Of a stretch of DNA of 39,845 bases, positions 1 to 39,845 are shown in pieces; within the stretch, counting starts at the first letter, position 1, and every line of letters starts with the position of its first letter. The stretch is from a virus: the IMG/VR virus record IMGVR_UViG_3300004463_000277, positions 1 through 39,845 of that record. The stretch is one strand, 5' to 3'. The notes beneath the pieces were generated by a model. The model was given only the letters and a program-made list of their open reading frames with translations. It ran no database searches and was not told the origin of the DNA. Both the position numbers and the translations under genes were made by a program.

Positions 1-321
1 AAATGCTCGACGCAGACCCTTACCTGGGTTCCTTCGTGGGGCACTCCGCTGACTCCGCAGCTGCTCACGGCGACGGCTACCGCTTCCGTCGCGGGCGCTA
101 CGGCCATCGCGGGGCCGCTGGTCGAGATTTCCGGCACGGACGCCATTACCAGCTTCACCATGAGCACGGGGTGGAACGGGCAGGGCTTCTGCGTACAGCC
201 TACCGCCGCGTTTACCACCGTGGCGGGAAACAACATCGCCGAAGCGAGCACCGCCGACGCCAACCAAACGCTGTGTTTCACCTGGAACGCGCGGGCGGCG
301 GCATTCTCGGCGAGCTATTGA
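1..321 (+). CDS. C-terminal part of a virion surface protein (partial)
   Basis: The frame is open from base 1 to the TGA at 319-321, so only the last 106 residues are present and the start lies upstream. The fragment is rich in Ala, Thr, Ser and Gly with short beta-prone stretches (for example VEISGTDAITSFTMSTGWNG) and no transmembrane segment, as expected for a fibre or head-decoration protein. It sits 10 nt before a beta-helix protein and, by P22-like order, would follow coat. The overlapping frame that starts with ATG at base 3 is Arg/His-rich and is a shadow. The exact function cannot be read from this fragment. Confidence 0.6.
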   Translation, partial: KCSTQTLTWVPSWGTPLTPQLLTATATASVAGATAIAGPLVEISGTDAITSFTMSTGWNGQGFCVQPTAAFTTVAGNNIAEASTADANQTLCFTWNARAAAFSASY

Positions 322-331
322 GGAGACGGAC

Positions 332-1324
332 ATGATTCCCATCACTCAACAGGGCTCACTGACGGGGACTGTCCTCGATCAACTTAACGCCAACTTCCAG
401 GCGGCGGGCATCATCACCCAGGGAAATGTCTACTGGGTGCGCCCGCGGCTCGGCAGCGACTCCTACGATGGCCTGTCGCCCGCGACTGCGTTTCGAACGC
501 TTAAGCGGGCGCTTCAGGCTGCGACGGCGAATCAAAACGATGTGATTTTCCTCTGCGCGGAGGGAAACACCGCGGCGAACACCACGGACTACCAGGGAGA
601 AACCCTGACCTGGAACAAGGATCTGGTTCACCTGATCGGAGTCAATTCGGGGCCGCTCCTGGGGCAGCGTTCGCGCATTTCCAATCTGTCCTCGGCTGCG
701 GCGCTGGCTCCGATGTTCAACCTCACCGCCAACGGGTGCTTGATCTCCAACCTGGAGTTTTTCCAGGGAACGCCGGCGTCTGGAACGACATCGATTTGCG
801 TTCAGGTCACCGGGCAGCGCAACCGCATCCAAAACTGCCAGATTTCCGGCAACGGCGATTTGACCGGAGCTGTGGATGTGGCGGGCTCCCGTTCGCTTAA
901 AGTGTCGGGCTCGGAAAACCTCTTCGTGGGCTGCTATATCGGCCTCGATACGGTGATCCGGGGCACGCAAACCGCGGAAGTGGAAATCAGCGCGGGCGCA
1001 CGCAACACCTTCGAAGCTTGCCACTTCGAGACGTACAGTTCGCTTTCGACCTTCAAGATGGTGACGGTCGCGACGGGCTGCGATCGGTTCGTTAAGTTCA
1101 AAGACTGCGATTTCGTCGCGGTTCAGAACATCACTTCTGCCGTTGCTCCGACCGGGGCAATCGGCATCACGACCATGAACGGGCAGGTGATTATGCGCAA
1201 TCCCTATGTCTACGGGTTCGCGCAGATTGTCACCGCCGATAACGCCTATGTTCAGGTTCTCGGGTTCGACGGCACGGCGACCGGGCATCTGATCGGCATT
1301 GCTCAGGGAGTGGACGCAGCCTAA
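332..1324 (+). CDS. Parallel beta-helix virion protein
   Basis: This 330-residue protein starts at ATG 332 behind the SD-like gaggaga. Residues about 35-60 (VRPRLGSDSYDGLSPATAFR) are the entry motif of many right-handed beta-helix proteins, where 'GSDxYDG..P..AF.TL..AL' precedes the coil. Later rungs such as CLISNLEFF, NRIQNCQISG, NLFVGCYIGL and NTFEACHFET follow the N/C ladder expected of a pectate-lyase-like fold. There is no signal peptide, unlike the other beta-helix protein at 13414. Placed among head genes, it is most likely a head decoration or surface protein. Enzymatic activity cannot be inferred. Confidence 0.7.
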   Translation: MIPITQQGSLTGTVLDQLNANFQAAGIITQGNVYWVRPRLGSDSYDGLSPATAFRTLKRALQAATANQNDVIFLCAEGNTAANTTDYQGETLTWNKDLVHLIGVNSGPLLGQRSRISNLSSAAALAPMFNLTANGCLISNLEFFQGTPASGTTSICVQVTGQRNRIQNCQISGNGDLTGAVDVAGSRSLKVSGSENLFVGCYIGLDTVIRGTQTAEVEISAGARNTFEACHFETYSSLSTFKMVTVATGCDRFVKFKDCDFVAVQNITSAVAPTGAIGITTMNGQVIMRNPYVYGFAQIVTADNAYVQVLGFDGTATGHLIGIAQGVDAA

Positions 1325-1330
1325 GCATGA

Positions 1331-1362
1331 CAGGGGGCGGTCTCCCCGGCCGCCCTGTTTTC
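1331..1362 (+). terminator. Putative intrinsic terminator or processing hairpin
   Basis: CAGGGGGCGG (1331-1340) can pair with CCGCCCTG (1350-1357), leaving a two-base bulge, and is followed directly by TTTT (1358-1361). It fills the 48-nt gap between two virion genes. It could lower read-through and so set different expression of head and downstream genes. The short U run makes it a weak terminator. Confidence 0.5.
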
Positions 1363-1372
1363 AGGAGAGCAA

Positions 1373-2098
1373 ATGTCGCTCGATACGGTAACAGTAGGCC
1401 CCAGCGATAGGCTGGTACAACTCATCGGAGACCCGAACTCCGCGGCAAATCTCCAGAGCATCCTGGATGTCGCGGACGCCCGGAACATGACCGGGCTCTA
1501 TTCCGCTTTCGTGCAGAGCGGCGGAATGCTGCTGAATCCTTCGGGGAACTGGGACCGCCAGCGGGCAGCCGTTGGAACTCTGGGCATTCCCGCAGTCAAC
1601 TTCGAGGGCACGAAAGCGACTTATGGGGCTGGAACCAGCGCTTTCACTCCTGTCGCGACGGCCACCGATTTCGCCGCGATTGTTGGCTCGGCAACCAAAA
1701 CGGTGAGGGTCCAGCGAGTCTCGATTGCGGGGCGAGCGGACGCAGCGGGCTCCATCATCATCGCGCTCATCAAGCGAACGACAGCCAACAGCGGCTCGAC
1801 GCCGGCCGATTTGACGGCGACACAAAACGACTCTAACGACGCCGCTGCGACGGCGGTTCCGCGGACCTACACCACAACGAATCCCACTACGGGAACCGGG
1901 TCAATCCTGCGTGTCGGAAGGCTGTTTCTGCCGACCTCGGCGGGGGATTCTACTCCTTTGGTGTGGACATTCGGAGACCGCAACACCGAAGGGCTCGTGC
2001 TTCGTGGGATTGCCCAACTTTTGTGCCTGAACTGGGGCGGCGAGGCGGTTCCGGCTGGGGCGGCGCTTAACTTCGACTTTGAATGGACGGAGGAGTAA
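1373..2098 (+). CDS. Putative virion structural protein
   Basis: The 241-residue product starts at ATG 1373 with aggaga seven bases upstream. The N-terminal 70 residues are mixed helix (NSAANLQSILDVADARNMTG). From about residue 80 onward it is a Thr/Ala/Ser-rich beta domain (TATDFAAIVGSATKTVRVQR, then a strand-rich C-terminus ending in NFDFEWTEE) resembling capsid decoration or beta-sandwich domains. It overlaps the next gene at TAATG. The position before gp4-like adaptors points to head or neck. The family is not recognised with certainty. Confidence 0.55.
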   Translation: MSLDTVTVGPSDRLVQLIGDPNSAANLQSILDVADARNMTGLYSAFVQSGGMLLNPSGNWDRQRAAVGTLGIPAVNFEGTKATYGAGTSAFTPVATATDFAAIVGSATKTVRVQRVSIAGRADAAGSIIIALIKRTTANSGSTPADLTATQNDSNDAAATAVPRTYTTTNPTTGTGSILRVGRLFLPTSAGDSTPLVWTFGDRNTEGLVLRGIAQLLCLNWGGEAVPAGAALNFDFEWTEE

Positions 2099-2340
2099 TG
2101 CAGTATCCCGGGAAGATTTTCAGCGCGGATGGCTCTCTGATGCGGGTGGTGTTCGGCCACGATGAGCACCTGATTGCAAAGAAAGATGGCTGGCTGGACG
2201 AGCCTCCGAAGAAGCCCGAAGCGCGGCCCGTGCTGGAGCACAACGCGCTGCCTAAGTTCGCGGCAGAAGTCATCAACGAAGGGCGCAAGCGTGGGCGTCC
2301 GCCGAAATCCACGGAGGTAAGCCTTGGCGCTGGTCAGTGA
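2098..2340 (+). CDS. Small virion-module protein with basic GRPPK tail
   Basis: ATG 2098 overlaps the TAA of the previous gene and has ggaggag just upstream, so I choose it over the in-frame ATG at 2083. The 80-residue product has a compact N-terminal beta segment (MQYPGKIFSADG) and a charged C-terminus with the AT-hook-like motif RKRGRPPKS. It overlaps the next gene by 17 bases. Small proteins of this kind occur just before the adaptor gene in many podoviruses, but no function can be assigned. Confidence 0.55.
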   Translation: MQYPGKIFSADGSLMRVVFGHDEHLIAKKDGWLDEPPKKPEARPVLEHNALPKFAAEVINEGRKRGRPPKSTEVSLGAGQ

Positions 2341-3004
2341 CATCATCACGGAGGCCTTTGTTGATTTGGCGGTGATTCAGCCGGGCGAAACCATCTCCTC
2401 GGACATGCAGGCGAACGCCTTCCTGGTCCTGAAGCAGATGCTCTCGAACTGGTCCGTGGATCAGGCTCTCGCTTATCTCAACGTTCACGGGGATTTTAAC
2501 CTCGTCGCCGGAACAGCGGCCTACACCGTGGGTACCACGGGGTCTCTGGCGACTGCGGCGAGGCCGGTCCGCATTGTGTCCTGGCAGTCCCGTTCGGGGA
2601 ATTTTTCGAACGGCGGGGCTTGCATTTCGTTCGATGAGTTTCGCGCGAAGCAGCAGAACTTGACGGCGAAGCGCTCGGTGCTCGCGGAGATGGTTGCAGC
2701 GGACACGGGATATCCGACCATCGGCATCGAAGTGTTCCCTGTGCCGGATACGTCGCCGGGTACGCTCCGTCTCGACTACTGGACCCCGGTAGTGGAGTTT
2801 GCTTCGGTCGGCACAACGGTCAACCTGCCTGACGGCTGGGAAGCGGCTGTGCATTTCAATCTCGCCGTGCAACTGGCTCCGCAGTACGCGAGACAGACTG
2901 GAATCACGCCGGAGCTCGCAGCCAACGCCAAGAACACGCTTGCGGAGTTAAAGGCCAAGAACGCCGCCATTCTCGGGATTGCGGGAGCACAGGAGGCGGC
3001 GTAA
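2324..3004 (+). CDS. P22 gp4-like head-to-tail adaptor (first copy)
   Basis: A TTG start at 2324 is chosen because GGAGGT ends 6 nt upstream and no ATG fits. The 226-residue product has the layout of the P22 tail accessory factor gp4 family: an N-terminal helical segment (ANAFLVLKQMLSNWSVDQ), a central insertion with AAYTVG and a C-terminal helix pair after the PDGWEAAVHFNLAVQLAPQY motif, where 'LP..w..Al..nLA..lap.y' is typical. In P22 this protein forms a 12-mer ring under the portal. P22 gp4 also has muralytic activity; no catalytic motif is evident here. Its stop overlaps the start of a paralogue (TAATG). Confidence 0.8.
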   Translation: MALVSDIITEAFVDLAVIQPGETISSDMQANAFLVLKQMLSNWSVDQALAYLNVHGDFNLVAGTAAYTVGTTGSLATAARPVRIVSWQSRSGNFSNGGACISFDEFRAKQQNLTAKRSVLAEMVAADTGYPTIGIEVFPVPDTSPGTLRLDYWTPVVEFASVGTTVNLPDGWEAAVHFNLAVQLAPQYARQTGITPELAANAKNTLAELKAKNAAILGIAGAQEAA

Positions 3005-3990
3005 TGCCGACCACCACAACGCTCGCCGGATTACTTAAGCCCGCGCTCCGGGCAGCTGGGATCACGATGCGCCCGGGCATTACGCCTTCCCCGGATCAGT
3101 ATAACGAGCTGATTCCCGAAGTAAACAGCATGTTGCAGTCATGGAACTGCGACGGGCACACCATCTTCTCCACACAAATCGAGCAATTCGGTCTAAATTC
3201 CGGGCAAAAAGAGTACAGCATTGGGCCTGGAGGGAATTTCAACACCACGCGCCCAATGTTCATCAAGGACGCAAACCTGATTTTCCCGACGAATCCTCAG
3301 GTGCGAATCCCGTTGAAGTTGGTCGATTCGCATGAGTGGAGTTTGATTCAGATTCAGGATATTTCCAGCGCACTCCCTTGGTGTCTCTACTACAACCCGA
3401 CTTACGGAGCGCTCGGAAGAGGAACGATTTACATTGCCTTCCAGCCCCCAGAAGGCTATCTGCTCGAACTCTACACCTGGAAGCTGCTCGGGGCCGCGTT
3501 TGCCAGCGTTGGCGATCTGGTGATTCTCCCGGACGGCTACGACGATGCAATCAAGTGGAATCTGGCTATCCGGGCCGCGGCGCTATATCCCACGATGGCG
3601 ACCATTTCGCCTGATGTGCGGATTCTGGCTCGGCAATCCCTCGACAGGCTCAAAACGCTGAATACAGTATGCCCTCCGTTGATGTCGGAGGCGGAATTCA
3701 TCGGGCAGCCGGGTGGCTGGTGGTGGCAGGGGATGTTTGCCGGAAGTGGAGGGGGAACGGGGGGTGGAAATGTGAATTGGGAAGCTCCTTTGAATGCTCC
3801 GAACGGGGTGGACACGCTCTTTTCGTTCGCGCACTATCCCAATTTTCTTGCCTACAACGGGCTTTTGCAATTTGAAGGCGTTGGATTCGTTCGCACGGGA
3901 GCGAATCAGATACGGCTTACCGACATCAACGGAAATACGATTACGCCGGCATCCGATGACGATATTAGGGGAGAATTTACCACGCCATGA
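3004..3990 (+). CDS. gp4-like adaptor paralogue with C-terminal fibre-like domain
   Basis: Residues 1-225 of this 328-residue protein follow the same plan as the preceding adaptor: ELIPEVNSMLQSWNCDG, QKEYSIG, then VILPDGYDDAIKWNLAIRAA. A Gly-rich hinge (SGGGTGGGN, near residue 250, encoded by G runs) leads to a C-terminal domain of about 75 residues with APNGVDTLFSF, NGLLQFEG and ITPASDDDI, a beta module often found at the end of phage appendage proteins. It starts at ATG 3004 overlapping the upstream TAA. It probably forms a second neck ring or anchors the following fibre. The adaptor assignment is by motif resemblance. Confidence 0.7.
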   Translation: MPTTTTLAGLLKPALRAAGITMRPGITPSPDQYNELIPEVNSMLQSWNCDGHTIFSTQIEQFGLNSGQKEYSIGPGGNFNTTRPMFIKDANLIFPTNPQVRIPLKLVDSHEWSLIQIQDISSALPWCLYYNPTYGALGRGTIYIAFQPPEGYLLELYTWKLLGAAFASVGDLVILPDGYDDAIKWNLAIRAAALYPTMATISPDVRILARQSLDRLKTLNTVCPPLMSEAEFIGQPGGWWWQGMFAGSGGGTGGGNVNWEAPLNAPNGVDTLFSFAHYPNFLAYNGLLQFEGVGFVRTGANQIRLTDINGNTITPASDDDIRGEFTTP

Positions 3991-5489
3991 GACGAGCACT
4001 TACGGCGATTTTCTTATTTGTTTCGGCCTGCGCGGCACAGCAGATCAGCCTTGTCCGCAATGTGCGTGACATACTTCGTGTTCCGAACGGCGGAACGGGG
4101 CTCGGAATCACGGCCGATAACACGATGCTCGTTTCGAACGGGACCCAGTATACCGTCGTCTCGATTCCAAACTGCCCCGACACTGGCGGGAACCACCTAA
4201 ATTTTGTTCAGTCCAGCAAGACGATGGTCTGCGGCAACTCCGGCGGGGGAGGGGGCGGCGTTACCAGCTTCAATGGGCGCACCGGAGCGGTCATTCCGGC
4301 GACCGCCGATTACAGCTACCCCCAAATTTCCGGGGATACCATCTCGCTCACTCGTTCGGGAACTTTCGACAGTTCAGCGTATACGCCGGTCTTCAACGGG
4401 CAACTCGGAGTGGGCGCCGATTCCGAAACGATGCGCCTTGATATCACCGGCATCGTGGCCAAGCGCCCGAATGCGACGATGGGCGCGACCAAAGTTCCCT
4501 CGAATGCGACTGTTTATGAGGCGAACGGCATTTCCGGGCTTATCGAAAACGCCTCGCCGATCACCAACGCCGTAGCGGGCTCGTTCATGGCCGGAATCAG
4601 CGCCGCGCCGCCTACGGGAACCTGCAACACATCCGGGATTACGGTGACGAGGGTAAGCGGGCCGTCGTTCAATACGGCATGGGCGAACATTTCCAACACG
4701 GCATTCAATGTCAACGGCACCGATTACATTATTGCGAGCGTCATCGACGGCGACACATTGACGCTGACGGGCTCGGCAGGGGTGCAAAGCGGCGTTAGTT
4801 GGGCGCGAAGAGTATTCGTCTGGGGAATCAACTCGCTGGTGACGGACGGGCTTCCTGGGGCGGTAGGCTCTCCATCCTATGACTGGACCTATCTAACGAA
4901 CGAGTTCGATTTCGACGCGCACCACACCACAACGAAGATTTTTGCTCAGACCATTACCGGGGCGAGCACGGTTCAGCCGGATACGGCATACGGGTACACG
5001 GTGAATTACCTGGGGCCGGCGGTCAAGTGGAATTGCGGTTTCTGCACGCTCGATGGAACCACCGATCACGCTATGCAAGTCGGGCGCACGGGGACAGGCA
5101 ATAATGTTCCGTCCCAGCACATTTTGATGTTCAGTCGCAGCAGCGGGGGAAACGAGTTTGGAGCTTCGATCCGGGCCGACGCGGATGGGAACCTGGTTCT
5201 GAATCCGGGCGTTCTCATTCCCTCGGGCGGCAACCCTCAGACGATTATGCGCGATGCAGCCGGGAACATCGTGGCGTCCTTCAAGGGCTCAAACGGGGGC
5301 GCTACGCCATCGCTCGAAATGGCCTCGGGAGCGGGGATTCAGCTTGGAGCGAAGACGTTTTTGGCTCTGGGTACGCCTTCCAACGGGACGGAGTATTACT
5401 GCTCGGACTGCAACAAGGCGACTCCGTGCACATCCGGGGGCTCGGGAGCCTTCGCGAAGCGCATCAATGGCGCCTGGGACTGCGACTGA
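3987..5489 (+). CDS. Tail fibre-like protein with Sec/lipoprotein signal
   Basis: The N-terminus MRRALTAIFLFVSACAAQ is a clear export signal; V12-S13-A14-C15 fits a lipobox, and A15-x-A-type cleavage is the alternative. After it come phage-fibre motifs: VPNGGTGLG, then a Gly6 hinge (residues about 86-91) and FNGRTGAVIPATADYSYPQI, a repeat common in tail fibres. The C-terminal half is beta-rich and ends with AKRINGAWDCD. ATG 3987 overlaps the previous stop. Virion fibres are normally assembled in the cytoplasm, so a signal peptide is unusual. It may be a fibre, or an exported surface protein of infected or lysogenic cells. Confidence 0.7.
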   Translation: MRRALTAIFLFVSACAAQQISLVRNVRDILRVPNGGTGLGITADNTMLVSNGTQYTVVSIPNCPDTGGNHLNFVQSSKTMVCGNSGGGGGGVTSFNGRTGAVIPATADYSYPQISGDTISLTRSGTFDSSAYTPVFNGQLGVGADSETMRLDITGIVAKRPNATMGATKVPSNATVYEANGISGLIENASPITNAVAGSFMAGISAAPPTGTCNTSGITVTRVSGPSFNTAWANISNTAFNVNGTDYIIASVIDGDTLTLTGSAGVQSGVSWARRVFVWGINSLVTDGLPGAVGSPSYDWTYLTNEFDFDAHHTTTKIFAQTITGASTVQPDTAYGYTVNYLGPAVKWNCGFCTLDGTTDHAMQVGRTGTGNNVPSQHILMFSRSSGGNEFGASIRADADGNLVLNPGVLIPSGGNPQTIMRDAAGNIVASFKGSNGGATPSLEMASGAGIQLGAKTFLALGTPSNGTEYYCSDCNKATPCTSGGSGAFAKRINGAWDCD

Positions 5490-7180
5490 TGCCGCGGGTT
5501 CCCCTGGTAGGTCCATTCGGGACGCTTCGATCACTCGCAGCGAGCGCGGAGACGTGCTGTAACCTCTACCCGGAAGGGATAGCCGATCCCCAGGAACGAT
5601 TGAAGGGCGGCGGGTTCCTCGTCGGCACGCCTGGAAAGTCCCTGTTCTCGACGCTGCCTAATTCCCCGATACGCGGCGTATGGTCTGGCGGTGGGCGTTT
5701 GTTTGTCGCTGCCGGAACGCGCTGGATGGAGCTCGATTCGGGCGGTAACGTCATCCTGGGGCCGTATATCATCGCGGACGATGCGGCGCATTCCCCGGTT
5801 CAGTTCTTCGCCAATGGAAACCAGCTTTTCATCGTGAGCGCGGGGCTCTGCTACGTGAGCAATGGCGGCTCCGCAACGCAGATCGGCCTGCCTACGCTTT
5901 CATCCGACATCGCTCTCAATGGCCAGTGGGTCGAGTGGACAGGCGGCGATACGTTCCCTGTGGGGCTTACGGGGTCCATTCTCAACATCTCAGGCGGTGT
6001 GGGGCTGAAAACCGTCCAGCAAGTCTTGAGTCCGACGCTGCTGTTTCTGACCACGGATACCGGAGTTATCGGCAATCGAACATTCCTCGGCGTGCCTTCA
6101 CTGACCGCGCAGACCGGGGCTTTCCTGGATGGGTATTTCATCTGCAATCAGCCAAACACGAAGCAGTTCTCAATCTCTCCACTCCTCGATGGAACGAACC
6201 AGGGAACCTACATCTGGAACGCGCTCGATTTCGCCGTGAAGGAGAGCTACCCCGATTACATCCGGGGAATTCTGGTTTCCGGCGAGCAGCTGTACCTGTT
6301 CGGCTCTGAATCCTTCGAGGTTTGGCAGAACACGGGTGGAAGCATCCTTCCGGGGGGCGCTACTGGATTTCCATTTGAGCGCATCGACGGAGCCACGGGA
6401 AAATACGGCGTCACGTCACCGTGGGCGATGGCCTCGGTTGCGGGGCGGGTGTTCTTCCTCGGTGGCGATGCGACGGGACAGGCGACGGCCTACGAAATGG
6501 TTGGCTGGACGCCCCGGCGCATCTCGACGCACGCAGAGGAGGAAACTTGGGGAGCCGGGGGCCTGGGGTCAACCGCAGTGACGTTCGGCTACCAGGAGGA
6601 TGGGCATGATTTCTGGGTTATCAACTTCGGCGTGGGCAAAGGGCCTGCGTATGTGTTCGACCTGACAACCGGGCTGTGGCATACCCGCTCTAGCTCGGGA
6701 ACAACGGGCGATTACGGCACACAATATCACACGTTCGTTACCAACGAAGCGACCTCCGCGAACAACTGGGGCTCAGGGGGCAAGCACATCACCGGAGGGC
6801 CGGGAAGCGGGACGCTGTACCAATCGAGCATCAACCTGTACTCGGAAGCGGGAGCGGATATCACTCGCCAACGAGCGATTCCGTACCTCTACAACGCTGG
6901 GAATCGGATGTACTTCGGCCGGCAGACGCTCGAAATGGACACCGGGACCGTATCGGGTGGCGCGGCTCCGAACGTGGTCCGGGATTACTCCGATGACCGG
7001 GGGCACAACTTCGTCAATCCGCAGAGCGCGAGCATGGGGACTAACGGCGAGTTTTCCAAGCGGGTGTTTTGGCCCGTTTGCGGCTCGTCGCGGGATCGCG
7101 TGTTTCGCTATACAGTCACCAGCCAGGCGAAAGTTAATCTGGTGAGCCTGGATGCGGACGTGACGAACGGCGTAAATTGA
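5489..7180 (+). CDS. P22 gp10-like packaged-DNA stabilisation (tail hub) protein
   Basis: ATG 5489 overlaps the previous TGA; the in-frame upstream ATG at 5426 lies inside the fibre gene and is not used. The 563-residue product begins PRVPLVGPFGTLRSLAASAE and NLYPEG, the hallmark of the gp10/phage-stabilise family. It continues with a repeated beta-blade pattern: SPIRGVW-type segments, ANGNQLFIVS, GYFICNQPNTKQFSISPL, LYLFGSESFEVWQNTG and FPFERIDGATGKYG. In P22, gp10 hexamers close the tail after gp4 and help retain DNA. Position after gp4-like genes agrees. Confidence 0.85.
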   Translation: MPRVPLVGPFGTLRSLAASAETCCNLYPEGIADPQERLKGGGFLVGTPGKSLFSTLPNSPIRGVWSGGGRLFVAAGTRWMELDSGGNVILGPYIIADDAAHSPVQFFANGNQLFIVSAGLCYVSNGGSATQIGLPTLSSDIALNGQWVEWTGGDTFPVGLTGSILNISGGVGLKTVQQVLSPTLLFLTTDTGVIGNRTFLGVPSLTAQTGAFLDGYFICNQPNTKQFSISPLLDGTNQGTYIWNALDFAVKESYPDYIRGILVSGEQLYLFGSESFEVWQNTGGSILPGGATGFPFERIDGATGKYGVTSPWAMASVAGRVFFLGGDATGQATAYEMVGWTPRRISTHAEEETWGAGGLGSTAVTFGYQEDGHDFWVINFGVGKGPAYVFDLTTGLWHTRSSSGTTGDYGTQYHTFVTNEATSANNWGSGGKHITGGPGSGTLYQSSINLYSEAGADITRQRAIPYLYNAGNRMYFGRQTLEMDTGTVSGGAAPNVVRDYSDDRGHNFVNPQSASMGTNGEFSKRVFWPVCGSSRDRVFRYTVTSQAKVNLVSLDADVTNGVN

Positions 7181-7181
7181 G

Positions 7182-7889
7182 ATGCCGTCGCTCAATTTCC
7201 CTATCGAGCCCCCGCAGTCAAACCCCCCGCTAATGGGCCTGGATAACCTCTTTGGGCGGGATTGGTATCTGTTCTTCCGAAACATCCTGAAGTGGCTCCG
7301 CTTGCAGTCGGTTGTCTATTACGGAACGCTGAACCCAGACGAAAAACCTACCGGGCTCACAGCAGCCGATGACGGGGTAATCTTCGTAGCCACGGACTAC
7401 GGGCATCGTTACCGCTGGAATGGAACCTTGCTCGATTGGGAATGGGACTATGCGGAGAACGGGGCTGATTATATCGTCGCTGGCGTGCCTTCCGGGGGCC
7501 TGTGGCAGCTTTGCGACGGCTCAATCGTGGACGTGGCTCAATCGGACGGAACGCTGGTTTCTACGACCGTCCCGGACATGGTGACCGATGCCCCGATGAT
7601 TCAGGGCAATTCGACCACGCTAGGGCAGCAGGCGGCAACGCGGGCGACCTGGGAAACGGGAGCTAAAACAGAAACCGAATCGGCGCACACGCATTCCGTT
7701 ACGGTTCTAGCGGGCGGGGATTTCGAGGCAGGAGCCTTCCCGGCCGTCACGGAACAGACGGTAACCAGCGGAGCGGGCTCGGCGCATTATCACGACTTAG
7801 ACGATGCAAACGCGCAGCTCAAGAAGTTCAGCGAGGCGGATGGGGGTATGCCGTTACGTATCCCGGTCAGTTGGTATTACCGACGCTGA
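7182..7889 (+). CDS. Collar/short-fibre-like tail protein
   Basis: The 235-residue protein follows the hub gene by one base. Its N-terminus (RDWYLFFRNILKWLR) is the amphipathic segment often seen in tail-attached proteins. The C-terminal half has collar-like wording: GGLWQLCDGSIVDVAQSDG, VPDMV, then two H-x-H motifs (ESAHTHSV and GSAHYHDL) and a final beta stretch SEADGGMPLRIPVSWYYRR. H-x-H motifs bind iron or zinc in T4-type short and long fibres. It probably is a tail tip or collar fibre. The stop lies inside a 14-bp tandem repeat. Confidence 0.65.
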   Translation: MPSLNFPIEPPQSNPPLMGLDNLFGRDWYLFFRNILKWLRLQSVVYYGTLNPDEKPTGLTAADDGVIFVATDYGHRYRWNGTLLDWEWDYAENGADYIVAGVPSGGLWQLCDGSIVDVAQSDGTLVSTTVPDMVTDAPMIQGNSTTLGQQAATRATWETGAKTETESAHTHSVTVLAGGDFEAGAFPAVTEQTVTSGAGSAHYHDLDDANAQLKKFSEADGGMPLRIPVSWYYRR

Positions 7890-7905
7890 ACTACCGACGC
7901 TGAAC
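7878..7905 (+). repeat. 14-bp perfect tandem duplication over a stop codon
   Basis: taccgacgctgaac occurs twice back to back (7878-7891 and 7892-7905). The first copy carries the TGA (7887-7889) of the collar-like gene; the second is in the gap. It looks like a recent slippage duplication. Confidence 0.9.
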
Positions 7906-7919
7906 CGTAGCCCCGTTTG

Positions 7920-7942
7920 AAACAAGTTGCGAAGATTTGTTT
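7920..7942. promoter_or_regulatory. AAACAA...TTGTTT palindrome upstream of the GNAT gene
   Basis: AAACAA (7920-7925) and TTGTTT (7937-7942) form an inverted repeat with an 11-base spacer, ending five bases before ATG 7948. Related palindromes occur at 16374, 33789, 38989 and, with one mismatch, 39059. It may be an operator or a late-promoter element. Confidence 0.45.
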
Positions 7943-7947
7943 AGGCG

Positions 7948-8409
7948 ATGACAGCGGAACACAAGGCGCTTTTGAGCACGGCGACGGCAGAGGACTTGCC
8001 GCTGCTGGCGGGGCTCGCCGATCAGTTCTTTGCTTCGTCGCGGTTCCTGAAAGGCTTTCGGCTGGAACAGTTCTGCCGTGTATGGCGGGATTTGCTGAAA
8101 TCCGGCGTCGGGGTCATTTTCCTGCTTTCCGATGAAGATGGCATCCAGGGGGCTCTCGGGGGCGTGGCGTATCCCGATATCAATTCCGGGGTGTCGGTGG
8201 CCTCGGAGTTTTTCTGGTTCGTCTCACCGCCCGCCAGGGGGCAAGGATTGGAACTGTATCGGGCATTCGAGGAGTGGGCGCGGCGCGTGGGCTGTCAGCA
8301 AATCCGCATGGTTCATCTGATGGACTCGATGCCGGAGCGGTTAAGCGTGGTGTACAAGCGCCTGGGGTTTGAGGCGGCAGAGGTTGTGTACGTCAAGGAG
8401 TTGAACTGA
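7948..8409 (+). CDS. GNAT-fold acetyltransferase-like virion-module protein
   Basis: The 153-residue product fits a GNAT fold: N-terminal ATAEDLPLLAGLADQFFA helix, central strands, the acetyl-CoA loop region PPARGQGLELYRAFEEW (R/Q-x-x-G-x-G/A-like) and a final strand with VVYKRLGFEAAEVVYVKEL. Genes of this type sit among podovirus internal-virion genes and are often annotated as GNAT-like; an enzymatic role is not established. The G-Q-G loop is shortened, so catalysis is uncertain. Its stop overlaps the next ATG (8409). A palindrome lies just upstream, which suggests its own regulation. Confidence 0.7.
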   Translation: MTAEHKALLSTATAEDLPLLAGLADQFFASSRFLKGFRLEQFCRVWRDLLKSGVGVIFLLSDEDGIQGALGGVAYPDINSGVSVASEFFWFVSPPARGQGLELYRAFEEWARRVGCQQIRMVHLMDSMPERLSVVYKRLGFEAAEVVYVKELN

Positions 8410-9320
8410 TGGCGATTGGAACCGCATTAGCGATTGCCGGGCTCGCGAGCGCTGCCGCGAACGTCGCGGGCGGCGTCATGAAGAAGAAGGCGGCGAATGA
8501 CGCAGGCGAGCTCCAGGCCGATCAGGCGCGAGCGTCTGGGCAGTCGCTTGTGGATGCCGAATTGGGCACGCGCGGGGCAATTTTCGATTCCGCGAACACT
8601 GCGAGCCGCGGCGTGCTGGATGCTGCCGCGGGAGCAGGAAAGAGCGTGTTGGATGCTTCCCAGGCCGCGAACGCCCTGCTGGACCCGTACCGCGTTACCG
8701 GCGAAGAATCCAACGCGCAACTGCGGAACCTGCTGGCTCCGGGGGGCGACTTCAACAAGACACCCACACTGGCAGACCTGCAAATTGACCCCAGCTATGA
8801 ATTCCGGCTCCAGCAGGGGCAGAAGGCGCTGGAACAGTCGGCGGCGGCGCGCGGTGGGGCGCTTGGCGGCAACGCGCTGAAGGCTATCACTGGATTCGGG
8901 CAGTCGATGGCATCCCAGGAGTATCAGAACGCTTTCAATCGTTTCCGTCAAACGACGCAGGACCGTTTCGATAGGCTCGACAAGGTAGCAGGGCGCGGGT
9001 ACGACGCTTCTAGCGAGTCCGGGCAGAACTTCATCGGCGCGAACAAAATCGCCGGCCAGTTGAACACGGACGCCGCCGAATACGCCGGGAATACCACTTT
9101 CGACGCCAACCGCTTCGTGGCGGGAAACGCGCTCGATGCGGCGCGGGCGAAGGCGGGGTTCGATACCGACGCAGCAGCGGCCCAGGCGGGCGGGAAGGTC
9201 GCAGGTTCCAATGCTCTGTGGGGTGGGATTTCCAACGCGGCAAACTCCGGTATGGACGCGGTTCTGCTCAATCGGCTGCTGCGCACGAATCCCGTGAACA
9301 AAATTGCAGGGGGTGGATAA
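8409..9320 (+). CDS. DNA-transfer/ejection protein (gp7-like)
   Basis: The 303-residue protein starts with a hydrophobic Ala/Gly-rich segment (residues 1-24, ALAIAGLASAAANVAGGVMK). It then carries the family signature of phage DNA-transfer proteins: LDPYRVTGEESN, PTLADLQIDPSYEFRLQQGQ, ALEQSAAARGGALGGNALKA and SQEYQNAFNRF. Such proteins are packed in the head and released with DNA to help it cross the envelope. It is first in a run of three ejection-type genes, as in P22 (gp7-gp20-gp16 order). Confidence 0.8.
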   Translation: MAIGTALAIAGLASAAANVAGGVMKKKAANDAGELQADQARASGQSLVDAELGTRGAIFDSANTASRGVLDAAAGAGKSVLDASQAANALLDPYRVTGEESNAQLRNLLAPGGDFNKTPTLADLQIDPSYEFRLQQGQKALEQSAAARGGALGGNALKAITGFGQSMASQEYQNAFNRFRQTTQDRFDRLDKVAGRGYDASSESGQNFIGANKIAGQLNTDAAEYAGNTTFDANRFVAGNALDAARAKAGFDTDAAAAQAGGKVAGSNALWGGISNAANSGMDAVLLNRLLRTNPVNKIAGGG

Positions 9321-10643
9321 GTGGCAGTGGACCCGCGGATCGCCTTCGGAATTGAAGCCCCCGAGCGCATTGACGTGCTCAGTTCGTTCGCGCGCGCATC
9401 CCAGGCGCAGAACTACCTTGCCCAGGCGCAACAAAATCAGGCGCAGGCCGAAGAGATTGCACGGAAACGCCGTGATGAAGAGAATCTGCGCGCCACGATG
9501 CAGGTATTTGACGGAAATATTGAGAAAGCGCTCCCGGAGATAAATAAGACGAATCCGGTAGCAGGGCTGACGCTCGCAGCGAAGCTTCAGGAGATGCGCG
9601 GCAAGGAAGTGGAAGCCCAGACCAAACAGCGGGAGCTCGATCACAAGAACGCCGAGGCGATGTCCGGACTGCTCGCCAACGTCAAGGACCAAGACAGCTT
9701 CGATCGGGCTGTAGCGATGGGTGTTCGTCAAAAGCTCGTAACTCCCGAGGAAGCTGCGCGGTTGGTCGGGCGTCAATGGGATGACGATTTGTCGAAAGAA
9801 GTTGACCTGATGCGAACGGGAGTTTCGACATACCTTCAGCAGCAGGAGGAAGCGCGGAAGGCGGCGGCAGAAGGACGCAATGTTACCGAGGAGGCGCGGA
9901 AGGCGGCGGTAGAGGGGCGCGCTGCCGATCTTCATCCGATCGCCTTGCGGGAGAAGGAAGCACAGGCTACCAGCGCGCAGCAGAAAGCGACCGGGACGGA
10001 GCCTATTCAGCCTCACCAGCAGGCGCAATTGGAAGCCCAGGCCGCGGCACAGCGAGCGGCGCAGCGCTTCCATGAAGAATCCCTAGCAACCACGCGCCGC
10101 GGGCAGGATATGACCGACCGGCGAGCGCGAGAGCTGAACACCATCACCCGGGAGAATAAGCCCCCTACGGCCGCAGAACGCCGGAGCCTGACTTTCTTTG
10201 AGCGCGCGGCGAATGCGGCGGAAGCGCTCGACTCGATGGAAGCAGACATGGCCGGGAAAGGGCTCTTTGGGCAGGCATGGTACTCGCTCGCTCCGAACGT
10301 GTTGCAGCCTACCGATAACCAGAAGTATCGACAGGCACAGCGGGCGTTTACGGAAGCGCGGCTCCGTAAAGATTCCGGCGCCACGATCAAGGACGACGAG
10401 TATGCGGCCGACGCTAAGACCTATTTCCCACAACCGGGAGACAGCAAGGAAGTGCTCGCGCAGAAAAAGCAGGGGCGCGAAGCCATTCTGAAGGGGCTTT
10501 ACCAGGAAGCTGGGCGCGCGGCGCGCGAGTTGAATATTGAATTTCCCGCGGCGGGCGGTCCTAAGCCCGGAACCGTCGAGGACGGCTATCGCTTCAAAGG
10601 TGGCGATCCGGGTAAGCAGGAGAACTGGGAAAAGGTCAAATAG
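9321..10643 (+). CDS. Internal virion (ejection) protein, helical
   Basis: A GTG start directly follows the TAA of the preceding gene (gggtggataaGTG). The 440-residue product is almost wholly helical and Gln/Ala/Glu-rich, with two near-identical EEARKAAxEGR repeats near residues 175-200. The C-terminal third holds a recognisable ejection-protein module: YRQAQRAFTEARLRKDSGAT, IKDDEYAADAKTYFPQPGDS and LAQKKQGREAILKGL, followed by the tail DGYRFKGGDPGKQENWEKV. This architecture is common in P22/T7-like internal virion proteins. Confidence 0.75.
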   Translation: MAVDPRIAFGIEAPERIDVLSSFARASQAQNYLAQAQQNQAQAEEIARKRRDEENLRATMQVFDGNIEKALPEINKTNPVAGLTLAAKLQEMRGKEVEAQTKQRELDHKNAEAMSGLLANVKDQDSFDRAVAMGVRQKLVTPEEAARLVGRQWDDDLSKEVDLMRTGVSTYLQQQEEARKAAAEGRNVTEEARKAAVEGRAADLHPIALREKEAQATSAQQKATGTEPIQPHQQAQLEAQAAAQRAAQRFHEESLATTRRGQDMTDRRARELNTITRENKPPTAAERRSLTFFERAANAAEALDSMEADMAGKGLFGQAWYSLAPNVLQPTDNQKYRQAQRAFTEARLRKDSGATIKDDEYAADAKTYFPQPGDSKEVLAQKKQGREAILKGLYQEAGRAARELNIEFPAAGGPKPGTVEDGYRFKGGDPGKQENWEKVK

Positions 10644-11792
10644 ATGGCGGAGCCCTGGAAAAAATACGCAGGGGAATCGGGTCCGTGGTCCAAATACGGA
10701 ACTACTCCGAGCGAACCTGAACAGCCCGGCTTCGTAGAATCATTTGTCGCGCCGATTAAGGGACTCGGTTCCGCCGTGGTGAAGTCTTTCACCGGGAAAG
10801 AATACCGTGCTCCCACGTTGGGCAACATCATCGAGGACGTGACTGCGCCGGTGGTGAGCGTCAAAGACAAGCTGGACCAAGGGAACTACAGAGGCGCGGC
10901 GGGGGAAATCCTCGGGAATTTGGCTCTCCTCGCCGGACCAAAGATAGCGCGCGGAACTGCCAGCGCTGCAAAAGCAACCGCTCGGGGAGTATCATCGGCG
11001 GCTCAGAATCCGACAGTACAGGCGGTAGGGCGCGCGGCGGTTGAATCTGTGCCTGTGGCTGGTCCGCTGGTAACTGGTGTTTACGATGCAGTTCAAGCGG
11101 CGAAGAGGGCGAACATGACCCCTCCCACTGCCGGCGCTCTGCCTATAGAAATGCCCGCTGCCGCTGTTTCCAGCCCCGCCATGATGCCAGCAAGTGAAGC
11201 AGCGCAGATGTCTCCCCGCGCTGTAATGGGCTTGCGACAGGGGCCGAAACCAGCGCTTGAGCCTATCCCTGAAGCCCCCATTCCTCCGATGCCGGAATGG
11301 GCGCAAGGACTGACGCCTGGGCAGTGGAAAGCGCTCTCGCGTTCCGGTCACTCGGAAGTGCTCATGAAGGGCATTGCCGAGCGATTGACCCGCGGGAAGG
11401 TACTGCGGGAAGTTCCGCCGAGTACCGCGGTAAGTTCCGCGGCGCCCGAGCCCATCAAGGTTGTCTCCATCCGGCCCCCTCGTGGAAAGGGAGTCGCGCA
11501 AGGCTCGAAAGACGCGCGAGCCCTGGCTGACAAACTGACGGAGTGGAACTTCACCCCGGACGAAGCAAACCAGATGAACACGCAGGGCTGGGCGAAGCTG
11601 GCGCACGAAACGGGTGTCCCGATGCCCACGGCGGCAACGCGCAATTCGGCGCTGTTCGCATTGAAAAAGAAGCTGGCCGGGCCGGAGCGGACCATTCCCG
11701 AGATGCTGGATTCGCTGCGGAAAGATTTGGGGATGAAGCCCAGCGCGCGGGCGATTGCTGAAGCGCTGAAGGCCGAAATGGATAAGCATTGA
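10644..11792 (+). CDS. Putative third internal virion/ejection protein
   Basis: The 382-residue product abuts the previous gene. It begins with a repeated W-x-K-Y motif (EPWKKYAGESGPWSKYG), as seen in proteins next to ejection genes in other podoviruses. A mid-part rich in Ala, Pro and Val (residues 85-210) may insert in membranes. The C-terminal 120 residues form a helical domain with LADKLTEWNFTPDEANQMNT. Function is inferred from context: it completes the three-gene ejection block before the appendage genes. Confidence 0.6.
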   Translation: MAEPWKKYAGESGPWSKYGTTPSEPEQPGFVESFVAPIKGLGSAVVKSFTGKEYRAPTLGNIIEDVTAPVVSVKDKLDQGNYRGAAGEILGNLALLAGPKIARGTASAAKATARGVSSAAQNPTVQAVGRAAVESVPVAGPLVTGVYDAVQAAKRANMTPPTAGALPIEMPAAAVSSPAMMPASEAAQMSPRAVMGLRQGPKPALEPIPEAPIPPMPEWAQGLTPGQWKALSRSGHSEVLMKGIAERLTRGKVLREVPPSTAVSSAAPEPIKVVSIRPPRGKGVAQGSKDARALADKLTEWNFTPDEANQMNTQGWAKLAHETGVPMPTAATRNSALFALKKKLAGPERTIPEMLDSLRKDLGMKPSARAIAEALKAEMDKH

Positions 11793-11804
11793 CCGGATTT
11801 ACTA

Positions 11805-11818
11805 GCGTCGTGAGACGC
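11805..11818 (+). other. Small hairpin before a ribosome binding site
   Basis: GCGTC-gtga-GACGC forms a perfect 5-bp stem just before the SD gaggag and the ATG at 11829. It may reduce or shape translation of the appendage gene. It is too short to be called a terminator. Confidence 0.35.
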
Positions 11819-11828
11819 GAGGAGCAAC

Positions 11829-13412
11829 ATGAAAAAGCTGCTGTTATTGATCGCGCTCGCGGCGCTTCCTGCCTTCGGGCAGTTCGGAAACGCAACCCGA
11901 CTCCAGGGGAACCCCATCTGCGCCCCGCTGACGCTTACCAACGGCTTCGCGGTGGTCTGGAACGCATCGACCCTATGCTTTGAGACAGCAGCGGCCACTG
12001 CTGGATCGGTGGCCTTCTCGGGCATCACCGGAGACACCAACACATCAGCGGCGATGGTGGTCGGAACCGGCGCGAGCATGTCAGTCTCGGGCACTGGGAC
12101 GAACACATCGAACCGGACCACCTGCCCCGGAGGGCTGCAATATCTCGGCGCGGACGGAACCTGCATCAGCCCGCCGACGAACCCGACGCCCGGCTACTCG
12201 CCCAACCAATGCGTTGCGGGATGCGGCGTCGAATGGACTTCCGGGCTCATCTTTGAAGTCGGCGCGAGCACGTACACCATCGGCGGGAACACCTATAGCA
12301 GTTCCATCGACAGCATCACGCTCGACGCAGCGGACCCGAGCGACCCGCGTATTGACGTTATCGGCCTCGATGACAGCGGGAACGCCTTCAAGCTCACGGG
12401 AACGGCGGCGGCGAATCCATCCGCGCCTACGGTGGACCCCACGACGCAAGTTGGCCTGACGCTGGTATACGTCGCGGCGGGAGCCACGAGCCCCACGGGC
12501 GTTTCGCTGGTTTCCATCTACGAGGAGGACACCGAATGGACGAGCGCGGTATCGGGGGGAACCATCAACGCGAACTCTTCGAGCAATCCGTACCGAGGCA
12601 CCAAGGACATCGAAGCGACCGCGGCGGCGAGGGGCGCGTACGTCACACTGACCAAGCCAGCGGCGGGGACTGAGAATCTGGGCTCCTGGAATAATCTGCT
12701 GTTCTACATCCGCTCGAAAGCGCAATGGCCCACCGGCAACGGCGGCGGGAATGCGGCTCGATACCTGCTCGTTTACTGGCTGAATGGCTCGACTCCAGTT
12801 GGCGTTCCGGTCATTCTCCGCGATGGGCAGTTCGGCTTCAACAGCGCGACCACGGGCGTCTACCAGCAGGTCTCCATTCCCACGTCGCTATTTGGAACGG
12901 GCTCAAGCCTCGTTACGACGCTCAAGATTGAGGTTTCGGGCGTCAATAGTGGCTCTACGACAATCGGCTGGTATATCGACGGTGTTTCGCTGCAAGGCGG
13001 CACTGGGATCGTAACGCCTCCCGGGTCAATCAACAGCGCGATCCGGTCCATCGGGGCCACGTTCGGGAGCTTCCAATCCGGGGCTTCGGCGCTCGCGGAT
13101 GATTTGACGGCATGTGTCCCGGTCAATTTCGCAGGAACGATCCAGAGCGTCAGCCTGGTCGGGAATGTTTCGGGCGATGCCGAGGTAGACGTTCTCACTG
13201 TTCCACTGGCGAGCTGGACCGGCACAGCATCGACGGCTTCCATAACCGCTTCGGCTACTCCTGCGCTCACTGCCGATTCGCTATACAGTGATTCCAACTT
13301 AGTCGGCTGGTCAAAGAATCTCGCCGCAAACACGATGGTCTGCTTCGAAATGACTTCACCGGCGACAGTGGCCGGCGTGGCGATTTCACTAAAAGTTCAG
13401 GCGAGCAACTAA
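11829..13412 (+). CDS. Signal-peptide-bearing tail appendage protein
   Basis: MKKLLLLIALAALPAFGQ is a textbook Sec signal (KK n-region, Leu/Ala core, cleavage after AFG, Q18 first mature residue). The 527-residue protein then has fibre-like beta segments (ITGDTNTSAAMVVGTGASMS), a middle region resembling phage fibre trimer domains, and at about residues 230-395 a jelly-roll-like module (TKDIEATAAARGAYVTLTKP to IGWYIDGVSLQGG) as in carbohydrate-binding domains. It could be a receptor-binding fibre or an exported glycan-binding protein. SD gaggag lies six bases before the ATG. Confidence 0.65.
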   Translation: MKKLLLLIALAALPAFGQFGNATRLQGNPICAPLTLTNGFAVVWNASTLCFETAAATAGSVAFSGITGDTNTSAAMVVGTGASMSVSGTGTNTSNRTTCPGGLQYLGADGTCISPPTNPTPGYSPNQCVAGCGVEWTSGLIFEVGASTYTIGGNTYSSSIDSITLDAADPSDPRIDVIGLDDSGNAFKLTGTAAANPSAPTVDPTTQVGLTLVYVAAGATSPTGVSLVSIYEEDTEWTSAVSGGTINANSSSNPYRGTKDIEATAAARGAYVTLTKPAAGTENLGSWNNLLFYIRSKAQWPTGNGGGNAARYLLVYWLNGSTPVGVPVILRDGQFGFNSATTGVYQQVSIPTSLFGTGSSLVTTLKIEVSGVNSGSTTIGWYIDGVSLQGGTGIVTPPGSINSAIRSIGATFGSFQSGASALADDLTACVPVNFAGTIQSVSLVGNVSGDAEVDVLTVPLASWTGTASTASITASATPALTADSLYSDSNLVGWSKNLAANTMVCFEMTSPATVAGVAISLKVQASN

Positions 13413-13413
13413 C

Positions 13414-14892
13414 ATGCGACTAATTATTCTGCTTCTTTCGGCCATACAGGCGTTCGCCGCTATCCCCGCTGGTATGCAATGGGGCGTTCGGGCTGGGGGC
13501 ACAAACCTGAACGGATGCGGGTTCTATCCGACCCCCGGTACTGGCACGAACTACGCCATACAGGATGCAGCACAAGTCGCGATCGACGGCGCGGTCATTA
13601 CCGCGTCGGCCGGCGCGGCATCGGCTACCGTGACCCTGGCTGGCTATACCGTCACCGCGGACGATGTAAACAACACGGTCAAGGTCGCTTCCGGCACGAA
13701 CGCGGTGACGGGGACCTTTCACATCTCAAGCGTCAACGTGGGGGCCAACACCTGGACCATGGACCGGAACATCACGAGCGGCGCGTCCTCCGATATGGTC
13801 GCCAAGATGGGCGGGGCTTGCGCGACGTGGGACGGGCCGATCCAGGGTACGAATGCCTCTTACACGTCAGGCGGTATTGTCAATGTAGAAGACGGAACGT
13901 ACACAATCACGTCCACAATCACGCTCGCCTCTGGGCCCGTTTCCATCGTTTTCCGTGGATACCAAACTGCCTGGGGAGACTACGGCGCGCGGCCCACAAT
14001 CACCAGCGCCACTAACAGCGTCCAGTTATTCACCTTGAACAATGGACTCCAGACGATCGTCTTTGATTTCGTTGAAATGACCCATACGGCCGGGACGCGG
14101 GGGAATGCGATCGGCACAACGGGCGGGTTTTGGGTTCCGAATGTGGTGATCAAAAGGGCGCTATTCTCCGGGTTTAACGTCGCCATCATCGCTACATCCG
14201 ACCCTCGTATCCGAAACCTGCACATCGAGAACACTAAGATCAGCAACACCGTCTCCCACGGCATCTCACTTGGCGGAATCGGGAACCTCGCGCTGATCGA
14301 TAGCTGGATCGACAGCCCTGGAGGCTCCGGAGTCGTTCAGGATGTTGGCGACGGAAGCCCGTACTCCTTCACCTGCCTCCGTTCCGCTGTGTCCGGCGCC
14401 GGTACGAGCGGGTTCGCTCTTACCGTCTCGAACGGATCGGCTCTCGTCTCGTTCGACAAATGCGTGGCTATTGACAACGCAAGCACCGGAATAACTATCA
14501 CTCAAGGGACCTCGCAGTCGAGTAGTATCAAGAATTCCGTCATCTTCGGCAACGGCGGAGTCGGGCTGAGTTACGTTTCAACCGGCGTCAGTCTTCAGAA
14601 CACAGACAGGCAATCCAACGCCTATGGAGACAACACTGGCGGGGACATCGCCGAAGCCGCGACCCCGGTTGCGCTCGCATCCACAGAGATAACTATCACC
14701 GTTGATCCGTTTACTGATTATGCAAACGGTGATTTCAGCCTGAACAGCACGGCCGGCGGCGGGGCGGACCTCAAGACCACCGGCTGGCCTGGAACCATCA
14801 CGCTCGGGGCCGGAGCCGGGGTTGATATTGGCCCGCTTCAATCTGCGGGCGGCGCTGGGAGCACTCCTTCGGCGGCGGCTTACGTCCAATGA
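13414..14892 (+). CDS. Secreted right-handed beta-helix protein (possible depolymerase)
   Basis: ATG 13414 begins one base after the previous TAA. MRLIILLLSAIQAFAAIP is a Sec signal, probably cut after A13-F-A15. The 492-residue mature part has the pectate-lyase-like beta-helix pattern from about residue 150 (VNVEDGTYTITSTITLASGP) through rungs such as NLHIENTKISNTVSHGISLG and SSIKNSVIFGNGGVGLSYVS. It ends in the closing motif DYANGDFSLN ... DIGPLQ. Tailspike depolymerases share this fold, but catalytic residues cannot be picked by eye. It overlaps the next gene at ATGA. Confidence 0.7.
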   Translation: MRLIILLLSAIQAFAAIPAGMQWGVRAGGTNLNGCGFYPTPGTGTNYAIQDAAQVAIDGAVITASAGAASATVTLAGYTVTADDVNNTVKVASGTNAVTGTFHISSVNVGANTWTMDRNITSGASSDMVAKMGGACATWDGPIQGTNASYTSGGIVNVEDGTYTITSTITLASGPVSIVFRGYQTAWGDYGARPTITSATNSVQLFTLNNGLQTIVFDFVEMTHTAGTRGNAIGTTGGFWVPNVVIKRALFSGFNVAIIATSDPRIRNLHIENTKISNTVSHGISLGGIGNLALIDSWIDSPGGSGVVQDVGDGSPYSFTCLRSAVSGAGTSGFALTVSNGSALVSFDKCVAIDNASTGITITQGTSQSSSIKNSVIFGNGGVGLSYVSTGVSLQNTDRQSNAYGDNTGGDIAEAATPVALASTEITITVDPFTDYANGDFSLNSTAGGGADLKTTGWPGTITLGAGAGVDIGPLQSAGGAGSTPSAAAYVQ

Positions 14893-15212
14893 CGCTGGCG
14901 ACCAAGCGGCGAGTGTGCGCGGGCTGTGGGCATCTGGAGGGGATTCACGGGCCGAAGTGCTCCTGGCCGAAATGCGCCTGTGTTCACTTCCATTCCATCC
15001 CTACCGCGCGCGAGATGCAGGTATTGAAGGCCCTGGCGCGGGGAAAGAGCACCAAGGAAATCGCCGCGGAACTCGGAACGTCCCCCAAGACGGTCACGGT
15101 TCAAAAAACGGCGCTGTACAGGTCCCTGGGCGTCAATAATGCCATGCACGCAGTAGGAGCCGCGGCGAAGTCAGGGCTGCTGAAGCCTTCGGACTTACCG
15201 GATTTCCGGTAG
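14889..15212 (+). CDS. LuxR/GerE-type HTH regulator with N-terminal zinc site
   Basis: The 107-residue product has a Cys/His-rich head (VCAGCGHLEG...KCSWPKCACVHFH, residues 9-35) likely to bind zinc. A GerE-type HTH follows: TAREMQVLKALARGKSTKEI, AAELGTSPKTVTVQKTALYR and LGVNNAMHAVGAA. There is no receiver domain. ATG 14889 overlaps the upstream TGA, so it is translated with the late appendage genes yet lies beside the control region. It may feed late expression back on the switch. DNA targets are unknown. Confidence 0.75.
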   Translation: MTLATKRRVCAGCGHLEGIHGPKCSWPKCACVHFHSIPTAREMQVLKALARGKSTKEIAAELGTSPKTVTVQKTALYRSLGVNNAMHAVGAAAKSGLLKPSDLPDFR

Positions 15213-15235
15213 TGGGCTACTTTGAAATTGCGCCC

Positions 15236-15254
15236 GCTTGACCCGCTCAAGCAT
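15236..15254. promoter_or_regulatory. GCTTG-N7-CAAGCAT operator-like palindrome
   Basis: GCTTG (15236-15240), ACCCGCT, CAAGC (15248-15252) then AT. The same layout with an almost equal spacer is found inside the promoter at 16626-16654; CGCTCAAGCAT is identical in both. It lies 20 nt before the ATG at 15274 and probably binds the same regulator. Confidence 0.5.
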
Positions 15255-15273
15255 CCTCTGCGAAGCTGGAAGC

Positions 15274-15450
15274 ATGGCGAAACGTCCAGCAAAGGAAACT
15301 AGACCCAAGAGACCGCGCGACGTAAACCAGCTCGCACACCACCTAGTTGCGCTCTCCACGGGGCAGATTGAATCTGAGCAACCGAAAGCCACCGATGCGG
15401 AAATCTCGCGAGTGATGGCTGAGCTTGGGCGACGAGGCGGCAAGATTTGA
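15274..15450 (+). CDS. Small basic protein, apparently truncated by an in-frame TGA
   Basis: ATG 15274 gives MAKRPAKETRPKRPRDVNQL and LAHHLVALSTGQ, ending GRRGGKI at TGA 15448-15450 (58 aa). The same frame stays open for 31 more codons, to TAG 15544-15546, encoding a strongly basic helix that begins GKARAEALTDERRREIALKA and ends SRWKKRKKA. Proteins of this widespread family normally continue just so (GRxGGxxGGxARA...LT.E.R.EIA..AA..RW). A CGA-to-TGA change is the simplest cause; read-through is the alternative. The distal TAG overlaps the stop of the opposing gene, which supports 15546 as the ancestral end. An operator-like palindrome precedes it. Confidence 0.65.
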   Translation: MAKRPAKETRPKRPRDVNQLAHHLVALSTGQIESEQPKATDAEISRVMAELGRRGGKI

Positions 15451-15542
15451 GGCAAGGCGCGCGCCGAAGCCTTAACCGACGAGCGTCGGCGCGAAATAGC
15501 ATTGAAAGCCGCGCAGTCCCGTTGGAAGAAACGGAAGAAAGC

Positions 15543-16340
15543 CTAGACCGCTCGCGGCATCTGCTGCACGTTGCTGGGGATTCCACGGAAGCCATCGCTA
15601 TGCTTTTCAACTTTGCCGGCTTTGACGAGTTTTCCAAGGATCAGCCCCACCGTCTGAATCTTGATGCCGTATGCCTCTGCAATTTCCTTAGCTGAAATGC
15701 TCTGGTTGCAATATGCGGCCATACACTCCTCGATAATCGATTGCGGCCCCGAGGGGTCGGCTTGCTCCGTGGTCGGTGCCTTCGTCTCGGACGCGGGTGT
15801 CGATTGCGAGGCCGCTTTGGGGGCGCTTGGCGGTTTGGCTTTGGCGTTCGCTTTTGCTTTGGCCTTTGACTTCGGTTTTTTCTTCGTTGTCTTTGCAGGC
15901 TGATTGGCGGCGGCTCGTACCCCAGGGTGATACCACGATGCCAATCCCCAACCGCCGGAAACCTTTGCGATTTCGCCTGAGAGCTTCTTCGCTCGATTCA
16001 AACCGGCAGCAACAGTGCTCTCGAAATTGTCGGAAGTGGTTTCCATCCCCCCTTTCAAGAGGGCTTCCATGATCTCTCGTGTCGATTGCTTTTTCTTAAC
16101 GATCTCTAGATAGATCTTGGCGGCCTCGGGGATGCTTTTCCCGTGAAATGCGCCTGCTGGAATCTCTCCGCTCTGGAATTGTGGTCCTGCGTGGCCTCCC
16201 GACCCAGACGAAGGAACAGTATCGGTTAGGCCAACACCGGCAAGGACCGCTCGCAGAGAGGCTATCGTGCTATCAAGGAGAGCCCGCTTTTGCTCTAGAT
16301 CGGCCAGAACCGCTGCATAATCGATAGTTTCTGTACTCAT
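15543..16340 (-). CDS. HARE-HTH-like two-domain regulator (candidate repressor)
   Basis: This is the only convincing leftward gene. The 265-residue frame from ATG 16340-16338 has a purine-rich SD (aaagga). An N-terminal coiled segment (DYAAVLADLEQKRALLDSTI) is followed by a HARE-HTH-like winged helix at about residues 65-140 (FHGKSIPEAAKIYLEIVKKK, REIMEALLKGGM, GGWGLASWY), a Lys/Ala/Pro linker, and a second HTH near residues 200-255 (SAKEIAEAYGIKIQTVGLIL). HARE-HTH is known from RpoE delta and chromatin proteins. Opposite direction, central location and flanking palindromes make it the best candidate for lysogeny regulator. The 5' leader carries strong hairpins. Confidence 0.65.
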   Translation of the reverse strand: MSTETIDYAAVLADLEQKRALLDSTIASLRAVLAGVGLTDTVPSSGSGGHAGPQFQSGEIPAGAFHGKSIPEAAKIYLEIVKKKQSTREIMEALLKGGMETTSDNFESTVAAGLNRAKKLSGEIAKVSGGWGLASWYHPGVRAAANQPAKTTKKKPKSKAKAKANAKAKPPSAPKAASQSTPASETKAPTTEQADPSGPQSIIEECMAAYCNQSISAKEIAEAYGIKIQTVGLILGKLVKAGKVEKHSDGFRGIPSNVQQMPRAV

Positions 16341-16373
16341 CACTCTTTTCCTTTCATCGGAACCGTGGTATAA

Positions 16374-16435
16374 AACAAAAAGGAGTTTTGTTGTGTATGG
16401 GGGCGGATTCCTCCGCCCCCCGCCCACCTGGGCGG
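16374..16435 (-). promoter_or_regulatory. Palindrome and two strong hairpins in the leader of the leftward gene
   Basis: AACAAAA-AGGAG-TTTTGTT (16374-16392) is a perfect 7-bp inverted repeat. Next, GGGGGCGGA (16399-16407) pairs with TCCGCCCCC (16412-16420), and CCGCCC (16420-16425) with GGGCGG (16430-16435). All lie upstream of the leftward ATG, so its mRNA would have a highly folded leader. Attenuation, operator binding, or termination of opposing transcripts are all possible. Confidence 0.5.
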
Positions 16436-16625
16436 TGTCTATAATCTCATACCAACACTTCCTCTCGGCGGTGGGCCCGGTTAGGTCCTGAGAAAACTTC
16501 GACCGGGTTCACCAGCTACAAACATTCTCCGGCGCCCCGCTTAACATAGTCAAGTCTTTCCGCAACATTTTTCATCGCCTTCGTGCGTTCCACGATTCGC
16601 CGACCAAGCATCCACTACTTTCCTG

Positions 16626-16654
16626 TTGACATGCTTGCTCCGCTCAAGCATAAT
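16626..16654 (+). promoter_or_regulatory. Near-consensus sigma70 promoter with internal operator
   Basis: TTGACA (16626-16631), 17-nt spacer, CATAAT (16649-16654). The spacer is nearly filled by the palindrome ATGCTTG-N7-CAAGCAT (16631-16651), which matches the copy at 15236. A further half site CAAGCAT is at 16605-16611. A repressor bound here would block the promoter. The ATG of a small ORF follows six bases after the -10. Confidence 0.75.
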
Positions 16655-16660
16655 GCTGAC

Positions 16661-16753
16661 ATGAACCGTCTCACTTCTGAGTCAGGTTGGCCGTCGCCCC
16701 AATCCTTCCCCGGAACTCTAGCCAAAGCTTCTCATCGTCTACTTCGGCGTTGA
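16661..16753 (+). CDS. 30-residue ORF at a leaderless promoter position
   Basis: ATG 16661 is six bases after the -10 CATAAT and has no SD, so a transcript would start at or near the A of ATG. The frame runs to TGA 16751-16753 and encodes a 30-residue Ser/Arg-rich peptide (MNRLTSESGWPSPQSF...). No homology is recognised. The case for it rests on the promoter geometry shared with the genes at 30405 and 32242. Confidence 0.35.
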   Translation: MNRLTSESGWPSPQSFPGTLAKASHRLLRR

Positions 16754-16810
16754 ACCTAGCCATCAGCGTCCCTTATAGCTCCATTTGCAGAATTAATGAA
16801 AAAAAGTGGG

Positions 16811-16848
16811 TTTGAGTATTGACTCCGTTACTCAAATGAGTAATACTC
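16811..16848 (+). promoter_or_regulatory. Promoter overlapped by TTTGAGTA operators
   Basis: TTTGAGTA (16811-16818) and TACTCAAA (16829-16836) form a perfect 8-bp inverted repeat with a 10-nt spacer; GAGTA-A-TACTC (16838-16848) is a second, contiguous palindrome using the same half site. TTGACT (16819-16824) and AATACT (16842-16847), 17 nt apart, form a plausible promoter within them. The next gene encodes a ribbon-helix-helix-like protein, so autoregulation is likely. Confidence 0.65.
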
Positions 16849-16860
16849 CATTTGTAAACC

Positions 16861-17073
16861 ATGACACACGATACACGGCCTCAAGGCGCAGCGCAACCGG
16901 GTACGTCGGTGACGGCCCGAATCCCGTTCGAGGTCCATCGCGAAATCCGCATCGAGAGCGCACACGCGGGCCTTGGAATCGGCGAGTTAATCACTGCGGC
17001 ATGGGAAGCCTACAAGGTCGCGAATCCTCAACCGTGGCGGCGCGGAGAGCGGCAAACTCGCCGCGCCAGCTAA
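16861..17073 (+). CDS. Ribbon-helix-helix-like small DNA-binding protein
   Basis: The 70-residue product has a short basic head and then GTSVTARIPFEVHREIRIES, a strand followed by helix A, and AHAGLGIGELITAAWEAYK, helix B, which fits the CopG/Arc RHH fold. ATG 16861 lies 13 nt after the putative -10 and has no SD, so translation would be nearly leaderless. It sits beneath an array of GAGTA/TACTC half sites that suits a dimer-of-dimers repressor. It is probably the early-switch regulator working with or against the leftward gene. Confidence 0.65.
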   Translation: MTHDTRPQGAAQPGTSVTARIPFEVHREIRIESAHAGLGIGELITAAWEAYKVANPQPWRRGERQTRRAS

Positions 17074-17114
17074 TCCCTATGGTCACCAGAGAATCCCATA
17101 GTGGAGACAGACAT

Positions 17115-17372
17115 ATGACTAATCAAGAGCCACCCCCCCAGGCGATTGAGACAAAACGCAAACCAATGGGACGTGTGCGGGTAAAACCCCGTCACCTGTC
17201 CACCGTCGTGCGGCAGTCCATCATCGACCAGTTCCAGGTTCGGCAATCCAGTGAGGATATCGCCGAAGAACTTGGAATCCCGGTCGGAACCGTGCGCGAC
17301 GTGCTGTTACTGCACCAGATGAGGCCGAACACCCCCGCGCGGCCGCAGCTTGCTTACCGGAGGATCGCATGA
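17115..17372 (+). CDS. Small HTH protein
   Basis: ATG 17115 is used because ggagacag precedes it; the longer frame upstream overlaps the RHH gene in another frame. The 85-residue product has a basic N-terminus (KRKPMGRVRVKPRHL) and a homeodomain-like HTH: VRQSIIDQFQVRQSSEDIAE, ELGIPVGTVRDVLLLH. It begins the early operon. It may be a cro/cII-like regulator, but no specific family is recognised. Confidence 0.65.
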   Translation: MTNQEPPPQAIETKRKPMGRVRVKPRHLSTVVRQSIIDQFQVRQSSEDIAEELGIPVGTVRDVLLLHQMRPNTPARPQLAYRRIA

Positions 17373-17455
17373 TTGCCTTGCTCTCTCTTCTCTTACTGTT
17401 TGGACTCGCCGGATTGGCGGGAGCCATCTATGAGCACGTCGGGGGTGTCTCTTGA
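17369..17455 (+). CDS. 28-residue single-span membrane peptide
   Basis: ATG 17369 overlaps the stop of the HTH gene and has ggagg eight bases upstream. The peptide MIALLSLLLLFGLAGLAGAI then YEHVGGVS is a single transmembrane helix. Its TGA overlaps the next start. Small membrane peptides in early operons can act on host envelope proteins or in exclusion; function here is unknown. Confidence 0.55.
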   Translation: MIALLSLLLLFGLAGLAGAIYEHVGGVS

Positions 17456-17655
17456 CGTTGAATATCCATTTGAACGTGGCTCCCGATAGGTTTTCCGTGG
17501 ATGTATACCACGCAGAAAAGTCGCATTGGGTTTCGATTAATGTTGCCGGTGGCGCTACCGCTTCGTTGTTTTGCCCCACGGCAGAGGCGGCTGAGGGTTT
17601 AGCGGCTGCACTCAGAGCGTGCTTGCCAGCGCCAGCGACGGCGGAGGCTGCGTGA
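17452..17655 (+). CDS. Small hypothetical protein
   Basis: A TTG start (17452) overlaps the upstream TGA and follows gggggtg. The 67-residue product looks like a compact beta-alpha protein: LNIHLNVAPDRFSVDVYHAE, WVSINVAGGATASLF, and an Ala-rich helix AEAAEGLAAALRACLPAP. It belongs to the chain of overlapping early ORFs. No family recognised. Confidence 0.5.
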   Translation: MTLNIHLNVAPDRFSVDVYHAEKSHWVSINVAGGATASLFCPTAEAAEGLAAALRACLPAPATAEAA

Positions 17656-17852
17656 TGGTGAGCCTGTATTTGAACTCCGCATCCGACTACTCCATCAACG
17701 ACGCCACTGGGAAGGTGGTCACAGTCGAGGAAGCGAAGCGCCTTTGGGAAGCCGGATTGGTGGACGACTTCAATATGGCGTTCCATCGCCTCGCGCATGG
17801 CGGTTTCGATGTTGATGCCCTGAAGGCGTACTACTCACAGGGGGGCCGCTGA
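17655..17852 (+). CDS. Small hypothetical protein
   Basis: ATG 17655 overlaps the previous TGA (TGATG). The 65-residue product reads MVSLYLNSASDYSINDATGK, then VEEAKRLWEAGLVDDFNMAF, a mixed fold without signal or membrane segment. Its TGA overlaps the next ATG. Unknown function. Confidence 0.55.
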   Translation: MVSLYLNSASDYSINDATGKVVTVEEAKRLWEAGLVDDFNMAFHRLAHGGFDVDALKAYYSQGGR

Positions 17853-18124
17853 TGCTCTCCCAGACTCCCCAAGAACTCGCTCCGGCGCTGTACGAGAGCG
17901 GCTACGAATGCCCCTGCGGCAAGCCCACTGATGCGCCGGGACTGTGCGCCGAGTGCGCCCTTGAGCAGGCTTACGATACTGCCCGCTGCCCGCAGTGCAA
18001 CGGCACGGACCTGGAGTATCGGGAAGCGCCGACGAGTTTTGAGCCTCACGGGGAGCGCTTCGATGAAGGCTTTTGCGAGTGCCACGGATGCGGGGCGCGG
18101 TTTGCGTTGGAGGTCGGCAAGTGA
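17852..18124 (+). CDS. Zinc-ribbon small protein
   Basis: The 90-residue protein contains four C-x2-C pairs: CPCGKPTDAPGLCAEC (about residues 23-38), CPQCNG (about 49-54) and CECHGCG near residue 77. The layout suits two zinc ribbons for DNA or protein binding. It overlaps both neighbours by one to four bases, so translation is coupled. Role unknown. Confidence 0.6.
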   Translation: MLSQTPQELAPALYESGYECPCGKPTDAPGLCAECALEQAYDTARCPQCNGTDLEYREAPTSFEPHGERFDEGFCECHGCGARFALEVGK

Positions 18125-18462
18125 GTGAAACGGTAAAACTCACCTTGAAGGTCTGCCGGGGTGGCGAGTGGTCCGAGCTTGGGCCAGTGATCTTGCCGGA
18201 GGCAATTGAGCGCGTGGAAGAGTACCGCAAAGAGGGGGCCTACGTGGAGGTCTACTCCGGCGAGGAGCGCATTGCCCGCCTGTCTCCCCGCTCGGAGCGG
18301 GGCTTGTTGCGGAAGGCTGAAGCGGGAAGCGCAGCGTGGGCCTTCATCATCCTCGCAGCGTTGCTGGTGGGGCTCATTGCTGGCATGACGGGGTATCTGT
18401 CAGCCACTTCGGCGCTGCTGAATGGGCCGCTGACATTTGGTGATTTTGGAGGTCCGCGATGA
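18121..18462 (+). CDS. Small protein with C-terminal membrane segment
   Basis: GTG 18121 overlaps the previous TGA. The 113-residue product has a soluble N-terminal part (ETVKLTLKVCRGGEWSELGP, RVEEYRKEGAYVEVYSGEER) and one transmembrane helix near residues 72-95 (AWAFIILAALLVGLIAGMTG). It may be anchored with the N-terminus in the cytoplasm. Not recognised. Confidence 0.55.
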   Translation: MSETVKLTLKVCRGGEWSELGPVILPEAIERVEEYRKEGAYVEVYSGEERIARLSPRSERGLLRKAEAGSAAWAFIILAALLVGLIAGMTGYLSATSALLNGPLTFGDFGGPR

Positions 18463-18881
18463 AACTGTCGGAAGCAATTCGGTTGGGTTGCGTACTTAGG
18501 CCGCAGGCGTGGGGCTGCTACCTATCTGAACGTGGCTCCTGTGCGCTCGGGGCAGCGTGTGAGGCTGTCGGGGTGATGGCGGTTGATGGCAATGAACCTG
18601 ATTACTCTCTCATAGCCCCTTTCCCTCTCATAGCCACTTTCCCAATTCTGGATGTGAAATTCCTCCACCCTGAGTCTCAGGAGCGGGAACCTATTCCGCT
18701 TTTGTCAATAATCGTCAGCCTTAATGACACTTTTATCTGGACCCGCGAACGCATCGCCGACTGGGTACAAACCATCGAAGCGCAGTTTAGCGGACAGGAC
18801 GGAGCGGTAGAAGCACCTACTGGGCTCGCGAAGCCTGCGACGGAAGCCGAGACAAGTACGCTCTCCGAGGTAAAGCTGTGA
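18459..18881 (+). CDS. Conserved phage protein (SEAIRLG...LND...WTRERIADW type)
   Basis: The 140-residue product matches a pattern frequent in phage and bacterial hypothetical proteins: MKLSEAIRLG, a GCYLSERGSCALGAACEAVG segment, and IIVSLNDTFIWTRERIADWV. The family tracks phage/mobile DNA; its biochemical role is not known. The last 25 residues (TGLAKPATEAETS) are a repeated cassette found again at the end of the gene at 28473, so this tail was probably acquired separately. Overlaps ATGA/GTGA with both neighbours. Confidence 0.6.
   Translation: MKLSEAIRLGCVLRPQAWGCYLSERGSCALGAACEAVGVMAVDGNEPDYSLIAPFPLIATFPILDVKFLHPESQEREPIPLLSIIVSLNDTFIWTRERIADWVQTIEAQFSGQDGAVEAPTGLAKPATEAETSTLSEVKL
18809..18862 (+). 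repeat. Dispersed cassette TGLAxP...AETS, copy 1
   Basis: This C-terminal coding block matches 28964-29005 (ggctcgc, gaagcc/gaacct, gccgagacaagta). Both copies are the last codons of otherwise unrelated genes. Confidence 0.7.
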
Positions 18882-19126
18882 CATCCAAGCAAGCCTTCGA
18901 GCGCCTGGGAGTAGAACCGGAACCCCGGCGCGTTTCCTGCCCCTTCTGGGTAACGGCGGTGATTCTCGGCACATGCGGCTTCATGTTGCTTGCGGCCTGC
19001 GGGCTCGCCATCTACGCGGGCGGCTGGCTTCGTGGTGGGCTTTCGAGCGCCCTGATGGTGGGGACGATTGGGCTGCTGGTGAAGATTGTCGCGGGAGGGT
19101 TGAACGATGCCGCAAACCGTCGATGA
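18878..19126 (+). CDS. Two-span membrane protein
   Basis: GTG 18878 overlaps the upstream stop. The 82-residue product has a cytoplasmic head and two hydrophobic segments, FWVTAVILGTCGFMLLAACG (about 23-42) and SSALMVGTIGLLVKIVAGG (about 56-74). A small early membrane protein of unknown role; holin function is unlikely at this early position. Confidence 0.55.
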   Translation: MTSKQAFERLGVEPEPRRVSCPFWVTAVILGTCGFMLLAACGLAIYAGGWLRGGLSSALMVGTIGLLVKIVAGGLNDAANRR

Positions 19127-19370
19127 AGCCGCTAGCAAGGTGTTCGGGCACTCCGCCGAGAATGTGGACCGTGCCCAGCGCTTTCTCCCGCTTGGCTGCG
19201 AAGTGGTGGACCACCCGAAGGTCGTTGAGTGCGCCCAGAGTTATGCGGACATGTTCATGTTCTGCGCTCCCGAGCGCCCGGATTGCAGGCGTGCCCATCT
19301 TGAGGGACTGATCCTCGCGGCGATTATGTCCGGGGTGCAGCTTGGAATCGAAATGGAGAAATCGGCCTGA
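19107..19370 (+). CDS. Small hypothetical protein
   Basis: ATG 19107 lies inside the previous gene (20-base overlap). The 87-residue product is helical with several Cys (ERPDCRRAHLEGLILAAIMS) and ends with GVQLGIEMEKSA. No clear family. Kept because it continues the overlapped early operon with TGATG to the next ORF. Confidence 0.5.
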   Translation: MPQTVDEAASKVFGHSAENVDRAQRFLPLGCEVVDHPKVVECAQSYADMFMFCAPERPDCRRAHLEGLILAAIMSGVQLGIEMEKSA

Positions 19371-19492
19371 TGTCACTTGCTGCCCGCTCGGAAGCCTTAC
19401 TGCTTCTCGCTGACGCCGGCCGCACGATGCAGCCGGAGCCGGAGCACGTTTTCGCGCTATTGGAGCTGGCCCGAGAGGACGAGGAATGTTGA
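19370..19492 (+). CDS. 40-residue ORF
   Basis: ATG 19370 overlaps the previous TGA and the stop overlaps the next gene (19486). The product MSLAARSEALLLLADAGRTM then a Glu-rich helix ending LLELAREDEEC has no recognised relative. It is supported by coupling on both sides and by filling a gap between two sound genes. Confidence 0.45.
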   Translation: MSLAARSEALLLLADAGRTMQPEPEHVFALLELAREDEEC

Positions 19493-19857
19493 AGCGCTCC
19501 CCAATCGCCCGGCGCACGCCCGTCAAGGCTCGCAGGTCGAAGCCGCGGCGCGGCAGGGTGCGGGACTTCGCTTACTTAGCCTTCATCGGCTACCAGCCCT
19601 GTTTCCTATGCGTGATGCTCGGGCTGAAGCAGACCTCGCCGACTGAGGTTGCGCACGTGGGCACGCGGGGACTTAGCCAGAAATCGAGCGACCGGGAAAC
19701 GCTTCCCATGTGCGGGGACACGCATCACCAGCACGGCCCGGAGTCTCAGCATGTTCTGGGGAAGAGCTTCTGGGCTCATCACGGCGTCGAGCGGGATGGA
19801 CTGCTGGCGCACTATCAGGCGAAGTTCGCCAAGTTTGGATTCCAGGAGGCGGTCTGA
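19486..19857 (+). CDS. HNH-type nuclease/recombination protein (DUF968-like)
   Basis: The 123-residue protein has a basic N-terminus (KRSPIARRTPVKARRSKPRR), then DFAYLAFIGYQPCFLCVM (C-x2-C), EVAHVGTRGLSQKSSDRETL and CGDTHHQHGPESQH, with LGKSFWAHHG. This matches phage DUF968/NinG-like HNH proteins, which cut branched or nicked DNA in recombination. The AHVG and THH motifs supply the likely metal site. It lies directly before ssb, ninB-like and erf, so it is part of a recombination block. Confidence 0.7.
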   Translation: MLKRSPIARRTPVKARRSKPRRGRVRDFAYLAFIGYQPCFLCVMLGLKQTSPTEVAHVGTRGLSQKSSDRETLPMCGDTHHQHGPESQHVLGKSFWAHHGVERDGLLAHYQAKFAKFGFQEAV

Positions 19858-20240
19858 TGTCACGGTCGGTTAACAGAATCCTGCTACTTGGGCGGCTCGG
19901 GAAAGACGCGGAGTGCAAGTTTCTCCAGTCCGGTACGGCTGTCATTTCCTTTTCAATGGCGACCAGCCATCGGTACAAGGATGGCTCCGAATGGAAGGAG
20001 CAGACTTCGTGGCACAACATCATCAAGTATGGCGGGGAGAAGGTGGCCGAGCATCTGACGAAGGGCCGGGAAGTGTTCGTTGAGGGCCGACTCCAGACGC
20101 GCAGCTATGAGTCTCAGGGGCACAAGAAGTATGTAACGGAAGTCATCGCCGAGGACCTGATTCTGCTGGGCGGTTCGGACAAAGCACAAGCCGCAACCAG
20201 AGCAGCGAATCAGGCTGACGAATGGGAGCCTCCGTACTAA
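19857..20240 (+). CDS. ssb: Single-stranded DNA-binding protein
   Basis: ATG 19857 overlaps the upstream TGA (TGATG). SRSVNRILLLGRLGKDAECK, AVISFSMATSHRYKDGSEWK, TSWHNIIKYGGEKVAEHLTK and GREVFVEGRLQTRSY are the OB-fold landmarks of bacterial SSB. The 127-residue protein is shorter than E. coli SSB and has a short linker ending DEWEPPY, an acidic tip comparable to DDDIPF. It protects ssDNA during phage replication and serves ERF-mediated annealing. Confidence 0.93.
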   Translation: MSRSVNRILLLGRLGKDAECKFLQSGTAVISFSMATSHRYKDGSEWKEQTSWHNIIKYGGEKVAEHLTKGREVFVEGRLQTRSYESQGHKKYVTEVIAEDLILLGGSDKAQAATRAANQADEWEPPY

Positions 20241-20638
20241 TGGCGACCGCACAAACTTTCCGAGGGAAGGTTAACGGTGGAACGCTGCCAGGACTTTCGG
20301 CGGCTCTGGCTGCATTCGAGGGGCGTGAAGTAGAAGCGCGTCTGGGGCCTCCACGGAAAGCGCGCAGCCTATCGCAGAACGACTGGTATTGGGCGGCGAT
20401 TGTCCCAGAATTCGCGGATGAGTGGGGTTATGAAGTTGACGATAAGAGCGAGATCGAAAAGGCCCACGAGAGCCTGAAATTCCAATTCCTGCGAGTCACG
20501 GACGAGAACGGTCGCGAGCGGGTACGAAGCACGACAGAGCTGTCAACGAAGGAGTTTTCGGAGTATTGCGAGCGGTGCCGGAGATACGCAGCGATTGAGT
20601 ACGGTCGAAACATCCCTGATCCGGGACGGATGGAGTGA
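20240..20638 (+). CDS. NinB-like recombination protein
   Basis: ATG 20240 overlaps the ssb TAA. Residues RKARSLSQNDWYWAAIVPEF, HESLKFQFL, STTELSTKEFSEYCERCRRY and IPDPG reproduce the NinB/YbcN family pattern (R-S-x-x-QN...STxxLsxxEFsxYxexixxxa...ip.P). NinB (Orf of lambda) is a recombination mediator that binds SSB and ssDNA. The direct neighbourhood of ssb and erf fits. At 132 residues it is close to the usual size. Confidence 0.75.
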   Translation: MATAQTFRGKVNGGTLPGLSAALAAFEGREVEARLGPPRKARSLSQNDWYWAAIVPEFADEWGYEVDDKSEIEKAHESLKFQFLRVTDENGRERVRSTTELSTKEFSEYCERCRRYAAIEYGRNIPDPGRME

Positions 20639-20640
20639 GT

Positions 20641-20733
20641 ATGACGGAACACGGCAACGCGCGTCTGGAGATCGGAGGTTCGCGGCTTGTGCGGGTGGCA
20701 GATGGGGAGATGTATGAATTACGAACGCAGTGA
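20641..20733 (+). CDS. 30-residue ORF
   Basis: ATG 20641 follows the NinB-like stop by two bases with ggatggagtgagt upstream acting as SD. The peptide MTEHGNARLEIGGSRLVRVA then DGEMYELRTQ overlaps the erf start. It may only couple translation between the two recombination genes. Confidence 0.4.
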   Translation: MTEHGNARLEIGGSRLVRVADGEMYELRTQ

Positions 20734-21616
20734 GCACATTGGAGAGCTTGTTAAGGCGCTTGTTTCCGCGCAATCGCTCATGGGGGCGGCTGCCAAGGAT
20801 GCCAAGAACCCGCATTTCGGGTCAAAGTATGCCGACCTCGCAGCCTGTTTCGATGCCTGCAAGAAGGTGCTGACCAATAACGGGTTGGCGATTCTACAGC
20901 CGGCCACGGCAGACGGGGCAAAGGTGACCGTCACCACCATCCTGGCGCATATTTCTGGGCAGTGGATTTCGAGCGATCTTACATTGACTTCGGATAAGGG
21001 AACTCCGCAGGCGCTCGGCAGTTGTCTGACATATGCCCGTAGATATGGGCTCTCGGCGCTGATTGGGCTGGCTGCTGACGATGACGACGGCAATGAGGCC
21101 AGCGGGCGCGGGGAATCGCAGGACTCGCCCGCCAGGGGCAAGAAAGCGGCCCAGGAAGTTGCTGATCGCAAGGTTCAGGAGATGAAGTCTCCGCCAGCCA
21201 AGAACCCGAAGATGCTGGAGGCTTTCGCGCAGATGAAGCAGCAGCTTGGCGATGCGCTCTACGCGATGGTGCTCGGCGAATACTCCTACAAGTCGGCGGA
21301 TGAGATTCCCGACCGGGAGAGCGGTGATTCGGTCTACAAGCGCATGGGCGTGGTGAACAAGATTGCTCAAGCGGCGGCGCACGGCGAGCTCCTGAACCCC
21401 GGCATCACGCCGGAAATCTTCTCCCGCCTGCCCGATTCGAGCGTGGTGGAAGTGCTGAAGCAGTACAAGGCCAAGCTGGCGAACCTGATCGGCTCGGATG
21501 TCGCCAGTGACGAGTATGAAGTGCTGCGCGGGAAGTCGGCGGATATGTGGACGTTCGTCAACGTTCTGGAAGCCACGGTGAAGAAGCACGCGAAATCGCA
21601 GGGGATAGCTTCGTAG
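20714..21616 (+). CDS. erf: ERF-family single-strand annealing recombinase
   Basis: ATG 20714 (ggggag nine bases upstream) gives 300 residues. The N-terminal ERF domain is clear: KNPHFGSKYADLAACFDACK, KVLTNNGLAILQP, HISGQWISSDLTL and TPQALGSCLTYARRYGLSAL followed by IGLAADDDDGNEA. ERF proteins anneal complementary ssDNA and can circularise incoming phage DNA, as in P22. The C-terminal half is helical and less conserved. The gene ends directly at an intrinsic terminator, closing the recombination block. Confidence 0.93.
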   Translation: MNYERSEHIGELVKALVSAQSLMGAAAKDAKNPHFGSKYADLAACFDACKKVLTNNGLAILQPATADGAKVTVTTILAHISGQWISSDLTLTSDKGTPQALGSCLTYARRYGLSALIGLAADDDDGNEASGRGESQDSPARGKKAAQEVADRKVQEMKSPPAKNPKMLEAFAQMKQQLGDALYAMVLGEYSYKSADEIPDRESGDSVYKRMGVVNKIAQAAAHGELLNPGITPEIFSRLPDSSVVEVLKQYKAKLANLIGSDVASDEYEVLRGKSADMWTFVNVLEATVKKHAKSQGIAS

Positions 21617-21637
21617 GGGGCTTCGGCCCCCGCTTTT
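21616..21637 (+). terminator. Intrinsic terminator after erf
   Basis: GGGGGC-TTCG-GCCCCC (21616-21631), a UUCG tetraloop hairpin, is followed by GCTTTT. The first G is the last base of the erf TAG. It is the best terminator in the window and may cut the early operon in two. Confidence 0.85.
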
Positions 21638-21642
21638 CGAGG

Positions 21643-21797
21643 GTGCTGTTCGCATCTTTGGAGTTAGGCTCCCCAAAGGGGAAGGCCCTCCGGGCGTGCA
21701 GCACTCTCCGAAAGCGCAATTTAAAGGTTCTCGCTCGGAGACGTGGCGCGTAAGCGCCTGGCGGCTTTGCCCGCTCCCGTTTACGTCTCCGGGCGGG
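21643..21797 (+). ncRNA. Structured non-coding RNA candidate between erf and the next ORF
   Basis: This 170-nt gap has two folded modules. Module 1: GTGCTG (21643-21648) pairs CAGCAC (21699-21704) and encloses GGAG/CTCC, CC-AAA-GG and GCCC/GGGC hairpins. Module 2: CGGAGACG (21736-21743) pairs CGTCTCCG (21784-21791) and encloses GGCGC-GTAA-GCGCC and GGC-TTT-GCC. A rival stem pairs CCCG+CCCG (21770-21779) with CGGGCGGG (21790-21797) just upstream of ATG 21809, so two states exclude each other. It may be a cis-regulatory leader or antiterminator, or a small RNA. It is not a tRNA: no T-loop. Confidence 0.5.
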
Positions 21798-21808
21798 AAG
21801 TGTGATTT

Positions 21809-22021
21809 ATGAGCATCGGTGAACTGATGTGTCGGGTGTTTCATCGCAAGGTGATGTATGCGGGAAGCGCTGTTTACCGATGTAGGGAGTGTTTGAGGGA
21901 ATACAAGGTGCCTTGGGCTGCTACCTGTCGCGCAGACCGTCGAGAGAGTAGCGAGCCCGGTAATCACAGCGACCAGCCCGTGCTGGCTACAGCCGCTTGC
22001 CGGAGAGTGGAGAACATATGA
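21809..22021 (+). CDS. Small Cys-containing protein ending in a repeat cassette
   Basis: ATG 21809 gives 70 residues: MSIGELMCRVFHRKVMY, then YRCRECLREYKVPW (C-x2-C). The last 15 codons include the 11-bp element CCGCTTGCCGG shared with three other loci, so the C-terminal end is cassette-derived. SD is weak, and upstream RNA structure may control it. Unknown function. Confidence 0.5.
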   Translation: MSIGELMCRVFHRKVMYAGSAVYRCRECLREYKVPWAATCRADRRESSEPGNHSDQPVLATAACRRVENI

Positions 22022-22242
22022 TTCATCCTTTGTTGGGAAAGTGGATTCAAGTTGGCGGTAGAACCCTGAAGGTTGGATTCTTGCGGGCTGACTGCGATGC
22101 GGGAGTTTCTGACCCGCACTATGACCAAAAGAGTAACACCGATGGCAAGGCGCTCTTGATTCGCCTTTCCGACCAGAGCCTCATCCGAGAGCTACGAAAA
22201 GGTGAGGATTACGACGCAGCCATTCTATCTGCAAAGGTCTGA
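22018..22242 (+). CDS. Small hypothetical protein
   Basis: ATG 22018 overlaps the previous TGA (ATATGA) with ggagagtggag as SD. The 74-residue product is a compact beta-rich fold: IHPLLGKWIQVGGRTLKVGF, ADCDAGVSDPHYDQKSN, and a helix SLIRELRKGEDYDAAIL. No family recognised. Confidence 0.5.
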   Translation: MIHPLLGKWIQVGGRTLKVGFLRADCDAGVSDPHYDQKSNTDGKALLIRLSDQSLIRELRKGEDYDAAILSAKV

Positions 22243-22243
22243 A

Positions 22244-22627
22244 ATGAACTGGACCGAGAAGGACATCAACTCGCGCGGCTCCTCCAGACCAGGAAAGGTG
22301 CGCAATATCGCGCCAGCGCACGAGCGGGTGTTTCAAGGCCGCGTGTATCACTCCAAAGCTGAATGTGTGTACGCCCAGGAGCTTGAGCTACAGCGGATGG
22401 CGAAAGCAATCATCGGGTGGGATTCGCAGATTCGGTTCCCCATCATCGTGAACGAGCAGAAGATTTGCACGGTGGTGGTGGATTTCCAGGTCTATCACCT
22501 GGACGGCTCGCGCGAGTGCATCGAGGTTAAGGGCTGGGAATCGGAAGTGTACCGAATCAAGGCGAAGCTGTTCCGCGCGACTTATCCAAAAGTGAAATAC
22601 ACGGTGGTCAAGGTGGGCAAGCAATGA
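22244..22627 (+). CDS. DUF1064-type nuclease
   Basis: ATG 22244 gives 127 residues. The order VYHSKAECVYAQELELQRMA, FPIIVNEQKICTVVVDFQVY and CIEVKGWESEVYRIKAKLF, then YPKVKYTVVKVG fits DUF1064, a PD-(D/E)xK-like phage nuclease family: E27-like helix, D in VVDF and E-x-K in EVKG. Such proteins probably act as Holliday-junction or structure-specific nucleases in place of RusA. It overlaps the following gene by four bases. Confidence 0.8.
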   Translation: MNWTEKDINSRGSSRPGKVRNIAPAHERVFQGRVYHSKAECVYAQELELQRMAKAIIGWDSQIRFPIIVNEQKICTVVVDFQVYHLDGSRECIEVKGWESEVYRIKAKLFRATYPKVKYTVVKVGKQ

Positions 22628-22974
22628 ACCAGATGCCTTTATTCGAGGCTCCGCGGCAGTTCACGGATGCCCGGTTGGACGCCAAGGAGCAGGTGCGCCT
22701 GAATCGTCAATGCGTGGCGATTCTGCGGTACATGGTAAGCCGTGAACGGGTGTCCAATTCCGAACTGAACGAAGTTGCCTTCCGTTATAGCGCCCGGATT
22801 TACGACCTGAAGAAAGCGGGCATCGGCATTGAAATTGTGGAGCGCAACCGCGAAACGGGGGTCAACTGGTACGCCTTCTACTCGCCGGATGACCGGGCCC
22901 GAGCGCTCGCCGCGCTCTCGGAATCCGTGAACGACGGCGCGGCAGGACCGGCCAACAAAGAGGGCTCCCGGTGA
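22624..22974 (+). CDS. Winged-helix protein with cassette C-terminus
   Basis: The 116-residue product has a wHTH: LNRQCVAILRYMVSRERVSN, SELNEVAFRYSARIYDLKKA, then wing IGIEIVERNRETGVNWYAFY. This pattern is common in phage early operons ('RYSARIYDLRKAG'). Residues from about 95 on (ALSESVNDGAAGPANKE) are the first copy of a dispersed cassette. It may be a DNA-binding accessory factor for replication. Confidence 0.65.
   Translation: MNQMPLFEAPRQFTDARLDAKEQVRLNRQCVAILRYMVSRERVSNSELNEVAFRYSARIYDLKKAGIGIEIVERNRETGVNWYAFYSPDDRARALAALSESVNDGAAGPANKEGSR
22909..22962 (+). repeat. ALSES...GPxNKE cassette, copy 1
   Basis: gcgctcgccgcgctctcgg to ggccaacaaagagg. Further copies lie at 30964-31020, 31401-31454, 31897-31951 and 32834-32890. 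Copies 1 and 3 share gccgcgct(c/a)tcggaatc and aacaaagag, similarity that extends to silent positions. Confidence 0.75.
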
Positions 22975-23117
22975 ACCCGGACGATGTGACCACCTGGACG
23001 CAGGCGCTCCGCTATCTCTACGAAGAGCGGGTGGGAATCAACAGCCACATTCCACAGGATCAGGCGGAAGAACAAGCGCGAGTGGAAGTCTGGACGAATC
23101 GAGGGGAACTGTTCTAA
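22971..23117 (+). CDS. 48-residue ORF
   Basis: GTG 22971 overlaps the previous stop. The product is acidic and helical: MNPDDVTTWTQALRYLYEER, then a Glu/Gln-rich end with VEVWTNRGELF. It ends just before the replication gene. No family recognised; supported by coupling and coverage of the gap. Confidence 0.5.
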   Translation: MNPDDVTTWTQALRYLYEERVGINSHIPQDQAEEQARVEVWTNRGELF

Positions 23118-24011
23118 ATGGCGAACGCGCTGCCGTACTTCAAGTGGTATCCGGGTGATGCTGATACCGATGAAGAATTTCGGAAAATGGGCGACTCGGA
23201 AATCGGGTTCTATATCCGCTGCCTGAACCATTCCTGGTTGAACAAGGGGATTCCGGCCGATCCCGCCGAGCGCGCGAGGGCTCTCCGTGATCGGCGCTCC
23301 TACGCGGATAAGATGTGGGAACGCGTCGGCAGAAAGTTCATTACGTCGCCGGATGATCCCACGCGTTTGGTAAATCCTCGCCAGGAATTTGAAAGAAAAA
23401 AGGCGATTGAAAAAAGCAGGCGTGCATCCGATTCGGTGCGAGCGCGCTACGAAGTACCTTTAGAATCAGAAAAACCTTCCTACGAACGTACATACGATCG
23501 TACCTACGAACGTAGAGAAAACGTAGATCTACGCGCGTATGAGTCTGAGTCTGTCTCGGGTTCTGTTTCTCAGGAAGGGGGTCTGGGGGGAACCAAAGAC
23601 TCGCGCCCGGACGCTGCGCCCGATTTGGCAATCCAGCTAGCGCCTGTGCTCGATGACTCCCCGAAGTTCCAGGAAGCCGCGCTTGCGGTCGGGATGCACG
23701 GCAGCGAGACGGACTGGCAGAAGGCGCGTTGGGAGTGGAAGCGGCTCGACGTGGGGCAGAGGCTTGATGCCGTCACTGGGCTGTATCGGCGCAAGCAAGC
23801 GGGCGAGTACGATGACCCCGGGTTCATTCCCCTTCCGCAGAACTACCTGAAAAATCGCATGTGGCAGCGACCGATCCGAATCAAGGCGAGAGATAGTCCG
23901 AAGGAAACGAAAATGGACCGCGTGGAGCAGTTGTTTATAAAACACCTGATCGAGGATGAGCAAAAGAGGCAGCATGGCGAAAACTCCGGCGAAGACTACG
24001 AGCGGATTTAG
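23118..24011 (+). CDS. DUF1376-type phage replication initiator
   Basis: ATG 23118 immediately follows the TAA. The N-terminus LPYFKWYPGDADTDEEFRKM and GDSEIGFYIRCLNHSWLNKG is the DUF1376 signature (WY.gD...d...l...e.G.Y..Ll...W). A charged linker contains the repeat YERTYDRTYERRE (near residues 122-134), and the C-terminal helices (SETDWQKARWEWKRLDVGQR, LKNRMWQRP) resemble replisome-organiser domains. Like lambda O, it probably binds repeats lying inside its own gene and recruits host helicase. No phage DnaC/DnaB full-length gene is seen nearby. Confidence 0.75.
   Translation: MANALPYFKWYPGDADTDEEFRKMGDSEIGFYIRCLNHSWLNKGIPADPAERARALRDRRSYADKMWERVGRKFITSPDDPTRLVNPRQEFERKKAIEKSRRASDSVRARYEVPLESEKPSYERTYDRTYERRENVDLRAYESESVSGSVSQEGGLGGTKDSRPDAAPDLAIQLAPVLDDSPKFQEAALAVGMHGSETDWQKARWEWKRLDVGQRLDAVTGLYRRKQAGEYDDPGFIPLPQNYLKNRMWQRPIRIKARDSPKETKMDRVEQLFIKHLIEDEQKRQHGENSGEDYERI
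23480..23533. other. Candidate replication origin: iteron-like repeats inside the initiator gene
   Basis: TACGAACGTA (23481-23490), TACGATCGTA (23493-23502) and TACGAACGTA (23505-23514) lie exactly 12 bp apart, followed by the palindrome CGTAGATCTACG (23522-23533). An A-rich stretch (23390-23415, gaaagaaaaaa and gaaaaaag) lies just upstream. Twelve base pairs is four codons, so peptide repetition is an alternative reason, but near-perfect DNA palindromy is not needed for that. Confidence 0.5.
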
Positions 24012-24483
24012 ACGGGCCGTGGCAAAGATGGCGCTCCTGAAGTTCTTTCCGGGCGGTGAGGATGAGCGAGCCGAACTGATGGCGGAACTGGGGCGAGTTT
24101 GCGCGAGCGACGAGCAGGTGATGTGGCTCGCGCAGCGAACGGTGGACCTGTACCGCGAATGGCCCGGGCTTCAGGCGATTTGGCAAATCTGGTTCTCAAA
24201 GTTCCGCCCGAAGAACGACCGTGAGCGCATGTTGGATCGGCAATCAGAAATCAGCGCGGCGTACCCGACCGGCGTTCCGAGCGAAACCGGGCGCACGTTC
24301 GAGCACGAGCCAGCGATTCTTCCGGCTGCGGGCTCGGAAGCGGCTGGGCTGCTTGCTAAAGCTGCGGCCGGCGTTAAGGCGCTGCCGGAACCGGAGAAGC
24401 CGTTCGACCCCAAGGGAGCAGCAAAGCAACTCGAAGAACGCGCGGCGGCTCGCAAGGAAGTCGGGGAAGCGGAGGTTGCCTGA
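23974..24483 (+). CDS. Replication-module hypothetical protein
   Basis: ATG 23974 is chosen for the SD agaggc; ATG 23956 is in frame upstream. The 169-residue product has a folded N-terminal part (KMALLKFFPGGEDERAELMA, DEQVMWLAQRTVDLYREWPG, LQAIWQIWFSKF) and an Ala/Glu-rich tail. Directly after a replication initiator one expects a helicase loader, but I see no Walker motif. Similar proteins follow DUF1376 genes in other phages. Confidence 0.5.
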   Translation: MAKTPAKTTSGFRRAVAKMALLKFFPGGEDERAELMAELGRVCASDEQVMWLAQRTVDLYREWPGLQAIWQIWFSKFRPKNDRERMLDRQSEISAAYPTGVPSETGRTFEHEPAILPAAGSEAAGLLAKAAAGVKALPEPEKPFDPKGAAKQLEERAAARKEVGEAEVA

Positions 24484-24680
24484 TGGCGTCGTTTCGGATG
24501 GAGCCAATCATCCACGGCACGAATGGGCGGCGCTGCAAAAGTCGCTGGTGGCTGAAGTGGTGGTGTATGCGCTACGGGCGAAAGACACGCACTGAAATTC
24601 AGGAGATTCGCCGGGAGCTGCTTTGGCGGATGCGGACGGGCCGCGTAGTGTTCGCGCGGTTACCGAAGGAGATGCGCTGA
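24483..24680 (+). CDS. Small basic Trp-rich protein
   Basis: ATG 24483 overlaps the TGA (TGATG). The 65-residue product is strongly basic with a Trp cluster (CKSRWWLKWWCMRYGRK), and a helix RTEIQEIRRELLWRMRTG. It may bind nucleic acid. No family recognised. Confidence 0.5.
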   Translation: MASFRMEPIIHGTNGRRCKSRWWLKWWCMRYGRKTRTEIQEIRRELLWRMRTGRVVFARLPKEMR

Positions 24681-24681
24681 G

Positions 24682-24825
24682 ATGCTGAGAACACGTGAGG
24701 AACTGGAGAGCAAACCAAAGCCGTTGGACCGTGCTGGAGCAACCGTTGAGGGCACGTCGAGTGCGGCGGAGCCTTTGCCCGTTGGTGCTGTCGTGCCTAG
24801 CCGCTTGCCGGAGCGTGGGCAATGA
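24682..24825 (+). CDS. 47-residue ORF carrying a full KPLDRA cassette
   Basis: ATG 24682 follows the previous TGA by one base. The product is MLRTREELESK plus the cassette KPLDRAGATVEGTSSAAEPL and ending PVGAVVPSRLPERGQ. The cassette at DNA level (24718-24811) recurs at 28369, 29488, 33689 and as parts elsewhere. The paralogue at 28357 shares KPxDRA, S-A-A and AVVPSRLP. It may be a small phage peptide or a cassette that happens to be open. Confidence 0.45.
   Translation: MLRTREELESKPKPLDRAGATVEGTSSAAEPLPVGAVVPSRLPERGQ
24718..24811 (+). repeat. KPLDRA cassette, reference copy
   Basis: Begins aagccgttggaccgtgctgg, has gtcgagtgcggcg in the middle and ends gtgcctagccgcttgccgg. Other copies: 28369-28465 (full), 29488-29567 (full but decayed 3'), 33689-33780 (full, diverged), 30184-30215 and 31197-31213 (5' part), 21993-22003 (3' part). 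Confidence 0.8.
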
Positions 24826-24908
24826 GCGCATCGAAGCTGGCTGGCGAGATTGAACGGGCACAGATTCGGAAGGCGCTCGACAAACTCGACTCGGTGAAGC
24901 TCCGATGA
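24822..24908 (+). CDS. 28-residue ORF
   Basis: ATG 24822 overlaps the previous TGA. MSASKLAGEIERAQIRKALD then KLDSVKLR is a helical peptide. Coupled to the cassette ORF; weak evidence alone. Confidence 0.35.
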   Translation: MSASKLAGEIERAQIRKALDKLDSVKLR

Positions 24909-24939
24909 GCAGAGGCATCCGCGACGGGAGGAAATCACA

Positions 24940-25671
24940 ATGGGTAGAGATACGGGCATCGAGTGGACTGATAGAACTTGGAACCCTTTTCACGGCTGCC
25001 ACAAAGTAAGCCCAGGATGTAAGGGCTGCTACATGTTCCGGGACAAAGCCCGCTACGGACAAGATCCAAACATTGTGGTTCGCTCTAAGACCACATTTTA
25101 TGCCCCATTGAAATGGCCGAAAGAGCCAGCAATGTGCTTCACCTGCTCATGGTCTGATTGGTTCATCGAAGAGGCTGACCCGTGGCGCGATGAAGCCTAC
25201 GGGGTTATTCGGCAGACTCCGTGGATTACGTACCAGATTCTAACGAAGCGGATCGAGCGGGCTGCCGGGCGCGTCCCAGATCCGCCATTGCCGAACCTCT
25301 GGTTGGGAGTCTCTGCCGAGAACCAGGAGTACGCCGATAGGCGACTCCCTCTGCTCTTGCAGACACCGGCGGCGGTAAGGTTCGTTTCGTATGAGCCTGC
25401 TCTTGGTCCTGTGGATCTCAGCCAGTATCTGCCCGCCCTCGATTGGGTAATCTGCGGCGGCGAATCTGGGCCGGGCGCACGGCCGATGCAGCCCGATTGG
25501 GTGCGGAGCGTGCGCGATCAGTGCCAAGCGGCCGGAACCGCGTTTTTCATGAAGCAGTGGGGCGAGCACAATGACAAGCTTGTTCGCGTGGGCAAGAAAG
25601 CAGCGGGGCGCGAGCTCGACGGGCGCGAGTGGAACCAATTTCCCCTGGCGGGACTGAAACAAATCTCATGA
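24940..25671 (+). CDS. DUF5131 / Gp37-Gp68 family protein
   Basis: ATG 24940 has a strong SD (gggaggaaa). The 243-residue product is full length for the phage Gp37/Gp68 family: IEWTDRTWNPFHGCHKVSPG, CKGCYMFRDKARYG, CFTCSWSDWFIEEAD, WLGVSAENQEYADRRLPLLL, SYEPALGPVD and WVICGGESGPGARPMQPDW, then MKQWGE. The cysteines around residues 20-31 may hold an iron-sulfur or zinc centre, and the fold looks related to radical-SAM TIM barrels. Its role in phage is not known. It overlaps the integrase start by four bases. Confidence 0.85.
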   Translation: MGRDTGIEWTDRTWNPFHGCHKVSPGCKGCYMFRDKARYGQDPNIVVRSKTTFYAPLKWPKEPAMCFTCSWSDWFIEEADPWRDEAYGVIRQTPWITYQILTKRIERAAGRVPDPPLPNLWLGVSAENQEYADRRLPLLLQTPAAVRFVSYEPALGPVDLSQYLPALDWVICGGESGPGARPMQPDWVRSVRDQCQAAGTAFFMKQWGEHNDKLVRVGKKAAGRELDGREWNQFPLAGLKQIS

Positions 25672-26858
25672 ACCGCGTGCTTCTAAATTCGGCTAATCTT
25701 CCCGTTCCGGGAGGATACGACGATATGCCGAAGCGCTACCAGGACCCAAAGCTGGAAAAGCGTACAGACGTGGCAAGACCGTACTGGTTCATCCGAGTGA
25801 GACTTCGCCGCGGCGACCCGCGGAGCCCCCAGCGCATCGGCTTCTGCGACGAGATGACGCTGAAGCAGGCGAAAGAGACGCGGGGCGAATTCCTGAAGAA
25901 CGTGAACTCCGGGCTGTTCGTGGGCCAGGCCCGTGTTTCGTTCCGCGCAGTGGTCGAGCGCTACCAGAAGGGGCGATTGGAATTGCTCGGGACTGGAACG
26001 CAGGCGCGGTACCGAAGCCAAATCGTAACGCACATCCTGCCGGCGTTCGGCGACCGAGCGCTGAGAGACATAGACCAATCGCTGATTGAGGCGTGGATTG
26101 CAGGCAAAGCCAAGGACGGGCTCTCCTGGTGGACACGGGAGGGGCTGCGGGGCGTTCTGTCGAGCATCTTCGCAGCGGCTAAGGATTGGGGCTGGTGGAC
26201 TGGAGAAAACCCTGCTGTGGGCGTGAAATTGGGCGTGAAACAAACTATACGGAATTTGTCTCAGCGCCCGCCGCTGACCACGGGCGAGCTCCAATCAATT
26301 CTCGCGGCGGTTTCTCCGGATACGCGCTTCATGCTTCTCGTGGCAACGCTCATCGGGCTGCGGGTATCTGAAATCCTCGGGTTGAAGTGGTCGGACATCG
26401 ACATGGAAGCGGCAACGCTCAAGGTGAATCGCCGATACTACCGGGGCGACATCGCGGAGCCCAAGACGGAAGCGAGCAAGCGCACGCGGAGGCTGGGACC
26501 TTTCGTGGAGGAATTCAAGGCCCGCTTTCCTGGACCGCACGCGCGGGACTGGTGGGTGTTCGGCGGTCCACATCTGCCGCCGATCGAGTCGGACATTCTG
26601 CGGTACGAGCTTCGCCCGGCGCTGAAGCGGCTGGGGCTCTACTTCCAAGGGTTCGGCTGGCATCATTTCCGCAGGCAGAACGTAAGCTGGCGGCAGACGG
26701 TCGGACAGGCAACGCCGATGGAAGCGCAGAAGGCGGCGGGTCACAAGGATTTGAAAACCACGCTCGAATACTTCCTGGTGGACCCAGAGCGGGAATCGGA
26801 TCAGGTAGGGCGGATGTTTGATCGGCTGATGGGGCCGACAGGGGAGACAAAACAGTGA
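25668..26858 (+). CDS. int: Tyrosine-recombinase integrase
   Basis: ATG 25668 overlaps the preceding stop; the upstream in-frame ATG at 25629 lies inside that gene. The 396-residue protein has an N-terminal arm/core-binding part (YQKGRLELLGTGTQARYRSQ) and a catalytic domain with R232 in LIGLRVSEILGLKW, H332-x-x-R335 in WHHFRRQN, H359 in AAGHKDLKTT and Y368 in LEYF. It catalyses site-specific integration and excision. A tRNA-derived attP lies about 290 bp downstream of its stop. No excisionase is recognised; several small HTH proteins could serve. Confidence 0.93.
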   Translation: MNRVLLNSANLPVPGGYDDMPKRYQDPKLEKRTDVARPYWFIRVRLRRGDPRSPQRIGFCDEMTLKQAKETRGEFLKNVNSGLFVGQARVSFRAVVERYQKGRLELLGTGTQARYRSQIVTHILPAFGDRALRDIDQSLIEAWIAGKAKDGLSWWTREGLRGVLSSIFAAAKDWGWWTGENPAVGVKLGVKQTIRNLSQRPPLTTGELQSILAAVSPDTRFMLLVATLIGLRVSEILGLKWSDIDMEAATLKVNRRYYRGDIAEPKTEASKRTRRLGPFVEEFKARFPGPHARDWWVFGGPHLPPIESDILRYELRPALKRLGLYFQGFGWHHFRRQNVSWRQTVGQATPMEAQKAAGHKDLKTTLEYFLVDPERESDQVGRMFDRLMGPTGETKQ

Positions 26859-27124
26859 GCACGTGGACCGAGTTTTTAGAGGAGAACGGGCCAGAAGAAA
26901 CTGCTGATGCAATGGTGGCGATGGTTGAGGCTGACGTTCATCTGAAATCGGCAGTTTTGGTGATGGGGTTGGAATGGTGCATATCGAGGCTCCAGGAGAT
27001 TCTGGACACAAAGGGGCAGGTTCCAACGATTTTGGATCAACTCTTCAGTTTTAAGTACGCTAACCACGATTCTCCGAACCAGAACGGAAGTGGCGCGGAA
27101 ATAGAACGGATGGCACGGGACTGA
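26855..27124 (+). CDS. Small acidic protein after int
   Basis: GTG 26855 overlaps the int TGA. The 89-residue product is acidic and helical (WTEFLEENGPEETADAMVAM, then VLVMGLEWCISRLQEIL). It lies between int and attP, where excisionases sometimes sit, but it lacks a basic HTH. Unknown. Confidence 0.5.
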   Translation: MSTWTEFLEENGPEETADAMVAMVEADVHLKSAVLVMGLEWCISRLQEILDTKGQVPTILDQLFSFKYANHDSPNQNGSGAEIERMARD

Positions 27125-27147
27125 ACGATGCTAAACGCTTTGGAATG

Positions 27148-27197
27148 TGGTGGGCCCGACAGAACTCGAATCTGTGACCTCTACCGTGTCAAGGTAG
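27148..27197 (-). other. attP: attP core: 3' half of tRNA-Val(GAC)
   Basis: On the minus strand this reads as anticodon arm CTACC-TTGACAC-GGTAG (anticodon GAC), a 5-nt variable loop AGGTC, T arm ACAGA-TTCGAGT-TCTGT, acceptor strand CGGGCCC, A and CCA. The 5' half (D arm, acceptor GGGCCCG) is missing next to it, so it is not a full gene. Such half tRNAs next to int are attP cores that rebuild the host tRNA on integration. The 150 bp to the right hold a 7-bp stem pair (27291-27297 with 27310-27316) that may be an arm-type site. Confidence 0.85.
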
Positions 27198-27345
27198 AAC
27201 GTCATGGTGAAACGGTGGGACTTGCAGGCGGTCCGCCCAATTGGCGCGGAGTTGAGCGGGGCGCTCGCAGCACGAAAATGGTTCGGCGTCCCGTGCCAAG
27301 CTGTTTTGTGGCACGGATTCGTAGTGGTTCGGCAAGGAGCGGAGA

Positions 27346-27891
27346 ATGAGCCAAGGGTTCGGAGTGCTCATTCTTACGCAAGGCTACACCGCACTGGTGG
27401 ATGCCGAGGACTTCGAGCGTGCCAACGCCTTCTCTTGGTATGCATCACCAGGGAGGCGCGGAACGGGTTGGTACGCAATCGGAACAGTTAATGGCGAACG
27501 CCAGCAGTTGGGACGGTTCATTCTTGGCTTGCCGAAAGGCGTAACGGCGGACCACATCAATGGCGATGGCCTCGATAATCGCAAGGCGAATCTGCGGGCC
27601 GCGACAGCTCGCCAGAATGCTCACAATACCTGCAAGAAGCGCACGAACACGAGAAATGAGGCTCCATCGTCAGCCTTTAAGGGAGTTCACCTTGACCGTA
27701 GTTCGGGACGGTGGCGCGCGCAGATTCGTTGTCCAGGTGGTAAGCGCCTCAGCTTAGGGAGCTTTCTCCAGCCGGAAGCCGCTGCCCGAGCCTACGACGA
27801 AGCAGCCCGGAAGCTGTTCGGTGAATTTGCCCGGCTGAACTTCCCGGCAGAGGTTCATCGTAAGGAGGGAAATGCCTCTTCTGCCGCCTGA
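27346..27891 (+). CDS. HNH endonuclease with AP2 domain
   Basis: ATG 27346 has SD aaggag. The 181-residue product has an N-terminal fold (YTALVDAEDFERANAFSWYA), the HNH core ADHINGDGLDNRKANLRAAT and ARQNAHNT, and a C-terminal AP2 domain (FKGVHLDRSSGRWRAQI, FLQPEAAARAYDEAARKLFG). This is the layout of free-standing phage homing endonucleases, where AP2 binds DNA and HNH nicks it. It lies right beside attP and opens the accessory region. It overlaps the next ORF by 20 bases. Confidence 0.9.
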   Translation: MSQGFGVLILTQGYTALVDAEDFERANAFSWYASPGRRGTGWYAIGTVNGERQQLGRFILGLPKGVTADHINGDGLDNRKANLRAATARQNAHNTCKKRTNTRNEAPSSAFKGVHLDRSSGRWRAQIRCPGGKRLSLGSFLQPEAAARAYDEAARKLFGEFARLNFPAEVHRKEGNASSAA

Positions 27892-28141
27892 GCTTCGATA
27901 TCTCGATGATTTTATTGCAGCCGGCTGGGGTGATATCGAACAGGAATGCATCCCTTCAGACTGGCGAACACGCCCCGGCCCGGATCGCAGCTTCGACAGC
28001 GCATTCAAAGCCAGGGTGACAGCGGGTCTCAAGCACAAGTGGCGGTATCGAAACAGGGCTCCGCGGGGCAGTCAAAAGCGGCTTCGGATGGAGCGGTGGG
28101 CGGGAGAAATGCGGCTCAAGTACGGGCGCAGAAGGGCGTAA
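27872..28141 (+). CDS. Small basic hypothetical protein
   Basis: ATG 27872 (aaggaggga upstream) lies inside the 3' end of the HNH gene. The 89-residue product has ELRYLDDFIAAGWGDIEQEC and a basic end (KHKWRYRNRAPRGSQKRLRM). The good SD supports it. Not recognised. Confidence 0.55.
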   Translation: MPLLPPELRYLDDFIAAGWGDIEQECIPSDWRTRPGPDRSFDSAFKARVTAGLKHKWRYRNRAPRGSQKRLRMERWAGEMRLKYGRRRA

Positions 28142-28144
28142 GTT

Positions 28145-28351
28145 ATGAAACATAAAGCACCTATATTGTTTCAGCCGTGGCAGGATGACGTTCAACACGT
28201 GGCGAATGTGCGGGCGCGGTATGTGTCGATGTCGAAAGCGCAACGTATCGAGCGGACGGCGGCGGAGATGAGAGCCAAGAACCGGAGCAACATCAGCAAC
28301 CGGGAGAACGCTAAAAAGCGCTGGGCCCGGCCTACGGAAGGAAAGGAGTAG
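28145..28351 (+). CDS. Small basic hypothetical protein
   Basis: ATG 28145, 68 residues. The product is HAPILFQPWQ-like at the start (MKHKAPILFQPWQDDVQHVA), then a basic helix SKAQRIERTAAEMRAKNRSN ending KKRWARPTEGKE. Possibly nucleic-acid binding. Unknown. Confidence 0.45.
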   Translation: MKHKAPILFQPWQDDVQHVANVRARYVSMSKAQRIERTAAEMRAKNRSNISNRENAKKRWARPTEGKE

Positions 28352-28356
28352 AGAGA

Positions 28357-28476
28357 GTGGAAAAATCTAAGCCGTGGGACCGTGCTGCCGACGTGGGGCA
28401 CAGGGATTCCGAGAGTGCGGCGAACGTTGGCGTCGGGGATGCTGTTGTGCCTAGCCGCTTGCCGGGACTTCGATGA
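28357..28476 (+). CDS. 39-residue ORF with KPxDRA cassette (paralogue of 24682)
   Basis: GTG 28357 has aaggagtagaga as SD. The peptide MEKSKPWDRAADVGHRDSES then AANVGVGDAVVPSRLPGLR keeps the KPxDRA, ESAA and AVVPSRLP blocks of the 24682 ORF. DNA identity extends over both ends of the cassette (28369-28465), including GCTGTTGTGCCTAGCCGCTT. Its TGA overlaps the next ATG. Confidence 0.45.
   Translation: MEKSKPWDRAADVGHRDSESAANVGVGDAVVPSRLPGLR
28369..28465 (+). repeat. KPLDRA cassette, copy 2
   Basis: aagccgtgggaccgtgctg at the left end, gagagtgcggcg in the middle, gctgttgtgcctagccgctt at the right end. About the same length as the reference copy but with a diverged interior. Confidence 0.8.
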
Positions 28477-29027
28477 AGCTCATGCTTGTGCCTCTGACTT
28501 TGCGCGCAGCGAACCAATTCGTGGAGCAGTTCCACCGTCACAACGGGCGCACAGCTCGGGACGGCGGCAAGTTCGCAGTCGGAGCGTCGGATGGTAACGG
28601 GTTGGTGGGGGTTGCGATTGTTGGTAGACCGCTGGCACGGTTACTCAATGACGACTGGACCGCTGAAGTTTTGCGCTCGTGTGTACTGGACACGGCCCCA
28701 AAGGGGACAAACTCGTTCCTATATGGTGCTTGCTGGAGGGCATGGCGTGCGATGGGTGGTCGCAAACTAATTACATACACACTTGCCACCGAGTCGGGAG
28801 CATCGCTTCGTGGAGCGGGTTGGACGGTGGTCGCCGAGTGTAAACCAAGTAGCGGGTGGAATCGCGAAGCGCTAGGCAGAATGCGCGATTGGCAACCCAT
28901 CTATGGGCAGGCAAAATTTCGGTGGGAGATTTCAGCACCCAGCACCAACCCGCAGCCAGCATCCACCGGGCTCGCTGAACCTTCGGCCCGCGCCGAGACA
29001 AGTAAGGCAACGCCTGAGAATCTTTGA
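28473..29027 (+). CDS. XF1762-like GNAT-related phage protein
   Basis: ATG 28473 overlaps the previous TGA. The 184-residue product shows the XF1762-family order: VPLTLRAANQFVEQFHRHNG, GKFAVGASDGNGLVGVAIVG, RPLARLLNDDWTAEVLRSCV, NSFLYGACWRAWRAMGGRKL and ITYTLATESGASLRGAGW. The fold is GNAT-like; an acetyl transfer or DNA-modification-linked role has been discussed for related phage proteins but is not established. The C-terminal 30 residues (STGLAEPSARAETS) match the tail of the gene at 18459. Confidence 0.7.
   Translation: MKLMLVPLTLRAANQFVEQFHRHNGRTARDGGKFAVGASDGNGLVGVAIVGRPLARLLNDDWTAEVLRSCVLDTAPKGTNSFLYGACWRAWRAMGGRKLITYTLATESGASLRGAGWTVVAECKPSSGWNREALGRMRDWQPIYGQAKFRWEISAPSTNPQPASTGLAEPSARAETSKATPENL
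28964..29005 (+). repeat. Dispersed cassette TGLAxP...AETS, copy 2
   Basis: End of the XF1762-like gene; ccgggctcgctgaacc and cgccgagacaagta align with copy 1 at 18809. Confidence 0.7.
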
Positions 29028-29044
29028 AACGGAATCGAATACCA

Positions 29045-29437
29045 ATGACTGAACCGAAACAGACTGCGGAACAACGCGCTGATTTGCTTGAGCTGTGGCT
29101 TGAATGCTCTGGCGAAAACCTTAACGAGCACATCTTCAACTTCGCTCGGCGGCTGACGGCAGCCTCCCAGAGGAGAGCAGAGGAAGCAGAGCGGCGCGTA
29201 GTTCGCATTCCACACTGTGTTGCAGTTGATCCCATTGAACCGGCGCGAGAGTTGTTCTTTCGCAATGGTACGTCTGCCTATGTGTGGGTGTGTAACGGGT
29301 GCTTACGGGTGTGGCCAACCCGTTCGGGAGCGCAATTATGCTGTGCCGCTCAGCGCCTCACCGAACCCGAGAGCGAGAAGCCGACCACTTGTCGCGCCGA
29401 TGGGAAGCCCTGCAATTGTGACAAGGGAGGCTCCTAA
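29045..29437 (+). CDS. Zinc-binding small protein
   Basis: ATG 29045 (alternative TTG 29024 in frame) gives 130 residues. A helical N-terminus (QTAEQRADLLELWLECSGEN) precedes a Cys-rich half: VWVCNGCLRVW, QLCCAAQ and CRADGKPCNCDKGGS. It likely binds zinc. Its TAA overlaps the next ATG (TAATG). Unknown function. Confidence 0.5.
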   Translation: MTEPKQTAEQRADLLELWLECSGENLNEHIFNFARRLTAASQRRAEEAERRVVRIPHCVAVDPIEPARELFFRNGTSAYVWVCNGCLRVWPTRSGAQLCCAAQRLTEPESEKPTTCRADGKPCNCDKGGS

Positions 29438-29571
29438 TGCCCGCAAAAGCTAAGGCGCTGTCTGGTACCTCCGTAGAGGAAGCGGCAAAGGCGTTGGACC
29501 GTGCTGTCTACACGTTCCATTCTGTATCGAGTGCGGCAAGTGAAGCGAACAGGAGGTGCTGTTGTGCATAA
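29437..29571 (+). CDS. 44-residue ORF with partial KALDRA cassette
   Basis: ATG 29437 overlaps the upstream TAA. The peptide MPAKAKALSGTSVEEAAKAL then DRAVYTFHSVSSAASEA keeps the cassette start (AKALDRA, S-S-A-A) and ends RRCCCA at TAA 29569. The 3' part of the cassette (TGCTGTTGTGC) is turned into the start of the next gene. A degenerate third copy. Confidence 0.45.
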   Translation: MPAKAKALSGTSVEEAAKALDRAVYTFHSVSSAASEANRRCCCA

Positions 29572-29929
29572 AAACCGGCTGGAGGTTAACGAGCATCGGT
29601 ATACACGCGCGCTTGCGGAAGCCATTCTCAACATCAAGGAGGCTGACCCACGCGAGCGCATAGAGGCTGTTTATCGAGCCTGCAATGCGACGCTTCACCA
29701 CATGGAACAGGTAATAAACGAGATGCAGCGGCTCCTTGTGGATGCGGCGATGGTCGCGCCACGGGTCTTGGTTGTTTGTAAGCACGGCGACCCGCTTTGC
29801 CCGTGCCCGGATGGCGATATGTGCCACTACGAAGGCCCGAATCCGTGGAAAGCGGCAGCGGACAGCACCAAGCCGCCGCAAGCCCTCGCAGGGGGCACGT
29901 CGCCGTGTGCCGAAAAAGGCGACAAGTAG
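29564..29929 (+). CDS. Phage protein with C-terminal Cys/His motif
   Basis: GTG 29564 is chosen because AGGAGG lies eight bases upstream. The 121-residue product has a helical domain (RYTRALAEAILNIKEADPRE, HMEQVINEMQRLL) and a metal-site-like motif VVCKHGDPLCPCPDGDMCHY. This motif is seen in other small phage proteins of unknown role. The tail (TKPPQALAGGTSPC) is low complexity. Confidence 0.6.
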   Translation: MHKNRLEVNEHRYTRALAEAILNIKEADPRERIEAVYRACNATLHHMEQVINEMQRLLVDAAMVAPRVLVVCKHGDPLCPCPDGDMCHYEGPNPWKAAADSTKPPQALAGGTSPCAEKGDK

Positions 29930-29953
29930 CCAAACAAAAAGGAAATCAGTGGA

Positions 29954-30175
29954 ATGAACCAGCCTGACCGAGAGGAAGCGTACGCAGCCGCCCTTGATTT
30001 TTTCCAGGGTTGGCGTTCCAAATCGCTAGATCAGTTGATGGACAACTTTATACGCGAACGCCTCGAAGCCCGTGCTCTGGAAGCGGAGCGAGCGGCGGAA
30101 GCGTCTACATTTGCCCGCGACGCAATGGCATGTCACGAGCGCGCCTCCAAACTGAGGGAGCAGAAGCAGCCATGA
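29954..30175 (+). CDS. Small helical protein
   Basis: ATG 29954 follows aaaaaggaaatcagtgga. The 73-residue product is mostly coiled helix (EEAYAAALDFFQGWRSKSLD, RLEARALEAERAAEASTF). It overlaps the next gene at ATGA. Not recognised. Confidence 0.5.
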   Translation: MNQPDREEAYAAALDFFQGWRSKSLDQLMDNFIRERLEARALEAERAAEASTFARDAMACHERASKLREQKQP

Positions 30176-30345
30176 GCGAGCAGAACAAGCCGTTGGCCGG
30201 TCCTACAGCGGCCGTCGCACGTAGTCGGTCAGCGCGGCGGTTGCAGGCGTCGCTGAGATGCGACGAGTGTGGCCGGTTCGTGGCGTTTGCGGATATCGAC
30301 GCGGGGATAGCGCGACATCAGTTGGTATCCCCCGACTCCTACTAA
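30172..30345 (+). CDS. 57-residue protein: cassette start plus zinc motif
   Basis: ATG 30172 overlaps the previous TGA. The product begins MSEQNKPLAGPTAAVARS, whose DNA shares 17 identical bases (aacaagccgttggccgg) with the gene at 31044, then continues LRCDECGRFVAFADIDAG, with one C-x2-C and a later His. It shows the cassette at an N-terminus rather than a C-terminus. Confidence 0.45.
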   Translation: MSEQNKPLAGPTAAVARSRSARRLQASLRCDECGRFVAFADIDAGIARHQLVSPDSY

Positions 30346-30369
30346 GGAAGTGAGGACCTCAAATAGTTA

Positions 30370-30398
30370 TTGACACATACTCTAGTTTGTGGCCCAAT
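30370..30398 (+). promoter_or_regulatory. Putative leaderless promoter
   Basis: TTGACA (30370-30375), 17 nt, CCCAAT (30393-30398; only the last three bases match the -10 consensus), then six bases to ATG 30405. The -35 is perfect, and the geometry equals that at 16626 and 32207. No SD is present. Confidence 0.45.
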
Positions 30399-30404
30399 CT
30401 AGAT

Positions 30405-30674
30405 ATGACGCCACGCGCTCTAACAGCTTCGAGAATGTTTCGGGCGGCGGTTATTTCCGCTATCGACCGAATGAGTAAAGACCCAGCCACGATGGCCGCT
30501 ATCGATGAATTGGCAGAGCCGTTTGCCCATGGAGTGGAAGGAATGCTTGAGTACATGTGGAAATATCCTGAAGCGTCAAACTGGGGGAGCCTGTTAGGGA
30601 TCGAATACTCTCGCCGCAAACAAGCGGCAGTTGCCATTGTTACGGGGCGTCAGTGGGAGGAGTGGCTCCAGTGA
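30405..30674 (+). CDS. Small hypothetical protein, probably leaderless
   Basis: ATG 30405 has no SD and lies six bases after the putative -10. The 89-residue product is MTPRALTASRMFRAAVISAI, DELAEPFAHGVEGMLEYMWK, and ends RKQAAVAIVTGRQWEEWLQ. It is a helical soluble protein without a known family. Having its own promoter suggests expression apart from the early operon, perhaps in lysogeny. Confidence 0.5.
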   Translation: MTPRALTASRMFRAAVISAIDRMSKDPATMAAIDELAEPFAHGVEGMLEYMWKYPEASNWGSLLGIEYSRRKQAAVAIVTGRQWEEWLQ

Positions 30675-30690
30675 TGGAGCCTCCAAACCA

Positions 30691-30816
30691 ATGACTATTG
30701 AGATTCCAGTATGGCTCATGTGGACCGTGGGGCTACTTGGTGGATCGATACTGATCCTTTTGGCTGTCATTGGGCTAGTGATGGTTGTCGGTATGAGTCG
30801 CAGCCAATGGTGGTAG
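30691..30816 (+). CDS. 41-residue single-span membrane protein
   Basis: ATG 30691 gives MTIEIPVWLMWTVGLLGGSI and LILLAVIGLVMVVGMSRSQW, a single transmembrane helix with a short tail. It follows the leaderless gene by 16 nt and could share its promoter. Possibly an exclusion or envelope-acting peptide; unproven. Confidence 0.5.
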   Translation: MTIEIPVWLMWTVGLLGGSILILLAVIGLVMVVGMSRSQWW

Positions 30817-30819
30817 TGA

Positions 30820-31047
30820 ATGCCTAAGAAGAAGCCATCCAAGCATGCAGGCGGTCGCCCGAGGGGCGTCGAGATGCCCTGCGGCTGGGGCTGCGGGAAG
30901 AAGTTGACGGCTCGAGAGATGCGGGAGCACTTCACCACTTGCCCGAAGCGGCCAGCCGCATCCTCCGCGCTCTCAGACTCCGTGAAGCAACGGCGGGGCA
31001 GGAGTGGGCCAACAAAAGAAAATCTTGCAACGGGTGAGCATCTATGA
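30820..31047 (+). CDS. Small zinc-finger protein with cassette tail
   Basis: ATG 30820, 75 residues: basic head KKKPSKHAGGRPRG, a C-x3-C-x13-H-x4-C finger (MPCGWGCGKKLTAREMREHF, TTC), then the cassette ALSDSVKQRRGRSGPTKEN (30964-31020). The finger resembles small DNA- or RNA-binding C2HC domains. It overlaps the next gene at ATGA. Confidence 0.55.
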   Translation: MPKKKPSKHAGGRPRGVEMPCGWGCGKKLTAREMREHFTTCPKRPAASSALSDSVKQRRGRSGPTKENLATGEHL

Positions 31048-31991
31048 GCTTGACTGATACAGAAATCGCTGAGATAAAGGCGCTCTTCACGGATGAGCGA
31101 GTGGATATTCAGGGACGGGTGCGATCGGCGGGGTTGAAACTCATCGAATCGCTGAAGGAGGCGCGAGCTGGGAACGAGCGCTTGCGAAAAGACGATAACA
31201 AGCCGTTGGCCGGATTTCCAAGACGCAATCAGGTGCAGTTAATGAGCGCTGGCGAACTTGCTATACGGCAAGCCATTGCGGTGATTGAGGCAATGGGTTG
31301 CGATACGCGCCTCACGGATGCAGTGGCGTTGCTTGGAAAGGCGCAAGACCGCGTGGCGGATTTCGTTGATGGAATAAATCCAGAAACGACGGTGTTTCCC
31401 GCCGCGCTATCGGAATCTCCCAGCGAAGGCGGCAGTAGTGGACCAAACAAAGAGACTCGCGAGCCAGCGAACTCGATTGATTGGGCACAGCAACGCGGGC
31501 ATGTAAATCTTGAGATTTCAGAACTACGCGCCTGGGGTGATGATTGGGAAAGGCGCTGCATTCTTGCGATTGAATTGCGGGATAGCGAGCGAGCGCGGCA
31601 TAAGTTGTCAGAAATGGCCCTCCGGCGCGAGAGGGATGCGTGGAAACAAAAGGCTGAAGAACTGGAGTTCGTATTGGATGGTGTGGACGTATCTAACAGC
31701 CCACAAGCTTCTCAGAAGTTGCCCGATCCTCTCGCAACCGCCAATGCTGGCACGAGCGCGGGGGATGTGTACGTATGGCCAGCGTTCACACTCACAGGCG
31801 AAGGCCGTGGCGTAGCACACACGGATACCCAGTTGGTTGAGCTTGTGCGGAAAGCTCTAAGATTGTCACCAATTGGTGAAGTTCTGGTCACGGAAAGCGC
31901 CGCGCTATCGAATACCTCGACGGTAGAAGCAGGACCAGCCAACCAAAAAGAATTTGGCTCTCCGCATCCAATCGACAGCGGGGAAGGATAG
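31044..31991 (+). CDS. Mosaic 315-residue protein with three internal cassettes
   Basis: ATG 31044. Helical segments alternate with cassettes: helix 1-45; NKPLAGF cassette (about 52-58, DNA 31197-31213); helical AIRQAIAVIEAMGCDTRLTD; AALSESPSEGGSSGPNKE (about 121-138); coiled ERRCILAIELRDSERARHKL and WKQKAEELEFVLDG; a beta-type segment DVYVWPAFTLTGEG; and AALSNTSTVEAGPANQKE near the C-terminus. Elsewhere these cassettes lie at ends of small genes, so this looks like several small ORFs fused by them. The frame stays open after TAG 31989-31991 for 51 codons. Confidence 0.55.
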   Translation: MSLTDTEIAEIKALFTDERVDIQGRVRSAGLKLIESLKEARAGNERLRKDDNKPLAGFPRRNQVQLMSAGELAIRQAIAVIEAMGCDTRLTDAVALLGKAQDRVADFVDGINPETTVFPAALSESPSEGGSSGPNKETREPANSIDWAQQRGHVNLEISELRAWGDDWERRCILAIELRDSERARHKLSEMALRRERDAWKQKAEELEFVLDGVDVSNSPQASQKLPDPLATANAGTSAGDVYVWPAFTLTGEGRGVAHTDTQLVELVRKALRLSPIGEVLVTESAALSNTSTVEAGPANQKEFGSPHPIDSGEG

Positions 31992-32147
31992 GCATTTATT
32001 GTCTGGGCTGGAATCGTAGTCATATCTTGCGCAGTGGAGTTTGCGCTGGAGTGTACCTGGAATGGCTTACGGAATCCTATCGAGTGGGTATGCGCTGTGT
32101 GTCGTGAGCCGCGCCGCACCAACAAATCAGGGAGCCAGAAGCCGTGA
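31992..32147 (+). other. Open frame after an amber stop; possible small membrane ORF
   Basis: Directly after TAG 31989-31991 the same frame runs to TGA 32145-32147 and reads AFIVWAGIVVISCAVEFALE, a hydrophobic helix, then WVCAVCREPRRTNKSGSQKP. No ATG, GTG or TTG opens the hydrophobic part; ATT 31998 behind ggggaagg, or amber read-through, would be needed. Alternatively it is a decayed gene that lost its start. It also contains accaacaaa of the GPxNKE cassette. Confidence 0.3.
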
Positions 32148-32196
32148 GACACACCCGGCGTTGAAAACACAGCAATTATAATTTTCCAGCCTGATA

Positions 32197-32239
32197 TAAT
32201 CAAGTCTTGACATAATCAAGCGCTTCTGACATAATCAAG
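32197..32239 (+). promoter_or_regulatory. Leaderless promoter with three TAATCAAG repeats
   Basis: TTGACA (32207-32212), 17 nt, CATAAT (32230-32235), six nt, ATG 32242. The same -35, spacer length and -10 hexamer occur at 16626. TAATCAAG appears at 32197-32204, 32213-32220 and 32232-32239, so the repeats overlap both promoter elements. The surrounding 80 bp are AT-rich. They may be regulator sites, or origin iterons. Confidence 0.7.
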
Positions 32240-32241
32240 TT

Positions 32242-32508
32242 ATGAGATACCACATTGATGGTTCCACCATAAACGTCGAGCTGACTTGCACCCTCGTGTA
32301 TGGCGTCGGCGCTGAAAGTCGAGATGACGCGGCACGCCAGGCTGCGCTGCTTAAATGCGATATCGAGCGCATCGGCGCGGAGCATGACAGGAGGGAAACA
32401 CCGCCAACGCTCGCAGAGGTGAAGTCCCTGCAAATAATGAAAGAGGAGATGTGGCTGCTCGAAGATATTGCCGCTGGCAACCGCGAGCCGGAAGATGAAG
32501 CTTCATAA
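32242..32508 (+). CDS. Small protein from a leaderless promoter
   Basis: ATG 32242 lacks an SD and coincides with the expected start of transcription. The 88-residue product is MRYHIDGSTINVELTCTLVY, then a helical part with DDAARQAALLKCDIERIGAE and a long acidic helix (LAEVKSLQIMKEEMWLLEDI). It looks like a small alpha/beta protein. No family recognised. The promoter repeats suggest tight control. Confidence 0.6.
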   Translation: MRYHIDGSTINVELTCTLVYGVGAESRDDAARQAALLKCDIERIGAEHDRRETPPTLAEVKSLQIMKEEMWLLEDIAAGNREPEDEAS

Positions 32509-32623
32509 GAAGCAGTGGGGCGGAAAGCGTAAGGGTGCCGGGCGGCCGCTCTCGAAACAGCCTCGCTGTAAATGCGGCGCGATGACCGCCAAGCGAGCCA
32601 ACGCACGATTCCACAAGTGCTAG
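32495..32623 (+). CDS. 42-residue Cys-rich phage protein
   Basis: ATG 32495 overlaps the end of the previous gene by 14 bases. MKLHKKQWGGKRKGAGRPLS then PRCKCGAMTAKRANARFHKC is a basic head plus a C-x-C...H-x-C site. Proteins with 'C.CG.MT..RA..R.H.C' are widespread small phage/bacterial proteins of unknown role, so this short ORF is well supported. Confidence 0.65.
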   Translation: MKLHKKQWGGKRKGAGRPLSKQPRCKCGAMTAKRANARFHKC

Positions 32624-32652
32624 TTGCTTATCGAGAAGGCGCTGAAGCCGTG
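32624..32652 (+). pseudogene. Remnant of a gene end (LIEKALKP-stop)
   Basis: The 21 bases tatcgagaaggcgctgaagcc (32629-32649) are identical to 33667-33687, where they encode the end IEKALKP of an intact gene. Here CTT ATC GAG ... CCG TGA encodes LIEKALKP-stop without a gene in front. It is best read as the leftover 3' end of a deleted relative. Confidence 0.55.
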
Positions 32653-32763
32653 AGCGAGATTCTTTTAGGCTGGTCCATCCTACAGCGATGGGGTACTGAG
32701 ATTCGAGAGCGCGGAGGGTGCAGATGGAGCCAGTTTACAGTGAATGTGTGCTGTGCCAGATGA
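32650..32763 (+). CDS. Possible 37-residue ORF
   Basis: GTG 32650 overlaps the TGA of the gene remnant. The product MSEILLGWSILQRWGTEIRE then RGGCRWSQFTVNVCCAR has no recognised relative and overlaps the next ORF in another frame. Weak. Confidence 0.25.
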   Translation: MSEILLGWSILQRWGTEIRERGGCRWSQFTVNVCCAR

Positions 32764-32897
32764 CGTGTTGGCGCAGGCTTTGCCGCCGATGTCGAGATAG
32801 GCATGATGTGATCGTGTGGCTTGTGCAGCGAATCGCCGCGCTGACCGCCAGCATCCCCTGTGCAGAGAGCGGTGGACCAACAAAAAAGGAAAGCTAA
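32724..32897 (+). CDS. 57-residue Cys-rich ORF ending in a cassette
   Basis: ATG 32724 (ggagggtgcag upstream) gives MEPVYSECVLCQMTCWRRLC and RRCRDRHDVIVWLVQ, with C-x2-C-x3-C and C-x2-C, likely zinc-binding. The C-terminal IAALTASIPCAESGGPTKKE is a degenerate copy of the ALS...GPxNKE cassette (32834-32890). The next ATG follows the TAA directly. Confidence 0.45.
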   Translation: MEPVYSECVLCQMTCWRRLCRRCRDRHDVIVWLVQRIAALTASIPCAESGGPTKKES

Positions 32898-33356
32898 ATG
32901 AGTGTTGACTTAACTCCGGTGTACGGATGTCGTGGCTGTGAAACGACGGGCGGGCGAATGTCCTGTGCGGTTCATGGACCAAACGGAGTGGCCTTACTGC
33001 GCTCCGAAACTGCTGAACTCACTACGCTCCGCGCCCAACTCACCGCCGAGCGGGAGCGGGCAGACCGATCCAAGGATCTGCTTGATGAGCTCGCACGAGT
33101 ATTGCTCGGTAAGCATCCGACTGACAGGTTCACCTACGAGCCTGATGCGCTAGTGCCTGCTGCTTGCGACGCCAAGCTCGATGCGGAGAGGCTGGATTGG
33201 CTGGCTGCGAATGTTGAGAACGTGTACGCGTTCAGAAACGTTAAGGATGAACGAGTCTACGTGACATATTGCTCGCACGAGATTGGTGATATCAGAAATA
33301 CAAACTTTCGCGCCGCCATCGACGCAGCACGCGAGAAGGGAGAGCAGAAGGGATGA
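32898..33356 (+). CDS. Phage hypothetical protein (RLDWL ... RAAIDAARE type)
   Basis: ATG 32898 behind aaaaaggaaagcta gives 152 residues. A Cys motif (YGCRGCETTGGRMSC), a coiled coil (ELTTLRAQLTAERERADRSK) and the C-terminal pattern DAERLDWLAANVENVYAF ... FRAAIDAAREKGE occur. The last pattern is common in phage accessory proteins. It overlaps the next gene by four bases. Confidence 0.6.
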   Translation: MSVDLTPVYGCRGCETTGGRMSCAVHGPNGVALLRSETAELTTLRAQLTAERERADRSKDLLDELARVLLGKHPTDRFTYEPDALVPAACDAKLDAERLDWLAANVENVYAFRNVKDERVYVTYCSHEIGDIRNTNFRAAIDAAREKGEQKG

Positions 33357-33691
33357 GCGACGCCATCGAATTACTATTGCAATCTTCGGATGACGACTGG
33401 AACGCCCATTCTCAGCATGCATTGGCGAGATTGACAGCTAAGACGAAACGCCAACGCGAGCGCATCGCTTCCCTTGAGGCAGCGCTGGAGGAGGCGAAGC
33501 GGGCCCTAGAGAAGGCGAGTATAAAACTCGGCGCAATCGAACGCGCTTGGGATGCTCGGCAAACCTACGGACAGGGCACGGCGGCATTCTTGAGTGTCGA
33601 TTGTTCGTTTGACTCAATACGTGAGTCGGTCGAAGGCAAGCGCATCATCGATGCCGCTCTCGCCACTATCGAGAAGGCGCTGAAGCCCTAG
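33353..33691 (+). CDS. Coiled-coil hypothetical protein
   Basis: ATG 33353, 112 residues. Residues about 27-62 form a strong coiled coil (LTAKTKRQRERIASLEAALE, EAKRALEKASIKL). The C-terminal FDSIRESVEGKRIIDAALAT then IEKALKP-stop shares 21 bases with the remnant at 32629. The TAG is followed by a further open frame that covers a degenerate KPLDRA cassette. Confidence 0.55.
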   Translation: MSDAIELLLQSSDDDWNAHSQHALARLTAKTKRQRERIASLEAALEEAKRALEKASIKLGAIERAWDARQTYGQGTAAFLSVDCSFDSIRESVEGKRIIDAALATIEKALKP

Positions 33692-33838
33692 CCGTTGGTC
33701 CGCAACTCGGCGTCCGTCGAAGTCATTGAAAGCGCGGTAATCATAGTACCCCCTCCGTTCTGGCTGCTGCCGCTTGCCGGGGAGTCCAAAACAAAACGGT
33801 AGCGATTTGTTTGGCGCATTGCTAACGTTCAAAGAGCA
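33692..33838 (+). repeat. Intergenic cassette copy and AAACAAA palindrome
   Basis: No start-bearing gene is seen here. A degenerate full-length KPLDRA cassette runs from ccgttgg (33691) to ccgcttgccgg (33770-33780). It is followed by AAACAAA (33789-33795), a 10-base spacer and TTTGTTT (33806-33812), a perfect palindrome. The lysozyme-like gene begins 26 bases further on, so this may be its control region. Confidence 0.6.
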
Positions 33839-34198
33839 ATGAGCCTAGTGGAATCAATGGCGCAGGCAATCGCCACGATGGAGGGGTTTTACAGGCCCAA
33901 TTCCGTCTCGCAGCGCCAAAACAACCCCGGCAATCTGCGTTCCTGGGGCCGCCATCCAATTGTAGGCGGCTATGTGGCCTTTCCTACTCCTAAGGTTGGA
34001 TGGAGCGCCCTGAAGGTCCAAATCGAGAAGAACATCCAGCGTGGCTTGACGATGGACGAATTCTTTGCCGGGAAGGCCGGGGTGTATGCCGGATATGCTC
34101 CCGGAGCGGATCAGAACGACCCCAAGGGGTACGCGGCATTTGTCGCAAAGCAGTGTAAAGTCCCCGCGTTAGATGTCCCATTGAGTAGGTTTTTATGA
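33839..34198 (+). CDS. Lysozyme-like muramidase (putative endolysin)
   Basis: ATG 33839. The 119-residue product has QAIATMEGFYRPNSVSQRQN then NPGNLRSWG, GGYVAFPTPKVGWSALKVQI and FFAGKAGVYAGYAPGADQND with GYAAFVAKQ. This is the pattern of a compact lysozyme/transglycosylase-like family found in phages, where the E in MEGF and the NNPGNLR loop belong to the active site region. No signal peptide, so a holin would be needed. It opens the lysis region and is preceded by a palindrome. Confidence 0.7.
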   Translation: MSLVESMAQAIATMEGFYRPNSVSQRQNNPGNLRSWGRHPIVGGYVAFPTPKVGWSALKVQIEKNIQRGLTMDEFFAGKAGVYAGYAPGADQNDPKGYAAFVAKQCKVPALDVPLSRFL

Positions 34199-34208
34199 GG
34201 AGTTTCTA

Positions 34209-34538
34209 ATGTTTAACTGGTTCGAGGACGCCAAGATACTCGGCTGGAACGGGTTTCGCATGGTCGAGTACCCGACCGCTGAAAAGATGTTCGCAACCGA
34301 GGAATCCGCGGCGAAGGTGGCCCAGATTCTCGGGCTCAAGTATTTCGAGGCCCCTGCTGGCCAATTCGGGGCCTACACGCGCCCGCTGTACATGGTGAAC
34401 CGGACAGGTGACCCGATGTCGGCGGCATCGCCTGCGGGGCTCCTGGCTAAATCCATGACCATGTACGGCAGCGATCCGAACTCGCTCGGGTATCGGCTGG
34501 CGCAGCGCGACATCGCCATAATGGAGGGCACGATCTGA
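34209..34538 (+). CDS. Hypothetical protein in the lysis region
   Basis: ATG 34209 follows gaggagtttcta. The 109-residue product (MFNWFEDAKILGWNGFRMVE, EESAAKVAQILGLKYFEAPA, GAYTRPLYMVNR) is a soluble alpha/beta protein. Its stop is overlapped by a CTG start. Not recognised. Confidence 0.55.
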   Translation: MFNWFEDAKILGWNGFRMVEYPTAEKMFATEESAAKVAQILGLKYFEAPAGQFGAYTRPLYMVNRTGDPMSAASPAGLLAKSMTMYGSDPNSLGYRLAQRDIAIMEGTI

Positions 34539-34714
34539 CCGAGGCTGCAATCATCGCGCTCGCCGAAATGGGCCGCGAAATCGCGGTCACCGTGCGTGTT
34601 GCGATCGAGAATCAGGACCCGGAACTGCGCAAGCGGTTTCTCGAAGCCACTCAGCCGCTTCACGAGTTGACCGTTCGGCTGAACGCTGCCATTGGAAAGG
34701 CTTTCGGAGGCTAG
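34535..34714 (+). CDS. Small helical protein with a likely CTG start
   Basis: No ATG, GTG or TTG opens the front of this frame. CTG 34535 overlaps the previous TGA and has GGAGGG five bases upstream, the best SD in the region. It gives 59 residues: MTEAAIIALAEMGREIAVTV, then helix KRFLEATQPLHELTVRLNAA. The alternative is the internal ATG 34571, which lacks a close SD. Confidence 0.5.
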   Translation: MTEAAIIALAEMGREIAVTVRVAIENQDPELRKRFLEATQPLHELTVRLNAAIGKAFGG

Positions 34715-35131
34715 ATGCTCACCGGGGCCGCCATCGCGCAATGCAGGGCCAATATCGAGGCCGTATTGCGCTCTTACGGGTTGCCGCGGGTTGATGTAAT
34801 TCAGGAATCCTGCGACGTTGACAGGTTCAAAGCGTTCGTCCCCCCGACCTTTGAGCCCGCCCTGATGGATTCGCGGGCATTTTCCTGCTGGAACCAGGTG
34901 AAGCATCACGGCGCGACCGCTCTCCGCGGCTGGCGCGAAGAGGTTCCCCGCGAATCGCTGCAAATCATCGAGCACGCGGATGGTCGATGGGAATTTGACA
35001 TCGACCGGATCAATCCCGGCCGGCGCGATGTGGTTTCGTTCATTGGCCATGCAATCGAGTGCTTGCGGCCCGGGAAAACCGACCCGTTCAAAGTGCGGGA
35101 CGGGCTCAGAAAGAGGGGGATAACGGTTTGA
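34715..35131 (+). CDS. Hypothetical protein in the lysis region
   Basis: ATG 34715 directly follows TAG, with ggaggctag as SD. The 138-residue product (CRANIEAVLRSYGLPRVDVI, CWNQVKHHGATALRGWREEV, FDIDRINPGRRDVVSFIGHA) is soluble, with a His/Cys content that could hold a metal. Not recognised. Its TGA overlaps a TTG start. Confidence 0.55.
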   Translation: MLTGAAIAQCRANIEAVLRSYGLPRVDVIQESCDVDRFKAFVPPTFEPALMDSRAFSCWNQVKHHGATALRGWREEVPRESLQIIEHADGRWEFDIDRINPGRRDVVSFIGHAIECLRPGKTDPFKVRDGLRKRGITV

Positions 35132-35418
35132 GGTCATTCAGAGCTACGCTCTGGTATTCGCTGGCGTTTATTCTGTGGCTCTCGTCAATTACTTCGCTGC
35201 TCGCGCAGTTGAATGCCGAGATCGAGTATGAGCGGCGCTTCACGAGCCTGGAGACGACGGCGGTCACGATCGCGCGGGATATTGCGGAGTTGAAGCACGA
35301 ACTCCGAGAGCTCAAATCGTTAAAGGATTGGGAATGGGCAAAATCAGGCGCACTTGGCTTGCTTGTCGCCGCAGAGGGGAGCAGGGCCTATCGGCGGCGG
35401 AAGGGGCTGGTGGAATGA
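35128..35418 (+). CDS. Membrane-anchored coiled-coil protein (possible spanin/lysis accessory)
   Basis: TTG 35128 overlaps the upstream TGA and follows agaggggg. The 96-residue product has one N-terminal membrane segment (LWYSLAFILWLSSITSLLAQ, about 8-27), then a coiled coil (TIARDIAELKHELRELKSLK) and a basic end. One membrane helix plus periplasmic coiled coil is the plan of inner-membrane spanins (Rz). There is no embedded Rz1-like lipoprotein visible, so the assignment is tentative. Confidence 0.45.
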   Translation: MRSFRATLWYSLAFILWLSSITSLLAQLNAEIEYERRFTSLETTAVTIARDIAELKHELRELKSLKDWEWAKSGALGLLVAAEGSRAYRRRKGLVE

Positions 35419-35537
35419 CCGTGTGGCTCGGGCTGGTGGCGCTGCTGTTCGTGGTGTTCGCGGCGGGCCTGATTGCGGGCGGCTGGCTTGCGTGGAAATT
35501 TGGGACGCCGGAAGATTGGTTCCCGATGCAATGGTGA
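35415..35537 (+). CDS. 40-residue single-span membrane protein (holin-like)
   Basis: ATG 35415 overlaps the previous TGA. MTVWLGLVALLFVVFAAGLI then AGGWLAWKFG is one transmembrane helix with a short acidic/aromatic tail (TPEDWFPMQW). Size and place fit a small pinholin or holin partner, but that is inference from context. Confidence 0.5.
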   Translation: MTVWLGLVALLFVVFAAGLIAGGWLAWKFGTPEDWFPMQW

Positions 35538-35546
35538 GGGGGTAGC

Positions 35547-35720
35547 ATGGAACACAGCCCATTCTGGGAAGCCTTTCAATACGTCGGTGGCTGGTGGCTC
35601 TTCTCGGCTGCAATCAGCACTATGCCTAAGCCTGAGCCCTTAGAGCGCTGGTACGGCTGGTTGTATGGCTTCTTGCAACTTGCGGCGGCGAACTTCGACA
35701 AGATGCGAGGAAAGAAATGA
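35547..35720 (+). CDS. 57-residue aromatic membrane-associated protein (holin candidate)
   Basis: ATG 35547 behind gagggggtagc. The product MEHSPFWEAFQYVGGWWLFS then AAISTMPKPEPLERWYGWLY and FLQLAAANFDKMRGKK has a Trp-rich amphipathic/hydrophobic start, a Pro-rich turn and a second amphipathic helix. Such short proteins next to phage lysozymes are frequent and often assigned to lysis. It overlaps the next ATG. Confidence 0.5.
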   Translation: MEHSPFWEAFQYVGGWWLFSAAISTMPKPEPLERWYGWLYGFLQLAAANFDKMRGKK

Positions 35721-36049
35721 GACTCCTGAGGATTCTGGCATTTGCGGGCGTGCTGGTGCTGCTTTCGGCGGCACGCGGGCAATCCCCAGGCGTCATTACG
35801 GAAAGCACCGTAACCACCAAGACAATTCGCGCCACGGCCGGAAACCTGGTCTGCGCGATCGGCAATCAGCAGGCTCCCAAGATTCAGGTGGACTGCACGG
35901 ACACAACCGCCCCGGCCCGCAAGTTTACGGTTGTCATGGAAGGGTCGAGCGGGCTCTGGACCAACGGCGCAGACACAATCTCATGGTCGCTCAACGTAAC
36001 TTCATGGTCTGTAACGGCAAACGGGGTAACGAAGAGCGGAAATTTTTAG
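35717..36049 (+). CDS. Small exported protein with signal peptide
   Basis: ATG 35717 overlaps the previous TGA (ATGA). MRLLRILAFAGVLVLLSAAR then GQSP is a Sec signal with likely cleavage after A19-R-G21 before Q22. The 110-residue precursor has a beta-rich mature part (TIRATAGNLVCAIGNQQ, KFTVVMEGSSGLWTNG) with two Cys able to form a disulfide (NLVC, QVDC). It might act in the periplasm at lysis, in exclusion, or as a surface protein; not recognised. Confidence 0.6.
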   Translation: MRLLRILAFAGVLVLLSAARGQSPGVITESTVTTKTIRATAGNLVCAIGNQQAPKIQVDCTDTTAPARKFTVVMEGSSGLWTNGADTISWSLNVTSWSVTANGVTKSGNF

Positions 36050-36060
36050 GTTCGCAGGCT

Positions 36061-36147
36061 GTGACGATTGAGGATTTCAAGTTGCTGGACCCGTACAGTT
36101 GGCCGTACAAAGTGCAGGACTGGAAAGGGAACGCGCTGAGCAAATGA
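36061..36147 (+). CDS. 28-residue ORF
   Basis: GTG 36061 to TGA 36147, overlapping the next ATG at 36144. MTIEDFKLLDPYSWPYKVQD then WKGNALSK. Translational coupling to the next gene is its main support. Confidence 0.35.
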   Translation: MTIEDFKLLDPYSWPYKVQDWKGNALSK

Positions 36148-36716
36148 GCTACTACCTAGAAGCAACGTTACTGGGCATGATTTTCCTGCACCCGGAGCAT
36201 TTCCCTGTGCTGGTATCTGCCTTGAACTTCACCGGGGGGGCGCACCGCAATATCTTTAAGGCCATGCTGGCGGTTCGCGAGCGCGGCGAGCCGGTGGAGA
36301 GGGTCACTGTAGCGCAAGAATTGATGATGCAGGGCAAGTTGGAAGCATCAGGCGGGGTTGCATACCTCGTCAAGCTGGAGCCCGCACTGCATCAGCGGTC
36401 AAAGCGCCCTGGCGTTGGCAAGTGCATTATTGAGGCTGATTGGTCCGTGAGGCTCTACAACTGCCTATCGAATAACGGGATGGGCTACACGCAAGACATC
36501 ATAGACATTCTGGATGTCGAGGAAATCCATCGCTGGCGGAACTTCGGGGTGCGTTGCTTCCGTGAGGTTGTCGAGGTGCTGCTTATGTATGGAGTTGATG
36601 CGCACACGCTCACCAATGCCCCTCTCTGGGTAAGCGCTAGCTCAAGTTTTCGGAAGCGTGTAAGTTGCGCCATTCCTGAATTAGCGCCCAAGATAAGCTC
36701 TGCTAATATAGGCTGA
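36144..36716 (+). CDS. DnaB N-terminal domain fused to RNA polymerase alpha-CTD-like domain
   Basis: ATG 36144 overlaps the preceding stop. Of 190 residues, about 3-80 match the replicative helicase N-terminal domain: EATLLGMIFLHPEHFPVLVS, GGAHRNIFKAMLAVRERGEP, VTVAQELMMQGKLEASGGVA and YLVKLE. Residues about 99-152 match the alpha-CTD: SVRLYNCLS aligns with E. coli TVRSANCLK, giving R103, N106 and C107 for R265, N268 and C269; RNFGVRCFREVVEVL aligns with PNLGKKSLTEIKDVL, giving G135, R137 and E141 for G296, K298 and E302. There is no helicase motor. It could bind DNA like alpha-CTD and primase or helicase like DnaB-N. The fusion is my inference. Confidence 0.65.
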   Translation: MSYYLEATLLGMIFLHPEHFPVLVSALNFTGGAHRNIFKAMLAVRERGEPVERVTVAQELMMQGKLEASGGVAYLVKLEPALHQRSKRPGVGKCIIEADWSVRLYNCLSNNGMGYTQDIIDILDVEEIHRWRNFGVRCFREVVEVLLMYGVDAHTLTNAPLWVSASSSFRKRVSCAIPELAPKISSANIG

Positions 36717-36721
36717 AATAG

Positions 36722-37114
36722 GTGTCAGTTCCCAAAGGAACACGCATCGGCGGCAGGCAGAAGGGCACGCCGAACAAGCGCACGCAGGAAGTGGCGGAAA
36801 TCCTCGCGCGCCTCGGCTGCGATCCGTTCACTGGGATGGCTACGATTGCCCTCAATCAGCTGCCCTGTGGCGTCTGCCGCGGCAAGGGGCGCACGAAGTA
36901 CAAGGTGGACGGGGAAGTGCACGAGCGCACCTGTGAAAGCTGCTACGGGACGCTGTTCGAGGCTTGCTCGCCGGAACTTCGCGGCAAGATGAACGCGGAA
37001 CTGGCGCAGTACATCGCCCCGAAGCGGAAGGCCATCGAGATGAGCGGGGAGCTCGGCACGCCGGATTTGGCGGCGATTCTGCGGGAGCGGTTCGCGCGGA
37101 GGGCTGATCATTGA
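36722..37114 (+). CDS. Terminase small subunit-like protein with zinc insert
   Basis: GTG 36722 gives 130 residues starting with KGTRIGGRQKGTPNKRTQEV, the basic head usual in TerS-like/DUF5681 proteins. A DnaJ-like cysteine insert follows (CGVCRGKGRTKYKV, then CESCYGT), and the C-terminus is helical (LRGKMNAELAQYIAPKRKAI). It lies two genes before TerL. TerS recognises phage DNA for packaging; the zinc insert is unusual. The TGA overlaps the next TTG. Confidence 0.65.
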   Translation: MSVPKGTRIGGRQKGTPNKRTQEVAEILARLGCDPFTGMATIALNQLPCGVCRGKGRTKYKVDGEVHERTCESCYGTLFEACSPELRGKMNAELAQYIAPKRKAIEMSGELGTPDLAAILRERFARRADH

Positions 37115-37305
37115 GTCGTCCTTGTCAGCAATGCGGGCGTCCAGCGACTTACCAGCGCCCGAAACAGCAGGGAAAGAGGGTTATGAGCGGCCATCGCACA
37201 AGGCTTGGCAGGGCTGATCATGACCTCTGCGGACGCTGCTGGAAGAAGCTGTTAACGAGCGTCGAGCGGCGTTCGGATAACGTGGCATCTGCGCGGTGGG
37301 CATGA
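37111..37305 (+). CDS. Small zinc-ribbon protein
   Basis: TTG 37111 overlaps the TerS stop. The 64-residue product has MSRPCQQCGRPATYQRPKQQ and DLCGRCWKKLL, two C-x2-C pairs about 37 residues apart, a zinc ribbon. It sits between TerS and TerL and overlaps TerL by four bases. Unknown role, perhaps packaging. Confidence 0.55.
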   Translation: MSRPCQQCGRPATYQRPKQQGKRVMSGHRTRLGRADHDLCGRCWKKLLTSVERRSDNVASARWA

Positions 37306-38795
37306 CCGCAACCGCCTCCGCTGAGCTTTGCCGAGAGATCGCCAAGTTCTACGATGACCCCTACGGCTACGTTGTCTCAGCGTTCCCCTGGGGAGAGCCG
37401 GGCACGGACCTGGCGAGCGCCACAGGCCCGGACACATGGCAAACGGCAGCGCTCAAGGAAATCGGCGAGCTTGTTAAATCGCGCGCCTTCGATGGCTCAA
37501 CTCCCGTTGCTCCGATCCGCTTCTGCCGGGCATCCGGGCACGATATTGGTAAGTCCACCTTCGCGGCCTGGATCGTCAACTGGATCAAGGACACGCGCCC
37601 GGATTCCATCGGCACGGTAACGGCCAACACCTTCAGCCAGCTTGAGACAAAAACCTGGGCGGCGATTCAGAAGTGGGCCAAGCTCGCGATTACGCGGGAC
37701 TGGTGGGAAATCACCAGCACCAAAATCTATTCGCGCCAGCCTGACAAGCAGGAAACATGGTTCGTGGCCTGCCAAAGCTCCAGCGAGGAGAACAGCGAGG
37801 CTTTTGCCGGCCAGCACTCACGGTTCTCAACAAGTTACTACGTGTTTGATGAAGCCTCCGCGATCCCGGATGAAATCTGGCGCGTTGCGGAAGGTGGCCT
37901 GACGGACGGCGAGCCGATGATCTTCGCATTCGGGAACCCAACGCGCAATACGGGGATGTTCTATGAAACTTGTTTTGGAAATCGAAGGCATCGATGGAAT
38001 CACGGATCAATCGATTCAAGAACTTCTGGAATTAGCAACAAAGACACTATCGAAGAATGGCTCCAGGATTACGGCGAAGATAGCGATTTCTTCAGAGTCC
38101 GAGTTAGAGGTCTACCGCCGAATGCAGCAGAGGACCAGCTTATCGGACGTGACCTCATCGAAGGGGCTCAAAAGCGAGTGGTGTCCGCGTTGCCAGATGA
38201 TCCCCTTATCGCGGGAGTCGATGTCCCGGACGGAGGAAGCGCGTGGTTTATCATCCGGTTCCGCCGTGGGCTTGACGGAAATCCTTGCACGCCGATTCGG
38301 ACTCCTGGCTCCCGCATCGACCGACAGCAAATGATCGCCAAGTGCGCGGAGGTCATGAGCGAGCAATCCCCCCAGAAGCGCGTGGCGGCGATGTTCGTTG
38401 ATTCGGCCTTCGGCGCTCCGATCGTGGAACGGCTGCACGTGCTGGGCTTTAACAACGTGATCGAGGTCAACTTCGGCTCGGTGAAGGTTCCCGATCAGCA
38501 CTATGCCAACATGCGGGCCTTTATGTGGGGCAAGCAGCTAAAGGACTGGCTCTCGCGCGGCTCCATCGATCCGAACGACCAGAAGCTCGCGGTGGACCTG
38601 CAAGGGCCGGGCTGGCACTTGAACAATCGCCAGCAGCTTGTTCTGGAATCGAAACAGGATATGGCAAAGCGGGGGATTCCGAGCCCGGATGATGGAGACG
38701 CGCTGGCGCTGACGTTCGCGCAGACTGTCGCGCCTCCGGTCAAGGCGCAGCCGGCCGCACAGTATCCAGTGGGAGGCAATTCATGGATGTCATGA
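37302..38795 (+). CDS. terL: Terminase large subunit
   Basis: ATG 37302 overlaps the previous TGA; GTG 37296 is an alternative. The 497-residue protein has the packaging ATPase (Walker A S-G-H-D-I-G-K84-S-T, Walker B YYVFD183E184, coupling motif FAFGNPTR) and an RNase-H-like nuclease (D307 in AGVDVPDGG, D367 in MFVDSAFG, D464/D466 in PDDGDALAL). It cuts concatemers and drives DNA into the portal. Order TerS-TerL-portal is typical of P22-like phages; headful packaging is likely but not shown. Confidence 0.95.
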   Translation: MTATASAELCREIAKFYDDPYGYVVSAFPWGEPGTDLASATGPDTWQTAALKEIGELVKSRAFDGSTPVAPIRFCRASGHDIGKSTFAAWIVNWIKDTRPDSIGTVTANTFSQLETKTWAAIQKWAKLAITRDWWEITSTKIYSRQPDKQETWFVACQSSSEENSEAFAGQHSRFSTSYYVFDEASAIPDEIWRVAEGGLTDGEPMIFAFGNPTRNTGMFYETCFGNRRHRWNHGSIDSRTSGISNKDTIEEWLQDYGEDSDFFRVRVRGLPPNAAEDQLIGRDLIEGAQKRVVSALPDDPLIAGVDVPDGGSAWFIIRFRRGLDGNPCTPIRTPGSRIDRQQMIAKCAEVMSEQSPQKRVAAMFVDSAFGAPIVERLHVLGFNNVIEVNFGSVKVPDQHYANMRAFMWGKQLKDWLSRGSIDPNDQKLAVDLQGPGWHLNNRQQLVLESKQDMAKRGIPSPDDGDALALTFAQTVAPPVKAQPAAQYPVGGNSWMS

Positions 38796-38980
38796 CGGTG
38801 TGCCCGCAAGGAGGCAAGCGGATTCATTACAGCGAGGGGATGGCCCGAGCGCAGCTGCGGTCGCTGCAAAAGCGAAAGCCAGAGTATAACGGGCGCGTGT
38901 ATCCCTGCGTGGCGTGCCGCGGCTTCCATGTTGGGAGATTGAAAGAGAAGGCGCACCGGAACAAGTATGCGAAACGGTAG
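38783..38980 (+). CDS. Small zinc-finger protein after TerL
   Basis: ATG 38783 overlaps the terL end by 13 bases (ATG 38792 is an alternative). The 65-residue product MTVCPQGGKRIHYSEG, then RVYPCVACRGFHVGRL, matches short phage proteins with 'C......Y.s...A...L......YrC..C..wHlg'. It probably binds zinc. Unknown role. Confidence 0.6.
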   Translation: MDVMTVCPQGGKRIHYSEGMARAQLRSLQKRKPEYNGRVYPCVACRGFHVGRLKEKAHRNKYAKR

Positions 38981-39118
38981 CGCCCCGAAACAAAAGCATG
39001 TAGTTTTGTTGTAACGGCGCTGCGTATGGTGTGCGGGGAGACCCCGCAACAGGGTTTTGCTTCGTTTCTCCCGCATGAAACAAAGCGCGCCGATGCTGTA
39101 ACGACTGCCGGGAGGCAG
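38979..39118. promoter_or_regulatory. Nested palindromes and hairpins before the zinc-ribbon genes
   Basis: AGCGCC (38979-38984) and GGCGCT (39016-39021) enclose AACAAAA (38989-38995) and TTTTGTT (39004-39010). Then TGCGGGG-AGA-CCCCGCA (39032-39048) forms a strong hairpin. GCTTCGTTTC (39059-39068) pairs GAAACAAAGC (39077-39086) with one mismatch, and CTGCC-GGGA-GGCAG (39105-39118) hides the SD of ATG 39127. This is the densest palindromic stretch of the window; it may be an operator/promoter, terminator, or packaging-linked site. Confidence 0.55.
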
Positions 39119-39126
39119 ACGAAACA

Positions 39127-39372
39127 ATGGTCGCGACCGAGGCCCGGTCACCGGACAGGCCGGGCGTTTTCATCCTCGCTTGCAGTAAGTGCACCAGGGA
39201 GCTAGAGCTTCACGGACGCGAGGACATTCTCTCCCTACGAATTGAGGCGGCAGGTTGGGTGCGTCACGGTGACGTGATGGTGTGCCAGCGCTGCCCCGCG
39301 CCCCGTGAGCAGGCCCACAACAAGGCTCGCGAGCGGGAGCGACGCGCACGTCGGATGGAACAGGCGCAATGA
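39127..39372 (+). CDS. Zinc-ribbon small protein
   Basis: ATG 39127; the SD gggagg is in a hairpin loop and stem. The 81-residue product has FILACSKCTRELELHGREDI and DVMVCQRCPAP, a C-x2-C...C-x2-C ribbon, and an Arg-rich helical tail (ARERERRARRMEQ). Related phage proteins are common. It overlaps the next gene at ATGA. Confidence 0.6.
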   Translation: MVATEARSPDRPGVFILACSKCTRELELHGREDILSLRIEAAGWVRHGDVMVCQRCPAPREQAHNKARERERRARRMEQAQ

Positions 39373-39575
39373 TGCTGACGTGCCCGGTTTGCAAGCGTTC
39401 TGTTGAAGCCCTGGAAGCGGTTCAATCGCGGCGCTCTATGGAAGAAGGGACGGTGATCCGAGAGTTGACGTTTGCGTTCCATTTCGAGCGCCAGGGCGGT
39501 CATGAATGCCGCGGGAGCCGTAAGCCCGTGGCCGATGCGGAGCAGATAGCGTTTCCGGGGGCCGATGGCAAGTAA
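39369..39575 (+). CDS. Cys-containing small protein
   Basis: ATG 39369 overlaps the previous TGA. The 68-residue product starts MMLTCPVCKRSVEALEAVQS, has FAFHFERQGGHECRGSRKP and ends FPGADGK. C-x2-C plus H/C later suggests a zinc knuckle. It overlaps the portal start by 12 bases. Confidence 0.55.
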   Translation: MMLTCPVCKRSVEALEAVQSRRSMEEGTVIRELTFAFHFERQGGHECRGSRKPVADAEQIAFPGADGK

Positions 39576-39845
39576 CGCAGCGTTCCTGGACGAAGCCCGC
39601 AAGCGTTACGCGTTCGGCTGTGATGCGGACCGCATCGACCGCACGGAAGCCGAGCACGATTACGTCTTTTCCAACTCCTCGGACGCCGACAAGCTGCAAT
39701 GGGACGACTTCCCGCGCCGGCAGAGGGAAAACAATCACCGGCCCGTGCTTCAGTGGAACCGCCTGCTTGCCTCCGCGCAACAGGTGATGAACGACGGCCG
39801 GCAGAACAAGCCCGCCATCAAGATTTCCGCCGCGGATGGAGGGGT
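39564..39845 (+). CDS. Portal protein, N-terminal fragment (partial)
   Basis: ATG 39564 opens a frame that runs off the window (94 residues seen). LDEARKRYAFGCDADRIDRT, DADKLQWDDFPRRQREN, RPVLQWNRLLASAQQVMNDG and RQNKPAIKISAAD match the start of P22-like portal proteins, where 'RP.L.iN.l...v..V.ndqRqN.P.i.v.p.d' is diagnostic. The portal forms the dodecameric DNA gate bound by TerL and the gp4-like ring. The rest should lie beyond the window and, if the genome is circular, precede base 1. Confidence 0.85.

Follow-up and report, generated by a model that had tools for sequence, protein, structure and literature searches.

A tRNA-Val(GAC) 3' half beside an integrase gene as the probable attP core of a Bryobacterales phage

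A 50-bp segment of the viral record IMGVR_UViG_3300004463_000277 is, with little doubt on our part, the attP common core of a temperate tailed phage of the Bryobacterales, whose neighbouring integrase would recombine it with the host tRNA-Val(GAC) gene and leave that tRNA restored; the strand-exchange positions, the arm-type sites and the activity of the enzyme are predicted from sequence. The window, i.e. the whole 39,845-nt stretch of DNA analysed here, combines what would mark an attP: a 3' tRNA fragment identical to that of the host, an adjacent integrase gene, and a tRNA that is rebuilt at one predicted junction. Most likely, the integrase would act on the core and the identical 50 bp of the host gene and exchange strands in the anticodon stem-loop. 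The host 5' half would then be joined to the phage-carried 3' half to give an intact tRNA-Val at attL, next to int, and the displaced host 3' half would mark the opposite end, attR. The arrangement has long been known and its mechanism is textbook; the window adds a new example, the main value of which lies in the host assignment, as 50 bases tie the virus to the order Bryobacterales and predict the exact insertion point. To our knowledge, few acidobacterial viruses have been isolated. The int and attP pair might also be tried for site-specific integration in Acidobacteriota.

The core occupies positions 27148–27197 on the minus strand (CTACCTTGACACGGTAGAGGTCACAGATTCGAGTTCTGTCGGGCCCACCA) and corresponds exactly to nucleotides 27–76 of tRNA-Val(GAC). 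It consists of an anticodon stem (CTACC/GGTAG) enclosing the loop TTGACAC with the anticodon GAC, a 5-nt variable loop (AGGTC), a T arm with five of five pairs formed (ACAGA-TTCGAGT-TCTGT), the 3' strand of the acceptor stem (CGGGCCC), the discriminator A and the terminal CCA, in this order. This is the layout attributed to the segment in a preliminary description, and the lack of a D arm and a 5' acceptor strand reported there was confirmed in the sequence immediately 5' of the core (...catgacgtt). Neither did closer folding reveal a complete tRNA, as ARAGORN found none anywhere in the 39,845-nt window. The core without CCA, a 47-mer, occurs once in the window, compared to zero occurrences expected in shuffled sequences. 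A 73-aa open reading frame (27128–27349, plus strand, starting with MLNALECGGPDRTRICDLYRVKV) crosses the antisense of the tRNA half and is almost certainly a spurious reading of the tRNA sequence and no gene. A match to the Rfam family HPnc0260 (E = 0.16, below the gathering threshold) rests on the antisense-tRNA part and was dismissed as a chance hit.

The int gene (25722–26858, plus strand) encodes a tyrosine recombinase with matches to PF00589 (E = 2e-11), PF14659 and phrog_1 (E = 6.5e-46). The gene lies to the left of the core and runs towards it, so that int and the tRNA half are convergent; its stop at 26858 is separated from the core by 289 bp, in agreement with the spacing of about 290 bp given before. 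In an alignment of eight, residues R214, K248, H314, R317 and Y350 are invariant, and H341 is conserved except for a Q in the genome G189. We take these residues to be the catalytic R...K...HxxR...H/W...Y set, their roles being assigned from knowledge of the family, and by this pattern the product is a tyrosine recombinase of the phage integrase type. An 89-aa open reading frame without an assigned family (26855–27124, plus strand) is located between int and the core and could, speculatively, encode an excision factor. The phage side immediately to the right of attP begins with a homing-endonuclease-like HNH/AP2 gene (27346–27891, plus strand), and a gene for a DUF5131 protein (24940–25671; PF07505, E = 2.2e-82) lies directly upstream of int.

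Hybrid attachment sites were constructed in silico for five hosts. According to ARAGORN, a complete tRNA-Val is present at the hybrid attL, where the phage core follows the host 5' flank, for the five hosts, and the reciprocal attR junction gives no tRNA; the proposal that integration would restore the host gene is thus supported, with the tRNA completed on one side only. The same result bears on tRNA-dependent lysogeny, a strategy described for phages with integration sites in tRNA genes (PMC10865867), in which the host tRNA is disrupted upon insertion and a tRNA of the same isotype, encoded by the phage, makes up for the loss. We give this scenario next to no probability for the window, given that its core is 50 bp versus about 10 bp in that system, that the modelled junction is a complete tRNA-Val, and that no tRNA gene was found in the window.

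When 84,980 species genomes were scanned for exact matches to 47 of the 50 core bases (without CCA), 20 matches were obtained in 17 genomes (G001–G017), all of which belong to one order, the Bryobacterales of the phylum Acidobacteriota (the order of G009 by genome search). Complete tRNA-Val(GAC) genes account for 17 of the 20 matches, and the other three (L010, L011 and L012) are the same 3' half, beginning with the same base and preceded by unrelated DNA. In L012, ARAGORN called a 74-nt tRNA that combines the half copy with unrelated sequence on its 5' side, and this call was rejected as spurious. The T stem is variable among the 257 genomes of the order, and the exact version found in the core is present in a part of the order only. 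The preliminary description had expected bacterial tRNA-Val(GAC) genes sharing the core to identify the host; such genes do exist, they are confined to one acidobacterial order, and the phage is likely to infect a Bryobacterales acidobacterium, a prediction made at the level of order. No near-identical integrase or terminase-like gene, as would indicate a lysogen of the same phage, was found in the 257 genomes, where the best matches are 48% and 58% identical, respectively. The titles of the matching genomes read Bryobacterales, Bryobacteraceae, gp3, Terriglobia or Acidobacteria, with one Acidimicrobiia. The last of these (L018, VFZE01000008.1) carries a bryobacterial tRNA-Val and was placed in the same order by genome search, so its title is probably wrong.

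When the same genomes were searched with the integrase, the three best matches (L022, G009 and G010; 42–44% identical) were all located at the tRNA-Val core. In L022 (IMGVR_UViG_3300048811_000068), the end of a Bryobacterales provirus, the 42% identical integrase lies 57 bp from a complete tRNA-Val, and capsid- and protease-like open reading frames were recognized on the contig by inspection. The genome G009 has a complete tRNA-Val with int on contig C50 and the displaced half on C171, whereas G010 has a half tRNA-Val beside int on contig C260 and the complete gene on C264. In G096, int and a complete tRNA-Val share one contig and the half is on another. Finally, in G002 a complete tRNA-Val and a half with 52 bp in common lie on the same contig at a distance of 12,924 bp; the 12.9-kb element between them has other recombinase genes, and a broken, decayed relative of the window integrase is found just beyond the half. 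Genomes in which this tRNA is displaced by an element with a related integrase, the check proposed for the original reading, thus exist. The G002 locus (G002:C144, L011 and L003, 1370–15626) is a tandem insertion at tRNA-Val. In L012 (G010:C260, 1033–2361), int is 5' of the half tRNA and in the same orientation as the tRNA, and the int-core order appears to be inverted relative to the window, the only such case. The genome G130 was considered as another split tRNA and rejected, since what looked like a second copy there is just the end of a contig and has the same flank.

The closest integrase in the order (48% identical) is encoded in G189, 63 bp from a tRNA-Ala(GGC) gene. Exact 50-bp repeats at 61573 and 80691, which are 19,118 bp apart, flank a 19.1-kb element in this genome, and the repeat is the 3' half of tRNA-Ala(GGC), with the same extent as the window core. 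Similar to the window, L022 and the G189 element have a related int convergent with the tRNA and an identity block from nucleotide 27 to CCA. Unlike the window, both are integrated, with a complete tRNA close to int, and G189 uses another tRNA; their other genes are largely unrelated to those of the window. These integrated relatives also bear on a reading of the half tRNA as a decaying phage-borne gene that has lost its 5' half and plays no role in integration. Some phages do carry tRNA genes, and only the 3' half remains in the window. However, its 50 bp are identical to host genes and not decayed, its cut point is shared by the independent displaced halves of G002, G009, G010 and G096, and the core adjoins int as it does in the relatives, so decay is an extremely improbable origin for this segment.

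Phage genes surround the core on both sides. To the left of int are genes for a single-strand binding protein, an Erf-like annealing protein and a Holliday-junction resolvase, and farther left are DNA-ejection genes and the gene for the head-closure protein Hc3 (5426–7180, plus strand; phrog_578). To the right of the core are genes for the HNH/AP2 endonuclease and for Mom-like modification, endolysin-like, DnaB-like and terminase-like proteins. The terminase-like gene (37296–38795, plus strand) matches phrog_5902, for which no function is stated; no family names it as a large terminase, a function that we infer from its position and the gene order. It has many relatives with 50–61% identity in IMG/VR contigs of soil viruses and relatives with 54–58% identity in five genomes of the Bryobacterales, which points to a wide family of acidobacterial phages. 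The Mom-like DNA modification protein (28473–29027; phrog_1384, E = 3.4e-29) possibly protects the phage DNA from restriction. A megablast search with 19.8 kb of the window found no sequenced phage, the head-closure protein had no match in IMG/VR, and the integrase as a query gave only two distant loci (26–27% identical) there.

In the window, the terminase-like gene at 37–39 kb is followed, across the contig ends, by head-closure and tail genes from 2.3 kb onwards. The same packaging-head-tail order is uninterrupted in the viral contigs L098, L099 and L110, where homologues of the window genes at 3004 and 5426 follow approximately 6–7 kb after the terminase-like gene. Since the gene order of these relatives closes across the ends of the window, with roughly 2–3 kb missing, the simplest explanation of the contig is a single phage genome, nearly complete, circularly permuted and running through an intact attP; the contig showed no end repeats. 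The earlier view that the DNA is no integrated prophage, which was based on the phage genes flanking the core, is well supported by this closure of the module order, which leaves a tandem double lysogen or a concatemer as the alternatives. In the former case, the half tRNA would be an attR-type scar, namely the junction of two tandem elements at the tRNA-Val of a chromosome. Such arrangements exist, as seen in G002, where a half tRNA-Val lies between the 12.9-kb element and the decayed integrase relative, but no host gene was recognized in the window, and a single set of phage modules runs around the contig where two prophages would be expected to give two. We consider a tandem scar very unlikely and retain the free phage genome with an intact attP.

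The identity of the core with complete host tRNA genes stops exactly at the 5' edge of the anticodon stem-loop. The block of identity begins at C27 in the window and zero to two bases earlier in the five genomes that have both copies. Because identity ends at the 5' edge of the stem, strand exchange is placed in the anticodon loop, in line with the Islander subsite scheme, and the stem-loop CTACC-TTGACAC-GGTAG (27181–27197, minus strand), an inverted repeat with a 7-nt spacer, would be the crossover region. The octamer TGGTTCGG has just three copies in the window, all of them near the core, in a span of 260 bp, and in opposite orientation on its two sides: one to the left on the minus strand (27074–27081) and two to the right on the plus strand (27279–27286 and 27325–27332). 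In all, 2466 octamers occur exactly three times in the window, and because three of them, including this one, cluster as tightly (the other two elsewhere), its copies are suggestive only, as candidate arm-type sites of a lambda-like heterobivalent integrase.

Among known systems, a close parallel is provided by the tRNA-integrating islands and phages of the Islander type; this database counts a 3' fragment in 3760 islands and an anticodon-centred site in 2083, the latter subsite being one of two common classes (PMC4383910). As in the Islander subsite A, the attP of the window holds the part of the tRNA gene that extends from the anticodon loop to its 3' end, the gene would be restored upon insertion, and the displaced fragment would mark the far end; all that sets it apart from other cases of this subsite is its host lineage, the Bryobacterales, and its particular clade of integrases. 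The attP sites of mycobacteriophages with Int-Y (e.g., Boilgate and Omega) also reconstruct a host tRNA, whereas the window has a host from another phylum, tRNA-Val(GAC) as a target, and a longer exact core of 50 bp that extends through the encoded CCA. The lambda integrase (PDB 1z1g and others) belongs to the same tyrosine-recombinase family and is very distant, with a weak match at E of about 0.005. Lambda integrates outside tRNA genes.

In 11 sampled relatives of the window integrase, including the seven best of the order search, the 3' part of a tRNA adjoins or overlaps the end of int, and in every case the 5' edge of the anticodon stem is where identity starts. The tRNA is tRNA-Val in L022, L026, L027, L038, L041, L043, L045 and L060, as in the window, tRNA-Ala in L037 and L039, and tRNA-Pro in L040; a more distant integrase subclade is mostly without a nearby tRNA. 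On a quick tree, the labels Val and no tRNA were more clustered than in any shuffle. This did not hold for Ala, but two of the four rows with that label (L055 and L064) had entered solely through a more distant sense-strand tRNA-like match. The clade is not uniform in its target, since the closest integrase (G189) uses tRNA-Ala(GGC) instead of tRNA-Val. The chances are about even that the Bryobacterales integrase clade has switched repeatedly among tRNA-Val(GAC), tRNA-Ala(GGC) and tRNA-Pro(GGG) while keeping the sub-location from nucleotide 27 to CCA, tRNA-Val(GAC) thereby being a lineage-wide insertion hotspot with phages and other elements in tandem. In L041 (2757–2833) and L043 (2743–2819), the integrase frames extend through the tRNA core and end shortly after entering the 5' half that comes from the host, and therefore integration would alter the last integrase codons there.

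Follow-up and report, generated by a model that had tools for sequence, protein, structure and literature searches.

A family of short dispersed repeats, 13 copies of which lie mostly at gene borders in a 39,845-bp viral DNA, is read three times within a single 315-residue open reading frame, where two inverted copies bracket a fragment of the large chain of carbamoyl-phosphate synthase (CarB). In our estimate the chances are evenly balanced that these boundary repeats mark the joins of gene pieces, perhaps brought together by annealing through the ERF protein of the phage. The DNA (IMG/VR record IMGVR_UViG_3300004463_000277, positions 1 to 39,845) is referred to as the window, coordinates count from its first letter, and the features under discussion are collected in Table 1.

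The repeats, approximately 62-70 bp long and located between 22.9 and 33.75 kb, emerged from a gapped self-comparison of pieces on both strands and then from a profile built on eight copies; a first listing of repeats had given parts of them only. A reading of the sequence alone had already held that the same cassette recurs, and the profiles bear this out, with the correction that the family runs in both orientations, six copies on the plus and seven on the minus strand. When 11 copies were left out in turn, each was regained by the profile of the other ten, ranking 11th, directly after the training copies, with scores of 11.0-26.8 bits against a best of 8.1-10.8 bits in the reversed window, the one sequence used as a control. 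The weakest, the inverted copy at 31704 (11.0 bits vs. 10.1 for the control), is marginal by that test alone; it reaches 35.6 bits with model R1, a score that is not independent, since the copy is one of that model's rows.

Pairwise identity among the copies is 27-62%, with a mean of 45% across orientations (42 pairs) as against 48% (15 pairs) and 47% (21 pairs) within one orientation. Since copies on opposite strands align as DNA, and the cross-orientation pairs are nearly as alike as the others, we rejected the idea that these are tails conserved purely at the peptide level. The motif CCGC(A/G)CT stands unchanged throughout the 11-copy alignment, a constancy that profile-based detection may favour, and a CCGGCAAGCGGC box stands on the gene-facing side of four minus copies, the partial copy at 21931 included.

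Four members call for separate comment. The copy at 28955-29025 scored 10.7 bits before its inclusion (reversed-window best 9.2) and 14.0 bits (E 0.0015) with a model lacking it, while partial matches in four other virus records reach 11.3-13.1 bits; its reading frame is that of the other plus copies. The copy at 32828-32890 scored only 6.0 bits before inclusion, under the same reversed-window best of 9.2, and is absent from the model R1 listing at E 0.05. The partial copy at 21931 has a profile score of 7.0 bits, under the control at 8.8, and was accepted on the match of 21937-22016 to 33714-33793 (80 nt, 71%, E 4e-8), which shares the CCGGCAAGCGGC box. Finally, the 17-nt piece at 31197-31213 is at chance level by profile alone (2.8 bits) and is called from pairwise identity to the stretch within the copy at 30185-30250, such matches having a mean of 0.00 in 100 shuffles. 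An exact 21-nt repeat was also seen (32629-32649 and 33667-33687), forming the end of ORF 33353-33691 and recurring before another minus copy.

Table 1. Repeat copies and related features of the window
Position	Strand	Feature	Basis or remark
20687..21616	+	ERF-family single-strand annealing protein	PF04404, E 2.6e-26
21931..22016	-	Partial copy with 5' extension, in ORF 21809-22021	Pairwise identity
22903..22968	+	Repeat copy, C-terminal tail of ORF 22624-22974	Leave-one-out, profile
24708..24775	-	Repeat copy in mini-ORF 24682-24825, which overlaps the next ATG (ATGA)	Leave-one-out, profile
28358..28433	-	Repeat copy in mini-ORF 28357-28476, which overlaps the Mom-like gene start (ATGA)	Leave-one-out, profile
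28955..29025	+	Diverged copy, C-terminal tail of Mom-like gene 28473-29027	Profile, shared frame
29477..29546	-	Repeat copy in mini-ORF 29437-29571	Leave-one-out, profile
30185..30250	-	Repeat copy just past the start of ORF 30172-30345	19.9 bits, profile without this copy
30956..31028	+	Repeat copy, C-terminal tail of zinc-finger-like ORF 30820-31047	Leave-one-out, profile
31044..31991	+	315-aa ORF	Proposed chimera M1-M2-(+)-M3-(-)-M4-(+)
31197..31213	-	Truncated remnant of the repeat, separating M1 from M2	17 nt identical to 30184-30200
31224..31391	+	M2	No relatives found; helices in low-confidence model
31392..31461	+	Repeat copy inside the 315-aa ORF	27.5 bits; leave-one-out 14.2 vs. reversed window 8.8
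31461..31703	+	M3	No relatives found; codon score not above +1 frame
31704..31771	-	Inverted repeat copy inside the 315-aa ORF	30.6 bits; leave-one-out 11.0 vs. control 10.1
31764..31901	+	M4, CarB fragment	Flanked by inverted repeat copies; TIGR01369, NF003671 and phrog_29784 matches
31891..31960	+	Repeat copy, C-terminal part of the 315-aa ORF	36.8 bits; leave-one-out 26.8
32652..32723	-	Repeat copy directly before ORF 32724-32897	Leave-one-out, profile
32828..32890	+	Diverged copy, C-terminal tail of ORF 32724-32897	Same reading frame, similar peptide
33678..33745	-	Repeat copy over the stop of ORF 33353-33691	Leave-one-out, profile

The repeat is asymmetric and has no structure of its own. 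Fold z-scores against shuffles ran from -1.05 to +1.41 in all 11 copies tested, with no consensus pair; neither palindromes nor terminal inverted repeats were present in the 11, and the 20-35 kb region gave no Rfam match. A hairpin, terminator or attC nature was rejected for want of a conserved fold and of an Rfam match. Model R1 found no full-length copy in 27 other virus records, nor was there any in 47 other loci (best 11.3 bits). DNA-pattern and peptide probes recovered no copy from IMG/VR, the two loci drawn out by the DNA-pattern probe scoring 7.2 and 3.9 bits at the matched place, which is chance level; because exact patterns test so diverged a family weakly, its absence elsewhere is not established. 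Short dispersed repeat pairs are not in themselves what sets the window apart, as it has 5 vs. 0-6 in 33 other loci of at least 7 kb (mostly shorter than the window); the single 13-copy family is. We did not find the family described in the open-access literature searched, a search too limited for it to be called unpublished.

Other repeats, in the relatives L014 and L024, appear by eye to differ in kind; among them is a 63-bp repeat around TACCGATACGTA near ORF starts in L024 (843-905 and 1638-1700), to the eye possibly an operator. In the window itself, three close copies of a ATAATCAAG motif, one preceded by TTGAC, resemble, to the eye, an array of operators or promoters at 32190-32245, upstream of ORF 32242-32508.

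Ten of the 13 copies cover the start or the stop of a gene or come within 30 nt of it, against a random mean of 5.0 (P 0.006, on a gene list of our own choosing from which the mini-ORFs were left out). The exceptions are the three copies of the 315-aa ORF, at 345, 220 and 31 nt; the last of these, at 31891, misses the limit by one base, and only two copies are deep inside a gene. In recurring as a similar sequence at gene junctions, the repeat shows one of the features of phage boundary sequences. The plus copies form the C-terminal tails of five ORFs, the 315-aa ORF among them, and one more lies inside the latter. All six are read in the same frame, for which chance gives about (1/3)^5, though two share one ORF; a second frame is also open in four of the six. 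In some, that at 32828-32890 for example, the final stretch is rich in purines and immediately precedes a start. Of the seven minus copies, three occur in mini-ORFs of 39-47 codons before genes, two of these overlapping the next ATG, and a fourth falls just after the start of its ORF; the others lie directly before ORF 32724-32897, over the stop of ORF 33353-33691 and in the 315-aa ORF. Among minus copies within ORFs, counting the partial one at 21931, four of six share a frame, which is not significant. The proposal that the cassettes end small separate genes elsewhere therefore holds for the plus copies and fails for the minus copies, which are found mostly on the 5' side of genes; their role as internal linkers in the 315-aa ORF likewise applies to the two deep copies and not to the third, its C-terminal part.

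The 315-residue frame with its three cassettes is present as originally read, with three full copies by profile. Its segments are M1 (aa 1-50), M2 (aa 61-116), M3 (aa 139-221) and M4 (aa 238-287). Frame 0 has a codon score of 0.041, the other five ranging from -0.26 to -0.57, and is the best for M1, M2 and M4 taken separately, while for M3 and the plus copy at 31392 it scores no better than the +1 frame. Stops number 13 in the +1 and 18 in the +2 alternative frame, and the start ATG overlaps the stop of the preceding ORF 30820-31047 as ATGA. The ORF is presumably expressed. The single-sequence AlphaFold2 model contains helices only, with low-confidence coil over most of the cassettes and a mean pLDDT of 45, too poor for a fold search; the beta segments once proposed alongside the helical ones find no support in it.

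A probable origin can be given for one segment. M4 matches by profile about 43 residues of CarB, corresponding to residues 164-210 or thereabouts of 1052, with TIGR01369 (E 6.7e-8 with the segment, 1.1e-6 with the whole ORF), NF003671 (6.4e-8 and 1.3e-6) and, among PHROGs, phrog_29784 (5.6e-8); PDB entry 1bxr is matched at E 9e-4 and PF02786 at 0.0013, the latter below that family's cut-off. The CarB match (aa 241-286) coincides with the interval from the end of the minus copy at 31771 to the start of the plus copy at 31891. The two bracketing copies are 46% identical and so not specially alike. In the 1bxr alignment a tryptophan of M4 takes the position of CarB arginine 169, which presumably serves ATP binding. 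A complete CarB, of about 1050 residues, is not matched, which makes M4 a fragment and not a member of the family; what the inverted copies enclose is most likely, as judged from the profile matches, a remnant of a housekeeping enzyme gene and not a small phage gene. M4 also has weak similarity to an ORF of L047, another phage contig (41% over aa 17-50, E 0.006 in a search of that locus alone).

For the rest of the ORF, relatives are lacking. Among 50,697 phage records the full ORF gave 15 matches at E up to 1, all of them overlapping aa 231-287; carbamoyl-phosphate synthase is the annotation of three, and the remaining 12 come from unannotated records. Neither these records nor IMG/VR nor 12 related records yielded a full-length homologue; conserved full-length homologues, which the sequence-only reading had named as the finding that would speak against it, were thus missing from all three sets. 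Against PHROGs, Pfam and NCBIfam, M1, M2 and M3 gave nothing significant (best E 0.074); neither did M2 and M3 when run by themselves against the phage collection (best E 2 and 5), where M1 was covered only within the full ORF, and M2 had no match in IMG/VR. The prediction that each segment would match a stand-alone small phage protein accordingly failed for M1, M2 and M3, the fourth segment matching CarB instead.

Two further repeat-tailed ORFs have recognizable relatives. The product of ORF 28473-29027 is a Mom-like protein of DNA modification (phrog_1384, E 3.4e-29) that carries at its C terminus an additional tail derived from the repeat: aa 2-151 of its 184 residues match a 155-aa Pelagibacter phage protein, and the homology stops shortly before the repeat. 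In tblastn, three of the ten listed Mom relatives aligned as far as aa 170-175, past the repeat start; the annotated stops of those three lie earlier (locus 1044 vs. alignment ends of 1095-1125). ORF 30820-31047, whose zinc-finger match is below the cut-off (PF18574, E 4e-4), matches an ORF of L048 over aa 7-45 of 75, and again homology ends before the repeat. This is the pattern to be expected if the repeats mark joins. The suggestion that the 315-aa gene arose by fusion of small ORFs is partly supported: it gains from this pattern, from the want of any full-length homologue and from a CarB match that begins and ends at repeat copies, and loses in that M1, M2 and M3 have no significant match and M4 matches a housekeeping enzyme and not a small ORF.

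We suggest that the repeats act as boundary sequences: they would mark where unrelated pieces of DNA were joined, and probably help such joins to occur. A coding piece that acquires a plus copy at its end would gain an open C-terminal tail, and a minus copy would precede a coding piece. In the 315-aa ORF, pieces that are normally separate would have been joined without an intervening stop: M1 with M2, ended by a plus copy; M3; and M4, with a minus copy before it and a plus copy after. Capture of the carB piece would have needed at least one illegitimate join. The most likely agent would be the phage ERF protein, annealing diverged short homologies. The ERF of phage D3, together with its exonuclease, was roughly as efficient as lambda Red in recombining sequences that are 78% identical (PMC3945230); the copies here, at 27-62%, are below the identity tested for D3 ERF and may at present be poor annealing substrates. 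Simple recombination between direct repeats fails to explain both orientations of the repeat while the called genes point one way. Neither a sibling phage nor an unjoined site was found in IMG/VR or the 27 other virus records, with probes that are weak for so diverged a family. To speak of direct evidence for in-frame joining, as had been done, is thus too strong, no genome with the pieces unjoined having been found, and causality is not demonstrable from one genome only.

The window also encodes an integrase, matching phage integrase families, an SSB, and a match to an SU10-type adaptor below its cut-off. A search of genome contigs based on the integrase returned four remote integrases and recovered no host. 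Just after the integrase gene, the stretch 27145-27215, read as its reverse complement, resembles by eye a tRNA 3' half (Val-like) and is therefore possibly the attachment site; ARAGORN reported no tRNA.

Several known systems resemble this one. A model of homologous recombination at short conserved sequences is summarized in PMC3233612. Lambdoid boundary sequences, for their part, are short similar sequences at gene borders that could target module exchange, and they are shared between phages at the same place. The window repeat, in contrast, recurs at least 13 times in one genome and in both orientations, and is translated and found inside a gene. T4-type mobile regulatory cassettes carry a promoter and a stem-loop, and Arbiol et al. 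in 2010 reportedly thought that they mediate gene shuffling. They too are dispersed repeats among small variable genes, whereas the window repeat has no conserved fold or stem-loop and is part of the coding sequence. Integron cassettes are small genes each ending in a related attC repeat of ~60 bp, which as a single strand forms a hairpin with paired cores at its two ends. Small genes ending in a related repeat of that length are the common element; the window repeat lacks the fold, is of mixed orientation, and has a GTTGGAC-like core at one end only, in some copies, unlike an attC hairpin with its paired cores.

That the repeat is a selfish or transposable insertion element, like the Rickettsia palindromic elements or MITEs, which entered genes in frame and left the 315-aa ORF as a normal gene with three insertions, we regard as unlikely. 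The copies are indeed dispersed, in both orientations, with open frames inside ORFs, and the Rickettsia elements, a short repeat family lying in frame within unrelated genes, are known to insert in just this way (PMC10969869). However, those elements are described there as about 150 bp and palindromic, while the window repeat is about 65 bp, has no palindrome and, by the z-scores given above, no fold. In both ORFs tested its copy lies beyond the end of homology and not within a domain. Full-length copies, moreover, are absent from the other records and loci searched, and the carB piece is a fragment and not a gene interrupted by insertions.

Quite unlikely, in our view, is a cis-acting boundary site (a site for protein binding, an operator or a translational-coupling element) through which the 315-aa ORF merely reads. 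The invariant CCGC(A/G)CT would suit such a site, as would the minus-copy mini-ORFs, two of which overlap the next ATG, and the purine-rich ends of some plus copies before a start. Repeats dispersed at phage gene borders are also known from cluster K mycobacteriophages, as start-associated and extended start-associated sequences, the latter carrying 17-bp inverted repeats (PMC3203893). The cluster K sequences are found ahead of start codons, almost all of them pointing the same way, and are not coding tails; here six copies are coding tails or linkers, the orientations are mixed, and there is neither a conserved structure nor an Rfam family. It is improbable, finally, that the 315-aa ORF is a non-working graveyard of gene pieces between repeats, with one frame open by chance: the brevity of M4 and its tryptophan, the indifferent codon score of M3 and the lack of full-length relatives would agree with this, but the superiority of frame 0 overall and in three of the four segments, the stops in the +1 and +2 frames and the start overlapping the preceding stop do not.

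A comparable case of repeated gene ends is seen in L047 (3553-4666). There the 3' terminus of a gene that by eye looks sigma-factor-like is found twice more downstream, in front of small genes (97 bp at 79%). The two downstream copies share 42 bp exactly, each just before GTG-AAG, a possible start; the sequence differs from that of the window repeat. Between these copies lies a Cys-rich module, 20-25 residues long, which is present as well in window ORF 29564-29929 and, in other settings, in L004 and L048. This module, CK(H/Y)GDPxCPCxDGDMCHYxG, is found in four phage records (window 29564-29929, aa 72-96; L004:6725-6970; L047:4445-4912; L048:6133-6252), either within an ORF of 39 codons or linked to various partners.

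The ways in which phages gain new small genes, and the reason why the borders of modules coincide with those of genes or domains, are still debated between two models, boundary sequences and illegitimate recombination (PMC3233612), and repeated sequences are usually absent from phage genomes according to one paper (PMC3945230). A wider reading, which we consider a long shot, is that the repeat serves as a general gene-building platform, a translatable and asymmetric boundary sequence through which nearly every piece of DNA that the phage captures, a host carB scrap included, could become part of an expressed gene; on that reading the plus copy would be a ready C-terminal tail and the minus copy a coupled mini-ORF or a lead before the next piece. 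If so, this would be a process like exon shuffling without introns, with the 315-aa gene as an intermediate caught in the act. Should the repeats mark joins in the more limited sense proposed above, the window would hold a rare visible trace of phage gene building, and it offers a concrete case for testing repeat-guided joining against random joining plus selection.
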